Shown piece by piece: positions 1-64,000 of a DNA stretch of 64,000 nucleotides (the first letter of the stretch is position 1; each line of letters starts with the position of its first letter). The notes under the pieces were generated by a model that was given only the letters and a program-made list of their open reading frames with translations, was not told where the DNA came from and ran no database searches. Origin of the DNA: an uncultured Pelagibacteraceae bacterium (lineage in GTDB: Bacteria; Pseudomonadota; Alphaproteobacteria; Pelagibacterales; Pelagibacteraceae); NCBI GenBank assembly GCA_902627565.1, contig CACOJM010000002.1, positions 1 through 64,000 on the forward strand, written 5' to 3'. Both the position numbers and the translations under genes were made by a program.

Positions 1-1
1 A

Positions 2-94
2 AATCAAAAATCTCGTTTTAGAATGCGGCAAAGTCAGATATATAAAGCTAAGTTATCTGGAAAAAAATATAACTTTCAAAAAGAATATAAGTAA
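2..94 (+). CDS. C-terminal fragment of an upstream CDS truncated by the window edge, product unknown
   Basis: Frame 2 is open from the window start to TAA at 92-94 (…NQKSRFRMRQSQIYKAKLSGKKYNFQKEYK*). Confidence 0.4.
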   Translation, partial: NQKSRFRMRQSQIYKAKLSGKKYNFQKEYK

Positions 95-102
95 GGATTT
101 AT

Positions 103-1473
103 TTGCAGCAATCACTTAAATTAACAAAGGATCCAATTTGGTTTTTATTAAGAAAAGTTACAATACCAGCAAGTATTGGATCATTATTTCAGACTTTTTA
201 TAATCTAGTTGATACGTGGTTTGCAGGTAGAATATCTGCTGAAGCAATAGCTGCAATAGCAAAATCATTTCCCATTTATTTTTCAATTATTGCTATCGGT
301 GTAGGTTTAACAGCTGGAACGAATACTTTAATAGGTAATAATCTCGGAGCAAAAAATAAAAAAAAAGCATCATTATTTGTTGCTCAATCAATAATATTTG
401 CAATCTTTTTATCAATTTTAGTAACTTTTTTTGGATTAAATGTTTCAGATTTTTTATTAAGTATTATGGGATCTGATCAAGAGGGTATAATTTTATCTAG
501 AAAATATTTAGATATAATTTTTTATGGGACTATTATTGTCTTAATACAGATTTCTTTAAATGGAACCCTTAATGCACAAGGAGACACTAAAAGTTATAGA
601 AATGTATTAATTTTTAGCTTCTTTTTAAATATATTGTTGAACCCTTTATTTATTTTTGGATATGGATTTATTCCTGCTTTTGGAATATCTGGTTTAGCTA
701 TTGCAACTGTTGTTGCTCAATTTATAGGTCTGTTATACTTAGCATATAAAGTTTTTTGTTGTGATTTAAAACAATATCTAAAATTTCAATGCTTTATTCC
801 TAAGTTTGATTTATTAAGTGAACTTGTATATCAAACAATTCCTGTAATGTTTAGCATGTTGTTGATTGGAGTTGGCTTGTTTAATATACTTTATTTTATC
901 GGACAGTTTGGTGATATCGCTACAGCAGGCTATGGAGCAGCCTTAAGAATTGAGCAAGTTTTTTTACTTCCTGTAATAGCATTAAATACAGCAGTTTTAT
1001 CTATTGGTGGACAAAACTTTGGAGCAAGAAGTTTTGATAGAATAAGAGAACTATATAAAAAAGCTCTTCTTTTTGGTTCTTTTTTTATGATTTGTGCAGG
1101 AATAATAATTTTTTTTGGCGCAGAATTTTTAGTTTCATTATTTACTAGTAATCTTGAAGCAATAAAACATGGGGCAATATATCTTAAGGTTGCAGCTCTT
1201 ATTGGTCCAATTTACCCTGTTTTCTTTATTACTACTGCAGTATTTCAAGCAGTTAAGAAACCACTTTACAGTCTTTACATGAGTATATTGAGATTAACAG
1301 CTCTTCCATTTTTAAGCTTGTGGTATGTAATTAATATAAAAGGTGGCGATTATGAGGATATCTTTTTTACGATATTGATAACAAATTGGTTAATGGGAAT
1401 TGCAGTTTTGATATTTATTGGATATTTTTTAAATAATGTTTTTAAACAAAATAAAAGTCTTTTTTTTTATTAG
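103..1473 (+). CDS. MATE family efflux transporter
   Basis: 456 aa, about 12 hydrophobic segments, MATE-like N-terminus (IPASIGSLFQTFYNLVDTWFAGRIS) and GYGAALRIEQ motif. Confidence 0.88.
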   Translation: MQQSLKLTKDPIWFLLRKVTIPASIGSLFQTFYNLVDTWFAGRISAEAIAAIAKSFPIYFSIIAIGVGLTAGTNTLIGNNLGAKNKKKASLFVAQSIIFAIFLSILVTFFGLNVSDFLLSIMGSDQEGIILSRKYLDIIFYGTIIVLIQISLNGTLNAQGDTKSYRNVLIFSFFLNILLNPLFIFGYGFIPAFGISGLAIATVVAQFIGLLYLAYKVFCCDLKQYLKFQCFIPKFDLLSELVYQTIPVMFSMLLIGVGLFNILYFIGQFGDIATAGYGAALRIEQVFLLPVIALNTAVLSIGGQNFGARSFDRIRELYKKALLFGSFFMICAGIIIFFGAEFLVSLFTSNLEAIKHGAIYLKVAALIGPIYPVFFITTAVFQAVKKPLYSLYMSILRLTALPFLSLWYVINIKGGDYEDIFFTILITNWLMGIAVLIFIGYFLNNVFKQNKSLFFY

Positions 1474-1963
1474 TACCTGCTTAATATTTTTCTTTTCAAA
1501 TAATGAAAATCTAAAATCTGATGAAGCTAAGATAATTTCTGGTATAGCCAAAGTTACCGATGGTGACACAATTCGAATAGATGGAAAAAAGATACGTTTT
1601 TATGGAATTGATGCTCCAGAAAAAAATCAACAATGTAGAAAACCTTGGTTAACTATATCATTTATATCTTTTAGTAAGGACTATCCATGTGGACAAATTT
1701 CTACAGATAAGCTTAAAAAAAAAATAAATAATAGATTGTTAATTTGCAAATGGACCAATAAAGATAAATATAAAAGATATATTGCTGAATGTTTTAAAGA
1801 TAAAACTAATGTTAATGCCTGGATGGTTAAAAATGGTTATGCAGTAGCATATAGGAAATATTCTAAAAAATTTATATCACAAGAAATTTTTGCTAAAAAG
1901 GAAAAGTTAGGTTTATGGTCTGGCACTTTTATGATGCCATGGGATTATAGAAAAAATAATTAA
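1436..1963 (+). CDS. Secreted thermonuclease (SNase-like) family protein
   Basis: Hydrophobic N-terminus then VTDGDTIRIDGKKIRFYGIDAPE, the SNase core signature. Confidence 0.88.
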   Translation: MFLNKIKVFFFISTCLIFFFSNNENLKSDEAKIISGIAKVTDGDTIRIDGKKIRFYGIDAPEKNQQCRKPWLTISFISFSKDYPCGQISTDKLKKKINNRLLICKWTNKDKYKRYIAECFKDKTNVNAWMVKNGYAVAYRKYSKKFISQEIFAKKEKLGLWSGTFMMPWDYRKNN

Positions 1964-2691
1964 TCCTTCTGTAGTTTTTTTTCCAATTTCCTAACTAAAT
2001 ATGAAACTATCAAGATTAAAATTAGGTATTCTAAGATTAAAAAAGTGTAAATCTCAAGTGGTCGATAAGTTGTAACAACTAATTCATTAGCTTTTCTTGT
2101 TAAGTCTCCAATACCTATTATTGATACCAATGATGACATCTTCAAAACATAAACGAATTGGTTTCCTATAGCTGGTAAAATATTCTTTATTGCCTGAGGA
2201 AGAATTACTAATTTTAATTTTCTAAAAAAATTTAATCCTAAAGAACTTCCCGCTTCCCATTGTGATTTTTTGATTGAATTTATACCAGCTCTAAAAATTT
2301 CAGCTTGAAAAGCACTTTCACTAATTGATAATGCAATGATGCCAGACACAAATGGACTGAAACTTATACCAGTCATTATTGGTAAACCATAATAAATCCA
2401 TAAAATAAGAACTAATAACGGTATTGCTCTTACTATCTCGACATAGCCAATATTTAAATAAGTTAAAAATTTGTTCTTAGCCAAAGAGGGTATCGCAATA
2501 ACTAACCCTAGAAATATAGAAATGATTATTGAAACTATGGAAATAAAGATTGTTGTAGTCAAACCACTTAATAAGAATCTTAAATTAGTTAAACCCTCCA
2601 TATTATTAGGAGATAAAATCAACCAATTAAGTTCACTTTTACCACATGATGTTAAAGGTAAAACTAAAAGTAAAAAAAATAAATTTCTCAC
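1960..2691 (-). CDS. Polar amino acid ABC transporter permease (HisM/GlnP-like)
   Basis: EIVRAIPLLVLILWIYYGLP and EAGSSLGLNFFRKLKLVILPQAIKNILPAIGNQFV are permease signatures. Confidence 0.9.
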   Translation of the reverse strand: MRNLFFLLLVLPLTSCGKSELNWLILSPNNMEGLTNLRFLLSGLTTTIFISIVSIIISIFLGLVIAIPSLAKNKFLTYLNIGYVEIVRAIPLLVLILWIYYGLPIMTGISFSPFVSGIIALSISESAFQAEIFRAGINSIKKSQWEAGSSLGLNFFRKLKLVILPQAIKNILPAIGNQFVYVLKMSSLVSIIGIGDLTRKANELVVTTYRPLEIYTFLILEYLILILIVSYLVRKLEKKLQKD

Positions 2692-2731
2692 TCTTAAAGT
2701 TATAAAGAATTAAAAATTAATTACTAATTGA

Positions 2732-3499
2732 TTATAAGCTTTTTAGATTATATTTAGCTAGCAAGTTATTGAAGAAGCCTGATGATTTTTTCTTTTTTAT
2801 CCAATCATTAACATAATTGTTCCATTTATTATCACCCTTTGGAACCATCATAGCTAAGAATGCTGGATTTTTTTCTCCATCAGGAACTATTGCTAGTTGC
2901 GGATATTTGATAACTAATTTATTGGCTTCAGTTGAACTTGTTATATTTCCATCAGCTCTTCCAGCTAAAACTTCTTGAAAATCTCTAGCAGGAGCTTCTA
3001 CTGAGTTTAATTTTGATTTTGGAAAAAATTCTTTTGCTTTTTCTTCTTGTGATGTACCTAGAGTAGTAGCAATTGTTACATTTGAGTTATTTAAAGAGTC
3101 CCATGTTGAGAATTTTTTTAAATTTTTTTTAAGCACTAGTGGAACAGTTCCATATTTGTAATATGTATCTGTAAAACCTGCTACTTCAGCTCTTTTAGGC
3201 GTTTTTGTTACACTTGTTGAAATGTCATATCTTTCAGATGTGATACCTGAAACAATTGTTTTCCATTCAGCTGGAACAAACTCAATCTTAACCCCCATAT
3301 CTTTTGCTAGTTCATTCATTACATCGATATCAAAACCTTTGTATTTATTTGTTGCTGGATCCTTCATTGTCATAGGATCCCAATCACCAGTTGTTCCAAC
3401 TTTTAAAACTCCTGATGATAGAATTTTGTCTAAATTAGAGTCTGCATTCGAAGAAAAGGGTAAAAGAGCAAATAATGCTAGTAATAATATTTTTTTCAT
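2732..3499 (-). CDS. Periplasmic substrate-binding protein (family 3 amino-acid type) of ABC transporter
   Basis: Signal peptide; [14 protein letters not shown]…[35 protein letters not shown]. Confidence 0.9.
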
Positions 3500-3532
3500 A
3501 ATTCTTAATAACTTATTTTGAAATAAATGGGA

Positions 3533-4096
3533 CTATAATCTTGACGCACTATCATTCATCCACGAAAATAAATGTTGTGAAAAAGAACGTCTGACAAAAA
3601 GATTTACCTCATTTTGGTTTTGATTATGAATAATAACATCAATTTTAGCAAGAATTGTTTGAGTAACAGAACCTTTTTTGTCTCTAAAATCATTAAAATT
3701 AAAAGGAGATCCAGTCTCGAATAAGTCAAAGATCTTGTCACCTCTAATGTTTATAAGAACAAATTGATCAGTAACATCTGTCACAGCTCCTAAATTTGTT
3801 TTAGAAATATTCTTATTTAATAAATTTTCAGTTTCATAGTCATTACTTTCAGGGTTTAACGTTTCGTTTGAGTAAATCATCCATTCATCTGGACTAAGCC
3901 AAAGAGCTGTTAATTTTTCACTTCTTGATGATGTATTAGCTTCAGTAGGTAATAATAAATCTAATGATTTACCAATTGCAGATAAAAATTCTCTTTTTTT
4001 ACCTCTAATAATTAATTTCATAATAGGTTTGATTTCTTTCATTTGTAAACTTGAATAAGATTTTTCATCAGTTATTGTATTTGAGTAATTAAGCAT
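3533..4096 (-). CDS. soxG: Sarcosine oxidase gamma subunit
   Basis: LWLSPDEWMIYS and TDVTDQFVLINIRGDKIFDLFETGSPF; directly follows soxA. Confidence 0.85.
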   Translation of the reverse strand: MLNYSNTITDEKSYSSLQMKEIKPIMKLIIRGKKREFLSAIGKSLDLLLPTEANTSSRSEKLTALWLSPDEWMIYSNETLNPESNDYETENLLNKNISKTNLGAVTDVTDQFVLINIRGDKIFDLFETGSPFNFNDFRDKKGSVTQTILAKIDVIIHNQNQNEVNLFVRRSFSQHLFSWMNDSASRL

Positions 4097-7000
4097 TTAA
4101 TCTTTTATTTTCCTTATCTAAAAAAACTGGGTCTGCAACAGTTACATTAATTTGTTTATTTTCCATTGGAATGATTAATTTTTGACCTATCATATTTTTT
4201 CCACCTCTCACAACCCCGAGTGCAATAGATTTTTTCAAATTTGGACTATAATAACTTGAGGTTACATGACCTAACATTTCAACTGGGGTTTTTTTGAAAT
4301 CAGCTACGATTTGTGCACCCTCTTCTAAAACTTCATCAGGATTTTCTGTTAATAGACCAACCAATTGTTTTCTATCTTCTCTTATTGTATCTGATCTATA
4401 CAATGATCTTTTTCCTATAAAATCATATTTCTTTTTACTTACTATCCAATCCATTTGTAAATCAATAGGAGTCATTGTTGCATCTGTGTCTTGACCAACA
4501 ATTATGAATCCCTTTTCAGCTCTCAACAAATGCATTGTTTCAGTACCGTAAGGAGTGATGTTGAAATCTTTTCCTGCCTCCATACATTTTTCCCATACTG
4601 ATTTACCATAATTAGCCTGAACATTTATTTCATAGCTATGTTCACCTGTAAAACTTATTCTCATCACTCTGCATTTAATTTTATCAATTTTTGTATTCTT
4701 AAAAGACATATGAGGAAAATTTTCATCTGAGAAGTCGAGATCAGGAATTACTTGAGAAACAATTTTTTTACTATTTGGTCCACATACACTTACTGTAGCA
4801 TAATGGTCAGTTACTGATGTTAAGTAAACATCCAATTCAGGCCATTCTGTTTGCAAATAATCTTCTAGTTTTCCTAAAACGGTTGCAGCTCCACCAGTAG
4901 TAGTAGTCATAATGTAATGATTTTCACCTAATCTTGTTGTTACACCATCATCATACACCATACCGTCCTCGTTAAGCATTAAACCATATCGGCATTTTCC
5001 AATAGCGAGTTTAGACCAAGCATTTGTGTATACTCTGTTTAAAAATTCAGAGGCATCTGTACCTTGAATATCAATTTTACCCAACGTAGAAGCATCTAAT
5101 ATTCCCGCACTATCTCTAGCAGCTTTACTTTCTCTTTGTACTGCCTCATGCATAGTTTCTCCATTTTTGGGATAGTACCAAGCTCTCTTCCACTGTCCAA
5201 CATTTTCAAACTCTGCTTTATTTTTAACATGCCAACTATGAATTGGAGTTTTTCTAAATATATCAAAATATTCACCAACGTTTCTTCCAACAATTGTTCC
5301 AAATGTAAGAGGAGTGTAGGGTGGTCTAAAAGTTGTAGTACCAAGCTCCCCCATTTTAGAACCTGCAGTTTCAGAAATTATTCCTAGGGCATGCATATTG
5401 CCAAGTTTTCCTTGATCAGTCCCCATACCAGTTGTCGTATATCTTTTTACATGTTCTATAGATCTAAAACCTTCTCTTAATGCTAATTTTATATCTTTTG
5501 CTGTAGCATCATTTTGGTAATCAACAAATGGTTTTGTTTTGCCAATAACTTTATCAGAAGGTAGTAACCATATATTTCTTTTCGATTTATTGAATGAAGA
5601 ATAAACTTCTAAATTTTCATAATCAGTTTTCTTAACTTTCAAAAAATTCCTAAGAATATTTGGTATATTTGATAATATTTCATCTAAAGTAAAATCACCA
5701 TTACACGATCCTACGCTAATTTGATCTGATGAATAGATATTTGGAATAAAAACCTGATCTTCATCTCTAAATTTTAATTTACCTCCAGATTGTGTGAAAA
5801 GATGAACAGCAGGAGTCCAACCTCCTGAGATTCCTAGACAGTCACATGTAATGGATATTTTGGAACCAACTACTTTTTGGCCATCTTTTGAAATCTGCAT
5901 TATTGAAACTTTATTAATTCTTTTATAGCCATAGGTGTTAACAATCGTGTATCCTTTGTAGATTTTGATATTATTTTTCTCTGTTTCCTTAATTAATTTT
6001 GAGTCTATTTCTTCTCTGTTATCAATAATAGCTTCTATATTTATCCCTTTTTGATGAAGACTAATTGCTGTTTCATAAGCACTATCATTATTAGTAAATA
6101 GAACATTTTTTTCTCCACAAGCTACTCCAAATAGGTTTGCATATTTTTCTACAGCTGAGGAAAGTAAAATACCTGGACGATCATTATTATCAAAAACTAA
6201 TGGTCTTTCTAAGGATCCAGTTGCAGTTATCACTTTTTTTGCTCTAATTTTTAGAAGTCTTTGGCGAGTTTTATTATTTCTCTGTTCTAAAGGAATATGA
6301 TCAGTTAAATTTTCTCTAGCTAATAAAAAATTATACCCATGAAAAGCAGCCACACTTGTTCTAGTTTTAATTTCTAAATTTTCAAATTTTTTAATTTCAC
6401 TTATTTCTTTTTCTAACCAAGAGCTTGAAATTTGATTATTAATTTTGAAATGTTCAGAATTTTGGTAAATTGTTGAGCCTCCTAAATAAGGTTTTTCATC
6501 AACTAAAAGAGTTTTGAAACCATTTTGTGCAGCTGTTTTTGCCGCCATAATCCCTGAAATACCCGCTCCAATAACCAAAACATCACAATGAATGTATTTG
6601 TGTTCATATATATCAGGATCAGGCATAGTTGGTGATTTACCTAATCCTGCAGATTTTCTAATAAAATACTCATATTTTTCCCAAAAGCTTGCAGGCCACA
6701 TAAAAGTTTTGTAATAAAAGCCTGCTGGCAAAAGTGGGCTTAAAATATTATTTATTCCACCTATATCAAAGTTAACACTTGGCCAACAATTTTGACTTGA
6801 AGCCTCTAAGCCTTCATAAATCTCCACTTCAGTAGCTCTTACATTCGGTTCTGTTCTTGGCGAGTTTTTATGTAATTGCACAATTGCATTTGGTTCTTCT
6901 GAACCTGCTGTCATTATTCCACGTGGTCTATGATATTTAAAGCTTCTACCAACCAAATGAATGTTATTTGCTAAAAGAGCAGAGGCTAAAGTATCTCCTT

Positions 7001-7118
7001 TATATCCGTAATAAGTTGTTCCATTAAATTTGAATGAAATCTTATATGTTTCATCAACAAACTTACTTGTTTTAACTCTTAAATTTTTTGTCATTTTATT
7101 TAGTTGGAGGTTTTTCAC
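4089..7118 (-). CDS. soxA: Sarcosine oxidase alpha subunit (FAD-binding plus aminomethyltransferase/GcvT-like domain)
   Basis: 1009 aa; YKGDTLASALLANNIHLVGRSFKYHRPRGIMTAGSEEPNA, VIGAGISGIMAAKTAA, C-terminal T-protein-like domain. Confidence 0.95.
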   Translation of the reverse strand: MKNLQLNKMTKNLRVKTSKFVDETYKISFKFNGTTYYGYKGDTLASALLANNIHLVGRSFKYHRPRGIMTAGSEEPNAIVQLHKNSPRTEPNVRATEVEIYEGLEASSQNCWPSVNFDIGGINNILSPLLPAGFYYKTFMWPASFWEKYEYFIRKSAGLGKSPTMPDPDIYEHKYIHCDVLVIGAGISGIMAAKTAAQNGFKTLLVDEKPYLGGSTIYQNSEHFKINNQISSSWLEKEISEIKKFENLEIKTRTSVAAFHGYNFLLARENLTDHIPLEQRNNKTRQRLLKIRAKKVITATGSLERPLVFDNNDRPGILLSSAVEKYANLFGVACGEKNVLFTNNDSAYETAISLHQKGINIEAIIDNREEIDSKLIKETEKNNIKIYKGYTIVNTYGYKRINKVSIMQISKDGQKVVGSKISITCDCLGISGGWTPAVHLFTQSGGKLKFRDEDQVFIPNIYSSDQISVGSCNGDFTLDEILSNIPNILRNFLKVKKTDYENLEVYSSFNKSKRNIWLLPSDKVIGKTKPFVDYQNDATAKDIKLALREGFRSIEHVKRYTTTGMGTDQGKLGNMHALGIISETAGSKMGELGTTTFRPPYTPLTFGTIVGRNVGEYFDIFRKTPIHSWHVKNKAEFENVGQWKRAWYYPKNGETMHEAVQRESKAARDSAGILDASTLGKIDIQGTDASEFLNRVYTNAWSKLAIGKCRYGLMLNEDGMVYDDGVTTRLGENHYIMTTTTGGAATVLGKLEDYLQTEWPELDVYLTSVTDHYATVSVCGPNSKKIVSQVIPDLDFSDENFPHMSFKNTKIDKIKCRVMRISFTGEHSYEINVQANYGKSVWEKCMEAGKDFNITPYGTETMHLLRAEKGFIIVGQDTDATMTPIDLQMDWIVSKKKYDFIGKRSLYRSDTIREDRKQLVGLLTENPDEVLEEGAQIVADFKKTPVEMLGHVTSSYYSPNLKKSIALGVVRGGKNMIGQKLIIPMENKQINVTVADPVFLDKENKRLNA

Positions 7119-7371
7119 CCATTTTATAAACTGCTTTAATTATATCATTTGATGTGTCTCGAACTACGTTAAACCATTTTCTACAACCATGTGTATGTAC
7201 CCATCTTTCAAATTGCATACCTTTAATATTTTTTCTCATAAAAAGATATTCAGCCCATTGATCATCACTTAATTCAGTTGGTTGTTTGGGTCTAATTATA
7301 TGAGCTTCACCACCTGCTTTAAATTCACTTTGCTCTCTTTCACCACAATAGGGACATTCAATTAAAAACAT
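7096..7371 (-). CDS. soxD: Sarcosine oxidase delta subunit
   Basis: [28 protein letters not shown]…HTHGCRKWFNVVRDT. Confidence 0.95.
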   Translation of the reverse strand: MFLIECPYCGEREQSEFKAGGEAHIIRPKQPTELSDDQWAEYLFMRKNIKGMQFERWVHTHGCRKWFNVVRDTSNDIIKAVYKMGEKPPTK

Positions 7372-8624
7372 TAGTGCGCCACAGCAGCTGCACCGTGTTC
7401 ATCAACCAGATCACCACTTACAAATCTGTTTAAATTAAATGCAGCATTCAGTTTATGTGGTTCATCGTTTGCAATAGTATGTGCAAACAAGTCACCTGAA
7501 CCAGGGGTTGCTTTAAATCCACCAGTTCCCCAACCACAATTAAAGTATAATCCTTTGATAGAAGTTTTACTTATAATTGGACTTGCATCTGGGCATATAT
7601 CTACAATTCCACCCCATTGTCTCAACATTCTCATTCTACTAAATATTGGATATAATTCTAAAATTGCATTTAAGGTCCCTTCTACTATATCATGACTTCC
7701 TTTTTGAGAATAAGATACATAATCATCTGTACCCGCACCAATTACTAACTCACCCTTGTCTGATTGGCTTACATAGGCATGAACTGCATTTGACATCACT
7801 ACAGTATCAATTATAGGTTTAACAGGTTCCGATACTAAAGCCTGAAGCGGTTTACTCTCTAAAGGTAATTTAAGTCCAGCCATATTTGCAATTACACTTG
7901 AATGGCCAGCTGCAACAACTCCAATTTTTTTGGCTTTAATAAATCCTTTTGTTGTTTCAATTCCCTCAACACTATCACCATTTCTTTTTATACCTTTAAC
8001 TTCACAATTTTGAATAATATCTACACCCATTTCATCAGCACCTCTAGCATAACCCCAGGCCACAGCATCGTGTCGTGCTGTACCAGCTCGTCTTTGAAGA
8101 GTTCCACCTAAAACAGGATATCTAATATCGGGAGACGTATTTATAATTGGACAAAATTTTTTTACTTGTTCAGTATTTAAATAAACAGCATCAATTCCAT
8201 TCAATCTGTTAGCATGAGTTCTTCTTTTTAAATCTCTTACATCTTGCAAGTTATGAGCGAGATTCATAACTCCCCTTTGACTAAACATTACATTGTAATT
8301 TAACTCTTGTGATAAACTTTCCCAAATTTTTAAAGCATGGTCATAAAGTCCTGCGCTTGCGTCCCATAAATAATTCGATCTAATTATAGTGGTGTTTCTT
8401 CCAGTATTTCCACCACCAATCCATCCTTTTTCTACTACCGCTATATTTTTCATGTCGTGTTTTTTTGCAAGATAATACGCCGTAGCTAACCCATGACCAC
8501 CACCACCAACAATTATAGCGTCATATTCTTTTTTGGGTTCTGGATCTTTCCATGCTTTTTCCCAGTTTTCATGATATGAAAAAGCATTTTTTACCAGTGA
8601 AAATAAAGAGTACTTATTTCTCAT
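7371..8624 (-). CDS. soxB: Sarcosine oxidase beta subunit
   Basis: [21 protein letters not shown]…[20 protein letters not shown]; heads a B-D-A-G operon. Confidence 0.95.
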
Positions 8625-8687
8625 TGTAATAAATAATTACTTTATTAATAACGATTATTCAATACAATCAGAGGTGACAAATTTCCT

Positions 8688-8779
8688 GGAAGAGTGGGTG
8701 AGAGGCTTAAACCAGTCGTTTGCTAAATGACCGTGCGAGGAAACTTGTACCGAGGGTTCGAATCCCTCCTCTTCCGCCA
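8688..8779 (+). tRNA. tRNA-Ser(GCT), CCA encoded
   Basis: Acceptor GGAAGAG/CTCTTCC, anticodon stem GTCGT-TTGCTAA-ATGAC, long variable arm, GGTTCGAATCC T-arm. Confidence 0.95.
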
Positions 8780-8782
8780 TTT

Positions 8783-10990
8783 TTAATATAGAGGCTCATC
8801 TTTAAAGAAATTTTTCATTTTTATTGGTTTTTGCTCTAGTATATAACGGTATACATTATAATTCTCGAGTACCCTTTGAACATAATTTCTTGTTTCTTTA
8901 AATTTAATTAACTCAATCCAATCGACATAACTTATTTGTTTTTTTTGAGGATTCTTGTTTATTTTTTTCCAATATCTCACTCTTTTTGGTCCAGCGTTAT
9001 AAGCGGCAATTGCAAATGGATAAGCGCCATCATACTCAAGAATTAATCCTGCAATATAATGAGATCCTAAATTAATATTATACTCTGCATCTTTTGTGAG
9101 TCTTGATTTTGAGTATGGAAGCTTAGCTTGTTTTGCAACTACTTTGGCTGTGTAAGGCATTAATTGCATTAAACCTTTTGCACCTGCATGACTATTTGCA
9201 CTTAAATCAAATTCACTTTCCTGTCTTATAATTGATAGTATAAAAGCTGTCTCAGGAATTTTTCTTCCATTAATATATTTTGGTGTACTTATTATTGGGT
9301 AATTAAAAGAGTTGTGGAATCTTTTTTCATAAGATGCTATTTTTGAAATTTGAATAGCAAAATCAAACCTATCAATGTTAGTTGCAAGTTCAGCAGCTAA
9401 TATTTCACTCCCACTTTCAATGTTGTCATTAGCTAAGTGTCTAAGTATATGTTTGGTGTATTTATCTTCATCCAGTTCATCGAGTAAATAAATTGTTTTA
9501 ACTAATTCTTTTTTAAAAAAAAAATCTCTATAATCTTCTGATACATCCATATCTTTAGAAAGTTCAAAAGTTTTATTTGGATTTAATTCTATAAAAGCTA
9601 ATTGACCATAGTATGTTGTTAGAAAATTTGCAGCTTTCTCAAACCATTGTATAGCGATATCTTTTTTTCCTAATTTCTGATAGGTTTTAGCTAACCAATA
9701 GGCTCCTCTCGACGTGCTTATTGGATAACCAACATTATTGTAAAAATTTTCAAAATGATCTTTAGCTAATAATGGATCATTTAAAAAACTAAGAGCAATC
9801 CATCCACTCATCCATTCTGCAGCTGCATATTCTGGCCCATCAGTTAAAGCATGTTTGCTAGCTACCTTATAAGCTAGTTCATATTTCTTTTTATAGATAA
9901 GAGATCTAGAAATAATTTCTCTTTCTATCCACCATTTGTCAGGTCTAACTAGATAATCTTTTGTATTTTTTATAGAAAGTAATATTTCAAGAGAACTATC
10001 AACTCTTCCTCTTTTTCTTCTCCATTTTAATCTATCATAATTTAATCCAGCATCATTTTTAAATTTTGATGGTACTTTTGCTATTGCATTATCAACTCCA
10101 TAAGATTTACTCATTAATAGTTGCCTCGCTGTGTATAATAATTCGTAATCTTTTGGTAGATATCTTAACAATCTTCTTAAATCCCAATATTTATTGTTCC
10201 AAGCAAGATAGTCAGCTCTTTTAATATAATCATCTGCATTAAGATATTTCTTAAATTTTTTTCGGTAAAATCTTAATTCTGATTTACTTAATTCTGCTGT
10301 TACCCATCCCTCTTTAATAAATGATAATCCTTTTTGAGTTTCACCATTTAAAATTAAACTTTCGCCTAATATCATTTTACCAAAACCACTTAAAGGTTCA
10401 TTTCCATCAAACCAATCAATAATTTTTTTTGGTGAAATAGAGTTCGTTGAAAGCTTATGTTCTGCCAAATATCTTATCCTACCTATTCTTGGATAATTTT
10501 CATTTGAGTCTATAAAAGTTTTATAATCATAATATGATGCTTTGTTTCCCCTAGTAAGAAGATGTCTCCATTGAATGAAATTGTATATGGATTTATCCCT
10601 AGCTTTTTTTGCAGTTTTTAATGCACTAGGCCATTTAGCTTGTTTCATCTCTAAAATAGCTTTTTTTGCAATAGCAAAATCTTTTTTGCTATAATATTTT
10701 GATTTTTTGGGAGCACTCTTCTTTTTTGATTTAACAATTAAAGGCTTTTTTATAGGTAGAATAATGCTCTTATTATTTTCCTTTTTTGATACTATTTTTT
10801 TCTTTGGTTGTTCTTTATTTTTTTTTATTATTGGTTTTGGTAAAGGTTTTAGTACATCAATTAATAATTTCTGTTCTTTCTCTTCTTTGCTTTGATTTGG
10901 TTTTTTTAAAGGTATAATTTCAGCAAACAATAAAAGCGTTATATTAGAAAAAATAATCAAACTTATAAAAAATATGAATTTTTTTAGCAT
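8783..10990 (-). CDS. Soluble lytic murein transglycosylase (Slt-like)
   Basis: C-terminal SLT motif ILSIIRQESEFDLSANSHAGAKGLMQLMPYTAK…AYNAGPKRVRYW. Confidence 0.92.
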   Translation of the reverse strand: MLKKFIFFISLIIFSNITLLLFAEIIPLKKPNQSKEEKEQKLLIDVLKPLPKPIIKKNKEQPKKKIVSKKENNKSIILPIKKPLIVKSKKKSAPKKSKYYSKKDFAIAKKAILEMKQAKWPSALKTAKKARDKSIYNFIQWRHLLTRGNKASYYDYKTFIDSNENYPRIGRIRYLAEHKLSTNSISPKKIIDWFDGNEPLSGFGKMILGESLILNGETQKGLSFIKEGWVTAELSKSELRFYRKKFKKYLNADDYIKRADYLAWNNKYWDLRRLLRYLPKDYELLYTARQLLMSKSYGVDNAIAKVPSKFKNDAGLNYDRLKWRRKRGRVDSSLEILLSIKNTKDYLVRPDKWWIEREIISRSLIYKKKYELAYKVASKHALTDGPEYAAAEWMSGWIALSFLNDPLLAKDHFENFYNNVGYPISTSRGAYWLAKTYQKLGKKDIAIQWFEKAANFLTTYYGQLAFIELNPNKTFELSKDMDVSEDYRDFFFKKELVKTIYLLDELDEDKYTKHILRHLANDNIESGSEILAAELATNIDRFDFAIQISKIASYEKRFHNSFNYPIISTPKYINGRKIPETAFILSIIRQESEFDLSANSHAGAKGLMQLMPYTAKVVAKQAKLPYSKSRLTKDAEYNINLGSHYIAGLILEYDGAYPFAIAAYNAGPKRVRYWKKINKNPQKKQISYVDWIELIKFKETRNYVQRVLENYNVYRYILEQKPIKMKNFFKDEPLY

Positions 10991-11033
10991 AATCTTTTAG
11001 TATATGAATCGATAAACTATGTTATAAGTATTT

Positions 11034-11915
11034 ATGTTTAAAGGTTCAAATGTTGCTTTAGTCACCCCATTTAAAAACAATAAACTTGACGAAGAAACTT
11101 ACATTAAGTTAATTCATTTTCACATTAAAAATGGTACAAATGGCCTTGTTCCTGCTGGAACTACGGGAGAGTCACCAACCTTAAACCATAATGAGCATGA
11201 AAAAGTAATAGAATTATGTGTTAAAGAAAGTAATGGAAAATTGCCTGTGTTTGCTGGTACCGGATCAAACTCCACCGAAGAAGCAATATCTTTGACAACT
11301 CATGCTGAAAAAATAGGTGCAGATGGAGCCCTGATTGTTACTCCATATTATAATAAGCCAACTCAAGAAGGATTATATCAACATTATAAGTCAATAAATG
11401 ATAGTTGTGGTATTCCAATCATTATTTATAACATACCCGGTCGATCTGTCATAGATATGACTGTTGATACTATGGCGAGATTATTTGAATTAAAAAATAT
11501 AATCGGCGTTAAGGATGCAACAGGCGATTTAGATAGAGTAAAACAAACCTTAGAAAAATTAGGTAAAGATTTTATTCAATTAACTGGCAACGATGATAAT
11601 GCATTAGAATTTAATAGAAGAGGTGGAGTAGGTGCAATTAGCGTAACTGCAAATATTGCTCCAATGTTGTGTTCAAAATTTCAAAAATACTCAGTTGATA
11701 GTGATGACAATTCAAAAAAAGAGGCTGAAAAATTAGATAATATTTTACAACCTTTGCATCATGCTATGTTTGTTGAAAGTAATCCAAGTCCAGTGAAATA
11801 TGCCGCAAAATTATTAAAACTTTGTGATGATGATGTAAGACTACCACTAGTAAAAGTCACAGATAAAACAAAAGAAATTGTAAAAAAAGCTCTTGAGACA
11901 TCAAATCTTCTTTAA
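11034..11915 (+). CDS. dapA: 4-hydroxy-tetrahydrodipicolinate synthase
   Basis: [22 protein letters not shown]…[14 protein letters not shown]…YNIPGRS. Confidence 0.96.
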
Positions 11916-12385
11916 TGATAAATAAAACCAATCCAGGTTTAAAAATAATTTGTTTAAATAGAAAAGCTAGTTTTAATTATTTTTTTGAAAATATTCTAGA
12001 GGCTGGGATAGTATTAAAAGGCTCTGAAATTAAATCTGTTAGAGAAGGTAAAGTCAATATTGCAGACTCTTATGCGGTTGAGAAAAATGGTGAGTTAATT
12101 CTTATTAATTCTCATATAGCGTCTTATAAACAAGCAAGTTATTCAAATCACAAACCTTTAGATGAAAGAAAACTTTTATTAAATAAAAAAGAAATCAATA
12201 AATTAATTGGTAAAATTCAAAGAGATGGCTTTACAATTGTTCCTACAAAAATGTATTTCAAAAAAGGTAAGGCAAAAGTTGAACTTGCTGTCGCAAAAGG
12301 AAAAAAACAATTTGACAAAAGAGCTACAAAAAAAACAAGAGATTGGAATCGTGATAAAGCAAGATATATTAGAAAAACAAGCTAA
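11915..12385 (+). CDS. smpB: SsrA-binding protein
   Basis: [32 protein letters not shown]…KLLLNKKEI…KARYIRKTS. Confidence 0.96.
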
Positions 12386-12863
12386 AATTGCTTTTTTGAG
12401 TATAGGATCCAATCTTGGAAATAGGATTAATTATATTGAAAAAGCAAAATCAAAACTCGTTGAAAAAGATATAATTATAATAAGTTCATCTAGTTATTAT
12501 GAAACTGTTTCATGGCCTGATCCAAGACATCCAAAATTTTATAATATAGTTTTAAAAATAAAAACTATTTTAGATAAAAAAGAATTACTTCAAAGATGCA
12601 AAGAAATTGAAAAATTTTTAGGTAGAAAAAAAACTCCCAGAAATTTCCCTCGAGAATGTGATATAGATATTTTAGATTTTGACAATAAATTATCTCATAA
12701 AGAGGTAGATTTACCTCATCCGAGAATGCATACTAGAAATTTTGTTTTATTACCTTTGTTTGAAATAGATAAAAATTGGAGGCATCCAGTGTCCAAACAA
12801 CATATAAAAACACTTATTTTTGAGTTATCAAATAGTGACATTAGTTCTATTAAACAAATTTAA
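12351..12863 (+). CDS. folK: 2-amino-4-hydroxy-6-hydroxymethyldihydropteridine pyrophosphokinase
   Basis: [19 protein letters not shown]…[16 protein letters not shown]…[19 protein letters not shown] at 12351 is the closest conventional start, ORF-track start 12207 lies deep in smpB. Confidence 0.88.
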
Positions 12864-12883
12864 AATTAATGTTATAGTAAGAC

Positions 12884-14629
12884 ATGCTGAATTCTGAAGA
12901 ATTAATAAATAAAGTTAAAAATTACAATAAATTTTTAAATCCAGAAAAACTTAATAAAGCATATGATTTTGCTGTAAAAGCACATGGAAATCAAAAAAGA
13001 GCTTCTGGTGACCCTTATTCTGTTCATCCGATTGAAGTAGCAAATATTTTAACTGATCTTAAATTAGATAGCGCAACTATAACAACTGGATTGTTACACG
13101 ATACTATTGAAGATACATATGCAACTTACGAAACAATAAAAGGCGAATTTGGATCTGAAGTTGCTGATTTAGTAGACGGTGTAACAAAGATATCAGCATT
13201 AGAAAATACGGCATCATCTAGTTCAAAAGCTGAAAATTTTAGAAAATTAATTTTAGCAACATCAAAAGATATAAGAGTTTTGTTAGTGAAAATTGCTGAT
13301 CGGCTTCATAACATGAGAACAATTAAAGCAATAAAAAGTTTAGATAAAAGAAAAAGAATTGCACAAGAAACAATGGAAATTTATGCTCCACTCGCTGATA
13401 GAATGGGTATGCACAGAATTCGAGATGAATTGGAAGATCTTTCATTTGAAGTATTAAATAATGACGCAAGAAGATTAATTCAAAAAAGATTAGATGAAAT
13501 TAAATTAGATAAAAAAGATATATTTGAAACCCTTTCGGGGGAAATCAATTCACATTTGGAAAATAATAGTATTGTTTCTAAAATTTATGGTAGAGAGAAA
13601 ACACCTTTTTCAATTTGGAGAAAAGTCCAAAAAAAAAGAGTTTCCTTAGAGCAAATAACAGACATTATTGGTTTTAGAATAATTTTAGAAAATATAGATG
13701 ACTGTTATAAAACTTTGGGGATATTACACAAAAAATGGAATTGTATACCTGGTAAATTTAAAGATTATATCTCTTCTCCGAAAATTAACGGTTATAAATC
13801 TATTCATACAGCGGTAATTGGGTCATACAAAAAACCAATTGAAATTCAAATAAGGACAAAGAAAATGCATGATTTTGCTGAAAGAGGTATTGCATCTCAT
13901 TGGCAGTATAAATCTTCTGAAAAATTTAATTCATTGACATGGAAAGAATATGATTGGTTAAAAGATTTAGTAGAAATTATTGAAAGAAATGAAAATCCTG
14001 AACATTCATATGAATATACAAAATTACAAATGTTTCAGGAAAATGTTTTTTGTTTTACACCAAAAGGCTCTGTCATCAAATTACCAAAAGATGCTACTCC
14101 AATAGATTTTGCCTACGCAGTTCATACAAAAATTGGAGATACAGCAATTGGATGTGAGATTAATGGTAATAAAAGTGAACTTCAAAATATTTTGAGAAAT
14201 GGTGACACAGTAAAAATAATAACGTCAAAAAATAATTCACCATCTCTTCATTGGATTCCAATAACAAAAACAGGAAAGGCTAGATCTGCTATAAGAAGAT
14301 ATTGGCACGATAGAGGTGAAAAAAAAGAGGAAAGAATAAAAAAATATAATACCACCCTATGGATATCACTACCTGATAAACCGGGTCAGTTAGGAAATGT
14401 AAGTTCTTTAATTGGCCAACATAAATTAAATATTTCAAATCTAGAAATGGTAGGTAAAAACCCCAATTACATTAATTTTAAATTTCAACTAATTATAAGA
14501 GATCTAAAAAATTTCACTAATTTTATTGCAGAGCTTAAACAAAAAGGTATAAAATTTAAAATAATTAGACACGAAGATAAAAGAAATGCTTTCACCCAAA
14601 AAATCCTTAAATATTTTAAAAAAAACTAA
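12884..14629 (+). CDS. RelA/SpoT homolog ((p)ppGpp synthetase/hydrolase), compact form
   Basis: HD domain TTGLLHDTIEDT, synthetase ITDIIGFRII, TGS CFTPKGSVIKLPKDATPIDFAYAVHTKIG, C-terminal ACT-like segment. Confidence 0.94.
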   Translation: MLNSEELINKVKNYNKFLNPEKLNKAYDFAVKAHGNQKRASGDPYSVHPIEVANILTDLKLDSATITTGLLHDTIEDTYATYETIKGEFGSEVADLVDGVTKISALENTASSSSKAENFRKLILATSKDIRVLLVKIADRLHNMRTIKAIKSLDKRKRIAQETMEIYAPLADRMGMHRIRDELEDLSFEVLNNDARRLIQKRLDEIKLDKKDIFETLSGEINSHLENNSIVSKIYGREKTPFSIWRKVQKKRVSLEQITDIIGFRIILENIDDCYKTLGILHKKWNCIPGKFKDYISSPKINGYKSIHTAVIGSYKKPIEIQIRTKKMHDFAERGIASHWQYKSSEKFNSLTWKEYDWLKDLVEIIERNENPEHSYEYTKLQMFQENVFCFTPKGSVIKLPKDATPIDFAYAVHTKIGDTAIGCEINGNKSELQNILRNGDTVKIITSKNNSPSLHWIPITKTGKARSAIRRYWHDRGEKKEERIKKYNTTLWISLPDKPGQLGNVSSLIGQHKLNISNLEMVGKNPNYINFKFQLIIRDLKNFTNFIAELKQKGIKFKIIRHEDKRNAFTQKILKYFKKN

Positions 14630-15173
14630 TGCATTATTAGAAGGACATTTTGTATTATCATCTGGCCTTCATTCATCAAAATATATTCAGTGTGCCAAAT
14701 TACTAAGTTATCCTCATTTAGCAGATAAGATTTGTAAATCTTTAGCAAATAAAATTAATAAATTTATCCAAAGATTTGATTTAATTTTAGCACCTGCAAT
14801 GGGAGGTATTATAATTGGTTATGAAATTGGAAAAATTTTAAAAAAAGAAACTATATTTTGTGAGAGGGTAAAAGGAAAATTTACACTTAGAAGAGGTTTT
14901 AGTATTAAAAGAGGATCAAAAGTTCTAATCATCGAAGATGTAATTACAACAGGTAAGTCAAGCATGGAATGTGTTAAATTAGTTGAAAGATCAAAAGCTA
15001 AAGTTGTTGGTTTTGCATCTATTATAGACAGATCATCAAGAAAAAGTTTGAAAATTAAAAAAAAAATAATCTCTCATTTAAAAATTGATGTTCCCACATA
15101 TAAAAAAAAAGATTTACCTGATTATTTAAGATTTATGCCAATTACAACTCCAGGAAGTAGATTTATAAAGTGA
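14586..15173 (+). CDS. pyrE: Orotate phosphoribosyltransferase
   Basis: GHFVLSSGLHSSKYIQCAKLL…VLIIEDVITTGKSSMECVKLV (PRPP motif). Confidence 0.93.
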   Translation: MLSPKKSLNILKKTNALLEGHFVLSSGLHSSKYIQCAKLLSYPHLADKICKSLANKINKFIQRFDLILAPAMGGIIIGYEIGKILKKETIFCERVKGKFTLRRGFSIKRGSKVLIIEDVITTGKSSMECVKLVERSKAKVVGFASIIDRSSRKSLKIKKKIISHLKIDVPTYKKKDLPDYLRFMPITTPGSRFIK

Positions 15174-15889
15174 CAAGATTAGGAGTTAACATAGATCATA
15201 TTGCAACCCTACGTAATGCAAGAGGTGAACATCATCCAGATCCAATAATTTCTGCAAAATATGTAAAAAAAGTTGGAGCAGACTCAGTAACAATTCATTT
15301 GAGAGAAGATAGAAGACATATAAAAGATATAGATGCAAAAAGAATATGCTCTATTAAAAATTTAGATGTTAACTTGGAAATTTCAACTAATAAAAAGATT
15401 GTAGATATTGCGATGAAAATTAATCCTGATTTTATTTGTATCGTACCAGAAAATAGAAAAGAAATTACTACTGAAGGCGGACTAGATTTAATTAAGAATA
15501 AAAACAGAATACAAAGAATAGTCTTAAGATTTAAAAAAAAAAAGATAAGAACAAGTTTATTTATAAATCCTTCACTTAAAGATATAGAAATTTCAAACCA
15601 AATAAATGTTGATTGTATTGAAATTCATACTGGAAAATTAGCTAACCTAGTTAAATTAAAAAAAGATTATTCAAAAGAATTGGAGAGAATTAAAAAATGT
15701 TCAGTTTATGCAAATAGTCTTGGAATAGAAGTCCATGCTGGTCATGGACTTGATTATAAAACAACTAAAATTTTATCAAAAATCAGAGAAATAAAAGAAT
15801 TCAATATTGGTCATTATTTAATTGGGGAGTCAATATTTCATGGATTAAAAAAAGTAATAAATAATTTTAAAAAGATCATTAAAAACTGA
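15170..15889 (+). CDS. pdxJ: Pyridoxine 5'-phosphate synthase
   Basis: RLGVNIDHIATLRNARGEHHPDPI…HLREDRRHI…HAGHGLDY. Confidence 0.96.
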   Translation: MTRLGVNIDHIATLRNARGEHHPDPIISAKYVKKVGADSVTIHLREDRRHIKDIDAKRICSIKNLDVNLEISTNKKIVDIAMKINPDFICIVPENRKEITTEGGLDLIKNKNRIQRIVLRFKKKKIRTSLFINPSLKDIEISNQINVDCIEIHTGKLANLVKLKKDYSKELERIKKCSVYANSLGIEVHAGHGLDYKTTKILSKIREIKEFNIGHYLIGESIFHGLKKVINNFKKIIKN

Positions 15890-16276
15890 ATGAGAATTTT
15901 TGGTATTGGAGTAGACATTGTAAAAAATCGAAGAATTAAACTTTTAACTAAAAAAAAAAAATTTATTGAAAGAACTTTTAGCGTAAATGAAATTAATTAT
16001 TTTAAGAAACATAAAAATAATAGGAATTATTTTTCAAAAAGATTCGCAGCCAAAGAGGCTTTCTCAAAAGCACTAGGTACTGGAATAAGAAATGATTTAA
16101 ATTTTAAAGATATTGAGATCTTAAATGACAAATTAGGAAAACCATATTTTTTAAAAAATAAGAAAATCAGTAACTTGATAAGTAAAAGATTTAAGACAAA
16201 AAAATACAATTTGTTCCTTTCAATTTCTGATGAAAAAGATTATTCAATAGCATTTACAATTATTCAAAAACAATAA
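15890..16276 (+). CDS. acpS: Holo-[acyl-carrier-protein] synthase
   Basis: IFGIGVDIVKNRRI…FAAKEAFSKALGTGIR. Confidence 0.93.
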   Translation: MRIFGIGVDIVKNRRIKLLTKKKKFIERTFSVNEINYFKKHKNNRNYFSKRFAAKEAFSKALGTGIRNDLNFKDIEILNDKLGKPYFLKNKKISNLISKRFKTKKYNLFLSISDEKDYSIAFTIIQKQ

Positions 16277-17010
16277 TGTTTAATAGAAATTTTATAATAG
16301 ATAATTTAACAACATTATTTTATGCTTTAATAATTGCTGTTTTTATTAGATCATTATTTATTCAGCCTTTTTATATACCCTCGTCTTCAATGGAGCCAAA
16401 TTTATTAGTTGGTGATAGATTATTTGTGACTAAATATTCTTATGGATACAGTAAACACTCTTTTCCGTTTAGTCCTCCAATTTTTAAAGGACGTTTTTTT
16501 TTTAAAGAACCTCAAAGAGGAGATATAGTAGTTTTTAAAACACCTGCAGACAACCGAACCGACTATATTAAAAGAGTTATTGGTTTACCTGGTGACAGAA
16601 TTCAATTTATAGACGGTGAATTATATATAAACAATAATGTTATTTTTAGAAATCTAAAATCTGAAACTGATGTAGTTTTTTGTGGAAAAGAGCCTATTAG
16701 TGTATTTACCTTTCAGGAAGAACTCTTAAATGGAAAAATATATAATATAACAAATCTTAAAAAATCATCGAATGAAAACTCTGACCCATATAAAGTTCCT
16801 GATGATCATTATTTTTATTTAGGAGATAATCGTGATTGTTCTAAGGATAGTAGATTTTTATCGAGTGTAGGTTACGTCCACAAGGATAATATTGTGGGTA
16901 AAGCGAGATTCATTTTTTTTTCATCAGACAAGAATATCGGTAGTATTTTCTATTTTTGGAAATGGAATAAGTCGATACGTTTCGATAGATTTTTCAAGAA
17001 AATTAATTAA
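16276..17010 (+). CDS. lepB: Signal peptidase I
   Basis: PFYIPSSSMEPNLLVGDRLFVTKYSYG…GDIVVFKTP…YIKRVIGLPGD…YFYLGDNRDCSKDSR. Confidence 0.95.
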   Translation: MFNRNFIIDNLTTLFYALIIAVFIRSLFIQPFYIPSSSMEPNLLVGDRLFVTKYSYGYSKHSFPFSPPIFKGRFFFKEPQRGDIVVFKTPADNRTDYIKRVIGLPGDRIQFIDGELYINNNVIFRNLKSETDVVFCGKEPISVFTFQEELLNGKIYNITNLKKSSNENSDPYKVPDDHYFYLGDNRDCSKDSRFLSSVGYVHKDNIVGKARFIFFSSDKNIGSIFYFWKWNKSIRFDRFFKKIN

Positions 17011-17672
17011 TGAAAATAATTTATCAAAATTTAGAAAAAAAATTAAAGTTTAATTTTAAAGACAAAAAAATTTTAATAAAATCACTTACTCATAAGAGCT
17101 ATGATAATCAGAAGAATAATGAAAAAATGGAATTTCTTGGTGATCGCGTTTTAGGATTAGTTGTTGCAAAAAAATTATTAGAAATTTATCCTGATGAAAA
17201 AGAAGGTATATTAGATAAAAAATTTGCATCTTTAGTGAATAAAAAAACTTGTTTAGAAATTGCCAAAAATTTAGATTTAGAAAAATATATTCTCATTTTT
17301 AAACCAAAAAATAAGAATATTAAAATTGAGGATAAAGTAATCGCAGATTGTTGTGAAGCTTTGATAGGTGCAATTTACTTAGATAAAGGCTTTATAGCTG
17401 TAGAAAAAATTATTCTTTATTTGTGGAAAAAGAAAATAGAGGAAAGTGTCATCACCGAAATTGATGCGAAAACAAAATTACAAGAATTTTCTTTAAAAAA
17501 ATTCAAAAAACTACCAATTTATAAGTTAATATCTAATACCGGACCTAGACATAAACCAATATTTAAAGTTGGAGTAAAATTAGTGAACTCTAAATTTTAT
17601 GTTTCAGAAGGTAAATCAAAAAAAGATGCAGAACAAAATGCTGCAATTCTTTGCTTAAACAATCTTAGATAA
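17010..17672 (+). CDS. rnc: Ribonuclease III
   Basis: NEKMEFLGDRVLGLVVA, DCCEALIGAIYLDKG, C-terminal dsRBD. Confidence 0.95.
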   Translation: MKIIYQNLEKKLKFNFKDKKILIKSLTHKSYDNQKNNEKMEFLGDRVLGLVVAKKLLEIYPDEKEGILDKKFASLVNKKTCLEIAKNLDLEKYILIFKPKNKNIKIEDKVIADCCEALIGAIYLDKGFIAVEKIILYLWKKKIEESVITEIDAKTKLQEFSLKKFKKLPIYKLISNTGPRHKPIFKVGVKLVNSKFYVSEGKSKKDAEQNAAILCLNNLR

Positions 17673-17674
17673 TT

Positions 17675-18355
17675 ATGACTTGGGATGATAAAGGTTTTTT
17701 ACTTTCAAAAAATCGATATAGCGAAAATTCTTTAATTGTTGAAATATTTACAAAACATCATGGAAAAATTTCTGGAATAGTTTTTGGTGGTACTTCAAAA
17801 AAAATAAAAAATTATTTACAAGTAGGAAATGAATTATTTGTTAATTATAATTCTAAAAATATAAATAAATTAGGTTATTTCAAAATTGAAATACAAAAAG
17901 CTTATTCCCCATTATTTTTTGATAGTCGTCAGAAACTTTTTTGTGTATCTTCCGCTATGCAATTGGTAAAAATTTTGACCGCAGAATCACAAAAAAATCT
18001 TAAAATATATGATTTACTAAATCACTTTTATGAAATTATTGATTCTGATAGATGGGTAAAAAATTATATATTTTGGGAATTAGAATTATTAAGTAACATT
18101 GGTTTCAATATAGAACTAGAAAAGCTGGTAAATAAAGATATTAATAATAGTGATGATGTATATAAAATTACTTCATCCACCCAAGTAAAATATGTTCCGA
18201 ATTTTTTAATAGATAAAAATAACGATAATCCGAGTCAAAAATCGTTGCTTGATGGATTAAAACTAGTAGGTGATTTTTTAGATAAAAATATTTTAAAACC
18301 CAATAATTTGAGCCATCCCATTAATCGATTACAATTTATTGATGCTTTGAAATAG
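17675..18355 (+). CDS. recO: DNA repair protein RecO
   Basis: DDKGFLLSKNRYSENSLIVEIFTKHHGKISGIVFGG; follows rnc. Confidence 0.88.
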   Translation: MTWDDKGFLLSKNRYSENSLIVEIFTKHHGKISGIVFGGTSKKIKNYLQVGNELFVNYNSKNINKLGYFKIEIQKAYSPLFFDSRQKLFCVSSAMQLVKILTAESQKNLKIYDLLNHFYEIIDSDRWVKNYIFWELELLSNIGFNIELEKLVNKDINNSDDVYKITSSTQVKYVPNFLIDKNNDNPSQKSLLDGLKLVGDFLDKNILKPNNLSHPINRLQFIDALK

Positions 18356-19345
18356 TTATTTTACTATTTCATCTAATCTATCAGCATAATAACTTACAAT
18401 TGCATTTGCACCAGCTCTTTTGAAAGATATTAAACTTTCTAAAATTACTTCTTTATCAATTAAACCTTTTTTAATAGCACTAGATAATAAACTATATTCA
18501 CCTGAAACTTGATATGCCATAACAGGAATCTTAAAATTTTCTTTTACTAATTTGATTATATCTAAATATGGAAGTCCTGGTTTAACCATTACCATATCAG
18601 CTCCTTCTTTGATGTCTAAAGCTACCTCTCTTAATGCCTCAGTGTTATTTCTAAAATCCATTTGATAATTTTTTTTATTTCCTTTTAATAATCCTTTAGA
18701 GCCGACAGCATCCCTAAAAGGTCCATAAAAACTTGAAGCGTATTTCACAGCATAAGATAATATTTGAGTCATCTCAAATCCGTTTTTATCAAGAGTTTTT
18801 CTAATTTCACCAATTCTACCATCCATCATATCTGAAGGTGCCAGAACATCACAACCCATTTCTGCTTGTATCAGTGATTGTTTAATTAAAACTTTTATAG
18901 TTTCATCATTTAATACATACCGATTTTTTAGTATACCATCATGACCATGCGAAGTGTATGGATCTAAAGCAACATCACACATGATTCCAATTTCATTCTT
19001 AAATCTTTTTTTAATCATTTGAATTGCCCTACAAACTAAATTATCTTCATTTAATGCCTCTGAGCCAATTTCATTTTTTTTCTTTTTCTCTGTGTTAGGA
19101 AATAATGCAATCATTGGTAGTCCTTTTTTTATAGCTTTTTCAACTACATAATTAAGTTTATCAAGTGAATAACGATAAACATCTGGCATTGTCTTAATAG
19201 GTAACTTTTTATTTTTTCCATCAATTAAAAAGATTGGTAGTATAAAATCGTTTGGTGTGAGGTTGTTTTCCTGGATTAGTCTTCTAGCCCAACTACTTTT
19301 TCGATTGCGTCTAAGTCTTAAACTAGGGTATTTACCTGTTATCAT
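18356..19345 (-). CDS. hemB: Porphobilinogen synthase
   Basis: RLRRNRKSSWARRLIQENNLTPNDFILPIF…LAPSDMMDGRIGEIR…MVKPGLPYLDII. Confidence 0.96.
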   Translation of the reverse strand: MITGKYPSLRLRRNRKSSWARRLIQENNLTPNDFILPIFLIDGKNKKLPIKTMPDVYRYSLDKLNYVVEKAIKKGLPMIALFPNTEKKKKNEIGSEALNEDNLVCRAIQMIKKRFKNEIGIMCDVALDPYTSHGHDGILKNRYVLNDETIKVLIKQSLIQAEMGCDVLAPSDMMDGRIGEIRKTLDKNGFEMTQILSYAVKYASSFYGPFRDAVGSKGLLKGNKKNYQMDFRNNTEALREVALDIKEGADMVMVKPGLPYLDIIKLVKENFKIPVMAYQVSGEYSLLSSAIKKGLIDKEVILESLISFKRAGANAIVSYYADRLDEIVK

Positions 19346-19436
19346 TTTTAAATATATTTATTATATGCGACAAATGTTATATACAAATATAGCTTAAAAA
19401 GGATATTAAACAATATTAGGAGACAATAAATTACAT

Positions 19437-20027
19437 ATGAACTTAAATTTTAATGATTTTCAGAAACAAGATGTCAAATTTGACATTGATAAACTTCAAG
19501 AGGCTTACAAAGAATTATTAGCTATTAAGGGATTTACTGGAATTGATGGTATATCAAATTTTGGAGCAATATCATTAACACAAATTCCAGGTGATCCAGA
19601 TTCTATCAAAGGTCATAAGGCACGAGGGGTTTTCTGGACCAAACCAGACTCCTCTGGTAAAGAAGCTATAAGAGATGAAATGATTGATGAGGCAGCTTAT
19701 TCTGAATTTATTAAGGATTATAAAGAAACTTATTTCAAAGAAGTTTTTGATGTTTTATCCTCAAAATATAAATTAGGACGAGTAAGAATTTTATTAAAAC
19801 AACCAAGATCAACTTTAAGCTGGCATAGAGATCCAGAGCCCAGACTTCATATTCCAATCATTACAAATCCCGGATCGATAATGGTTATTGACAATGTAGC
19901 AAAGCATATGCCTGCAGATGGCTCAGTTTGGATTACAAACAATACAAAATATCACAATGCTTTTAATGGAGGAGAAGAAAATAGAATTCATTTAGTAGCT
20001 TGTGTTTTAGATTACAAATTTAATTAA
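19437..20027 (+). CDS. Aspartyl/asparaginyl beta-hydroxylase-like dioxygenase
   Basis: STLSWHRDPEPRLHIPII…NNTKYHNAFNGGEENRIHLV: HxD…H plus conserved R, as in this double-stranded beta-helix family. Confidence 0.65.
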   Translation: MNLNFNDFQKQDVKFDIDKLQEAYKELLAIKGFTGIDGISNFGAISLTQIPGDPDSIKGHKARGVFWTKPDSSGKEAIRDEMIDEAAYSEFIKDYKETYFKEVFDVLSSKYKLGRVRILLKQPRSTLSWHRDPEPRLHIPIITNPGSIMVIDNVAKHMPADGSVWITNNTKYHNAFNGGEENRIHLVACVLDYKFN

Positions 20028-20028
20028 T

Positions 20029-20454
20029 TTGAAAAAAATATTTATTTCTTCTGATCATGCTGGATTTAATCTCAAAGAACAGATTAAAAATAAATTTAAA
20101 AAAAAGTACATTTTCCAAGATTTAGGTACAAATGACTCAAAAATATCTGTTAACTATCCTGATTATGCACATAAACTTTGCAAAAAAGTATCTAATAATC
20201 ATAAGAATATGGGAATTTTAGTATGTGGTTCTGGAATGGGTATGTCAATGGCAGCAAATAAACATAAAAAAATAAGAGCTGCAGTGTGTTATTCTATAAA
20301 AAACACAAAATTATCTAGATTGCATAACAATGCAAATATTATTACATTAGGCTCAAGATTGATAAAAAAAAATATTGCTTTTAAATGTATTGAAGTCTTT
20401 TTAAATACTAAATTTGAAGGTGGCAGACATACAAAAAGGGTAAGAAAGATTTAG
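20029..20454 (+). CDS. rpiB: Ribose 5-phosphate isomerase B (TTG start)
   Basis: [15 protein letters not shown]…[10 protein letters not shown]…[26 protein letters not shown]. Confidence 0.93.
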
Positions 20455-20461
20455 GAATATT

Positions 20462-21775
20462 ATGTCAAGTGAAAAAAAGTATTTGAATTCAAATTATGAG
20501 GATTTCTTCGAAAAAAGTTTAGAAAAAACTGATCCTGATTTATTTAAAGCAATAAACGACGAATTGATAAGACAACAAAATCATATCGAGTTGATTGCAT
20601 CAGAGAACATTGTCTCACAGGCTGTGTTAGAAGCTCAAGGATCAGTTTTAACAAATAAATATGCAGAAGGATATCCTGGTAAAAGATATTATAATGGATG
20701 TGAACATGTTGACATTGCAGAACAATTAGCACTTGAGAGGATCAAAAAACTTTTTAATTGCAAGTATGCAAATGTACAACCTCATTCTGGTGCTCAAGCT
20801 AATGGAGCAGTTTTTTTAGCGTTATTAAAACCAAATGATACTTTCATGGGGATGAGTTTAAATTCTGGTGGGCACATTACCCATGGACTTAAGATTTCAA
20901 TGTCTGGAAAATGGTTTAATGCAATTAGTTATGATGTAGACAAAAAATCTGAGCTTATTGATTATGAAAATGTTGAGAAACTTGCATTAGAGCATAAACC
21001 TAAACTTATTATTGCTGGTGGGAGCGCTTATTCAAGAATAATTGATTTTAAAAGATTTCGTGAAATAGCAGATAGTGTTGGAGCTTATCTGATGGTTGAT
21101 ATGGCCCACTTTTCTGGTTTAGTTGCAGGAAAGGGTTATCCTAATCCTTGTGACTACGCACATGTTGTAACTTCAACAACTCACAAAGTTTTTAGGAGTG
21201 CAAGAGGCGGTATTATATTATCTAACGAAGAAGATCTTGGAAAAAAATTTGATACAGCAGTGTTTCCTGGATACCAAGGAGGTCCATTAATGCATATTAT
21301 TGCAGCTAAAGCTGCAGGTTTTTTTGAGGCACTTAAACCAGAATTTCAAACTTATATTAAAAATGTTTTATCCAACGCTAAGATGCTTGCTGAAACTCTT
21401 AAGAATAATGGATTTAAGATTTACTCAGGTGGAACAGATACTCATTTGATGTTGGTAGATTTAAGACCTTTTAATGTTAAAGGAAATTTAGCTGCTGAAA
21501 GTTTATGTAGAGCAAATATTACCTGCAACAAAAATGGGATACCTTTTGATACTGAGAAACCAATGATCACATCTGGAATTAGATTGGGCTCTCAAGCGGC
21601 AACAACTAGAGGATTTGGTTTAAAAGAATTTGAAAAAGTCGGGGAATTAATAACAAAAGTTATTAAAGGATTGTCTGAAAACCCGGAGGATAATAGTAAA
21701 GTGGAAAATGAAGTACAAAAAGAAGTTATTGATCTGTGTTCTAATTTTCCAATTTATAAAAATTTGAATAAATGA
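20462..21775 (+). CDS. glyA: Serine hydroxymethyltransferase
   Basis: [39 protein letters not shown]…[14 protein letters not shown]. Confidence 0.97.
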
Positions 21776-22230
21776 TCTGTTCAATATGTAAAAAAGGTGA
21801 GACTTCGGTCGTAGACTCACGTCCGACTGAAGATGGGACTGCTATAAGAAGAAGAAGATTATGTGTTTGTGGAGCAAGATTTACTACTTTTGAAAGAGTT
21901 CAATATAGAGAAATTATGGTAGTTAAAAAAAATGGAAGAAAGTCAGTTTTTGACCGTGATAAATTATCTAAATCTATTTTTATTGCATTAAAAAAAAGAC
22001 CGATAGATACTGAGACGACTGAAAAATTTATCAGTCGAATATCAAGATCTTTAGAGGAGCTTGGTCAAAGTGAAATATCAACAAGCACTATTGGAACAAT
22101 GGTTATGGAAGGTTTAAAAGAACTTGATCCTGTAGCTTATGTTAGATTCGCATCTGTTTATAGAAATTTTAGAGAAGAAAAAGATTTTGTACAATTTGTG
22201 GACAAATTAGATGTCTACAAAAAAAGATAA
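21772..22230 (+). CDS. nrdR: Transcriptional repressor NrdR
   Basis: Zn-finger N-terminus then [31 protein letters not shown]-cone. Confidence 0.96.
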
Positions 22231-23317
22231 ATTTTCATCAAAAGATAATAATTATATGAGAATTGCTATTAATTTAGCGAAAGAAAGAAAAGGATTAACA
22301 GGAGAGAATCCCTCTGTAGGTTGTGTGATAGTTAAAAAAGATAAGATAATTTCTATTGGTCAAACTGGATTTAATGGAAGACCACATGCAGAGATTAATG
22401 CAATTGAAAACTCGGACGAGAACTTATCTGGTTCAAAAATGTATGTAACACTTGAACCTTGTAATCATTATGGAAAAACTCCTCCTTGTACAAAAAGCAT
22501 AATCAATAGTGGTATTAAAGAACTTTTTTATTCAATAAATGACATAGACAAAAAAGTTAAAGGCAAAAGTTTTAAGATTTTAACAAAAAAAAACATTAAA
22601 GTTTGGAGAGGCCTTTTAAAAAAAGAAGCAATAGACCTTTATGACTCGTATATAATTAATAGAAAATATCAATTACCTTTTGTTACAGCAAAAATGGCTG
22701 TATCAAAAAATAAACTTTTATATAGTGAAAAAGTAAAAAAAATAACAAATCAATCTTCAGATAAATTATCCCATTATTTAAGATATAAGAATGAAGCAAT
22801 AATGATTTCTAGCAACACTCTTAATATAGATAATCCAAAATTGAATTGTCGTTTGATTGGATATGAAAAATTTTCTCCTAAAAGAATTATTTTAGATAAA
22901 GATTTAGATATAGATTTGAACACTTATATTTTTAAATCAGCAAAAAAAAACAATACTATAATTTTTCATTACTCCTCAGATCATTCTAAAATTAACATTC
23001 TAAAAAAAAAGGGGATAACTTTAATTAAATCAAGATTAAATTTTAAAAAAAGATTTAATTTAAAAATCATCCTAAAAAAATTATTTTCGTTAGGTATCAG
23101 AAACTTATTGGTAGAGGGTGGAGAAAAGATTACAAAAAATATGCTTAAGAATAGATTAATAAATCAATTTTATTTATTTGAAAGTTTAAAAACACTACAA
23201 AAAACAAAAAAACACGTTATTTTTACATCAAATGATATATTGAATAGAAACTATAAAGTTAAAACAATGATAAGCCCAAAACTAGTCAAAGACAAAATTA
23301 CCATTTATAAAAGATAA
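22211..23317 (+). CDS. ribD: Bifunctional riboflavin deaminase/reductase
   Basis: [10 protein letters not shown]…HAEINAIE…[20 protein letters not shown]. Confidence 0.94.
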
Positions 23318-23318
23318 T

Positions 23319-23912
23319 ATGTTTAACGGAATTATTTTTAACAAAGGGACTGTAAAAAAGATTATAAAAAGACCAAAAGGTATTAATATTTTTATTCGAT
23401 CGAATATAAAATTATCTAAAAAAGATATTGGAGTTTCAGTGGCTTGTGATGGTGTTTGTTTAACTCTTATAACAATTAAGAGTAATATAATGGAATTTTA
23501 TCTATCTAATGAGACAATCAAAAGATCGAAATTTAGATTTTTAAAAATTAATGAACAAATAAACTTAGAACTACCACTTAAATATGGTCAAAAAATATCA
23601 GGTCATATTTGCCAAGGACATGTTGATACAATAGGAAAGATTAAAGATATTAAGAAAATAGATAAATCTTATCTTTTCGACTTTGAAATTCCATTAAAAG
23701 AGAGGAAAAATATAATTGAAAAAGCCTCAATATGCATAAATGGTATTTCGCTAACTATATCTAAAGTTACAAAAAAAGGATTTCAAATTTGGGTAATTCC
23801 TCATACATTTAAATTAACAAACTTATCTACAATTAACCGAGGCAATTTAGTTAATGTTGAAATAGATATACTTTCTAAATATGTAAAAAATTTTTTTAAT
23901 GAAAAAAAGTAA
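23319..23912 (+). CDS. ribE: Riboflavin synthase alpha chain
   Basis: MFNGII…G, VACDGVCLTLI, GHICQGHVDTIGKI, NGISLTI. Confidence 0.93.
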   Translation: MFNGIIFNKGTVKKIIKRPKGINIFIRSNIKLSKKDIGVSVACDGVCLTLITIKSNIMEFYLSNETIKRSKFRFLKINEQINLELPLKYGQKISGHICQGHVDTIGKIKDIKKIDKSYLFDFEIPLKERKNIIEKASICINGISLTISKVTKKGFQIWVIPHTFKLTNLSTINRGNLVNVEIDILSKYVKNFFNEKK

Positions 23913-24999
23913 CTATTCATCAATTGAATCGATAATTAATACCGCTAAAAAGGGTGGAATGTTTATTTTGGTTGATGATGAAAAAAGAGAAAATGAAGGT
24001 GATTTAGTAATATCAACAACAGATACAAATGCAAAAAATATTAATTTTATGGCAAAATATGGTCGAGGTTTAATTTGTTTAGCATTAGATAGTTTACAAG
24101 CAAAAAGATTAAATTTGTCATTAATGTCCCCAGTTAATCAATCAAGAAATAAAACTGCTTTTACAATTTCAATAGAGGCAAGAAGGGGAATAACAACAGG
24201 TATATCCGCAAAAGATAGAGCTAGAACTATTAAAATCGCATCAAAAAAAAATGTAAATAAAAAAGATATTGTTTCTCCTGGTCATGTATTTCCTATAATC
24301 GCTAAAGATGGAGGTGTACTCGTCAGAGCAGGTCATACAGAAGCTTCGGTTGATATTTCAAAACTTGCCAAGAAAAATAACTCAGCAGTTATTTGTGAGA
24401 TAATGAATGAGGATGGCACGATGGCTAAAGGACAAGAACTATTTGATTTTGCGTATAAACATCAACTTAAAATTGGAAAAATAGAAGATCTCATTGCTTA
24501 CAGACTTAAAAAAGAAAAATTGATAAGATTAAAGAAACAAGGTGTTATTGACGTAAAAAATCAAAAATATAAAATTAGAATTTATGAAAATCTTTTGGAT
24601 GGATCTGAACACTTTGCTCTTATTAAGGGAACAATTAAAAAAGGAATTACACCAAGAGTAAGGGTAATTTCATCTAATGTTGTTAAGAATTACCTAATAA
24701 ATCAAAAATTACCCAATTCGTTTAACAAAACACTTAATTATTTCAAAAAATTTAATAATTGTGTTTTAGTATTTATCAAGGATAGTAATCTCAAATCTGT
24801 AACACAAACTTTAAAGGATTATAAAGACAAAGATCTTTACAAAAAGAGTAAAGAAAAATCACTTAAAAATTACGGTATTGGTGCTCAAATAATTAAAGAT
24901 TTAAAAATTAAAAATATGACTTTAATTACAAAGTCACCTAAAAAGGTTATCGGTTTAGATGGTTTTGGTATAAAAATAACAAAACAAGAAATTATTTAA
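23899..24999 (+). CDS. ribB: DHBP synthase with degenerate GTP cyclohydrolase II-like C-terminal domain (RibBX-type)
   Basis: GGMFILVDDEKRENEGDLVISTT…GHVFPIIAKDGGVLVRAGHTEASVDISKLA; C-terminus lacks the zinc-cysteine motif. Confidence 0.92.
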   Translation: MKKSNYSSIESIINTAKKGGMFILVDDEKRENEGDLVISTTDTNAKNINFMAKYGRGLICLALDSLQAKRLNLSLMSPVNQSRNKTAFTISIEARRGITTGISAKDRARTIKIASKKNVNKKDIVSPGHVFPIIAKDGGVLVRAGHTEASVDISKLAKKNNSAVICEIMNEDGTMAKGQELFDFAYKHQLKIGKIEDLIAYRLKKEKLIRLKKQGVIDVKNQKYKIRIYENLLDGSEHFALIKGTIKKGITPRVRVISSNVVKNYLINQKLPNSFNKTLNYFKKFNNCVLVFIKDSNLKSVTQTLKDYKDKDLYKKSKEKSLKNYGIGAQIIKDLKIKNMTLITKSPKKVIGLDGFGIKITKQEII

Positions 25000-25388
25000 T
25001 GAAAAAAAAAATTTTAATTGTTATAGCTGATTATTATAAAGATATATCTATTGGATTATTAAAAAGTGCACAAAATAATTTACCAAAAAATTTCCGTGTT
25101 AGAATAATTAAAGTTCCAGGTGTTTTCGAAATTCCTGTTACAATATCAAAAAATTTAAAAAGATATCACGCTTTTATTGCTCTTGGTTGTGTTATAAAAG
25201 GACAGACTCCTCATTTTGATTTCATCTCACAAGCATCAACTGACGCAATTATGAATTTGTCAATAAATTCAAAAAAACCAATAGGAAATGGAATTTTAAC
25301 ATGTTTAAATATGAAACAAGCTAAAGCACGGAAGAAAAAAGGTGCCGAAGCTGCTAATGCTATTGTTTCAATCTTATCACAAAAATGA
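24999..25388 (+). CDS. ribH: 6,7-dimethyl-8-ribityllumazine synthase
   Basis: VPGVFEIPVTISKNLK…ALGCVIKGQTPHFDFIS. Confidence 0.94.
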   Translation: MKKKILIVIADYYKDISIGLLKSAQNNLPKNFRVRIIKVPGVFEIPVTISKNLKRYHAFIALGCVIKGQTPHFDFISQASTDAIMNLSINSKKPIGNGILTCLNMKQAKARKKKGAEAANAIVSILSQK

Positions 25389-25789
25389 GAACTACTTTTA
25401 GTCCAAAAAATAATCCTAGAGTTATTATTATCCAAAAATTATATGGAAAATTTTTTAATAATGAAGAAGAATTAGTTTTTCCAAAACACAGATTCAAAAA
25501 ATTTATTAAAGATGTAGTTGCTGGAACAATTGAACGTGATGAAATTTTGATAGAAGAATTAGATAAAAGATTAGGTGATAAATTTCGATTTAGTAATTTA
25601 GATAAGTTATTTCAAGTAATATTAAAATCTGCAACATATGAACTCTTATATAAGCCAAATGTTTCTATAAAAATTATCATTAAAGAGTATCTAAATGCCT
25701 CAAATTTCTTTTTAGATGTTTCTCAAACAAAATATTTAAATGCTTTATTAGATAATATTGCTAAAAAGATAAGATTAAATAATGCATGA
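25385..25789 (+). CDS. nusB: Transcription antitermination protein NusB
   Basis: NusB-fold pattern, KSATYELLYKPNVSIKIIIKEYLNASNFF; ribH-nusB-thiL synteny. Confidence 0.85.
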   Translation: MRTTFSPKNNPRVIIIQKLYGKFFNNEEELVFPKHRFKKFIKDVVAGTIERDEILIEELDKRLGDKFRFSNLDKLFQVILKSATYELLYKPNVSIKIIIKEYLNASNFFLDVSQTKYLNALLDNIAKKIRLNNA

Positions 25790-26741
25790 GTTTGAACTTA
25801 TAAATAAATATTTTTCAAAATTATCTTCTTCTAATAAAAGCTCTTTAAATTTAAATGATGATGTTTTTTTTGATAAATCAAAAAAATTAGTTATTTCTGT
25901 GGATACATATGTAGAAGGTGTCCATTTTATAAATTTTCAAAATCCAGATCTAGTTATCAAAAAGATTATTAGATCCTCTATATCTGATTTGATTTGTAAA
26001 GGTGTAAAGCCAAAATATTACTTTATTTCTGGTTCTGGTAATAAAAAAACTTTTACTAAAAGAAATCTTGAAATGATTTCAAAATCCCTACATCAAGAAC
26101 AAAAAAAATTTTCAATTAATTTATGTGGTGGAGATACTACTTTTTCAAAAAAATTAAGCTTTTCGATAACATCTGTAGGATTTTCAGATAAAATTTTATT
26201 TAGAAATAAAGCAAAACTTAATGATGATATATATGTAACTGGTAATATAGGGGATAGTTTTATTGGTTTGAAAGTTTTACAAAAAAAAATTCATTTGGAT
26301 CAAAATCTATCAAGATATTTTATAAATAAATATTTTCATCCAAATTTACATATAAATTTTACAAAAAAATTATTATCAATTGCTAATACTTCTATTGATT
26401 TATCGGATGGGTTAATTGCTGATTTAGAAAAATTAATTAATAATCAAAAACTTTCTTATGAATTATATTTAAATGATATTCCGATATCTAAAAACCTTAA
26501 CAAATTAATTGATTTAAAAATTATCAAAAAAATTAAATCCGTATCTAGTGGTGATGACTACCAGATATTATTTACTGCCTCACCTTCAAAATCTAGAATC
26601 ATCTCTAAAATTAGCAGGTCTCTTGGGGTAAAGATTTCAAAAATTGGAAAAATTTGTACTTACAATCGAAGATCTCAAATTATCGATGAAAAAAATAAGA
26701 AAATTACCCTCAAAAATAAAGGTTATTTTCATAGATTTTAA
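25782..26741 (+). CDS. thiL: Thiamine-monophosphate kinase
   Basis: NLNDDVFF…VISVDTYVEGVHF…CGGDTTFSKKLSFSITSVG…TSIDLSDGL. Confidence 0.92.
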   Translation: MHEFELINKYFSKLSSSNKSSLNLNDDVFFDKSKKLVISVDTYVEGVHFINFQNPDLVIKKIIRSSISDLICKGVKPKYYFISGSGNKKTFTKRNLEMISKSLHQEQKKFSINLCGGDTTFSKKLSFSITSVGFSDKILFRNKAKLNDDIYVTGNIGDSFIGLKVLQKKIHLDQNLSRYFINKYFHPNLHINFTKKLLSIANTSIDLSDGLIADLEKLINNQKLSYELYLNDIPISKNLNKLIDLKIIKKIKSVSSGDDYQILFTASPSKSRIISKISRSLGVKISKIGKICTYNRRSQIIDEKNKKITLKNKGYFHRF

Positions 26742-26822
26742 AAGTTAATCATTGCCTTTTATAGCTTTTTTTGTATTGTCCGGCTTTTAAAACTAACAAC
26801 CAACAACTTAATTAAGGTTAAT

Positions 26823-28928
26823 ATGAACTCAATAACAGAAACCATTCTTTTATATACAATTGCAGCCGGACTTTTATCAATTGTTTATGGATATTTTACT
26901 GGAAAAAATATATTAAATTCAAGTGCAGGTAATTCAAAAATGCAAGAAATTGCATCTGCTATTCAAATCGGTGCTAAAGCCTATTTAGCAAGACAGTATA
27001 AAACTATTGCGATTGTTGGTGTTGTTGTATTGGTTATTGTTAGTGTTGCTTTTAGTCCGCTTGTTGGATTAGGTTATTTAATTGGTGCTGCGTTATCTGG
27101 TATTGCAGGATATGTTGGAATGCTTGTTTCTGTCCAAGCTAATGTTAGAACTGCTGAAGCATCAAGAAAGGGATTAGCAAGTGGTCTTTCAGTTGCTTTT
27201 AAATCTGGTGCTGTAACTGGAATGTTGGTTGCAGGTTTAGCTCTTTTAGCAATTGCAGTTTATTATTATTTATTATTAAAATTTAATGTCAATGAAAGAG
27301 AAATTGTTAATGCTCTTGTAGCTTTAGGATTTGGTGCTTCTTTAATTTCAATTTTTGCAAGATTAGGTGGAGGAATTTTTACCAAAGGAGCTGATGTTGG
27401 GGCAGATTTAGTTGGAAAAGTTGAAGCTGGAATACCAGAAGATGATCCAAGAAATCCTGCTGTAATTGCTGATAATGTAGGTGATAATGTTGGTGATTGT
27501 GCAGGTATGGCTGCAGACTTATTCGAGACCTATGCTGTAACAATAGTTGCTACAATGGTTTTGTCATCAATTTTTTTTCCTGGTGATATGTCAATGATGA
27601 TTTATCCATTAACAATTGGTGGATCTTGCATATTAACATCTATTATAGGAACTTTTTTTGTCAAATTAGGCAAAAGCAAAAATGTAATGGGAGCTTTATA
27701 TAAAGGTTTTGTGGTTTCTGCTCTTGCTTCATTAGTAATTTTATATCCAGTAACAGATTTTGTTTTGGGTTTAGAAAATAGTTATAATTTAAATAGTATG
27801 TCGTTTTCTGGTATGGATTTATATTATTGTGGAGTTATTGGATTGATAATTACTGGTTTACTAATATGGGTCACAGAATATTATACTGGTACAAATTATA
27901 GACCTGTTAAAAGTGTAGCTAGTTCTTCAACTACTGGACATGGAACAAACGTGATTCAAGGTTTAGCGATTTCGTTAGAAGCTACAGCAATACCAGCTTT
28001 AATTATCGTAGCAGGTATTTTGCTTACAAATCATATTGCAGGTTTATATGGTATCGCTATTGCAGTAACAACTATGTTAGCATTGGCTGGAATGGTAGTT
28101 GCACTTGATGCTTATGGTCCCGTTACAGACAATGCTGGAGGAATTGCAGAGATGTCAAAATTACCAAATAATGTTAGAAAAACAACTGATGCCTTAGATG
28201 CTGTAGGTAACACTACAAAAGCAGTCACCAAAGGTTATGCTATTGGATCAGCTGGATTAGGAGCTTTGGTGCTTTTTGCAGCTTACACTGAAGACATTAA
28301 ACATTTTTCTAAAGTGGCAGGATCTAAACTTGAAGGTATTGTTGTTACTTTTGATTTATCAAATCCTTATATAGTAGTTGGGCTTTTAATTGGTGGAATG
28401 CTTCCATATTTATTTGGTTCAATGGGAATGCAAGCAGTAGGTAGAGCAGGAGGTGCTGTTGTGATTGAGGTAAGAAGACAATTTAAGAAATATCCCGGTA
28501 TAATGAAGAAAAAACAAAAACCTGATTATGCAAAATTAGTTGATTTATTAACCGTAGCTGCAATTAAAGAAATGATTATACCTTCATTATTACCAGTTTT
28601 ATCACCAATTGTTTTATATTTTATAATTTTTGCTATCGGTGGGCAAGTTGCTGCGTTAGCATCTGTTGGCGCAATGTTACTGGGTGTAATTATAACTGGA
28701 TTATTTGTAGCCGTATCAATGACTGCTGGTGGAGGAGCCTGGGATAATGCAAAAAAATATATAGAAGATGGAAATCATGGAGGTAAAGGTTCTGAAGCTC
28801 ATAAAGCAGCAGTTACTGGCGACACAGTCGGTGATCCTTACAAAGATACAGCTGGTCCTGCAGTTAATCCGATGATTAAAATCACCAATATTGTAGCGTT
28901 ACTTTTGCTTGCTGTTATCGCTGGTTAA
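26823..28928 (+). CDS. hppA: Membrane-bound H+-translocating pyrophosphatase
   Basis: [55 protein letters not shown] variant. Confidence 0.97.
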
Positions 28929-29400
28929 TTTTTTCTTTTTGCTTGGCCCTAACACCTAAAGGGTCATTAATTTTTTGTCTCATACTAGACATAAAATCAT
29001 ATATAAAGGAATTTTTAGAAACAGTTGTTGATGTTGTATTTTTTGCTATCTTAATATTATTCATATCATTTATATTGTAAAAATCCTTTTTTTTTAGGAG
29101 ACCATTGTTATCTATTTCAAGAACAAGAATGTCATTCTTATAAATTTTCATTTGTCCAAGGTTTTTCAGTCTTGATTGTGTTTGTTTTCTTTCTATATAT
29201 ATCCATACATCATTGTCAAATTTACTTGTTGTTGAGGGATTGCCTAAAATATCAATTATATCATTTTTATTTGATTTATTAACTGTTAATGATTTTTGTT
29301 TTTTCTCTAAGAATGATACACCATGATGTTTTACAACTTTTTTAAAAGAACAATTGGCCACTATTAATGAGATAATAATTATATATAATACGTTTTTCAT
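28915..29400 (-). CDS. bamE: Outer membrane assembly factor BamE-like lipoprotein
   Basis: Lipoprotein-like signal, [29 protein letters not shown] (SmpA/OmlA pattern). Confidence 0.8.
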
Positions 29401-29866
29401 GAATAAAAATTATATAAATATTTACAATATCTTAATTGATTACACTAGAAATAAAAAATTATACATATCATTAAATAGAAAAGATAATTTTTCTGATCGT
29501 TTAAGGTTGTTTTTATTACATTTTGCTTTTTTTCTTAAGAATTTCAAAAATAAAGAAAATAAACAAATTTTACAGGAAATTTATGACTTTAATTTTAGAC
29601 AATTAGAACTTAGTATTAGAGAATTGGGCTATGGGGACCAGTCAATTAATAAAAAAATGAAAATTTATATTAATCTATTTCATTCAATGGTAAGTGAAAT
29701 ACATTTTTGGGATGATTTGGAAAAGAAAGAAAAAATTCAAAAGTTATCTCTTTTTTTTGAGGATTTTAACAAAATTGATGAATTAGTTGAATATTTTGAA
29801 GATTTTAAGTTAAATTTAACAAAAAAAAATTTGAATTATTTATTAAAAGGTGTAATTAACCATTAA
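29399..29866 (+). CDS. Ubiquinol-cytochrome c chaperone (CBP3-like)
   Basis: [36 protein letters not shown]-type motif; ATG at 29399 preferred over TTG 29354. Confidence 0.75.
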
Positions 29867-29868
29867 TT

Positions 29869-30051
29869 ATGGCTGTACCTAAACGCAAACAAACTCCGTC
29901 AAGAACTGGAATGAGAAGATCTCAAAATATGAAGTTCTCACCGAAAAATATAATTGAGGATAAAAAAAGTGGAGAATATAGATTATCTCACCATTTAGAC
30001 TTGAAAACAGGTATGTACAAGGGTAGACAAGTTTTAGACCCAAAAGAATAA
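29869..30051 (+). CDS. rpmF: 50S ribosomal protein L32
   Basis: [18 protein letters not shown]. Confidence 0.97.
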
Positions 30052-30064
30052 TTTATTATTTGAA

Positions 30065-31066
30065 ATGTCAAATTTGATAAAGATTGCAGTCGATGCAATG
30101 GGAGGTGATGGTTCACCAAAAAAAATCATTGATGGAATAGTTCATAACCATAATTCACATAAAGAAAATTTTTTTAAAATTTTTGGTGATAAAAACCAAA
30201 TTCTAGAAATTATAAGTGGTAAAATTGATGATAAATTTTATGAAATTGTTGATACAAAAGATATTGTTAAGAGCACCGATAGTCCTCTTGAGGCAGCAAA
30301 AAGGGGAAAGAAAACAAGTATGTGGCTCTCAATTGAAAGTGTTAAAAAAAAAGAGAGCGATATTGTGATATCAGCTGGTAATACTGGTGCGTTATTGGTT
30401 ATAGCAAAATTAAATCTTAAAATGTTAGAAAATATTGACAAACCTGCACTTTCAGCTTTATGGCCAAATAAAAAAGGTATGAGTGTTGTCCTAGATCTTG
30501 GCGCTAACATTGAATGTAGTTCTAAAAATTTAGTAGATTTTTCAATTATGGGAGCATCACTATATAAATCACTGTATCCTGATGATGTTCCAAATGTTGC
30601 ATTATTAAATATTGGTTCTGAGGAATTAAAGGGAAACGAAATAATTAAAGAAACTTTTCAAAAATTAAATGAGAAAGGTAATCAAAATTTTGATTTCTCT
30701 GGATACATTGAAGGAAATGAATTAATGAATGGTAAAGTAAATGTTATTGTTTCAGATGGTTTTACAGGTAATGTTGCATTGAAAACAGCTGAGGGGACAG
30801 CAAATTTTATTACAGAGGAATTAAAAGAAGCTCTAAGTGGATCATTATTAGGAAAAATTTCCTCCTTTTTGAATATTTCGAATTTAAAAAAATTTAAAAA
30901 AAGATTAGATCCAAGATTGTACAATGGTGCTATTTTTATCGGACTAGATACACCGGTTGTAAAAAGTCACGGTGGAACAGATTTTATTGGATTTTCAAAT
31001 TCCTTAAATGTTTGTAATAGAATTATTAAAGGTAATTTGATAGATAAGATCAAAGAAAATATTTAA
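30065..31066 (+). CDS. plsX: Phosphate acyltransferase PlsX
   Basis: IAVDAMGGDGSPKKIIDG…VISAGNTGALLV…VSDGFTGNVALKTAEG. Confidence 0.96.
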   Translation: MSNLIKIAVDAMGGDGSPKKIIDGIVHNHNSHKENFFKIFGDKNQILEIISGKIDDKFYEIVDTKDIVKSTDSPLEAAKRGKKTSMWLSIESVKKKESDIVISAGNTGALLVIAKLNLKMLENIDKPALSALWPNKKGMSVVLDLGANIECSSKNLVDFSIMGASLYKSLYPDDVPNVALLNIGSEELKGNEIIKETFQKLNEKGNQNFDFSGYIEGNELMNGKVNVIVSDGFTGNVALKTAEGTANFITEELKEALSGSLLGKISSFLNISNLKKFKKRLDPRLYNGAIFIGLDTPVVKSHGGTDFIGFSNSLNVCNRIIKGNLIDKIKENI

Positions 31067-31068
31067 CG

Positions 31069-31368
31069 ATGAGAATTAATTTAACTAAAAAAGAGTTAGT
31101 TAACATAATTTATATGCAGATTGGTTTTTCAAAACGAATTTCTGAACATTTAATTAATGATTTTTTTTCCTTAATAATTTCAAATTTACATAAAGAAAAA
31201 AAAATTAAGATATCAAAATTTGGAACATTCTATGTACGACAAAAAAATTCAAGAACTGGAAGAAACCCAAAAACAAAAGAGATAAAAACTATATCAGAAA
31301 GAAATGTAATATTATTTAAACCTTCAAAAGAGTTTAAGGAATTTATTAATTCTAAAAGTAATGAGTAA
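31069..31368 (+). CDS. ihfA: Integration host factor alpha subunit-like DNA-binding protein
   Basis: LTKKELVN…KISKFGTFYVRQKNSRTGRNPKTKE; plsX-ihfA-merR synteny. Confidence 0.85.
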   Translation: MRINLTKKELVNIIYMQIGFSKRISEHLINDFFSLIISNLHKEKKIKISKFGTFYVRQKNSRTGRNPKTKEIKTISERNVILFKPSKEFKEFINSKSNE

Positions 31369-31732
31369 ATTTGATGATGCTTATAAATCAATAGGTGAGG
31401 TTGTTAAAATAATTGGTTTAAAATCTAAGAAAAGCCAATCATTGCCTACTCACACAATACGTTATTGGGAAAAAGAATTTAAACAAATAAAACCAAAAAT
31501 CCTTAATGGCAAAAGAAGATACTATAATAAAAAGAATATTGAATTAATTAAAAAAGTTCATTATTTATTGAAAGAGCAGGGAATGACAATTAATGGAGTA
31601 AAAAAAATTTTGGATAAAAAAGACTCTTTAAAACTTGACGAAACCCAAAATAATTCTATAAAGACTTATGAAGTTAGAGATAAATTATTAAAAATCTCTA
31701 ATCTTTTAAAAAAGATAAAAAAAATTAAATAA
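31361..31732 (+). CDS. MerR family transcriptional regulator
   Basis: SIGEVVKIIGLK…PTHTIRYWEKEFKQIKPKILNGKRRYY. Confidence 0.88.
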   Translation: MSKFDDAYKSIGEVVKIIGLKSKKSQSLPTHTIRYWEKEFKQIKPKILNGKRRYYNKKNIELIKKVHYLLKEQGMTINGVKKILDKKDSLKLDETQNNSIKTYEVRDKLLKISNLLKKIKKIK

Positions 31733-31733
31733 T

Positions 31734-31925
31734 ATGGCAAAAAAAACTCATGTTAAAGTAAGATTGGTCCCAGAATCTAAACCTGACAGCCCATTCTTCT
31801 ATTATGTAAAAAAACCTGCAGGTGGTGAAAAGGCTAAAGTAAAACTAAAAGCGAACAAGTATAACCCATCTACAAGAAAGCATGAAATATTTGTGGAAAA
31901 AAAGCTTCCACCGCACAGTAAATAG
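31734..31925 (+). CDS. rpmG: 50S ribosomal protein L33
   Basis: MAKKTHVKVRLVPES…FFYYVKKPAGGEKAKVKLKANKYNPSTRKHEIFVEKKL. Confidence 0.85.
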   Translation: MAKKTHVKVRLVPESKPDSPFFYYVKKPAGGEKAKVKLKANKYNPSTRKHEIFVEKKLPPHSK

Positions 31926-32216
31926 TTACTTTTTTTTAAAATTCCTTTTTTCGTAATCAATATAAGACCAAATCATATTTTTCCATATACGATGTGTTAT
32001 TTTTGGATCGATACTAAGTTTTTTCGATTTATTTCGAATTTTTTTAAGAATATAATTTATTCTTTTGGTATCAATTATCTCTTTTTTAAACTCTTTTAAT
32101 TTTAACACTTCATTAACAAGACCAGTTCTATATTTTATTAAAGATAATAATTTGTTATCTAATTTATCTAGTTTTGATCTGATTATACTTAATTTTTTTT
32201 TATTTTTAGGCGACAT
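31926..32216 (-). CDS. AroQ-class chorismate mutase
   Basis: IRSKLDKLDNKLLSLIKYRTGLVNEVLKLKEF, helical chorismate mutase pattern. Confidence 0.75.
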   Translation of the reverse strand: MSPKNKKKLSIIRSKLDKLDNKLLSLIKYRTGLVNEVLKLKEFKKEIIDTKRINYILKKIRNKSKKLSIDPKITHRIWKNMIWSYIDYEKRNFKKK

Positions 32217-32259
32217 TTAATTTATTGGAATATTTAATAATTATTATATTTATCTAGTC

Positions 32260-33282
32260 ATGTACAGTCAGAATATTTATTTAAATAATCAACTAAAAAT
32301 TTGGATGATTTCATTATTATCATTAATTTCTTTGATTATATTAGTTGGTGGCCTTACTAGATTAACGGACTCGGGGTTATCAATTACTTCTTGGGAATTA
32401 TTTGTGGGTTTACTCCCTCCATTATCCAATGAAAAATGGATTGATTATTTTGATTTATATAAATCAATACCAGAATTTAAGGAACAAAATTTCAACATGA
32501 CACTTGAAGAATTTAAGATTATTTTTTGGTGGGAATGGGGTCATCGTCAATTAGGTAGATTAATTGGAATTGTTATTTTTTTTCCTATGATTTATTTCAC
32601 TATTAAAAATGGATCATGGATAATCAAAAAATATGGAATAATTTTTTTACTAGTATGTTTTCAGGGGTTTATTGGATGGTATATGGTATCAAGCGGTTTG
32701 ATTGATAGAGTAGATGTTAGTCATTACAGATTATCCTTACATCTTGTAATGGCATTCATAATATTATCAATTGTTTTTTGGAAATTTCTAGAATTAACAG
32801 ATTTAAAAATTATACAGGTTTCATCAAAACTATTTTCAATTAAACTATTTCTTGTCTTAATATTTTTACAATTAATAATAGGTGCCTTTGTTTCGGGGCT
32901 GGACGCTGGTAAAATTTACAATACATGGCCTTTAATGGGGTCATCTTATTTTCCTGACGATAGTAAGATTATTGAATTTTTGAACATTAATATATTTGAT
33001 AATCCTTCCGTAGTTCAGTTTATTCATAGAAATTTAGCTTACCTAATTTTAATTGTTTATTTACATGTGTTTTATATCACTTATATGCTTAAAAATAAAA
33101 AATTATTAAAGCCAATAATCTTAATAGGGCTTGTTTTGTTATTGCAGATTATTTTAGGCGTTTTGACAATTTTATCTGGAGTAAAAATAATTTACGCATC
33201 ATTACACCAGATAAATTCAATTTTGATAATTCTTTCAACATTATATTTTCTTTACATTTCGCAATATAAAAAAATTAACTGA
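32260..33282 (+). CDS. ctaA: Heme A synthase (COX15/CtaA)
   Basis: LVGGLTRLTDSGLSITSWELFVGLLPPLS…WWEWGHRQLGRLIG…FVSGLDAGKIYNTWPLMG. Confidence 0.95.
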   Translation: MYSQNIYLNNQLKIWMISLLSLISLIILVGGLTRLTDSGLSITSWELFVGLLPPLSNEKWIDYFDLYKSIPEFKEQNFNMTLEEFKIIFWWEWGHRQLGRLIGIVIFFPMIYFTIKNGSWIIKKYGIIFLLVCFQGFIGWYMVSSGLIDRVDVSHYRLSLHLVMAFIILSIVFWKFLELTDLKIIQVSSKLFSIKLFLVLIFLQLIIGAFVSGLDAGKIYNTWPLMGSSYFPDDSKIIEFLNINIFDNPSVVQFIHRNLAYLILIVYLHVFYITYMLKNKKLLKPIILIGLVLLLQIILGVLTILSGVKIIYASLHQINSILIILSTLYFLYISQYKKIN

Positions 33283-34603
33283 CAGCTTTTAAATTGCCTT
33301 TAGATGATTTATTTAAAGCTTGATTCAGGTCTTCAATAATATCATCAATGTGTTCAATTCCAATACAAAGTCTAACATAGCTTTGGGTAACACCTGCAGC
33401 AGCAAGTTCCTTTTCATTTAATTGACTGTGTGTTGTGCTGGCTGGATGAATAGCCAAACTTCTTGCATCACCAATATTTGCTACATGATAAAACATTTTT
33501 AAAGACTCTATAAATTTTTTACCTGCTTCAATGCCGCCTTTTAACTCAATACCTACCATTGGTCCATTACCACCATTAAGATATTGTTTAGCTCTTTTTG
33601 ATATACGTTCTTCGTGTTCTGTTGAGTAAATTACTTTAATAACCTCTTTATGTTTTTTGAGGAATTGAACAACTTTTTCAGCATTTTCACAATGTCGTTT
33701 CATTCTTAAAGCTACAGTTTCTAAACCTTGTATAATAGCAAAGGCATTATCAGGGGCTAACGCAGATCCAAGATCTCTTAACAAACAAACTCTAGCTCTA
33801 ACAGCGAATGGAACATTGGCTCCCGTAAGTTCTGGTACTACTTTACCCCATATAACTCCTCCGTAACTTGCGTCAGGCTCATTAAATAAAGGTTGTCTTT
33901 TTGTATCGGCAGTCCAATCAAAATTACCACTATCAACAATACTTCCAGCGATTGCTGTACCATGTCCACCTATATATTTTGTTAATGAATGAATTACTAC
34001 CGCCGCCCCATGTTCAATAGGCTTACAAATAACAGGCGAAGCGGTATTATCCACGATTAAAGGTATATTATATTTTCTACCGATATCAGAAACTTCTTTA
34101 ATTGGAAAAACTCTCAAATATGGATTTGGTAAAGTTTCTCCGTAAAAAGCTCTAGTCTTATCATCAATTAATTTTTTAAAATTATTTGGATCTGAGGGAT
34201 CAGCGTATCTTATTTCTATACCCAACTTACTTAATGTGTGTGTAAATAAAGATACAGTACCTCCATATAAATCTGTAGAACTTACAATATTATCACCAGC
34301 TTGAGCTACATTTAAGATTGCAAAAGTCGAAGCTGTTTGACCTGATGAAACTGTTAAACAAGCTAGACCTCCCTCTAGTGCAGCTATTCTTTTCTCAAGG
34401 ACGTCATTCGTTGGATTCATTATTCTTGTATAAATATTTCCAAACTCTTTTAATGAAAACAAATTTGCAGCATGATCTGTACTTTTAAATTGATAAGAAG
34501 TTGTTCTATATATTGGTACAGCAACAGCATTTGTTGTTGGATCACTTCTATAATCACCACCGTGAATGGCAATAGTTTCTGGATTATTTCTTTTTTTTGT
34601 CAT
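33275..34603 (-). CDS. metY: O-acetylhomoserine aminocarboxypropyltransferase/cysteine synthase
   Basis: ETIAIHGGDYRSDPTTNAVAVPIYRTTSYQFKS…HSLTKYIGGHGTAIAGSIVDSG. Confidence 0.95.
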   Translation of the reverse strand: MTKKRNNPETIAIHGGDYRSDPTTNAVAVPIYRTTSYQFKSTDHAANLFSLKEFGNIYTRIMNPTNDVLEKRIAALEGGLACLTVSSGQTASTFAILNVAQAGDNIVSSTDLYGGTVSLFTHTLSKLGIEIRYADPSDPNNFKKLIDDKTRAFYGETLPNPYLRVFPIKEVSDIGRKYNIPLIVDNTASPVICKPIEHGAAVVIHSLTKYIGGHGTAIAGSIVDSGNFDWTADTKRQPLFNEPDASYGGVIWGKVVPELTGANVPFAVRARVCLLRDLGSALAPDNAFAIIQGLETVALRMKRHCENAEKVVQFLKKHKEVIKVIYSTEHEERISKRAKQYLNGGNGPMVGIELKGGIEAGKKFIESLKMFYHVANIGDARSLAIHPASTTHSQLNEKELAAAGVTQSYVRLCIGIEHIDDIIEDLNQALNKSSKGNLKAVS

Positions 34604-34607
34604 TTTA

Positions 34608-34662
34608 CTCCTTTTTTAGTACTTTAGCTTTATGCCAGGCGTACAATATAGTTCAAATGCCT
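34608..34662 (-). promoter_or_regulatory. SAM-V-type riboswitch aptamer (proximal, overlapping the metY RBS)
   Basis: Minus strand GGCATTTGAACTATATTGTACGCCTGGCATAAAGCTAAAGTACTAAAAAAGGAG just before metY ATG; core resembles SAM-V with RBS in the 3' pseudoknot strand. Confidence 0.85.
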
Positions 34663-34682
34663 ACCGATTTTTATTGGGAATA

Positions 34683-34726
34683 TTCCATTTTAGCAGTTAA
34701 AGCCCGCAATAGGTTCAAATCGGCTA
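34683..34726 (-). promoter_or_regulatory. SAM-II-type riboswitch aptamer (distal)
   Basis: Minus strand TAGCCGATTTGAACCTATTGCGGGCTTTAACTGCTAAAATGGAA; AGCC/GGCT P1, ATTTgAACC.TATTGC and GCTAAA..GG cores of SAM-II. Confidence 0.85.
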
Positions 34727-34772
34727 ACTCTTTTATAACAAAATAATCATATAAAACAACAAAAATATCGAT

Positions 34773-34801
34773 TTGACATTATTATTATTACTAGTATTAA
34801 T
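34773..34801 (+). promoter_or_regulatory. Candidate sigma70-like promoter for rplM-rpsI
   Basis: TTGACA (34773-34778), N16-17, TATTAAT (34795-34801); implies a very short leader before ATG 34811. Confidence 0.5.
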
Positions 34802-34810
34802 CCTGGCACA

Positions 34811-35269
34811 ATGACTAAATTCACTAAAAAAGACCAGTTAACATCCTCTTGGTATGAAATAGATGCAACAAATGCTGTTGTAGGTAGATTGGCAACAATA
34901 ATTTCCAAAATTATTAGAGGAAAAAATAAGACTACTTTTACTCCACATATGGATGATGGTGATTTCGTAATTGTGAAAAATATAGAACAAATAAAATTTA
35001 CTGGAAAAAAGTTTCAAGATAAAAGATATTACAAACACACTGGTCATCCAGGAGGTATAAAAGAGACAACTCCAGAGAAACTTAAAGAAAAAAAACCTGG
35101 TGAAATATTAAAATTGGCTGTTAAAAGAATGTTACCTGGTGGCGTTTTAGGAAAAAAACAACTTACTAAATTAAAGATTTACAGTGGAAATGATCATCCT
35201 CACACCTCTCAAAATCCTAAAATTATTGAACTTAATAAACTTAATAACAAAAATCTTATAAGAAATTAA
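34811..35269 (+). CDS. rplM: 50S ribosomal protein L13
   Basis: WYEIDATNAVVGRLATIISKIIRGKNK…MLPGGVLGKKQLTKLKIYSGNDHPH. Confidence 0.96.
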   Translation: MTKFTKKDQLTSSWYEIDATNAVVGRLATIISKIIRGKNKTTFTPHMDDGDFVIVKNIEQIKFTGKKFQDKRYYKHTGHPGGIKETTPEKLKEKKPGEILKLAVKRMLPGGVLGKKQLTKLKIYSGNDHPHTSQNPKIIELNKLNNKNLIRN

Positions 35270-35270
35270 T

Positions 35271-35708
35271 ATGGAAAATGCTCAAGAAAATCAAAGAGAT
35301 TCAAAAATTGAATTAGATTTCAAAGACTCAAAGTACGCTACTGGAAGAAGAAAAACATCAATAGCGAAAGTTTGGGTAAAAAAAGGGTCGGGTAAAATTT
35401 ATGTAAATGGAAAACTTTACAATGAATATTTTTCAAATGATAATCATAAAATGCAAATTGTAAGACCATTTGAGTTGATAAAACAGCCGACTAATTACGA
35501 CGTGAGATGTAGTGTTAGAGGAGGTGGGCCAACAGGTCAAGCTGGAGCTATGGTCCATGGTATTTCAAAAGCTTTAGTGCTTTTTGATGAAAGCCTTAAA
35601 ACAACTCTTAAGTCAGAAAAATTGACCACAAGAGACTCCCGTGCTGTTGAAAGAAAGAAACCTGGTAGAAGAAAAGCCAGAAGAAGCTTTCAGTTTTCTA
35701 AAAGATAA
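35271..35708 (+). CDS. rpsI: 30S ribosomal protein S9
   Basis: YATGRRKTSIAKVWVKKGSGKIYVNGK…DSRAVERKKPGRRKARRSFQFSKR. Confidence 0.97.
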   Translation: MENAQENQRDSKIELDFKDSKYATGRRKTSIAKVWVKKGSGKIYVNGKLYNEYFSNDNHKMQIVRPFELIKQPTNYDVRCSVRGGGPTGQAGAMVHGISKALVLFDESLKTTLKSEKLTTRDSRAVERKKPGRRKARRSFQFSKR

Positions 35709-35741
35709 TTCTCTTTTAATTTTTAACTGCTATAATAAGAA

Positions 35742-36764
35742 ATGCCTAAGCTTAATATATTAATTGCTGGATCTACTGGATATATTGGTATTCAACTAAT
35801 AAAATTATTAGTTAAACATAAATATATAGAAATTAAGTATCTTTGTGGAAATTCATCTATTGGAAAAAAAATTTCAGATTTTGATAAATCTTTGAAAAAA
35901 AAGAAATTACCAAAGATCATAAGATTTAATAAAAAATATTTAGATAATGTAGATATTATTTTTACTGCGCTACCAAATGGTGAAGCACAACAAATTTCAA
36001 ATCATTTGAGAAGTAATAATGTTTTAATTGATTTAGCTGCCGATTTTAGGCTTGAAAAAGCTTCAAATTATTTAAAGTGGTATAAAAAAAAACATAAATC
36101 TATTCATAATATAAAGAATAGTATTTATTCTTTACCTGAGATTACAAAAAAAGAAGTTAAAAGATTTAATATAATCTCTTGTCCAGGATGTTATCCAACA
36201 TCAATTTTGTTACCCTTAATTCCTTTAGTTGAAAAAAGATTAATAAAATTGAATAATATTTTAATAGACTCAAAATCAGGATACTCTGGAGCAGGAAGAG
36301 GTGTCCACAAAAAATATAAAAATAAAAATCTATATGAGTCATTGAGCGCATATGGAGTCGGATTCCATAGACATAATTCTGAAATAGAGCAGGCCTTAAG
36401 AAAATATTCAAAAAAAAGAATTAATTTTGACTTCACTCCACATTTGACACCAATGTTTAGAGGAATATTAAGCACAATCTATGTAGATGTTAAAAAGAAT
36501 ATTTCTCAAACAAAAATAAGAAATACACTTAAAAAATATTACAAAAAAGATATTTTTATAAAAATCATGAAAAATGATAGTTTATTAAGCACTAATGAAG
36601 TGATCAATACTAACAATTGTCATATATCTATATGCAAATCAAGAAATAAAAATAGATTTATTATTCTATCAACAATTGACAATCTAATTAAAGGAGGTTC
36701 TGGTCAAGGCGTACAAAATATGAATTTAAAATTTGGATTTCCTTTGGAAACAGGACTTTTATGA
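35742..36764 (+). CDS. argC: N-acetyl-gamma-glutamyl-phosphate reductase
   Basis: IAGSTGYIGIQLIKLL…SCPGCYPTSILLPL…KSGYSGAGRG…HRHNSEIEQ. Confidence 0.95.
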   Translation: MPKLNILIAGSTGYIGIQLIKLLVKHKYIEIKYLCGNSSIGKKISDFDKSLKKKKLPKIIRFNKKYLDNVDIIFTALPNGEAQQISNHLRSNNVLIDLAADFRLEKASNYLKWYKKKHKSIHNIKNSIYSLPEITKKEVKRFNIISCPGCYPTSILLPLIPLVEKRLIKLNNILIDSKSGYSGAGRGVHKKYKNKNLYESLSAYGVGFHRHNSEIEQALRKYSKKRINFDFTPHLTPMFRGILSTIYVDVKKNISQTKIRNTLKKYYKKDIFIKIMKNDSLLSTNEVINTNNCHISICKSRNKNRFIILSTIDNLIKGGSGQGVQNMNLKFGFPLETGLL

Positions 36765-36988
36765 AATATTTAAATTTGATTTTAGTTTCAATATTTTTTC
36801 AATCATGTTCTTATGATTTTGACGCTAAATATTGGAACGAACATAATGATATAAAAATTGATAACCAAAAAAGATTATTAAAGATAATTAATAAATCAAA
36901 CAATATAGTTTCTATGTCAATCGATGAATACAAAATTTATATAGATGATTATATCAAAAAAAGTAAATTTCCTGATATATCAAAATGA
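36761..36988 (+). CDS. Small putative lipoprotein of unknown function
   Basis: 75 aa, MKYLNLILVSIFFQSCSYDF signal/lipobox; 4-nt overlaps with argC and hom. Confidence 0.55.
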   Translation: MKYLNLILVSIFFQSCSYDFDAKYWNEHNDIKIDNQKRLLKIINKSNNIVSMSIDEYKIYIDDYIKKSKFPDISK

Positions 36989-38277
36989 AAAAAAATATTA
37001 ATATTGCAATTGTAGGTTTGGGACAAATCGGCATCTATCTTTATAATGAATTAAAATCAAAAAAGAACGAAATCGAGAAAAAGACTGGTAAAAAAATTAA
37101 AATTGTAGCAATTTCTGCTAAGAACAAAAACAAGAAAAGAAAGTATCCTATTCAAAAAAATATTTTTTTTAAAAAACCTCTTGAGATTTTTAAGAATAAA
37201 AAAATTGATATATTATTTGAATGTATAGGATTATCTAATGGCATATCTAGGAAAATTGTAGAGACAGCACTTAAAAAAAGAATACACGTTATAACCCCTA
37301 ACAAAGCTTTAATATCAAAACATGGGGATAGTTTAGCTAAGCTTGCTGAACAAAATAATGTTAATTTAGAGTTCGAGGCTTCAGTAGCAGGGGGAATACC
37401 AATCTTGAGAACCATTAAAGAAGGTTTAGCTACAAATAGAATAAATAAAGTTTACGGAATATTAAATGGAACAACTAATTATATTTTATCAGAGATGGAA
37501 AATAGTAATGAAAATTTTGATAAAGTATTACAAAAAGCTCAAAAACTTGGTTATGCAGAACCTGGAAATCCGAAACTTGATTTAAATGGTTTTGATGCTT
37601 TTGCCAAAGTAAGGATTTTATCTGCACTCTCTTTTAATACTAAAATTTCCAAATATAATTGTATAATGGAGGGTATTGAAAATATTAAATTAGAAGATAT
37701 TAAAATTGCAAGTCAATTAGGATTAAGAGTTAAACTTCTAGGTATTTCTCAAATTATAAATGGCAAGTTATTTGAAACTGTGCACCCATGTTTAGTAAGT
37801 AAAAAAACATATATTGGAAATGTTAATGGAGTAATGAATGCTGTTATAACGGAGGGTAAGCCAGTAGGGGAGAGTATTTTACAAGGAGAAGGTGCTGGCC
37901 CAGGCCCTACGTCATCCTCTTTATTATCTGATTTATTATCAATCTTAAGGGGAAATATTAAACACCCTTTTGGTATATCATCTAAAAAAAGAAAGTCAGT
38001 CAAACCTTTTAATAATGATAATTACACAAATTCTTTATATCTTAGATTTGAGGTAAATGACAAACAGGGTGTTCTTTCATTAATAACTAATCGATTAACT
38101 AAATACAAAATTTCCGTAAAAAGAATAATTCAAACTCCAGATAAGAAGAATAAAAAAGCAACAATAGTAATTATTACACATAAAACTAACGAAAAAAATG
38201 CAAAAAATTGTTTATCTATATTTAGAGGAAATAAGAATATTCTCAAGTTTCCAACATTAATAAGACTTTATAATTAA
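36985..38277 (+). CDS. hom: Homoserine dehydrogenase
   Basis: IAIVGLGQIGIYLYNEL…TPNKALISKHG…FEASVAGGIPILRTIKEGLATNRINKVYGILNGTTNYIL…GYAEPGNPKLDLNGFDAFAK. Confidence 0.96.
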   Translation: MKKNINIAIVGLGQIGIYLYNELKSKKNEIEKKTGKKIKIVAISAKNKNKKRKYPIQKNIFFKKPLEIFKNKKIDILFECIGLSNGISRKIVETALKKRIHVITPNKALISKHGDSLAKLAEQNNVNLEFEASVAGGIPILRTIKEGLATNRINKVYGILNGTTNYILSEMENSNENFDKVLQKAQKLGYAEPGNPKLDLNGFDAFAKVRILSALSFNTKISKYNCIMEGIENIKLEDIKIASQLGLRVKLLGISQIINGKLFETVHPCLVSKKTYIGNVNGVMNAVITEGKPVGESILQGEGAGPGPTSSSLLSDLLSILRGNIKHPFGISSKKRKSVKPFNNDNYTNSLYLRFEVNDKQGVLSLITNRLTKYKISVKRIIQTPDKKNKKATIVIITHKTNEKNAKNCLSIFRGNKNILKFPTLIRLYN

Positions 38278-38993
38278 TGAAAATTCTATTGTATACTCAT
38301 AGTGACTATTCTTGGGTATGGGAATATTGGCACAAACAAACTGATAAATTTTTAAATGTCTTTGAAAAGATATGTTTATTAAATTCAAATTCATCATTTA
38401 GAGAAGATTATCTTGTAATTAAATATGATGACAAACTGACATACAAAAATAGAATCCTTTCATGCTTAGATAATATTGATGATGATGAAATTGTCCTTTT
38501 TTGTCATGAAGATATGTTTTTATACAAAAAACCTAATTTTGAAATAATAGATGAATACATCAACTTAATCAAAAGTGGCAATTGTGAATTGATTAAGTTA
38601 GTCAGAGCTTTTGAAAATTTAGATAAATCAAATATACATGATAAACTATTTAAAAACCCTGATAAGCAATTATTTTCAATACAACCGACACTTATCAAAA
38701 TTAAGTCCCTTAAATATATTTATAAAACAGTTCCAGGGGATAATATTTGGGAGTTTGAAGCTAATACCACAAAAGAATATCTTAAAGATTTAATTTCATT
38801 ATGTTCATTTGATTTAAACCAGGATAAAAAAAGAGGAAAGTTTCATTATGATAGTTCTGTTTATCCTTATATTTGTACTGCGGTAATTAAAGGTAAATGG
38901 AACTTTAAAGAATATAAAAAAGAGTTATATGAAATATTTTATAATAAAAAATTCAACATCTTTTCCTACTACTTGTCTAAACTTAAATTTTAA
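38277..38993 (+). CDS. Hypothetical protein, possibly glycosyltransferase-like
   Basis: 238 aa ORF overlapping hom stop by 1 nt (TAATG); no confident family; DDDEIVLFCHEDMFLYKKPNFEIIDEYI is weakly GT-like. Confidence 0.5.
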   Translation: MKILLYTHSDYSWVWEYWHKQTDKFLNVFEKICLLNSNSSFREDYLVIKYDDKLTYKNRILSCLDNIDDDEIVLFCHEDMFLYKKPNFEIIDEYINLIKSGNCELIKLVRAFENLDKSNIHDKLFKNPDKQLFSIQPTLIKIKSLKYIYKTVPGDNIWEFEANTTKEYLKDLISLCSFDLNQDKKRGKFHYDSSVYPYICTAVIKGKWNFKEYKKELYEIFYNKKFNIFSYYLSKLKF

Positions 38994-39936
38994 TTTTATT
39001 TAATGCATTGTTTTTAAATAAATTCGCCTCTTGAATATATCTTCTAACCATTTGAGTTGTCTTATGACCTGTCATTGCCATAATATTTCTTTCTTCAGCT
39101 CCAAACTCAGCTGCTGTGGTAGCAAATCCTGACCTTAAACTATGACCAGCATATTTTGAACTATCCAAACCAGCTTTTTCTGTGTATCTCTTAATTATTA
39201 AAGCTACAGATTTATCTGAAATTTCAAAAACTCTTCCTTTATTGTCGCCTGAAAATTTATGTTTAATGTATTCTTTAAGTGCTATAACTGGACAAAATTC
39301 ATTATTATCAAAGTAGGGGATAGCTTTAATAGTTCCTTCTCCAGATTGATCTGTTTTAGACCTTTTTATTAATATTTTTACACCTTCATTAACAAATTCT
39401 ATATCATCATACTCAATATTCACTAATTCCGATCTTCTAAAACCGCCAGCAAATCCTATTAATATTAATGCTTTATCTCTTAATTTATTTTGACCCTTAA
39501 CTTTGCCTTCAACAAGGTTTTTTGTATTAATTGTTTCCTCATTTAATACTTTAATAATCAATTTTAAATCATTGATTAATATTGGTTTTTTAGCTTTTTG
39601 TCTTGAACCTAATGTTCTTTTAATCCCATGCAAATTCTCCATTATTATAGGATGTTTTGTATCCAAGTAATGCCCTTTTAGTTTATGAATGACACTTATT
39701 GATGCTATTCTACGTTTTAATGTACTAAATTTTGCTGATTTAGAGAGATTAGTTATATAAAAAGCAATAATTTTAGGCTGAGTTGGTAAAGAAGAGAATC
39801 CATTTTTAGTACAAAAAAATGAGAAGTCCTTGAAGTCTGATTGATAAGCTCTAAGTGTGTTATTAGATTTAGAATTTTTTAAATTTTTTAATGTTTCAAT
39901 TTCTAAGCTTTTAAGGTCTGTAATTAGATCACTCAT
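38983..39936 (-). CDS. Tyrosine recombinase (Cre/Xer-like site-specific integrase)
   Basis: SAM-like N-domain NTLRAYQSDFKDFSFFC; GFAGGFRRSELVNIEYDDI, GHSLRSGFATTAAEFG, MAMTGHKTTQMVRRYI: R…HxxR…H…Y catalytic set. Confidence 0.92.
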   Translation of the reverse strand: MSDLITDLKSLEIETLKNLKNSKSNNTLRAYQSDFKDFSFFCTKNGFSSLPTQPKIIAFYITNLSKSAKFSTLKRRIASISVIHKLKGHYLDTKHPIIMENLHGIKRTLGSRQKAKKPILINDLKLIIKVLNEETINTKNLVEGKVKGQNKLRDKALILIGFAGGFRRSELVNIEYDDIEFVNEGVKILIKRSKTDQSGEGTIKAIPYFDNNEFCPVIALKEYIKHKFSGDNKGRVFEISDKSVALIIKRYTEKAGLDSSKYAGHSLRSGFATTAAEFGAEERNIMAMTGHKTTQMVRRYIQEANLFKNNALNKIKI

Positions 39937-39942
39937 ATAAAT

Positions 39943-39967
39943 TTCCGATAACCATTAATTATCGGAA
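39943..39967. repeat. Perfect 9-7-9 inverted repeat, candidate recombinase or operator site
   Basis: TTCCGATAA-CCATTAA-TTATCGGAA, 6 bp upstream of the recombinase start codon. Confidence 0.75.
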
Positions 39968-39996
39968 GTTATATAATAAGTGATTTTCAAAGTCAA
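39968..39996 (-). promoter_or_regulatory. Candidate sigma70-like promoter for the recombinase
   Basis: Minus strand TTGACT (39996-39991), N17, TATAAC (39973-39968), immediately followed by the inverted repeat. Confidence 0.6.
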
Positions 39997-40013
39997 GATG
40001 ATATTTTAAGATT

Positions 40014-40277
40014 ATGAAAAAAATATTATCTATTTTATTTCTAACTTTTGTCTTATCAAACACATCTTATGCAGATACATATTCTGGAACATCATATAAC
40101 TGGTCGACTGGTGAGTATAACAATGTGGATGTAAGCTTTAATGGATCTGAACTTGAGGTTTATAACTATGATACTGGCAATTATGAATGGCACGATATTG
40201 ACTCAAATAATGGAAGTGGATCATTTGAGACATATAATTGGCAAACAGGTGAATTTAACACTGTTGATCTAGATTAA
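40014..40277 (+). CDS. Small secreted repeat protein of unknown function
   Basis: Signal peptide MKKILSILFLTFVLSNTSYA; three degenerate YN[WY]xTG[EN][YF]…D repeats. Confidence 0.7.
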   Translation: MKKILSILFLTFVLSNTSYADTYSGTSYNWSTGEYNNVDVSFNGSELEVYNYDTGNYEWHDIDSNNGSGSFETYNWQTGEFNTVDLD

Positions 40278-40278
40278 T

Positions 40279-40455
40279 ATGGGTTCAATTGACGGAGAAA
40301 TTCCAGCAGTATGGTTTTTAATTAGCTCGATAGGTTTTGTTATATTGACTTTTATTCAATATCGAAACACAGGAAAGAGCTTTAACACGATATTCTTGTC
40401 TATAATGGCTATTATATTCTTAGTAAGTTACATAATTCTATTAATTCCACGCTAA
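40279..40455 (+). CDS. 58-aa putative two-TM membrane micro-protein (not in supplied ORF track)
   Basis: ATG 40279 to TAA 40453-40455: MGSIDGEIPAVWFLISSIGFVILTFIQYRNTGKSFNTIFLSIMAIIFLVSYIILLIPR; two hydrophobic helices. Confidence 0.55.
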   Translation: MGSIDGEIPAVWFLISSIGFVILTFIQYRNTGKSFNTIFLSIMAIIFLVSYIILLIPR

Positions 40456-40461
40456 AAATCA

Positions 40462-40731
40462 GTGCAGGGAACAAAGTTTCAATTAAAAGTCTGGAAATAC
40501 CTTAAAACTATACCAAAAGGTGAGGTAAAAACCTATAAACAGGTGGCTATTGGCATAAAAAGCCCTAAATCGGCTCGTGCTGTAGCTAATGCTTGTGCTA
40601 AAAATCCATATGCTCCAAAAATACCCTGTCATAGAGTGATTAGGTCCGATGGAGCTCTTGGAGGTTACTCTGGCAGAGGTGGAATTAGGCAAAAGCTCAA
40701 ATTACTTAGATCTGAAAAAGTAGAGATTTAG
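40462..40731 (+). CDS. MGMT-type methylated-DNA-protein cysteine methyltransferase domain protein (GTG start)
   Basis: FQLKVWKYLKTIPKGEVKTYKQVA…PKIPCHRVIRSDGALGGYSGRGGIRQKLKLL; active-site PCHRV. Confidence 0.9.
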   Translation: MQGTKFQLKVWKYLKTIPKGEVKTYKQVAIGIKSPKSARAVANACAKNPYAPKIPCHRVIRSDGALGGYSGRGGIRQKLKLLRSEKVEI

Positions 40732-40751
40732 CCCTATTTTAAGGCTTTTTT
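40730..40751 (+). terminator. Candidate intrinsic terminator
   Basis: AGCC-CTATTTTAA-GGCT followed by T-tract, at the stop of the MGMT-domain ORF. Confidence 0.55.
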
Positions 40752-40753
40752 AT

Positions 40754-40787
40754 GTTAAAAAAGTTAGTAAAATCAACGTTTTTTAAC
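40754..40787. repeat. Hairpin-forming inverted repeat in long spacer
   Basis: GTTAAAAAA-GTT-AGTAAAATC-AAC-g-TTTTTTAAC; 12 bp of stem with one bulge. Confidence 0.6.
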
Positions 40788-41193
40788 CTTTTTACCTGAT
40801 TAATCTTTAAATAACACAATTCACCCTTTAGTTGTACCATATATGAGCTTATAACTAAAATAGACCCCTCTATGGGCGTTTAAATGGTATATTCAATTAG
40901 TGCAACGCTCTACTATTCAAGTGTATCAATGCTTTTGGCCTCCCCCACTTTTAGGGAATTTTATGACTTCAATCATTAAAAAAAGCCCTATTTTAAAAGA
41001 ATATTTCATGTTTTTCATAATTTCCTATAAATCTAAATCTCCTACACAGGATTTAAGGTGATTTCACTTTAAAATAATTCAAAATTTTCTAATAATTATA
41101 TTTTTATATAATTAAATAAAATGTAATAAATACAACAATTTAATACTGATACTTAATGTAATACTTTAGATATTAGTAAATAAATAATACCTA

Positions 41194-42045
41194 TTATTTA
41201 ACTTTCTTAACTAAATTCTCTCTTCTAGATATGTAGATACCACTTAGAATAATAATGAACAAACCTAAGAAAGTCCAATTATCTGGGAAATCACTAAAGA
41301 AATAATAGCCTATAATGATGTTTGTAATGATTTCAAAGTAGCTAAATGGAGCTAATTTAGAAGCGTCGGCGTATTTAAGAGACAATATTAAAAATAAATG
41401 CCCTACACAGGCAAATATACCTATGGCAGCCATCATAGACCACTGATTTAAGGTAGGTTTAACCCAGACAAATGGCATTACAGTGGATATGATTATGGCC
41501 CCTACTACACCAGTTAATAATAAAGTTAACAAAGGATTGTCAGAGGTACTTAGTTTACGAGTAATGATCAAATAAAACCCATACATTACACCTGTTCCAA
41601 GAGCGGCGATACTTGCTAAATTGATTTCAACAAAACCTGGTCTTATAACGACTAAAGAACCTATAAAACCTATTATTACTGCAGACCATCTTCTAAATCC
41701 TACCTTCTCACCTAAAAAAATTGGTGAAAAAGCTGTAACAATTAAAGGAGCAACAAAAGCTAATGTTAATGCTTTCGCTAAAGAGATTACTGAAATCGCA
41801 TAAAAGAAACAAATATTAGCTGTTAAAAGAATTAAACCTCTAATGAATTGTAATTTTGGTTTATCAGTCCATACAAGATTTTTTCGAAAAAAGAAAAACA
41901 TAATTGGAAAAGTAAATGCAACAGTAAAAAAATATCTTGCCCATGTAATTTGCAATACCGGAAGGTCTGAGCTTAAGTATTTTGCAAATCCATCCATTAT
42001 TGGGAGCATTACCCAAGCTAAAAGATTAAATGTTATAGCCTTCAT
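41194..42045 (-). CDS. EamA/DMT family transporter
   Basis: About 10 TM helices, VAPLIVTAFSPIFLGEKVGFRRWSAVIIGFIGSLVVIRPG. Confidence 0.88.
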   Translation of the reverse strand: MKAITFNLLAWVMLPIMDGFAKYLSSDLPVLQITWARYFFTVAFTFPIMFFFFRKNLVWTDKPKLQFIRGLILLTANICFFYAISVISLAKALTLAFVAPLIVTAFSPIFLGEKVGFRRWSAVIIGFIGSLVVIRPGFVEINLASIAALGTGVMYGFYLIITRKLSTSDNPLLTLLLTGVVGAIIISTVMPFVWVKPTLNQWSMMAAIGIFACVGHLFLILSLKYADASKLAPFSYFEIITNIIIGYYFFSDFPDNWTFLGLFIIILSGIYISRRENLVKKVK

Positions 42046-42063
42046 ACATATGAAGAATATAGA

Positions 42064-42966
42064 TTAATTAAAGTATTTTAAAGCAAAGAATACGACAATT
42101 GGGATTGTAATAAAAGACATCAAAGTTGATACAACAATAGTACTAGCAACACTATCAACAATCTTCTTAGGCGAATATATTGATGCTACAAGATAATTGA
42201 GAACAGCACTTGGCATTGAACATTGTATCAATAAAACACCAGCTGCAAATCCTTCTAAATTAAAATATAAAATTATTAAATATCCAATTACAGGGCCAAT
42301 TATTACTCTTACAATAGAAGAAAATATTGCTTTGCTTAGTGAGAAAACTTTTAATCTTGTTAATGCTATCCCTAAAGACATCAAAATAAGAAATATTGTT
42401 GCATACATAAGCAAAAAAGTAGTATTTTCAATAAATCCAGGTAGTTCAAAATCGTAATAAAGTAAAATTACTGCAATAATTATTGCATAAAATGGTGGAC
42501 TTTTAAGTATAACATCTAAACTAAATCTTCTATCAGCCAAGAATACGCCTAATGTAAAATGGCATAATATAATTAAAGCAGATATAGCTGCTGATACTCC
42601 AAGACCTTGTGAACCGTAAGCAAATAGACATATCGGTAATCCCATGTTACCAGTATTAGGCATTGTTAATGGTGGTAATTCTCTAATTATATCTTTAGTA
42701 TTCAAAAGAAATAATATTATTATCCCTGTAATCATAAATCCAATTATTGCAATTGCATAATACCAAAAATAATTTATGAAAATATTAAACGAAATATTTA
42801 CTGGATTTAAAGCATAAATTATCATCGCTGGTGTGCCTACATTAGCAGCAAAATTTGTAATAAAAGCTGTGTCAATTTTTGGGTTTTTTTTTCCAAGATA
42901 ATAACCAATACCCACTACGAAAAATACAGGAAACAAAACTTCAAAAAGTTTAATATAAATAGCCAT
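42064..42966 (-). CDS. AEC (auxin efflux carrier) family transporter
   Basis: LPPLTMPNTGNMGLPICLFAYGSQGL…IQCSMPSAVLNYLVASIY. Confidence 0.85.
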   Translation of the reverse strand: MAIYIKLFEVLFPVFFVVGIGYYLGKKNPKIDTAFITNFAANVGTPAMIIYALNPVNISFNIFINYFWYYAIAIIGFMITGIIILFLLNTKDIIRELPPLTMPNTGNMGLPICLFAYGSQGLGVSAAISALIILCHFTLGVFLADRRFSLDVILKSPPFYAIIIAVILLYYDFELPGFIENTTFLLMYATIFLILMSLGIALTRLKVFSLSKAIFSSIVRVIIGPVIGYLIILYFNLEGFAAGVLLIQCSMPSAVLNYLVASIYSPKKIVDSVASTIVVSTLMSFITIPIVVFFALKYFN

Positions 42967-42970
42967 TTAA

Positions 42971-45094
42971 TCAAAAAAGTTTAAAATTTTTTCCTGTACT
43001 AATGTTTATAAAATATTCTGTGATACGTTTTTCATTAAAGATTTTAAAATATTTCTTTTTACCATTCATAGCTATTTTTTTTCTTAATTTTTCATTTTTT
43101 GAATAAAATTTTATTTTATCTGCTAAATCATTAATATTACTGTAAAAAATTATTTCATTTTTATTAAAAAAATGATCCATCTGAACTTTTTTATCAATAA
43201 AAGTTAATAAACCGTTACCCATTATTGATGCAATTCTATTGCTAGAATAATACTTTGTTGGTCTTCCCCTGCTAAGATTTAAACCCATTTTTGAGTTAAT
43301 TAATGACCTAAAAAAATTATTACCCCATATAGGTTGTTTGTTAGCAAATCCGTAAAAATCATATTTGATATCTGGAATTTTCTTTACTAATTCATTTAAG
43401 AAAATAATTCGATCATCCTCAGTACCTTCTTTAAGAGTCGCTCTGTTTACGCCATGACTCATTGCGTAAAATAGATCTTTTTGAGGTCGTAATTTATAAA
43501 CATCAAAAAACTCTATATTTTTGTCAACTGGAACAAAGAAAAAATGAAGATTATTAATATCTTTTTCTTGTTTTTTTAATTCACTTGGATCAGTCGTAAT
43601 AAAAGTATGATCGACCAAATTTGAATATCTTTTTATATTTTGTATGTTATTTTTTGAATATTTTAAGCTAGGCATTACTGGATCTTCATTCCATTGTGAT
43701 ATAATCAAATTTCTGTTAATTGATTTTAGTATATCAATTGTTTCAAGATCTATATTTCTAGTGTGTCCAAAAAACAATAAGTCGGGATTATAGTTTCTAA
43801 AGGACTCAATTAAATATTTCTGAAAATTATTATTAGTAAAAAAATTTAATGATCTATTATTTTTTATAAAGTCTCTATCACTAAGTTCTAATACATCATG
43901 TCCATTCCTTATAAAACCATTTGAAAATTTTTTGCCTAAAGAAATATTGTAAAGCCTATGATTAAGTTTTTGGCCTTGATTATAAATATTTAAAATCTTA
44001 AGTTTTTTTTTAATAAAATTAAAATTACTATAAGGTAAAGTTTCCTGTCTGATTTTATCTATTAATTTTGTGTTTTCTGATATCACGTGATCAACATTTT
44101 GTAATGATCTTTTTTGTATTAAATGTCTTTGTTTTTTATTTTTAATAAAAAATTTAATTGATTTATAAAGATTATTTTCATCTAAATTTTTTAATTTTAT
44201 TGCTTCTTTTGTTGTTTCTGGAAGACCTCCTCTGCTAGAAATTATTGTTACACAACCTCTAGAAGATGCTTCTAAAGCTGTTCTTCCAAAGGGTTCTTCC
44301 CACTTTGACGGTACAACAGAGATTGAGGTTTTATCTAATAAACTTAAAACTTTTTCATGACACAAAAAACCTAATTCATGATGATTTTTGTGATCAATAA
44401 AAATTTTCCTTCGATCTTCATCTCCTATAGAAAATGCTTTCCATTTTGGGAAATCATCTAAAATCTTAATAATTGCTTTAGCAAAAATATCATATCCTTT
44501 TGACTCATTTAATTTACCGATAAATGTAATATAATTTTTTTTTTTGGAAATTTTTTTTTTTATATTAACACTGGGATAAACAACTTCGGTTTTTGTTTTT
44601 AATTTATCATCTAAATCTATAAAAAATCTTTTTTGAGTCCATTCACTCACAAAAATAATTTTTTCGACGTTAGAAATGATGTCAAGTCTTTGTTTTATAG
44701 TTTTTGATCCGTTCATTGATAAAGGATCATTATGAAAATACATTATAAATCTTGATTTAATTTTTTTCGATATTTCTTCAAGAATAATAGGCCTATTATG
44801 AATTTCTATAATATCATAATTAATATGATTAAATCTTTTTATTAATTTTGATGTATATTCTCTTGTTGCACTCTTAATTTTAGATTTAATATTCTTAAGA
44901 TCTATATTGAAATAATTCCTGGTTAAAAAATCCTTACTTTTTGTATGACCGTAAATATGATTTACTGATGCATATTTTGACTTTTTGTAAAATTCAGAAA
45001 CCCATAATGAGGCTGCTGATGCTTTGCTAAGAGTATAATTTTCTTTATATGGTAAAATTGTAGCTATTTTAATGTTTTTTTTTATTAAAGCCAT
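42971..45094 (-). CDS. Two-domain glycosyltransferase (GT4-like plus CgeB-like)
   Basis: N-half FIGKLNESKGYDIFAKAI…VPSKWEEPFGRTALEASSRG (GT4); C-half FFRSLINSKMGLNLSRGRPTKYYSSNRIASIMGNGLLTFID (CgeB-like). Confidence 0.82.
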   Translation of the reverse strand: MALIKKNIKIATILPYKENYTLSKASAASLWVSEFYKKSKYASVNHIYGHTKSKDFLTRNYFNIDLKNIKSKIKSATREYTSKLIKRFNHINYDIIEIHNRPIILEEISKKIKSRFIMYFHNDPLSMNGSKTIKQRLDIISNVEKIIFVSEWTQKRFFIDLDDKLKTKTEVVYPSVNIKKKISKKKNYITFIGKLNESKGYDIFAKAIIKILDDFPKWKAFSIGDEDRRKIFIDHKNHHELGFLCHEKVLSLLDKTSISVVPSKWEEPFGRTALEASSRGCVTIISSRGGLPETTKEAIKLKNLDENNLYKSIKFFIKNKKQRHLIQKRSLQNVDHVISENTKLIDKIRQETLPYSNFNFIKKKLKILNIYNQGQKLNHRLYNISLGKKFSNGFIRNGHDVLELSDRDFIKNNRSLNFFTNNNFQKYLIESFRNYNPDLLFFGHTRNIDLETIDILKSINRNLIISQWNEDPVMPSLKYSKNNIQNIKRYSNLVDHTFITTDPSELKKQEKDINNLHFFFVPVDKNIEFFDVYKLRPQKDLFYAMSHGVNRATLKEGTEDDRIIFLNELVKKIPDIKYDFYGFANKQPIWGNNFFRSLINSKMGLNLSRGRPTKYYSSNRIASIMGNGLLTFIDKKVQMDHFFNKNEIIFYSNINDLADKIKFYSKNEKLRKKIAMNGKKKYFKIFNEKRITEYFINISTGKNFKLF

Positions 45095-45347
45095 TTATCA
45101 AATCTATTCTTTTTACTCTATCTTTTTTAAGTTTATATTCATATGAGAGTGCTTTTGACTTATTCTTAAAACTCTTTTTATAAACAAGTTCCCATTTATA
45201 ACCTTTTGTTGCTTTTGCTCCTTTGTTAGAATTGTGTTTGGCTAACCTACTTTTTATATTATTTGTAAAACCAACATAAGACTTATTTTTGAATCCTTTT
45301 ATGGTTTTTATAAGGTAAACATGGAAAAGCATGCTAATATACTGCAA
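45069..45347 (-). CDS. GIY-YIG nuclease domain protein
   Basis: FHVYLIKTIKGFKNKSYVGFTNNIKSRLAKHNSNKGAKATKGYKWELVY; M6 (45332) may be the true start. Confidence 0.85.
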   Translation of the reverse strand: MQYISMLFHVYLIKTIKGFKNKSYVGFTNNIKSRLAKHNSNKGAKATKGYKWELVYKKSFKNKSKALSYEYKLKKDRVKRIDLINGFNKKKH

Positions 45348-45349
45348 AA

Positions 45350-45424
45350 TGGCGGTCCCTAGGGGAATCGAACCCCTCTTTCGAGGATGAAAACCACGTG
45401 TCCTAACCGATAGACGAAGGGACC
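45350..45424 (-). tRNA. tRNA-Glu(TTC), CCA encoded
   Basis: GGTCCCTTCGTCTATCGGTTAGGACACGTGGTTTTCATCCTCGAAAGAGGGGTTCGATTCCCCTAGGGACCGCCA. Confidence 0.95.
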
Positions 45425-45483
45425 AAGATGCTGCTTTTTATTGTAAAAAATCTTATTTATCAAGTCTTTATAATTATGATAAT

Positions 45484-46425
45484 TCATATTATTTGTTTAG
45501 TTTTTACTAATTTTTTTAATCCAGTAGATTTATGAGTAATTAGAGTTTCTGAAATAAATTCATTTCCCTCAATCACAATACCTGAAACCAAATCTCCTGT
45601 CGTAACACCGGTAGCACAAAATATCGAGTCTCCAGAAACTATCTCATTTAATTGATATTTTTTATTCAAATCATCAATACCCATTAATTTGGCACGTTCG
45701 ATATCTTTTTTTGTTTCAAATAAAAATTTACATTGAAAATTGCAACCAAAAGCATCGAGAGCTGAAGCCGCTAATACTCCTTCAGGACCTCCTCCAATAC
45801 CTAAAAATATATCAACGCAATATTTTGGATCTGTAACTAAAAGTGCACCAGATATATCACCATCTGAAATAAGTTTTATCTTTACATTCAATCTTTTTAG
45901 TTCTTCAATAATTTTTTTGTGTCTTGGCCTATCCAATATACAAGCAGTTAATTCATTAGGTTTTTTATTTTTGAATTCAGCCAGATTAAAAATATTTTTC
46001 TTTGTAGAAAAATCTAAATCTACTACATTTGGCTCAGAAAAATTTACTGAAATTTTATCCATGTATGTTTCTGGTGCTTTAAAAAGATGAGATTTTTTTG
46101 ATACAGCTATTACAGCTAAAGCTCCTGGTAGATTATTAGCAGCAAAATTAGTACCTTCTAATGGATCGACAGCAATGTCTAACTCAGGTCCTTTATTTGT
46201 TCCGACTTTTTCTCCTATATATAGCATTGGAGCTTCATCAAGTTCACCTTCACCTATAACTATTTCACCTTTAATATTAATCTTATTCAACTGATCTCTC
46301 ATTGAATCAACTGCAGCTTTGTCAGCAGCTTTTTTATCATTTTTACCAACATAACGATAAGAGGATAAAGCTGCCCTAGAAGAAACATTAAGAAATAGAT
46401 CTTCAAATTCTTTTTCTAATATCAT
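45484..46425 (-). CDS. glpX: Fructose-1,6-bisphosphatase class II
   Basis: EIVIGEGELDEAPMLYIGEKVG…DIAVDPLEGTN…IGGGPEGVLAASAL. Confidence 0.95.
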   Translation of the reverse strand: MILEKEFEDLFLNVSSRAALSSYRYVGKNDKKAADKAAVDSMRDQLNKINIKGEIVIGEGELDEAPMLYIGEKVGTNKGPELDIAVDPLEGTNFAANNLPGALAVIAVSKKSHLFKAPETYMDKISVNFSEPNVVDLDFSTKKNIFNLAEFKNKKPNELTACILDRPRHKKIIEELKRLNVKIKLISDGDISGALLVTDPKYCVDIFLGIGGGPEGVLAASALDAFGCNFQCKFLFETKKDIERAKLMGIDDLNKKYQLNEIVSGDSIFCATGVTTGDLVSGIVIEGNEFISETLITHKSTGLKKLVKTKQII

Positions 46426-47417
46426 TATCTAATTGTTTCTAAAGAAACATTTCTTTTTAATTTATTTTCAAATTCTCTCAATCTTTTCCAAACAGAAATT
46501 AATTCAACAATGATTGGCCAACTTCTAACTAAATATTGAAGCGATGTTTCAACTCTACCAAAAGCTCTTATGATTTGTTGAACAAAACCTAGTGTGATTG
46601 CACCTGTAACTATAGTAGGAGCTAAAGCTAAATAAGGAACTATTACCATTCCTTGTAGATAACTCCATTTAACAGCATTAAAATAAAGATAGTGAAAATA
46701 CATCTTATAATGAATTTTTCTTACTCCCCCATAAAGGTCTGTTATTTTTTTTGGTTGAGCACTTTCTTTAAAATCTTCACCTAATACAAGTTCTTTTCTA
46801 TATGCTGCTTCTTCTTTTTGGATATCATATTCAATACCTGGAAGCTTAATACCAACACTAGCTAATAGAATTGTTCCACCTAGCGCTGAAATTATAGCTA
46901 CCCATACTAAAGCATGATCAACTTCACCTATCCAAGGAAGAATTGTTATACTTTTTGATAAACCCCACAATATTGGAGTGAATGCTATTAAAGTCATCAG
47001 ACTCCTTAATAATTCAGCTCCAAGACTTTCCATAATTCTTGCAAATTTTAATGTATCTTCTTGTACCCTTTGGGATGCACCTTCTATTGATGATGCATCG
47101 TCCCATTTATCATGGTAAAAATCTGCCATTGCAGTTCGCCATCTAAATGTCCAATGACTTGTAAAATAATCGCTAAAAATTACGACCAAAATATAAACTG
47201 CAGCTATTTTTGCAAACGTAAGTAAATATGCAATGAATTCTTTTTCTGTAACAGAATTAGGTTCAGTTAAAGCTTTTTGAAGAGTGTCATAAAATTCACC
47301 AAACCATTCATTGATTCTTACATCGAGTTGAACTTGATACCATGTTGCAAATAAAATTAATATAGTTCCACCAATACTCCATAAATGCCATTTTTTTTCT
47401 GTAAAAAATTTAAACAT
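46425..47417 (-). CDS. SbmA/BacA-like transporter
   Basis: WTFRWRTAMADFYHDKWD…EGASQRVQEDTLKFARIMESLG. Confidence 0.88.
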   Translation of the reverse strand: MFKFFTEKKWHLWSIGGTILILFATWYQVQLDVRINEWFGEFYDTLQKALTEPNSVTEKEFIAYLLTFAKIAAVYILVVIFSDYFTSHWTFRWRTAMADFYHDKWDDASSIEGASQRVQEDTLKFARIMESLGAELLRSLMTLIAFTPILWGLSKSITILPWIGEVDHALVWVAIISALGGTILLASVGIKLPGIEYDIQKEEAAYRKELVLGEDFKESAQPKKITDLYGGVRKIHYKMYFHYLYFNAVKWSYLQGMVIVPYLALAPTIVTGAITLGFVQQIIRAFGRVETSLQYLVRSWPIIVELISVWKRLREFENKLKRNVSLETIR

Positions 47418-47420
47418 CTT

Positions 47421-47702
47421 TTATTTTAAAAAATTATCTGAGTAAGATTTTTTAATAGTCTTTCTCTTTTTAGGTTCAATTATTTCGAAATCAATTTTTT
47501 TTTTTTTCGCATAATTTATAGCATTTTCTTTTGATGAAAATTCTAATTTTAATTCGCTTAATGTATCTGATGAACTTTCCCAGCCCATCAAAGGATTTTT
47601 AGTTGGATCTTTAGTTTCAAATTCAAGTAACCATTTATTGGTTTTGCCTAATCCTGATTGCATAGGATTTTTATTAGGTATATATATTTTTGCTTTTTTC
47701 AT
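47421..47702 (-). CDS. NADH dehydrogenase accessory subunit (NDUFS4/ETC complex I subunit family)
   Basis: KIYIPNKNPMQSGLGKTNKWLLEFE…NPLMGWESSSDTLSELKLEFSSKENAINYAKK. Confidence 0.88.
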   Translation of the reverse strand: MKKAKIYIPNKNPMQSGLGKTNKWLLEFETKDPTKNPLMGWESSSDTLSELKLEFSSKENAINYAKKKKIDFEIIEPKKRKTIKKSYSDNFLK

Positions 47703-47708
47703 AAACGA

Positions 47709-47785
<77 letters not shown>

Positions 47786-47878
47786 AATGAAGTACTATTA
47801 CAGTACTTATTAATTTTTTCAAAGTATAAAGATTAGTAAAATATAAGTAATTTTAATAGAATCTGTTATATAAACATT

Positions 47879-48352
47879 ATGATTATTGAATGTATTAATT
47901 GTAACAAAATATTTGAAGTTAATTCAGAATTAATACCTTCTAAAGGTAGGACAATTCAATGTGGAGCTTGTAACCATACTTGGTTTTATACTCCAAATCA
48001 ATCTGTCAAAAAAGAATTTAACCACTTTAACAACATTAAAAAGAAGACCACGAAACCAAAAAAAGGACCAAAACCATCTTTAAGAAACAAAACTTTATCA
48101 GATGAGATAGATCAGATTATTAACAAAAAAGATAAAGCTTTGATTAAGTACGAAAAAAAGCCCTTTATTAAATTTACTAATTTTTTCGGTTATATTATTG
48201 TTTTTATAATAACATTTCTGGCTTTAATCATAATTCTAGATACTTTTCAGACTAAATTATCTACAATCTTACCCAATCTTGAATTATTTTTATATAATCT
48301 GTATGAATTGTTGGAGGATATTTTTTTATTTATAAAAGATCTTTTTAGGTAA
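47879..48352 (+). CDS. MJ0042-type zinc-ribbon protein with C-terminal TM helix
   Basis: MIIECINCNKIFEVNSELIPSKGRTIQCGACNHTWFY. Confidence 0.8.
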   Translation: MIIECINCNKIFEVNSELIPSKGRTIQCGACNHTWFYTPNQSVKKEFNHFNNIKKKTTKPKKGPKPSLRNKTLSDEIDQIINKKDKALIKYEKKPFIKFTNFFGYIIVFIITFLALIIILDTFQTKLSTILPNLELFLYNLYELLEDIFLFIKDLFR

Positions 48353-48353
48353 T

Positions 48354-49526
48354 ATGATAGATTATATTTCAAAACCTTTTAAATGGTTCTTTAAATTGGA
48401 GGCTGCCAGTGGTCTTGTTTTATTGTTTGCTGCAATAATTGCTCTGATAATTAGTAATTCTGAATTATCAGATCTCTATTTTTCTACTTTAAATAAATAT
48501 CTTTTTTTAGGCATAAATGAATTTGGTATTAAATTAAGTGTAATTCATTGGATTAATGATGCTTTAATGGCAATTTTTTTCTTTTTTGTAACTTTGGAAA
48601 TTAAAAGAGAATTTATTCAAGGTGAGCTTTCGAATATAAAACAAGCTTTATTACCGATAATTGGTGCAGTGGGTGGAATGCTGGTACCAGCTTTAATATA
48701 TATTTATATTAATTTTGGTGATCCTCAAACTTTGAATGGTTGGGCTATTCCATCCGCAACAGATATTGCTTTTTCACTTGGAGTTTTGTCTCTTTTAGGA
48801 AAAAGAGTACCTCTGTCTCTAAAGGTTTTCTTAACAGCATTAGCAATAATTGATGATTTGGGGGCTATAGTTATTATTGCTTTATTTTATTCTGGCGATT
48901 TAAGTATTAAATATTTATCTCTAATGTTAATAGCATTCATTATCCTATTAATATTAAATAAATTTAATATTAAAAAATTTTTTCCATATCTTATTGTTGG
49001 TATAATACTTTGGGATTTTACACATAACTCTGGTATTCATGCGACTATAGCTGGTGTTTTATTAGCTATGACTATACCTCATAGAAAAAAAGAAAAAGAT
49101 TTTTCATTGCTCATTAAGATAGAGCATTCTATAAGCCCATATGTTGCGTTTGGAATAATGCCCCTGTTTGCTTTTGCAAACGCTGGTGTATCCTTAGAGG
49201 GTTTGTCGATAAGTTCTTTAATGGATAAAGTTCCACTAGGTATTGTTCTTGGACTATTTGTTGGAAAACAATTAGGAGTCTTCATTTTTTCTTTTATTTC
49301 TATTAAACTTAAAATAGCGCAAATGCCTAACAATACTAGCTGGTATAATTTTTATGGAGTTGGTGTTTTAACTGGCATTGGTTTTACGATGAGTTTGTTT
49401 GTAGGAAATTTAGCTTTTGTTGAAAATGTTGAATATATGGATGGCGTCAAGATAGGTGTTTTAACTGGGTCACTTTTATCCACACTATTTGGTTACTTCC
49501 TGATATTACTTACTCCAAATAGATAA
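48354..49526 (+). CDS. nhaA: Na+/H+ antiporter NhaA
   Basis: WINDALMAIFFFFVTLEIKREFIQGELSN…ATDIAFSLGVLSLLGKRVPLSLKVFLTALAIIDDLGAI. Confidence 0.97.
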   Translation: MIDYISKPFKWFFKLEAASGLVLLFAAIIALIISNSELSDLYFSTLNKYLFLGINEFGIKLSVIHWINDALMAIFFFFVTLEIKREFIQGELSNIKQALLPIIGAVGGMLVPALIYIYINFGDPQTLNGWAIPSATDIAFSLGVLSLLGKRVPLSLKVFLTALAIIDDLGAIVIIALFYSGDLSIKYLSLMLIAFIILLILNKFNIKKFFPYLIVGIILWDFTHNSGIHATIAGVLLAMTIPHRKKEKDFSLLIKIEHSISPYVAFGIMPLFAFANAGVSLEGLSISSLMDKVPLGIVLGLFVGKQLGVFIFSFISIKLKIAQMPNNTSWYNFYGVGVLTGIGFTMSLFVGNLAFVENVEYMDGVKIGVLTGSLLSTLFGYFLILLTPNR

Positions 49527-49532
49527 TTATTA

Positions 49533-50090
49533 ATGAAAAAATTAATTATATTTGCTTTAACAATTATTATGTTTTTTTTAAAAAATCAAGTTCTGGCAAA
49601 TTATGAAAAAGTTTTTTATGATTTTGAGATCAAAAGCATAACAGGTGAAATTATTAACTTTAATAATTATAGAAATAAAGCAATTCTTTTGGTTAATACT
49701 GCAAGTTTCTGCGGTTATACAAAGCAATATGAAGATTTGCAAATATTATGGGAAAAATATAGCAAAAAAGGTTTGATAGTTTTCGGTGTGCCATCCAATT
49801 CATTTAATCAAGAGAGTTCTAATGATAGTGATGTTAAAGATTTTTGTAATGTAAATTTTAATATAGATTTTCCTATGTCAACAATTACTGATGTAAAAGG
49901 TGAGAACGCACACAAAATTTTTAAATGGGCTGAAAAAAATTATGGAAAATCTGCTGTGCCGAAGTGGAATTTTCACAAAATATTAATCAATAAAAAAGGT
50001 AAGATTGAAAATATCTATTACTCTTTTACAAAACCAAATTCAAAAAAAATTATCACTGCTATTGAGAAAATTTTAGAAATTAATAGTTAA
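49533..50090 (+). CDS. Exported glutathione peroxidase family protein
   Basis: Signal peptide; LLVNTASFCGYTKQYEDLQILWEKY…FGVPSNSFNQE…WNFHKILINKKG. Confidence 0.93.
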   Translation: MKKLIIFALTIIMFFLKNQVLANYEKVFYDFEIKSITGEIINFNNYRNKAILLVNTASFCGYTKQYEDLQILWEKYSKKGLIVFGVPSNSFNQESSNDSDVKDFCNVNFNIDFPMSTITDVKGENAHKIFKWAEKNYGKSAVPKWNFHKILINKKGKIENIYYSFTKPNSKKIITAIEKILEINS

Positions 50091-50843
50091 TCCATCAAAA
50101 GCAGGAATAATATTTTTAGGTAAAATTTTTTTTAATTCATTATAATCAATTGTTGAATGTAGATTAGTTAGTATTGCTTTCTTAGGTTTAAAGATTTTTA
50201 ACAAATGTAAAGCCTCATCTAAGTTTAGATGGGAAGGATGTTTTTTATACATAAGACAATCAAGAATTAAATATTTTAGATTTTTAAAAAGATGATAATC
50301 TTTTTTAGAAATTTCACTTACATCACTAATATATGCTACTTTTTTTTCTATAATATAGCATATTGAGTCGACCATTCCATGTTTAACAGTAGCTGTTTCT
50401 ATTAAAATTTTTTTTTTAAGATCTGTAAAATACAATTTTTTTTTAATCTTTTTTAAATTTAATATAGGGGGATATTCATTAGAAGTACTTTTAAAGCAAT
50501 AACCAAAAGTTTTTATCAAATATTTTGAGGTGGATATGTCTGCAAATACTGGAAGAGTTTTTTTAGTTTTAAGATAAAATACTCTTAAGTCATTTATACC
50601 ATGGGTTTGGTCAGCATGCATATGTGAATATAAAACAGCATCAACTTTATTTATTTTATTCTTAATCAATTGAATTCTTAAATCTGGAGATGTATCAATT
50701 AGAATGTTTTTTGATTTAGTCTTGATTAAAGCAGAACATCTCGTTCTATAATTTCTTTTTACTCTTGGATTACAATTACCAAAATCTCCATCTGCTCTTG
50801 GTACACCCATTGAGCTTCCACAACCTAAAATTACTAATTGCAT
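50073..50843 (-). CDS. MBL-fold metallohydrolase (PhnP-like)
   Basis: LGCGSSMGVPRADGDFGNC…LYSHMHADQTHGINDLR. Confidence 0.9.
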   Translation of the reverse strand: MQLVILGCGSSMGVPRADGDFGNCNPRVKRNYRTRCSALIKTKSKNILIDTSPDLRIQLIKNKINKVDAVLYSHMHADQTHGINDLRVFYLKTKKTLPVFADISTSKYLIKTFGYCFKSTSNEYPPILNLKKIKKKLYFTDLKKKILIETATVKHGMVDSICYIIEKKVAYISDVSEISKKDYHLFKNLKYLILDCLMYKKHPSHLNLDEALHLLKIFKPKKAILTNLHSTIDYNELKKILPKNIIPAFDGLTINF

Positions 50844-50846
50844 AAA

Positions 50847-51620
50847 TTATTTTGAAAAAAGTTTATTAAAATTCTGAGTAGTTTTGTCAATTAAATTTTG
50901 GCTAGAAAGACCTTTAATACTAGCTAATTTTTCAGCTGTAAATTTTATAAAAGATGGTTCATTTTTTTTCCCCCTATTGGGCACTGGTGCTAAAAAAGGA
51001 CTGTCTGTTTCTATTAAGAGTTTCTCTATAGGTAAAAATTTAAATGTTTCTTGTAAATCAATAGAATTTTTAAAAGTGATAATTCCACTTGCAGAAAAAT
51101 ATGCATTTAAGGAAAGAAGTTTTTCAGCAAAATTTTTAGATCCCGTAAAACAGTGCATTAAAATTTTAATATTCTTATTGTTAAAGCTTTTAAGGATGTC
51201 ATATGTTTCATTTTCAGCATTTCTCGAATGAACAATTAAGGGAATATTCATGTCTATAGAGGCTTTAATATGTTCTTCAAAACTACTAATCTGACTTTTT
51301 CTATCACTATTATTATAATAAAAATCCAATCCAGTCTCACCTATACCTATTATCTTTTTATCTTTATTTACATTCTGAATTATTTCTTTTTTTTTCACAG
51401 TATTATTTGTAGTTTCGTGAGGATGTATTCCAAATGTGCCATAAATAATATCATCTTTTTTGATTATCCTAATTATATTTTCAAAACTTTTGAATGTTGT
51501 ACAAATAGTCAATATTTTTTTAATACCAACTTCTTTAGATCTTTTTAAAACTGTTTCCAAATTTCCTAATAAGGGTTCATGATCTAAGTGACAATGAGAG
51601 TCAATCATCTTTTTTTTCAA
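50847..51620 (-). CDS. tatD: TatD family hydrolase
   Basis: MIDSHCHLDHEPL…GIHPHE…IGIGETGLDFYY…LLIETDSPFLAPVPNRGKKNEPSFI. Confidence 0.96.
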   Translation of the reverse strand: MKKKMIDSHCHLDHEPLLGNLETVLKRSKEVGIKKILTICTTFKSFENIIRIIKKDDIIYGTFGIHPHETTNNTVKKKEIIQNVNKDKKIIGIGETGLDFYYNNSDRKSQISSFEEHIKASIDMNIPLIVHSRNAENETYDILKSFNNKNIKILMHCFTGSKNFAEKLLSLNAYFSASGIITFKNSIDLQETFKFLPIEKLLIETDSPFLAPVPNRGKKNEPSFIKFTAEKLASIKGLSSQNLIDKTTQNFNKLFSK

Positions 51621-53142
51621 TTTTTTTAAATAGAATATCTATTGGATTAATATCGCTATCAAGTTTCAAAAAATCATGTTTTGAAATTGAGGAAAACACA
51701 ATATCTTTATCTTTTAAGTCGAAAATCTTAAGTACTTTTAATGACGTGTCAGGAATTATTGGATATAGCATAAATGTTATTTTTCTAATCATTTCTAGTG
51801 TTGTGTAGACAATTGTATTTAATCTTATTTCATCATCTTTTTTTTTCCAAGGTTCTTGATCATTGAAATATTTATTAGTAGCAAATAATGCATTTATGAT
51901 AAATTCAATATAAAAATTTATATTCTGTTTATCAATTTCAGCTCGTATCTTATCAATATTTGAAGTAAAACTGTCTAAAATTTTTAAGTCCTCATTATTA
52001 AAATTTATTTTTTTTGGAATTTTTTGACTACAATTTTTAACAGCAAATGAAATTGTTCTTTGACAAAGATTTCCATAATTGTTTGCTAAATCACTATTGA
52101 TACAATCCTCTAATTTTTCCTGGGAAATATTACCGTCATTGCCAAAAGAAACTTCTTTAACTAAGTAATATCTTAGTGGATCTAGACCATATTTATTTAT
52201 GATTTCAATTGGATCGAGAATGTTGCCTTTTGATTTTGACATTTTTTCATCACCAGATAAAATCCAACCGTGTCCATATACTCTTTTTGGTAATTCTATC
52301 TTTGCAGCCATTAAAAAAGCGGGCCAATAAATTGCGTGAAATCTTAAAATATCTTTACCAATTAAATGGATAGACGCAGGCCAAAATTTTTTAAACAAAT
52401 CATTATTAGTATTGGGATAATTCAAAGCACTAATATAATTTGTTAAAGCGTCTAACCACACATATATAACATGTTTATCATTATTTGGGACTTTAATACC
52501 CCATGAAAAACTTTTTCTACTTACAGACAAATCCTTTAAACCACTTTTTACAAAACTTATAACTTCATTTTTTCTAGACTCAGGTTGAATAAAATTTGGA
52601 TTTTCATTATAAAATTTTAATAATGGTTCTTGCCACTTGGATAATCTAAAAAAAAAAGATTCTTCATCCATCCATTCAACTGGAGATTTTGAAATTTTAG
52701 CAATTTTAACTCCATTTTCCTCAAATATTTCATCTTCATTATAAAAGGCTTCATCTGAAACAGAATACCATCCTGAATATTTTGATAAATAAATATCCTC
52801 GTTTTTAACCAACTCTTTCCATAGGTGCTGAACTGAATCTTTATGTCTTTTTTCAGTTGTTCTAATAAAATCTGTGTTTGTTAAATTTAGAGTTTTTGAT
52901 AAATCTTTAAATGTTTGACTTATTTTGTCACAAAATTTAAGTGTATCAACATTATCATTTTCTGCAGCTCGCTGAATTTTTAATCCATGTTCATCAGTGC
53001 CAGTCAAAAAATATACGTTAAAACCGTCTATTCTTTTGAATCTAGCTAGGAAATCAGCAATAATACTTGAATAAGCGTGTCCCATATGCGGTTTTGCTGA
53101 TGGATAATAAATTGGTGTTGTTATGTAATAATTTTTATTCAT
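51601..53142 (-). CDS. metG: Methionyl-tRNA synthetase
   Basis: TTPIYYPSAKPHMGHAYSSIIADFLAR…GTDEHGLKIQRAA…EKMSKSKGN. Confidence 0.97.
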   Translation of the reverse strand: MNKNYYITTPIYYPSAKPHMGHAYSSIIADFLARFKRIDGFNVYFLTGTDEHGLKIQRAAENDNVDTLKFCDKISQTFKDLSKTLNLTNTDFIRTTEKRHKDSVQHLWKELVKNEDIYLSKYSGWYSVSDEAFYNEDEIFEENGVKIAKISKSPVEWMDEESFFFRLSKWQEPLLKFYNENPNFIQPESRKNEVISFVKSGLKDLSVSRKSFSWGIKVPNNDKHVIYVWLDALTNYISALNYPNTNNDLFKKFWPASIHLIGKDILRFHAIYWPAFLMAAKIELPKRVYGHGWILSGDEKMSKSKGNILDPIEIINKYGLDPLRYYLVKEVSFGNDGNISQEKLEDCINSDLANNYGNLCQRTISFAVKNCSQKIPKKINFNNEDLKILDSFTSNIDKIRAEIDKQNINFYIEFIINALFATNKYFNDQEPWKKKDDEIRLNTIVYTTLEMIRKITFMLYPIIPDTSLKVLKIFDLKDKDIVFSSISKHDFLKLDSDINPIDILFKKIEKKDD

Positions 53143-54055
53143 TGAGTATCTTGTCTTGAAATTCTATAAAAAAAGATTCTTCGTCTAGATTGTACTTTTT
53201 TAAATCATCAATCTTTTTAATAAAATAATTATAATAATCTATATTGAGCATTGAAGAAGTATTCTTTAAAAATAACTCTATATAATCAATAAACAGATAC
53301 TTTAAAGCAATTTCTTTTTTGAAATAATTTTCTTTAATCATTTTGTTTAGAAAATCTTTCAACTTTGTATCTTTTAAATCAATTTCATTTTTATAAGCTA
53401 ATCTATATAAATTATAAATATTACCTGGTGTAAAATAATAATTTATCAATTCTTTGTTAATATAATTAAAAACATTATCATTAATTAATTTATTAATGAC
53501 TGTCAAAGAAGATGCATTAGATAGTGTAATATTGAAATTCAAGCATCTAGATTTTAAAGTTGATAGAAGTTTTTTTTGATTATTAATTAAAATAAAATAA
53601 ATATTGTGATTGGGCTCTTCAAGATCTTTTAGCAGGGCGTTAATACTACTTTTATTAAGATACTCAGTATTATCTATTAAAATAAACCTGGGTTTATTAT
53701 TAAATGCGGACTTTCTTATATTAGTTAACAAATTTCTTATTTGATCAATATTAATAAGTTTTTTATCAATAGAAATGTCTATTAATTGAAAATTGGGGTT
53801 CGAACCATTTGCTATCAATTTAAATGATCTATTATTGGAATTTATCTTAAAATTATTAACATCATAATAATACTCTTCATCTTTAGATAAAATATAATTT
53901 ATCAAATGATAAGCTAAAGTACATTTGCCTACACCCTTTTGCCCTGTTAATAAAATCTTATTAGGTAAAACACCTTTATCAAATAATGAAATTAATATTT
54001 CTAAATGTTCTTCAATACCATATAAATTCAATTGATTTTGGGGATAAATATTCAT
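53135..54055 (-). CDS. holB: DNA polymerase III delta' subunit
   Basis: NKILLTGQKGVGKCTLAYHLINYIL…INALLKDLEEPNHNIYFILINNQKKLLSTLKSRC. Confidence 0.85.
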   Translation of the reverse strand: MNIYPQNQLNLYGIEEHLEILISLFDKGVLPNKILLTGQKGVGKCTLAYHLINYILSKDEEYYYDVNNFKINSNNRSFKLIANGSNPNFQLIDISIDKKLINIDQIRNLLTNIRKSAFNNKPRFILIDNTEYLNKSSINALLKDLEEPNHNIYFILINNQKKLLSTLKSRCLNFNITLSNASSLTVINKLINDNVFNYINKELINYYFTPGNIYNLYRLAYKNEIDLKDTKLKDFLNKMIKENYFKKEIALKYLFIDYIELFLKNTSSMLNIDYYNYFIKKIDDLKKYNLDEESFFIEFQDKILNE

Positions 54056-54669
54056 TAGATAATCTTATTTAACTTTTCAATAATCTTTTTTTTATTCATT
54101 TTTATGTCTGAATTTGAGTCAATAATTAGATATTTTGACTTATTCTTTTTAGCAATTCTCAAAAAACCTTTTTGAACTCTATCATAAAAAATACTATTGA
54201 ATTTATCATATCGATTTAGCTTTTTTCTTTTATTTAATCGCTTTATCATATTGTTCTTATTTACAATATTTAAAAAAGTAAAATTAATGTTCATACCACC
54301 TAATAAAAATTTATTAATTTGATTAATGATTTTGAGATTTACACCAAGACCAAAATGCTGATATGCAATTGTAGAATCTGTAAATCTATCTATCAAAATT
54401 ATTTTTTTTTTATAATTTTTTCTTAATAATGAAATATTTTCACTTCTAGATGCTAAATAAAGTAATAAATCTGTATTTTTATTAAAATTTGATTTTTTAT
54501 CTAGTATTAATTTTCTAATTTTTTCAGCGTTTATATTTCCACCAGGTTCTCTTACCTTTATAAAGGATATTCTTTTGTTCTTCAAATATTTACAAACATG
54601 ATTGAGATGGTAACTTTTTCCACTACCTTCTATACCTTCAAAAACAATAATTGGTTTTTTAGACATCAC
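54055..54669 (-). CDS. tmk: Thymidylate kinase
   Basis: IVFEGIEGSGKSYHLNHVCKYL…VREPGG…LIDRFTDSTIAYQHFG. Confidence 0.94.
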   Translation of the reverse strand: MMSKKPIIVFEGIEGSGKSYHLNHVCKYLKNKRISFIKVREPGGNINAEKIRKLILDKKSNFNKNTDLLLYLASRSENISLLRKNYKKKIILIDRFTDSTIAYQHFGLGVNLKIINQINKFLLGGMNINFTFLNIVNKNNMIKRLNKRKKLNRYDKFNSIFYDRVQKGFLRIAKKNKSKYLIIDSNSDIKMNKKKIIEKLNKII

Positions 54670-55810
54670 CCCAGATTAAATAATTTAAAGATTTTATTAA
54701 TCTAGAAAATATATTCACTTTTTTTATTTCTTTTGCAGCCAATAAATCATACTCACCTATAAGATTTTCATCATAAACAACTTTTAATTTACCAACGATT
54801 TGCTCTTTTTGAATCGGCGCTTCTACTGGTCCTGAGTAATTTATAGATATTTTTAAAAGTCTTTTTTGAGCTTTTTTGATTGTTTTATATATATCTTGAT
54901 TAACATAAACATCAACTTGGTTTTCTTTTCCTTGCCACACATCAATTTTATCTATTGTTTCCTTTGATTTTGCTATTTGTATTAAATCAAAATTAGTTAA
55001 TCCATAAGTTAATAATTTAGAGCTTTCTCTTGATCTACTACTTTTAGTTTCAAATCCACTTCCAACAGCTATTAATCTTCTATTATTTCTTATTAAAGAT
55101 GAGGCTAAAGAATATTTTTCTACAGCTAAATATCCTGTTTTAATTCCATCAGCTCCGATATTTTTATAAAGTAAAGGATTTCTATTTCCTTGTGTAATTG
55201 GATCGCCTCCAGTTCTGTCCCAAGTGAATTCTTTTTCACTAAACCACTCATAATAATCAGGATATGTTTTAATTAAATATTTTGACATAATCAAAATATC
55301 TTTAACTGTCGAGTAATTATCAGGATCATTTATCCCAGAAGAGTTTGCAAAATTGGTATTTTCCATACCTAATTCTTTTGCTTTCATTGTCATTAGAATT
55401 GCAAATTCTTCCTCTGTACCAGCTATACCTTCTGCAAGCGCAATACAGGCATCATTACCTGACGCAACAATTATTCCTCTTAAAAGATCTTCAACAGAAA
55501 CTTCATCCCCTACCATTATAAACATTGAAGAATATCCTGCTGTAGATAGTCTCCATGCTTTTTCTGAAATTATAAACTTATCATTTAAACTTAAATCACC
55601 AGATTTAATTAAATCGAAGGCTATTATAGCTGTCATAATTTTAGTCATAGATGCAGGATAAATTGATCTATTTGGTTCTTTTTCATAAAGGATTTCACCA
55701 GATAGAAAATCTTGCAATATTGCTGTTCTTGCTTTTATATCAATATTTGAATATGCAAATTGGGTTAAAAAGAAATATATAAATTTTATTAATAATAAAT
55801 TTCTAAACAT
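54659..55810 (-). CDS. D-alanyl-D-alanine carboxypeptidase (PBP5/6-type)
   Basis: IYPASMTKIMTAIIAFD (SxxK)…ASGNDACIALAEGIAG (SxN)…GADGIKTGYLAVEKYSLASS (KTG). Confidence 0.95.
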   Translation of the reverse strand: MFRNLLLIKFIYFFLTQFAYSNIDIKARTAILQDFLSGEILYEKEPNRSIYPASMTKIMTAIIAFDLIKSGDLSLNDKFIISEKAWRLSTAGYSSMFIMVGDEVSVEDLLRGIIVASGNDACIALAEGIAGTEEEFAILMTMKAKELGMENTNFANSSGINDPDNYSTVKDILIMSKYLIKTYPDYYEWFSEKEFTWDRTGGDPITQGNRNPLLYKNIGADGIKTGYLAVEKYSLASSLIRNNRRLIAVGSGFETKSSRSRESSKLLTYGLTNFDLIQIAKSKETIDKIDVWQGKENQVDVYVNQDIYKTIKKAQKRLLKISINYSGPVEAPIQKEQIVGKLKVVYDENLIGEYDLLAAKEIKKVNIFSRLIKSLNYLIWGDV

Positions 55811-56558
55811 TTTTTAGTATCTCTAAATTTTCAAAATTAAGTAATTTCAGTTTTTCAAATGTCTCTTTCAAACTTTTTATATCATTAAAAGGTCCTATTA
55901 CTACTCTAAATTTTGTTTTAGATAATTCTTGTATTTGTGGATCATTAAGCGAGGTTTCATTTTTAATTCTTGAAAGCATCATAAGAGCTGTATCTTTATA
56001 ATAGAAATCAGCTATTTTAACTGAATAAGAAAAATTATCTTTTTTAATAATCTTTTTTACTTGATTATTTTGACTTAAATCATTTATTAAAATTCCATCT
56101 ATAGGTGCTTTTTCAGCAACTTTTTTCTCTGCTTCAAATGTTTTAGTTTTCTTTGCAATAAAAGTAGAATCTTTTGAAACTAAAATAATTTGTAAATAAG
56201 GTTCATCGAAATCAAGTTCTAGATCTTCTGCAATTCTTTTAGATATAACAGAATTATAAAAATCAGAAAATTTTTGTCTATTTGATTTAACTTCAGCAAT
56301 TACTGATTTACCATTCTTTGGATTCGTTATTTTAACTGATGATTTTTTCTTAAGATGTTTATGATAAATAAATAATGATCTATCATCAATTTTTCGGATT
56401 TTTTCTAAATTATCATCAAAAATCAACGCAAAACCTATATTAGAATATTTTTTTTCGATATTAAAATTAGTATTTTTTGAGTTTTTTATAGTTTGATTAC
56501 AACTAAAAAGTAAAAAAGAAAACAGGATTAAAAAGATTATTCTAAAGTTCATTTTCAA
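55803..56558 (-). CDS. RlpA-like lipoprotein with degenerate double-psi barrel and C-terminal SPOR-like domain
   Basis: Lipobox LFSCNQ; IYHKHLKKKSSVKITNPKNGKSVIAEVKSNRQ…NSVISKRIAEDLELD aligns to RlpA; C-terminal SVKIADFYYKDTALMMLSRI…RVVIGPF. Confidence 0.7.
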   Translation of the reverse strand: MKMNFRIIFLILFSFLLFSCNQTIKNSKNTNFNIEKKYSNIGFALIFDDNLEKIRKIDDRSLFIYHKHLKKKSSVKITNPKNGKSVIAEVKSNRQKFSDFYNSVISKRIAEDLELDFDEPYLQIILVSKDSTFIAKKTKTFEAEKKVAEKAPIDGILINDLSQNNQVKKIIKKDNFSYSVKIADFYYKDTALMMLSRIKNETSLNDPQIQELSKTKFRVVIGPFNDIKSLKETFEKLKLLNFENLEILKNV

Positions 56559-57552
56559 ATCTATTTTTTAATGTACAAACAGCTAGTGCAAATCTTAAAG
56601 ATCTGTTCCATTGTAAAATTATCTCATAATTATCAAATACGATATAAGCAGGATTTAATGTATCCGCACCTGGGATGATATCTTTATCTGGTGTAATAAT
56701 TGCTACTTTAAAATCTTTATCTAAAAATTCTATCTCATCAAAATTTTCTATATATTTCTTAAAAAATTTAAGTTTTTTTTTATTTGAAAGTTTTTTCGCA
56801 GATACATTAAGATATTTTTGTGGAATATCGTTTTTAAGATTTATTCTATAAAAACATGGAGAATTTTTTTTCCATCCAATTTTTTTAAGATAGTTAGCTG
56901 CTGATGCATAAGCATCCTCTGAGTTTTTTAGATCTATGTAATTATCTTTATTAAAATCTATAGCATGATTTTTGATTGTAGAAGGCATGAATTGAAAATA
57001 ACCAAAAGCACCTGCCCAAGAACCATATAAAGATTTATAATCTATTTGATTTTGATCAATTAATTTTAACAATATCAATAATTCATTCGTAAAAAATTCA
57101 GATCTTCGTTTGTCATAACTTAATGTTGCTAGTGAAGATAAGATATCCATTTTACCTACATAAGTTCCAAAGTTTGTTTCAATACCCATAAGTGATAAAA
57201 GCAATTCTTTTTCTATATCAAATTTGTCCTCAATTGAATTTATCAATTTTTTATTTCCTAAATAAAATTTATTTCCAGATTTAATTTTTTTAGAGGAAGA
57301 TCTTTTGGATATATATGTTTTTGTATCTTCATAAAACTCAGGTTGATATCTATCATATTTGATAACATTTGGTAAAAATCTAGTATCAGACATAACCAAA
57401 TCAAAAGTTTTTTCAGAAATATCATTTGCTAGTGCAATTTTTTTAAAACTATTTTTCCACTCTTTAAATTCACTGTTTTCATCAGCTAATCCATTAGAAA
57501 ACAAAAAAAAAGTTATTAAAAAAAAAATATTAATTTTTTTCATAAAGATCAT
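56542..57552 (-). CDS. mltB: Lytic murein transglycosylase B
   Basis: LSLMGIETNFGTYVGKMDILSSLATLSYD…YGSWAGAFGYFQFMPSTI. Confidence 0.93.
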   Translation of the reverse strand: MIFMKKINIFFLITFFLFSNGLADENSEFKEWKNSFKKIALANDISEKTFDLVMSDTRFLPNVIKYDRYQPEFYEDTKTYISKRSSSKKIKSGNKFYLGNKKLINSIEDKFDIEKELLLSLMGIETNFGTYVGKMDILSSLATLSYDKRRSEFFTNELLILLKLIDQNQIDYKSLYGSWAGAFGYFQFMPSTIKNHAIDFNKDNYIDLKNSEDAYASAANYLKKIGWKKNSPCFYRINLKNDIPQKYLNVSAKKLSNKKKLKFFKKYIENFDEIEFLDKDFKVAIITPDKDIIPGADTLNPAYIVFDNYEIILQWNRSLRFALAVCTLKNRFENEL

Positions 57553-58408
57553 TAATATATATAATTACAGCTATCCAAATAATAATAAAACTTACAAATT
57601 TTACTAATGAAAAATCCTCACCATAGTAAAAATAACCTAAAATAAACTGTAATGTGGGCGTTATATAAAAAATCATTCCAGTCGGACCTAATCCAATCAA
57701 TTCAACACCTCTTACGTATAGAAATAATGGAATCACAGTCATAGGTCCAGCTAACAAAAGTAATAAACTTAATTCAAAATTATTTAAACTAAAATCATTA
57801 AAGCCATTTATTGAAATTAAATAAAAAACTACTAAAGCAAACGGAAAAATATATAAGCTTTCAATTAATAATCCTATATCTGTATCTATTTCTATTTTTT
57901 TACGAACTAAATTATAAAAAGCCCAACTAAAAGCGACTATAAGACCAACCCAGGGTAAAGATTTTAAATTAAAAAAAATCAATATTAATATTGAAATAGT
58001 AACCAAGCATATAGAGAGTATCCTTTTATTATTTAATTTTTCTTTAAAAAAAATATATCCCAATAAAACGCTTATAATTGGCATTATGAAATATCCAAAA
58101 CTTGCGTCAATTATTCTTTCAGATGCAACGGCATAAATCCAAATTGACCAATTAATAAAAATTAAAAATCCTGAAATAAACAATGCAACCAATTTTTTTT
58201 TATCAGTAATTTCTTTTAAAAAAATATTCCATTTTGATAAAAAGGTAGTAGTAAAAATTAACATAACTGCTGTCCATAAACATCTATGGACGACAAGTTC
58301 TACGTGACCAATAAATGAAACATACTGAAAATAAATTACACCAATAAAACCCCACCAAAAAGATCCTAAAGAGGTTAACAATAATCCTTTATTAAATTTA
58401 GCATTCAT
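57530..58408 (-). CDS. rarD: EamA family transporter RarD
   Basis: GLLLTSLGSFWWGFIGVIYFQYVSFIGHVELVVHRCLWTAVML…LGPTGMIFYITPTLQFILGYFYYGE. Confidence 0.88.
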   Translation of the reverse strand: MNAKFNKGLLLTSLGSFWWGFIGVIYFQYVSFIGHVELVVHRCLWTAVMLIFTTTFLSKWNIFLKEITDKKKLVALFISGFLIFINWSIWIYAVASERIIDASFGYFIMPIISVLLGYIFFKEKLNNKRILSICLVTISILILIFFNLKSLPWVGLIVAFSWAFYNLVRKKIEIDTDIGLLIESLYIFPFALVVFYLISINGFNDFSLNNFELSLLLLLAGPMTVIPLFLYVRGVELIGLGPTGMIFYITPTLQFILGYFYYGEDFSLVKFVSFIIIWIAVIIYINDLYEKN

Positions 58409-58496
58409 AGATATTTATTTGAATTAACTAATAACTAGATTTATTAAACCATTTTATAGTTGAATTAAATATTTTTAATTATACAACCTTGCTAAC

Positions 58497-58586
58497 GGAG
58501 AGATGGCTGAGCGGTTGAAAGCACCGGTCTTGAAAACCGGCAAAGGGGCAACTCTTTCCTGGGTTCGAATCCCAGTCTCTCCGCCA
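58497..58586 (+). tRNA. tRNA-Ser(TGA), CCA encoded
   Basis: GGAGAGA…CCGGT-CTTGAAA-ACCGG…long variable arm…GGTTCGAATCC…TCTCTCC G CCA. Confidence 0.95.
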
Positions 58587-58595
58587 TTAAATCTT

Positions 58596-58853
58596 TTAAT
58601 ATTTAAAATTTTTAAAAAGATTATTAATCTTATTATCCTCAAATTTTACATCAGTTTTTAAACCATTATAAAAATTATAAAGGTTGTTATCATCTATTTC
58701 TAAAAGTTTTATTAATTGATTTAAATCTTCATAATTTAATTGATCTAGGTATTTATAAGTGAAAGCGCCAAGAAGTTTATCCATTTCCTTTGTGCCACGA
58801 TAATTTGATCTGTAAATAATTTTTTTTTTTAATTGTTCTATATCAGTGCTCAT
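58596..58853 (-). CDS. sdhE: FAD assembly factor SdhE
   Basis: KIIYRSNYRGTKEMDKLLGAFTYKYLDQLNYEDLNQLIKLLEIDDNNLYNFYNG. Confidence 0.88.
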   Translation of the reverse strand: MSTDIEQLKKKIIYRSNYRGTKEMDKLLGAFTYKYLDQLNYEDLNQLIKLLEIDDNNLYNFYNGLKTDVKFEDNKINNLFKNFKY

Positions 58854-58875
58854 AATAAGAATATAATATTAGTTT

Positions 58876-60927
58876 ATGGATATTAAAAGAAATTATGAAT
58901 ATTTATTATCAGACCTAAGTTCTCTAAAAGGTATAGGTGTAAAAACAACAAATTTATTAAAAAAAAAAAAAATTAATAATATCTTTGATCTATTATGGAA
59001 GTTACCAAAATCCTATACAGATCGAAGTTTATCATCAAAAATTGAAAATTTAAAAATAGATGAAGTGCAAACTATAACAATAATTCCACAAAAATATTTA
59101 TTTCCACGAGTTAGAAATTTACCAAAACGAGTTTTATGTAAAGATGAGACAGGTGAAATAGATTGTGTTTTTTTTAATAGCTATGAAGGATATATTAAAA
59201 AGATATTACCTATTGGAAAAGAAGTTACTATTAGTGGTAAAATTAAATATTTTCGAAATAAATATCAATTGACTAATCCTAAATATATTTCAGAAGACTC
59301 TTCTCTAATAAAACAAAAGCATAATAGATATTCATTAACTGAAGGTATAAGTGAGAAAGTTTATAATAAAATTATATTACAAATTATTGAAAATTTACCT
59401 AAAATGAAAGAATGGCATTCAAGGGATATATTAAAAAAATTCGATAACATAGGTTGGAATGAATCAATCGTAAAATTACATGAGGCAGAAAATATTGGTA
59501 AATTTAAAGAAAATTTTTATCAAAGACTAGCTTTTGATGAGATTTTCTCAACTTTTTTAGTTAATTCAGAAATTAGGAAAAAAATAAAAAAGATTAAAAA
59601 AACTAAAAAAAATTTTGATACTAAAAAACAAAACAAAATAATATCTAAATTAAACTTTTCATTAACGAATGACCAATACAAAACATTAAATGAAATTAAT
59701 AATGATTTAAACTCTGATAATAAAATGTTTAGATTGCTTCAGGGTGATGTTGGTAGTGGCAAAACCATAGTTTCTTTATTATCTGCTTTTAATACCATCG
59801 ATTCTGATTTTCAAGTAGCGGTAATGGCACCTACAGAAATATTAGCAAGACAACATTTTTTATTAGCTAAAAAAATATTTCCTAAGAATATTAAAATAGA
59901 ATTACTCTCTGGAAAATCAAGTTATAAAGATAAAAAAGATATTTTAGAAAAATTAATAAAGAAAGAAATTGATATAATCTTTGGAACACATGCTCTGTTC
60001 CAAAAAAAAGTTAAATTTAGAAAACTGGGATTAATAATAATTGATGAACAACATAAATTTGGAGTTAATCAAAGAAAAAAGTTATCGGATAAAGCTGGAA
60101 AAGATTGTGATGTTCTCTTAATGACAGCAACGCCAATTCCACGGACTCTAACTATGACTGTGTATGGGGATATGGACATTTCTATTATACGAGAAAAACC
60201 AAATATTCGGAAACCTGTTAAGACTTATAGTAAACCTGAAAGTAAGATTGATGATGTTATTAGATTCATCAAAAAAGAAATTAAACTTGGAAATCAAATT
60301 TTTTGGGTGTGTCCTCTAATAGAAGAGTCTAAGAAAATTGATCATACTTCAGCAGTAAAAAAATCTGAATATCTAAAGAAATTATTTCCTCATCAGGTAT
60401 TTTTACTTCATGGAAAAACAACTATTGAAGAAAAAGAAAAAATCTTAAATAAATTCTTAAAAAATGAATTTAAAATCCTAGTTTCAACTACCATCATCGA
60501 AGTAGGTATAGATTTTCCTAATGCAAATGTAATAGTAATAGAAAATGCAAATAAGTTTGGTTTATCTCAATTACATCAACTTAGAGGTAGAGTTGGAAGA
60601 GGTAATAAAGAATCTTCATGTATATTAATGTTTAAGTCAAATCTAAGCGATAATGCAAAAAAAAGAATTAATATATTAAAAGATTCTAATGATGGATTTA
60701 AAATATCTGAAGAGGATATGAAGATAAGAGGTTTTGGCGATATCTTGGGATTTAAACAAAGTGGTATTAAAAACTTTAAATTAGCTGATCCAATTCATAA
60801 TCAAGATCTATTTCTTTTGGCTGAGAAAGAAATTAAAAAGATTGAAACTACAAATCAAGATATTAGTAGATTCAAACCTTTGATTAAACTATATGATCGA
60901 GCAGACATAATTAACGATATAGCTTAA
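58876..60927 (+). CDS. recG: ATP-dependent DNA helicase RecG
   Basis: LQGDVGSGKTIVSLLSA…IIDEQHKFGVNQR…MTATPIPRTLTMT…QLHQLRGRVGRG. Confidence 0.96.
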   Translation: MDIKRNYEYLLSDLSSLKGIGVKTTNLLKKKKINNIFDLLWKLPKSYTDRSLSSKIENLKIDEVQTITIIPQKYLFPRVRNLPKRVLCKDETGEIDCVFFNSYEGYIKKILPIGKEVTISGKIKYFRNKYQLTNPKYISEDSSLIKQKHNRYSLTEGISEKVYNKIILQIIENLPKMKEWHSRDILKKFDNIGWNESIVKLHEAENIGKFKENFYQRLAFDEIFSTFLVNSEIRKKIKKIKKTKKNFDTKKQNKIISKLNFSLTNDQYKTLNEINNDLNSDNKMFRLLQGDVGSGKTIVSLLSAFNTIDSDFQVAVMAPTEILARQHFLLAKKIFPKNIKIELLSGKSSYKDKKDILEKLIKKEIDIIFGTHALFQKKVKFRKLGLIIIDEQHKFGVNQRKKLSDKAGKDCDVLLMTATPIPRTLTMTVYGDMDISIIREKPNIRKPVKTYSKPESKIDDVIRFIKKEIKLGNQIFWVCPLIEESKKIDHTSAVKKSEYLKKLFPHQVFLLHGKTTIEEKEKILNKFLKNEFKILVSTTIIEVGIDFPNANVIVIENANKFGLSQLHQLRGRVGRGNKESSCILMFKSNLSDNAKKRINILKDSNDGFKISEEDMKIRGFGDILGFKQSGIKNFKLADPIHNQDLFLLAEKEIKKIETTNQDISRFKPLIKLYDRADIINDIA

Positions 60928-61541
60928 ACTTTATTGGACGACGTTCCTGCTGATACTATAAACTTTGAGGCCTCTTCAAAACTCATATCTAAATAGATTA
61001 CCTCATCAATGGGAAACATAAGTAAAAAACCACTTGTTGGGTTTGGTGTAGTTGGCACAAAAACATTTATTAGTTTTTGGTTAGTTTTTTTTGCCATTTC
61101 TCCATCATTTTCTTTTGTTGCAAATCCAACAGCCCATACACCTTTTCTTGGATACTCTATTAAAACTACACTTTTTTTACCGTTATCCTTATTAGAAAAA
61201 GTTTCGGTCATTTGTACTATTGCTGAATAGATTGTTCTTAAAAAAGGTATTCGTTTAAAGAGATCATCTATAAGTTTTAAAATTCTTTTTCCTAAAAAAG
61301 AAAGAGATAGACCTCCAACAATAGTGATAAAAATTAATGAAATTAAAATTTCAATACCAGGAATTTCAAAAGGCAAGTAACTATTAGGGTTTATATTTTC
61401 TGGTAAAATTTTAGAGGATAATCCTATTAAAATTTTACTTAAATATAAAGTAAAGCCAATAGGTATTAAAACCACTACACCTGTTATAAAGTAGTTTCTT
61501 AGTATTAGTGTAAATGATCTTTTTTTTTTATTTTTAGACAT
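60924..61541 (-). CDS. DUF502 family membrane protein
   Basis: NYFITGVVVLIPIGFTLYL…VLIEYPRKGVWAVGFAT…VPTTPNPTSGFLLMFP. Confidence 0.9.
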   Translation of the reverse strand: MSKNKKKRSFTLILRNYFITGVVVLIPIGFTLYLSKILIGLSSKILPENINPNSYLPFEIPGIEILISLIFITIVGGLSLSFLGKRILKLIDDLFKRIPFLRTIYSAIVQMTETFSNKDNGKKSVVLIEYPRKGVWAVGFATKENDGEMAKKTNQKLINVFVPTTPNPTSGFLLMFPIDEVIYLDMSFEEASKFIVSAGTSSNKV

Positions 61542-61652
61542 AAATTACTTAAAACTAGAATATATCACAAAAACAATTGCAATAATAAACAAGAATATTA
61601 AAATTTTATTATTTAGATTCATGAACAAATATAATATCAATGTTAAAGAAAA

Positions 61653-62480
61653 ATGAATAGAAGAAAATTCTTATCTTATGTTGGTTGTGGTTGTTGTGGT
61701 TTTATACTAAATTCTTGTGCTACAGCGCCTATTACAGAAAGAAAACAATTAAAGATAATTCCTGAGGCTAAGTTGAATGCTCAAGCTGCTCAAATATACG
61801 AAAAAATAAAAAAAAAAGAAAAATTAAGTAAAGATATTAAAACTTTAGATTTAATTAAGAGTATTGGTAAGAAAATGGAAAACTCAATTGGAGAATATTT
61901 TTATCAAGCTAAATTAGATGATCCTACAAAATTTTTTGATTGGGAATATATATTAATTGAAAATAAGAAAGTTAGAAATGCTTGGTGCATGCCAGGAGGA
62001 AAAATTGCGGTGTATACTGGTATTCTTGATGTAACAAAAAATAAAGACGGATTAGCTGCTGTAATGGGTCATGAGATAGCCCATGCAGTTGCAAAACATT
62101 CTGTTGAAAGAGCAAGTAGAGGAACACTATTAAATGTTGGAACAAAGATTATAGATATTGCCAGTGGAGGTATATTATCTGATATAAATAGAACAACAGG
62201 AATGGATACGGTTGGTTTGTTATCTCAGTTAGGAATTATGAATCCATTTAATAGAAAACAAGAGAGTGAAGCTGATTATTTAGGTATGATTTTTTCATCT
62301 TTGTCAGGTTATGATATTAGGGAAACATCAAAAATTTGGGAAAGAATGAAAGAATATAATAAAGGAAAAGCGCCACCCGAATTTATGAGTACTCACCCTT
62401 CTGCAGAAAATAGAATTAGAAAAATTAATGAGTGGGAAAATGAGATTATATTAGAATATCCACCACTTAAAATATCTTAG
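61653..62480 (+). CDS. M48 family metallopeptidase
   Basis: MNRRKFLSYVG…C signal; AVMGHEIAHAVAKHSVERAS (HExxH), ESEADYLGM. Confidence 0.93.
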   Translation: MNRRKFLSYVGCGCCGFILNSCATAPITERKQLKIIPEAKLNAQAAQIYEKIKKKEKLSKDIKTLDLIKSIGKKMENSIGEYFYQAKLDDPTKFFDWEYILIENKKVRNAWCMPGGKIAVYTGILDVTKNKDGLAAVMGHEIAHAVAKHSVERASRGTLLNVGTKIIDIASGGILSDINRTTGMDTVGLLSQLGIMNPFNRKQESEADYLGMIFSSLSGYDIRETSKIWERMKEYNKGKAPPEFMSTHPSAENRIRKINEWENEIILEYPPLKIS

Positions 62481-62486
62481 AATAAG

Positions 62487-62562
<76 letters not shown>

Positions 62563-62644
62563 ACAATTGTTCAGAGAACGAGAATGTGTATACATAATTA
62601 TTTAAATAATTCAAATGAGAATTTGTGAGACAAATAGTGAGTCA

Positions 62645-63757
62645 TTACAACTTATCAATGTATTTGTCATGAAATTCGTTGAATGTGCCGTTATTTATGT
62701 TTTTTCTGATAGCGGTCATTAATTCTTGATAAAAATTTATGTTGTGTAAAGTTAACAACATAGACCCGAGTATTTCATTAGTATTAAACAAGTGATTTAG
62801 ATAATTTTTTGAATATTTATTTAAGTTAAGATTTTTTACATTTGGATCAAGTGGAGTGTCATCATTTTGATACTTTTTATTTCTTATATTCACTCTTCCA
62901 TTCCATGTAAAAGCTAAACCAGTTCTGCCAGATCTTGTTGGTAAAACACAATCAAACATGTCAATACCTCTTTTGACTGCACCTATGATATCAGACGGTG
63001 TTCCTACACCCATTAAATAGTGAGGCTTATCTTTTGGAAGTATATCCTTTAAGTCATCTAATACTGTAAACATTTCTTTCTGTGTTTCTCCGACTGCTAA
63101 ACCACCAACAGCGTACCCATCAAAACCAATTTTAATCAATTCATTTAATGATTTAATTCTTAAATCTCTAAATAAACCTCCTTGAATAATACCGAATAAA
63201 GCTTTGTGAGAATTCAGGCCAAATGCCTTTTTAGATCTTTCTGCCCAATACAAAGATAAATTCATTGATTTATTAATTAAATTGTAATCATTAGTATTTT
63301 TAGGGCACTCATCCATTATCATTACAATATCAGAATTAAGTCCAAGTTGTATTTTTATACTCTCTTCTGGACTTAAAATAAATTTTTTTCCATCTACATG
63401 TGAATTAAATATTGCACCTTTCTCACGATCAATCTTATTTAATTTAGATAAAGACATAACTTGGAATCCTCCAGAATCGGTAAGAATAGGTAAATCACAA
63501 TTCATGAAATTGTGTAACCCACCTGCTTTTTTAATTCTATCCACACCAGGTCTTATCATTAGATGATAAGTATTAGATAAAATTATTTCTGATCCAGTTT
63601 TTTTAATATCTTCAATTTTGCAAGCCTTCACTGTAGCTTGTGTACCAACTGGCATGAATGCCGGAGTCTGGATATTACCTCGATGTGTTTCTATCAAACC
63701 ACATCTGGCATAATCATCTATATTATTAATCTTAAAGGCAAATTTTTTTAATGCCAT
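62645..63757 (-). CDS. tgt: tRNA-guanine transglycosylase
   Basis: RGNIQTPAFMPVGTQATVKA…LPILTDSGGFQVMSL…GGLAVGETQKEM…FDCVLPTRSGR. Confidence 0.97.
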   Translation of the reverse strand: MALKKFAFKINNIDDYARCGLIETHRGNIQTPAFMPVGTQATVKACKIEDIKKTGSEIILSNTYHLMIRPGVDRIKKAGGLHNFMNCDLPILTDSGGFQVMSLSKLNKIDREKGAIFNSHVDGKKFILSPEESIKIQLGLNSDIVMIMDECPKNTNDYNLINKSMNLSLYWAERSKKAFGLNSHKALFGIIQGGLFRDLRIKSLNELIKIGFDGYAVGGLAVGETQKEMFTVLDDLKDILPKDKPHYLMGVGTPSDIIGAVKRGIDMFDCVLPTRSGRTGLAFTWNGRVNIRNKKYQNDDTPLDPNVKNLNLNKYSKNYLNHLFNTNEILGSMLLTLHNINFYQELMTAIRKNINNGTFNEFHDKYIDKL

Positions 63758-63762
63758 TAAAA

Positions 63763-64000
63763 TTATAAAGATTTAAAGCTAATAATTTTGTCTGGATTAT
63801 CTACTGCGCCATTATTATTATCGTCACCACGTTTGATCTTGTCCACAAATTCCATACCTTCAATAACTTTTCCAAATACAGTATATTGTCTATCTAGAAA
63901 TGGTGCGGGTTTAAAGCAAATAAAAAATTGACTATTTGCGCTGTTAGGATCTGATGATCTAGCCATTGACAAAGTTCCTCTATCGTGAGGAAGATTATTA
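63763..64000 (-). CDS. Cyclophilin-type peptidyl-prolyl cis-trans isomerase, truncated at window edge
   Basis: …[42 protein letters not shown]; frame continues past 64000. Confidence 0.93.

Follow-up and report, generated by a model that had tools for sequence, protein, structure and literature searches.

A probable single-recombinase chromosome-dimer-resolution module at the replication terminus of Pelagibacteraceae

In the present study, we describe a tyrosine recombinase gene and, directly upstream of it, a palindromic site, which together very probably form a single-recombinase chromosome-dimer-resolution (dif/Xer-like) module of the family Pelagibacteraceae, derived from Cre-like resolvases of plasmids. 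The pair was found in a stretch of 64,000 nucleotides (the window) from an uncultured Pelagibacteraceae bacterium (GenBank assembly GCA_902627565.1, contig CACOJM010000002.1, positions 1 to 64,000). SAR11 bacteria are the most abundant bacteria of the ocean, and XerC/XerD-dif is the system of most bacteria. Carnoy and Roten reported in 2009 that Pelagibacter ubique is without a dif/Xer system (PMC2731167), and no other work linking Pelagibacter with dif and Xer was found among the papers searched. Dimer resolution in bacteria without XerCD was named as an open question by a review of 2017 (PMC5357621).

Results

The recombinase gene lies on the minus strand at positions 38983 to 39936, starts with an ATG at 39936 and encodes a protein of 317 amino acids. 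Pfam assigns to this protein a Phage_integrase domain (PF00589, 1.7e-19) and a SAM-like N-domain, and 25 orthologs share all six catalytic residues (R167, K194, H265, R268, H291 and Y300) without variation, which bears out the preliminary description of a Cre/Xer-like recombinase with the full catalytic pattern. It is the sole PF00589 protein of the window genome. According to NCBIfam, the protein is not XerC or XerD (61 and 69 bits against cut-offs of 335 and 330), not archaeal XerA (70.3 bits, NF040815 cut-off 220) and not XerS (57.7 bits, NF003462 cut-off 267), which is also longer, with about 355 amino acids; the tyrosine-type invertases of the same collection gave a weak match (35 bits against a cut-off of 222). 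When a structure model of moderate confidence (pLDDT 70, TM 0.5) was searched with Foldseek, Cre-loxP complexes came at the top (E 1e-9) and XerA, XerH and XerD below them. A search of IMG/VR with the window recombinase gave no viral relatives, and the phage matches to it were five, all weak.

The perfect inverted repeat described earlier was confirmed at positions 39943 to 39967, 6 bp upstream of the start codon. It is a 9-7-9 palindrome that reads TTCCGATAA TTAATGG TTATCGGAA on the gene strand (minus) and TTCCGATAA-CCATTAA-TTATCGGAA on the forward strand, and we propose the name difP for this dif/lox-like site. Its asymmetric 7-bp central region, TTAATGG (39952 to 39958, minus strand), is by analogy with Cre and Xer the putative strand-exchange region. 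The 25-mer is unique in the 1.03-Mb window genome with three mismatches allowed, and its arm pattern with a variable spacer did not occur in 100 shuffles. Since relatives have arms with a few more bases (A-type sites 10-11 bp, B-type sites 13 bp, see below), the real site should be about 27-33 bp in length, and we take roughly 31 bp as its size. The palindrome was also considered as an intrinsic terminator and rejected, because it is located upstream of the gene that it would end.

Directly at the site, and likewise on the minus strand, we read from the sequence a -10 box, TATAAC (39968 to 39973; TATAAT in relatives), and 17 bp from it a -35 box, TTGACT (39991 to 39996; TTGACA in relatives). 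A generic promoter scanner did not list the -10 box at 39968 to 39973; the pattern TTGAC[AT]-N-TATA was found upstream of the site in 140 of 151 relatives. Because the -10 box abuts the site, transcription would be expected to start within or beside it, and a regulatory role in addition is possible, in which the recombinase bound at the site may repress its own gene.

The repeat travels with the recombinase gene. The core motif GATAATTAAWKGTTATC was found in 42 of 101 related genomes, once in each and beside the gene, and these 42 are exactly the members of the genus with the recombinase; the motif occurred nowhere else in the 101 genomes, and its backward-read control gave no match in them. 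Furthermore, a stricter site pattern was scanned over 84,980 GTDB species genomes and gave at least 119 matches. Among the matches listed, the recombinase lies directly downstream in the same orientation in 118 of 119, the remaining match ending at a contig edge just past the first codons of the recombinase, and 80 of 80 titles belong to SAR11 or SAR11-type single cells. The conservation of the repeat beside orthologs, which had been proposed as a check, was thus found. The site and gene are present in all sampled Pelagibacteraceae genera, and 151 pairs from six genera were collected. In all of these the gene is on the same side of the site, 4-21 bp from site to ATG, in agreement with the earlier claim of a lox/dif-like cognate site beside the gene.

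None of the Pelagibacteraceae genomes that are at least 96% complete is without the recombinase gene. Both gene and site are absent from 19 of 61 same-genus draft genomes, mostly 55-90% and up to 95% complete, which we attribute to missing terminus contigs, with real loss possible in some. Two drafts of about 90-95% completeness without the recombinase and site (G056, C7:21360-21830, and G039, C72:104339-104761) carry an integrase of another kind in a frame of 464 aa. No genome with two sites, thus no lysogen at the site, was seen in the 101 related genomes scanned.

The site lies at the replication terminus. In the closed chromosome of G012 (1,343,202 bp), the cumulative GC skew has its maximum at 615,774 and the site is at 617,610-617,626, 1.8 kb apart. 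For the contig that holds the window, the cumulative skew is highest at 38,931, and the site lies 1.0 kb away. The offsets in six further contigs or segments were 1.1, 1.2, 0.6, 2.8, 1.5 and 11 kb, so that in seven of eight the site is 0.6-2.8 kb from the cumulative GC-skew maximum, the exception being G054 with 11 kb. In addition, the TA-skew minimum was within 2.8-3.9 kb of the site in all eight contigs or segments. The Fisher combined p for the terminus offsets was about 3e-8, to be read with the partial dependence of the contigs through local synteny; since neighbouring genes are partly conserved, the measurements are not fully independent. The KOPS-like motif GGGNAGGG has a polarity of 13:1 towards the site, and permuted G-rich motifs are equally skewed. 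In G146, the site was located at 998,842-998,858.

In 11 closed Pelagibacteraceae genomes, there was no protein with a score at the level of XerC or XerD. Eight of the 11 have exactly one PF00589 gene, and the extra ones in the other three are unrelated integrases. A sister SAR11 family has two PF00589 genes, which score as XerC (300-314 bits) and XerD (314-324 bits); the Pelagibacteraceae proteins reach 56-72 bits with the XerC model and 66-82 bits with the XerD model. The gamma domain of FtsK was detected in 50 of 61 same-genus genomes, the window genome included (G000:C5), and it has the helix motif GYNRAARI, as in E. coli FtsK.

We found that both the site and the protein occur in two allotypes. 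All 151 site/gene pairs have the inner arms GATAA/TTATC, and 149 of them have TTAATTG or TTAATGG as spacer, while the outer arms are either A-type, TTCC...GGAA (41 sites), or B-type, TA(A/G)Y...AATAGT (110 sites). Among 148 distinct proteins, every B-type recombinase carries Q242 and, behind residue 237, a loop of 12 aa (RRFSKGxxLTxK), and every A-type recombinase is without this loop and has K242. The 41 A sites are paired with loop-less K242 proteins and 107 B sites with proteins that have the loop and Q242, with zero exceptions. The window recombinase is A-type; its K242 codon is at 39211 to 39213 (minus strand), and the loop is absent just before it. Residue 242 is the start of helix 241-254 in the structure model, and this helix should, by homology with Cre and XerD, occupy the major groove. 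When the loop was left out, a tree separated A from B recombinases, with modest support (88 and 92). A single genus can nevertheless hold both types, a sign that the module may be exchanged as a unit. In genus g5, two species (G144, locus L405, and G141, locus L406) have opposite allotypes. In the locus of G144, the B-type site has an unusual spacer, TTTATTG, and the loop of the protein diverges (RKISKSEKLLEN); this locus and the opposite allotypes suggest module transfer or repeated switching.

Outside SAR11, the closest relatives are recombinases of plasmids, with 38-47% identity in full-length alignment, from Alicyclobacillus, Protochlamydia, Rickettsiales Ac37b, Sporosarcina, Iodobacter and Paenibacillus (L393-L400), and several of them adjoin toxin-antitoxin or ParAB genes. 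Seven of the eight plasmid relatives have an upstream palindrome with the core GATAA (or GACAA)-n6/7-TTATC, at a variable distance from the gene (-45 to -879), and three of the first five palindromes found score above every shuffled control. In this small sample, relatives with K/R242 tend to CC outside the core and those with Q242 to A-rich outer bases. Since the window recombinase is not XerC, XerD or XerS, and its nearest relatives are plasmid-borne with an upstream palindrome, XerCD seems to have given way in Pelagibacteraceae to a system of plasmid-multimer resolution. The family of plasmid recombinases is widespread, with 1,746 matching plasmid records.

The three divergent ORFs of the preliminary description were confirmed at 40014, 40279 and 40462, but the comparison of 148 related loci does not place them in a unit with the recombinase. 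The ORF at 40462, with an MGMT DNA-binding domain (5e-32), is the only one of the three with a known domain. The MGMT protein is conserved in 134 and the 58-aa protein in 86 of the 148 loci, and both genes belong to the usual conserved surroundings of the terminus locus. The ORF at 40014 to 40277 encodes a small exported repeat protein of 87 amino acids with YNWxTGEYN-like repeats, which has no match in Pfam, NCBIfam or PHROG and no detectable homolog in the 148 loci. A regulatory unit with the divergent genes was rejected, because the 87-aa protein is without homolog and the 58-aa and MGMT genes are without sign of joint function. The suggestion of a self-contained integrating unit did not hold either, as the module is single-copy, family-wide and chromosomal and lies at the terminus.

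Similar sites were also detected in viral sequences. The core site pattern matched 64 IMG/VR contigs, in many of which the A-type arms are complete, and the pattern of the B-type arms, its spacer left free, matched 46; a scrambled palindrome of the same make-up matched none. At least 18 viral contigs have an A and a B site in tandem at a distance of 26-37 bp, and most of their spacers are unlike those of the host. Good sites were present in 68 viral contigs; 57 of these also contain a terminase gene, which is never more than 0.9 kb away from the site. PF00589 was absent from 40 of 41 site-bearing viral records, many of which are fragments. Recognisable sites were found beside TerL in the phage isolates HTVC106P, HTVC100P, HTVC035P and Greip, and a degenerate site in HTVC024P. 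At the thresholds used there was no site near TerL in HTVC010P, HTVC034P, HTVC203P, HTVC204P, HTVC028P and Lederberg, and three relatives infecting other hosts and 60 shuffles gave no site. Core matches without outer arms in viral contigs such as L293, L304, L309, L320 and L328 were treated as chance.

Discussion

If the module resolves chromosome dimers, homologous recombination between sister chromosomes would produce a dimer with two directly repeated copies of the site, and four recombinase protomers would synapse both copies. Y300 would then cleave the DNA at the borders of the asymmetric 7-bp centre, and strand exchange would release two monomers, a reaction that the FtsK translocase probably licenses at the septum.

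A different role has to be weighed because the site abuts the -10 box and is within 4-21 bp of the start codon in all pairs. The palindrome could be an operator only, at which the recombinase or another regulator would repress the promoter, with recombination taking place elsewhere or never. We consider this unlikely, since an operator needs neither the asymmetric 7-bp spacer conserved in 149 of 151 pairs nor a location where the GC skew switches. For Cre and Xer it is established that conservation of an asymmetric spacer is to be expected in strand-exchange sites and not in simple operators, and by this analogy the SAR11 spacer would fit strand exchange rather than mere binding. Furthermore, most closed genomes are without a second candidate site or a second Xer pair, and the palindromes of the plasmid relatives do not keep a fixed distance from their genes.

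An integrated element, whether phage, ICE or integrative plasmid, with the pair as its integrase and attachment site is very unlikely. There is one site per genome with no flanking att pair, the module is single-copy in every near-complete Pelagibacteraceae genome, and the MGMT, 58-aa, EamA and hom neighbours are host genes conserved across loci; these observations stand against the annotation of the plasmid relatives as site-specific integrases and the two allotypes in one genus, which suggest that lineages exchanged the module. A DNA-inversion or phase-variation switch, in which the site would invert the promoter or a neighbouring segment, might be read from the weak invertase matches and the promoter beside the repeat, but it is the least credible of all and was rejected, as one site copy per genome leaves no segment to invert and none of the 151 pairs has the gene on the other side of the site.

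The dimer-resolution module can be compared with known systems. Single-recombinase dimer resolution has been described as XerS/difSL in Streptococcus and Lactococcus and as XerH/difH in Helicobacter and Campylobacter (PMC5357621, PMC2731167). Sites of such systems have inverted arms of about 11 bp, a centre of 6-8 (up to 11) bp and linkage to the gene, all of which are found in SAR11. As in XerS and XerH, there is one tyrosine recombinase with a palindromic site beside its gene, at the terminus, and an FtsK with a gamma domain. Unlike in these systems, the SAR11 site abuts the promoter of the gene itself and two co-evolved allotypes exist; the spacer is 7 bp against 11 bp in difSL and 6-10 bp in difH, and the protein differs from XerS in length and score. 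The XerL/dif system of Legionellales is also a single-recombinase system near the GC-skew maximum that was overlooked by earlier surveys, and its site was found through the integrated mobile element LME-1, mobile elements carrying a mimic of the site (PMC9765430). The SAR11 system shares with it the late discovery, the position and the site mimics on mobile elements, but its site and gene form a tight module and no lysogen was seen at the site.

The best fold match is Cre of phage P1, and the compact palindrome with a short asymmetric spacer resembles loxP; however, the SAR11 recombinase is chromosomal, family-wide and located at the terminus, with about 17% identity to Cre. Plasmid multimer-resolution recombinases are the nearest in sequence and have similar upstream palindromes. 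The proposed function, the inner arm motif ATAA/TTAT, the terminus position and the FtsK gamma domain are shared with XerC/XerD-dif, whereas SAR11 has one recombinase instead of two and symmetric arms.

If the dimer-resolution reading is true, the statement of 2009 that P. ubique is without dif/Xer falls, and in its place stands a one-gene, one-site replacement derived from plasmids. The question of dimer resolution without XerCD would become testable in SAR11, and the site would be a ready terminus marker for SAR11 genomes. The two allotypes would be a natural switch of protein-DNA specificity, and the phage sites would connect the maintenance of the host chromosome in a concrete way with the widespread pelagiphages.

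A wider reading is that abundant pelagiphages without an integrase, among them HTVC106P, HTVC100P, HTVC035P, Greip and numerous uncultured relatives, borrow the SAR11 resolvase, that a plasmid system replaced XerCD in the host and that the specificities of site and protein switched together (loop and K242/Q); taken as a whole, we hold this to be quite possible without favouring it. The tandem A and B sites of the phages would then serve whichever recombinase type the host has. With a spacer unlike that of the host, recombination would be confined to the phage copies, in circularisation or multimer resolution, and with the spacer TTAATTG, integration at the host terminus could occur. The IMEX phages (CTX-phi-like), which use the host Xer at dif, are comparable in that integrase-less pelagiphages carry the host site. 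The pelagiphage sites differ from these in lying beside tailed-phage terminase genes, often as tandem allotypes and with spacers unlike the host's, and no integrated pelagiphage copies were seen at the site. Tailed-phage loci with a site include L344, L290, L314, L318, L350, L364, L378 and L381, and those of isolates are L390-L392 and L435.
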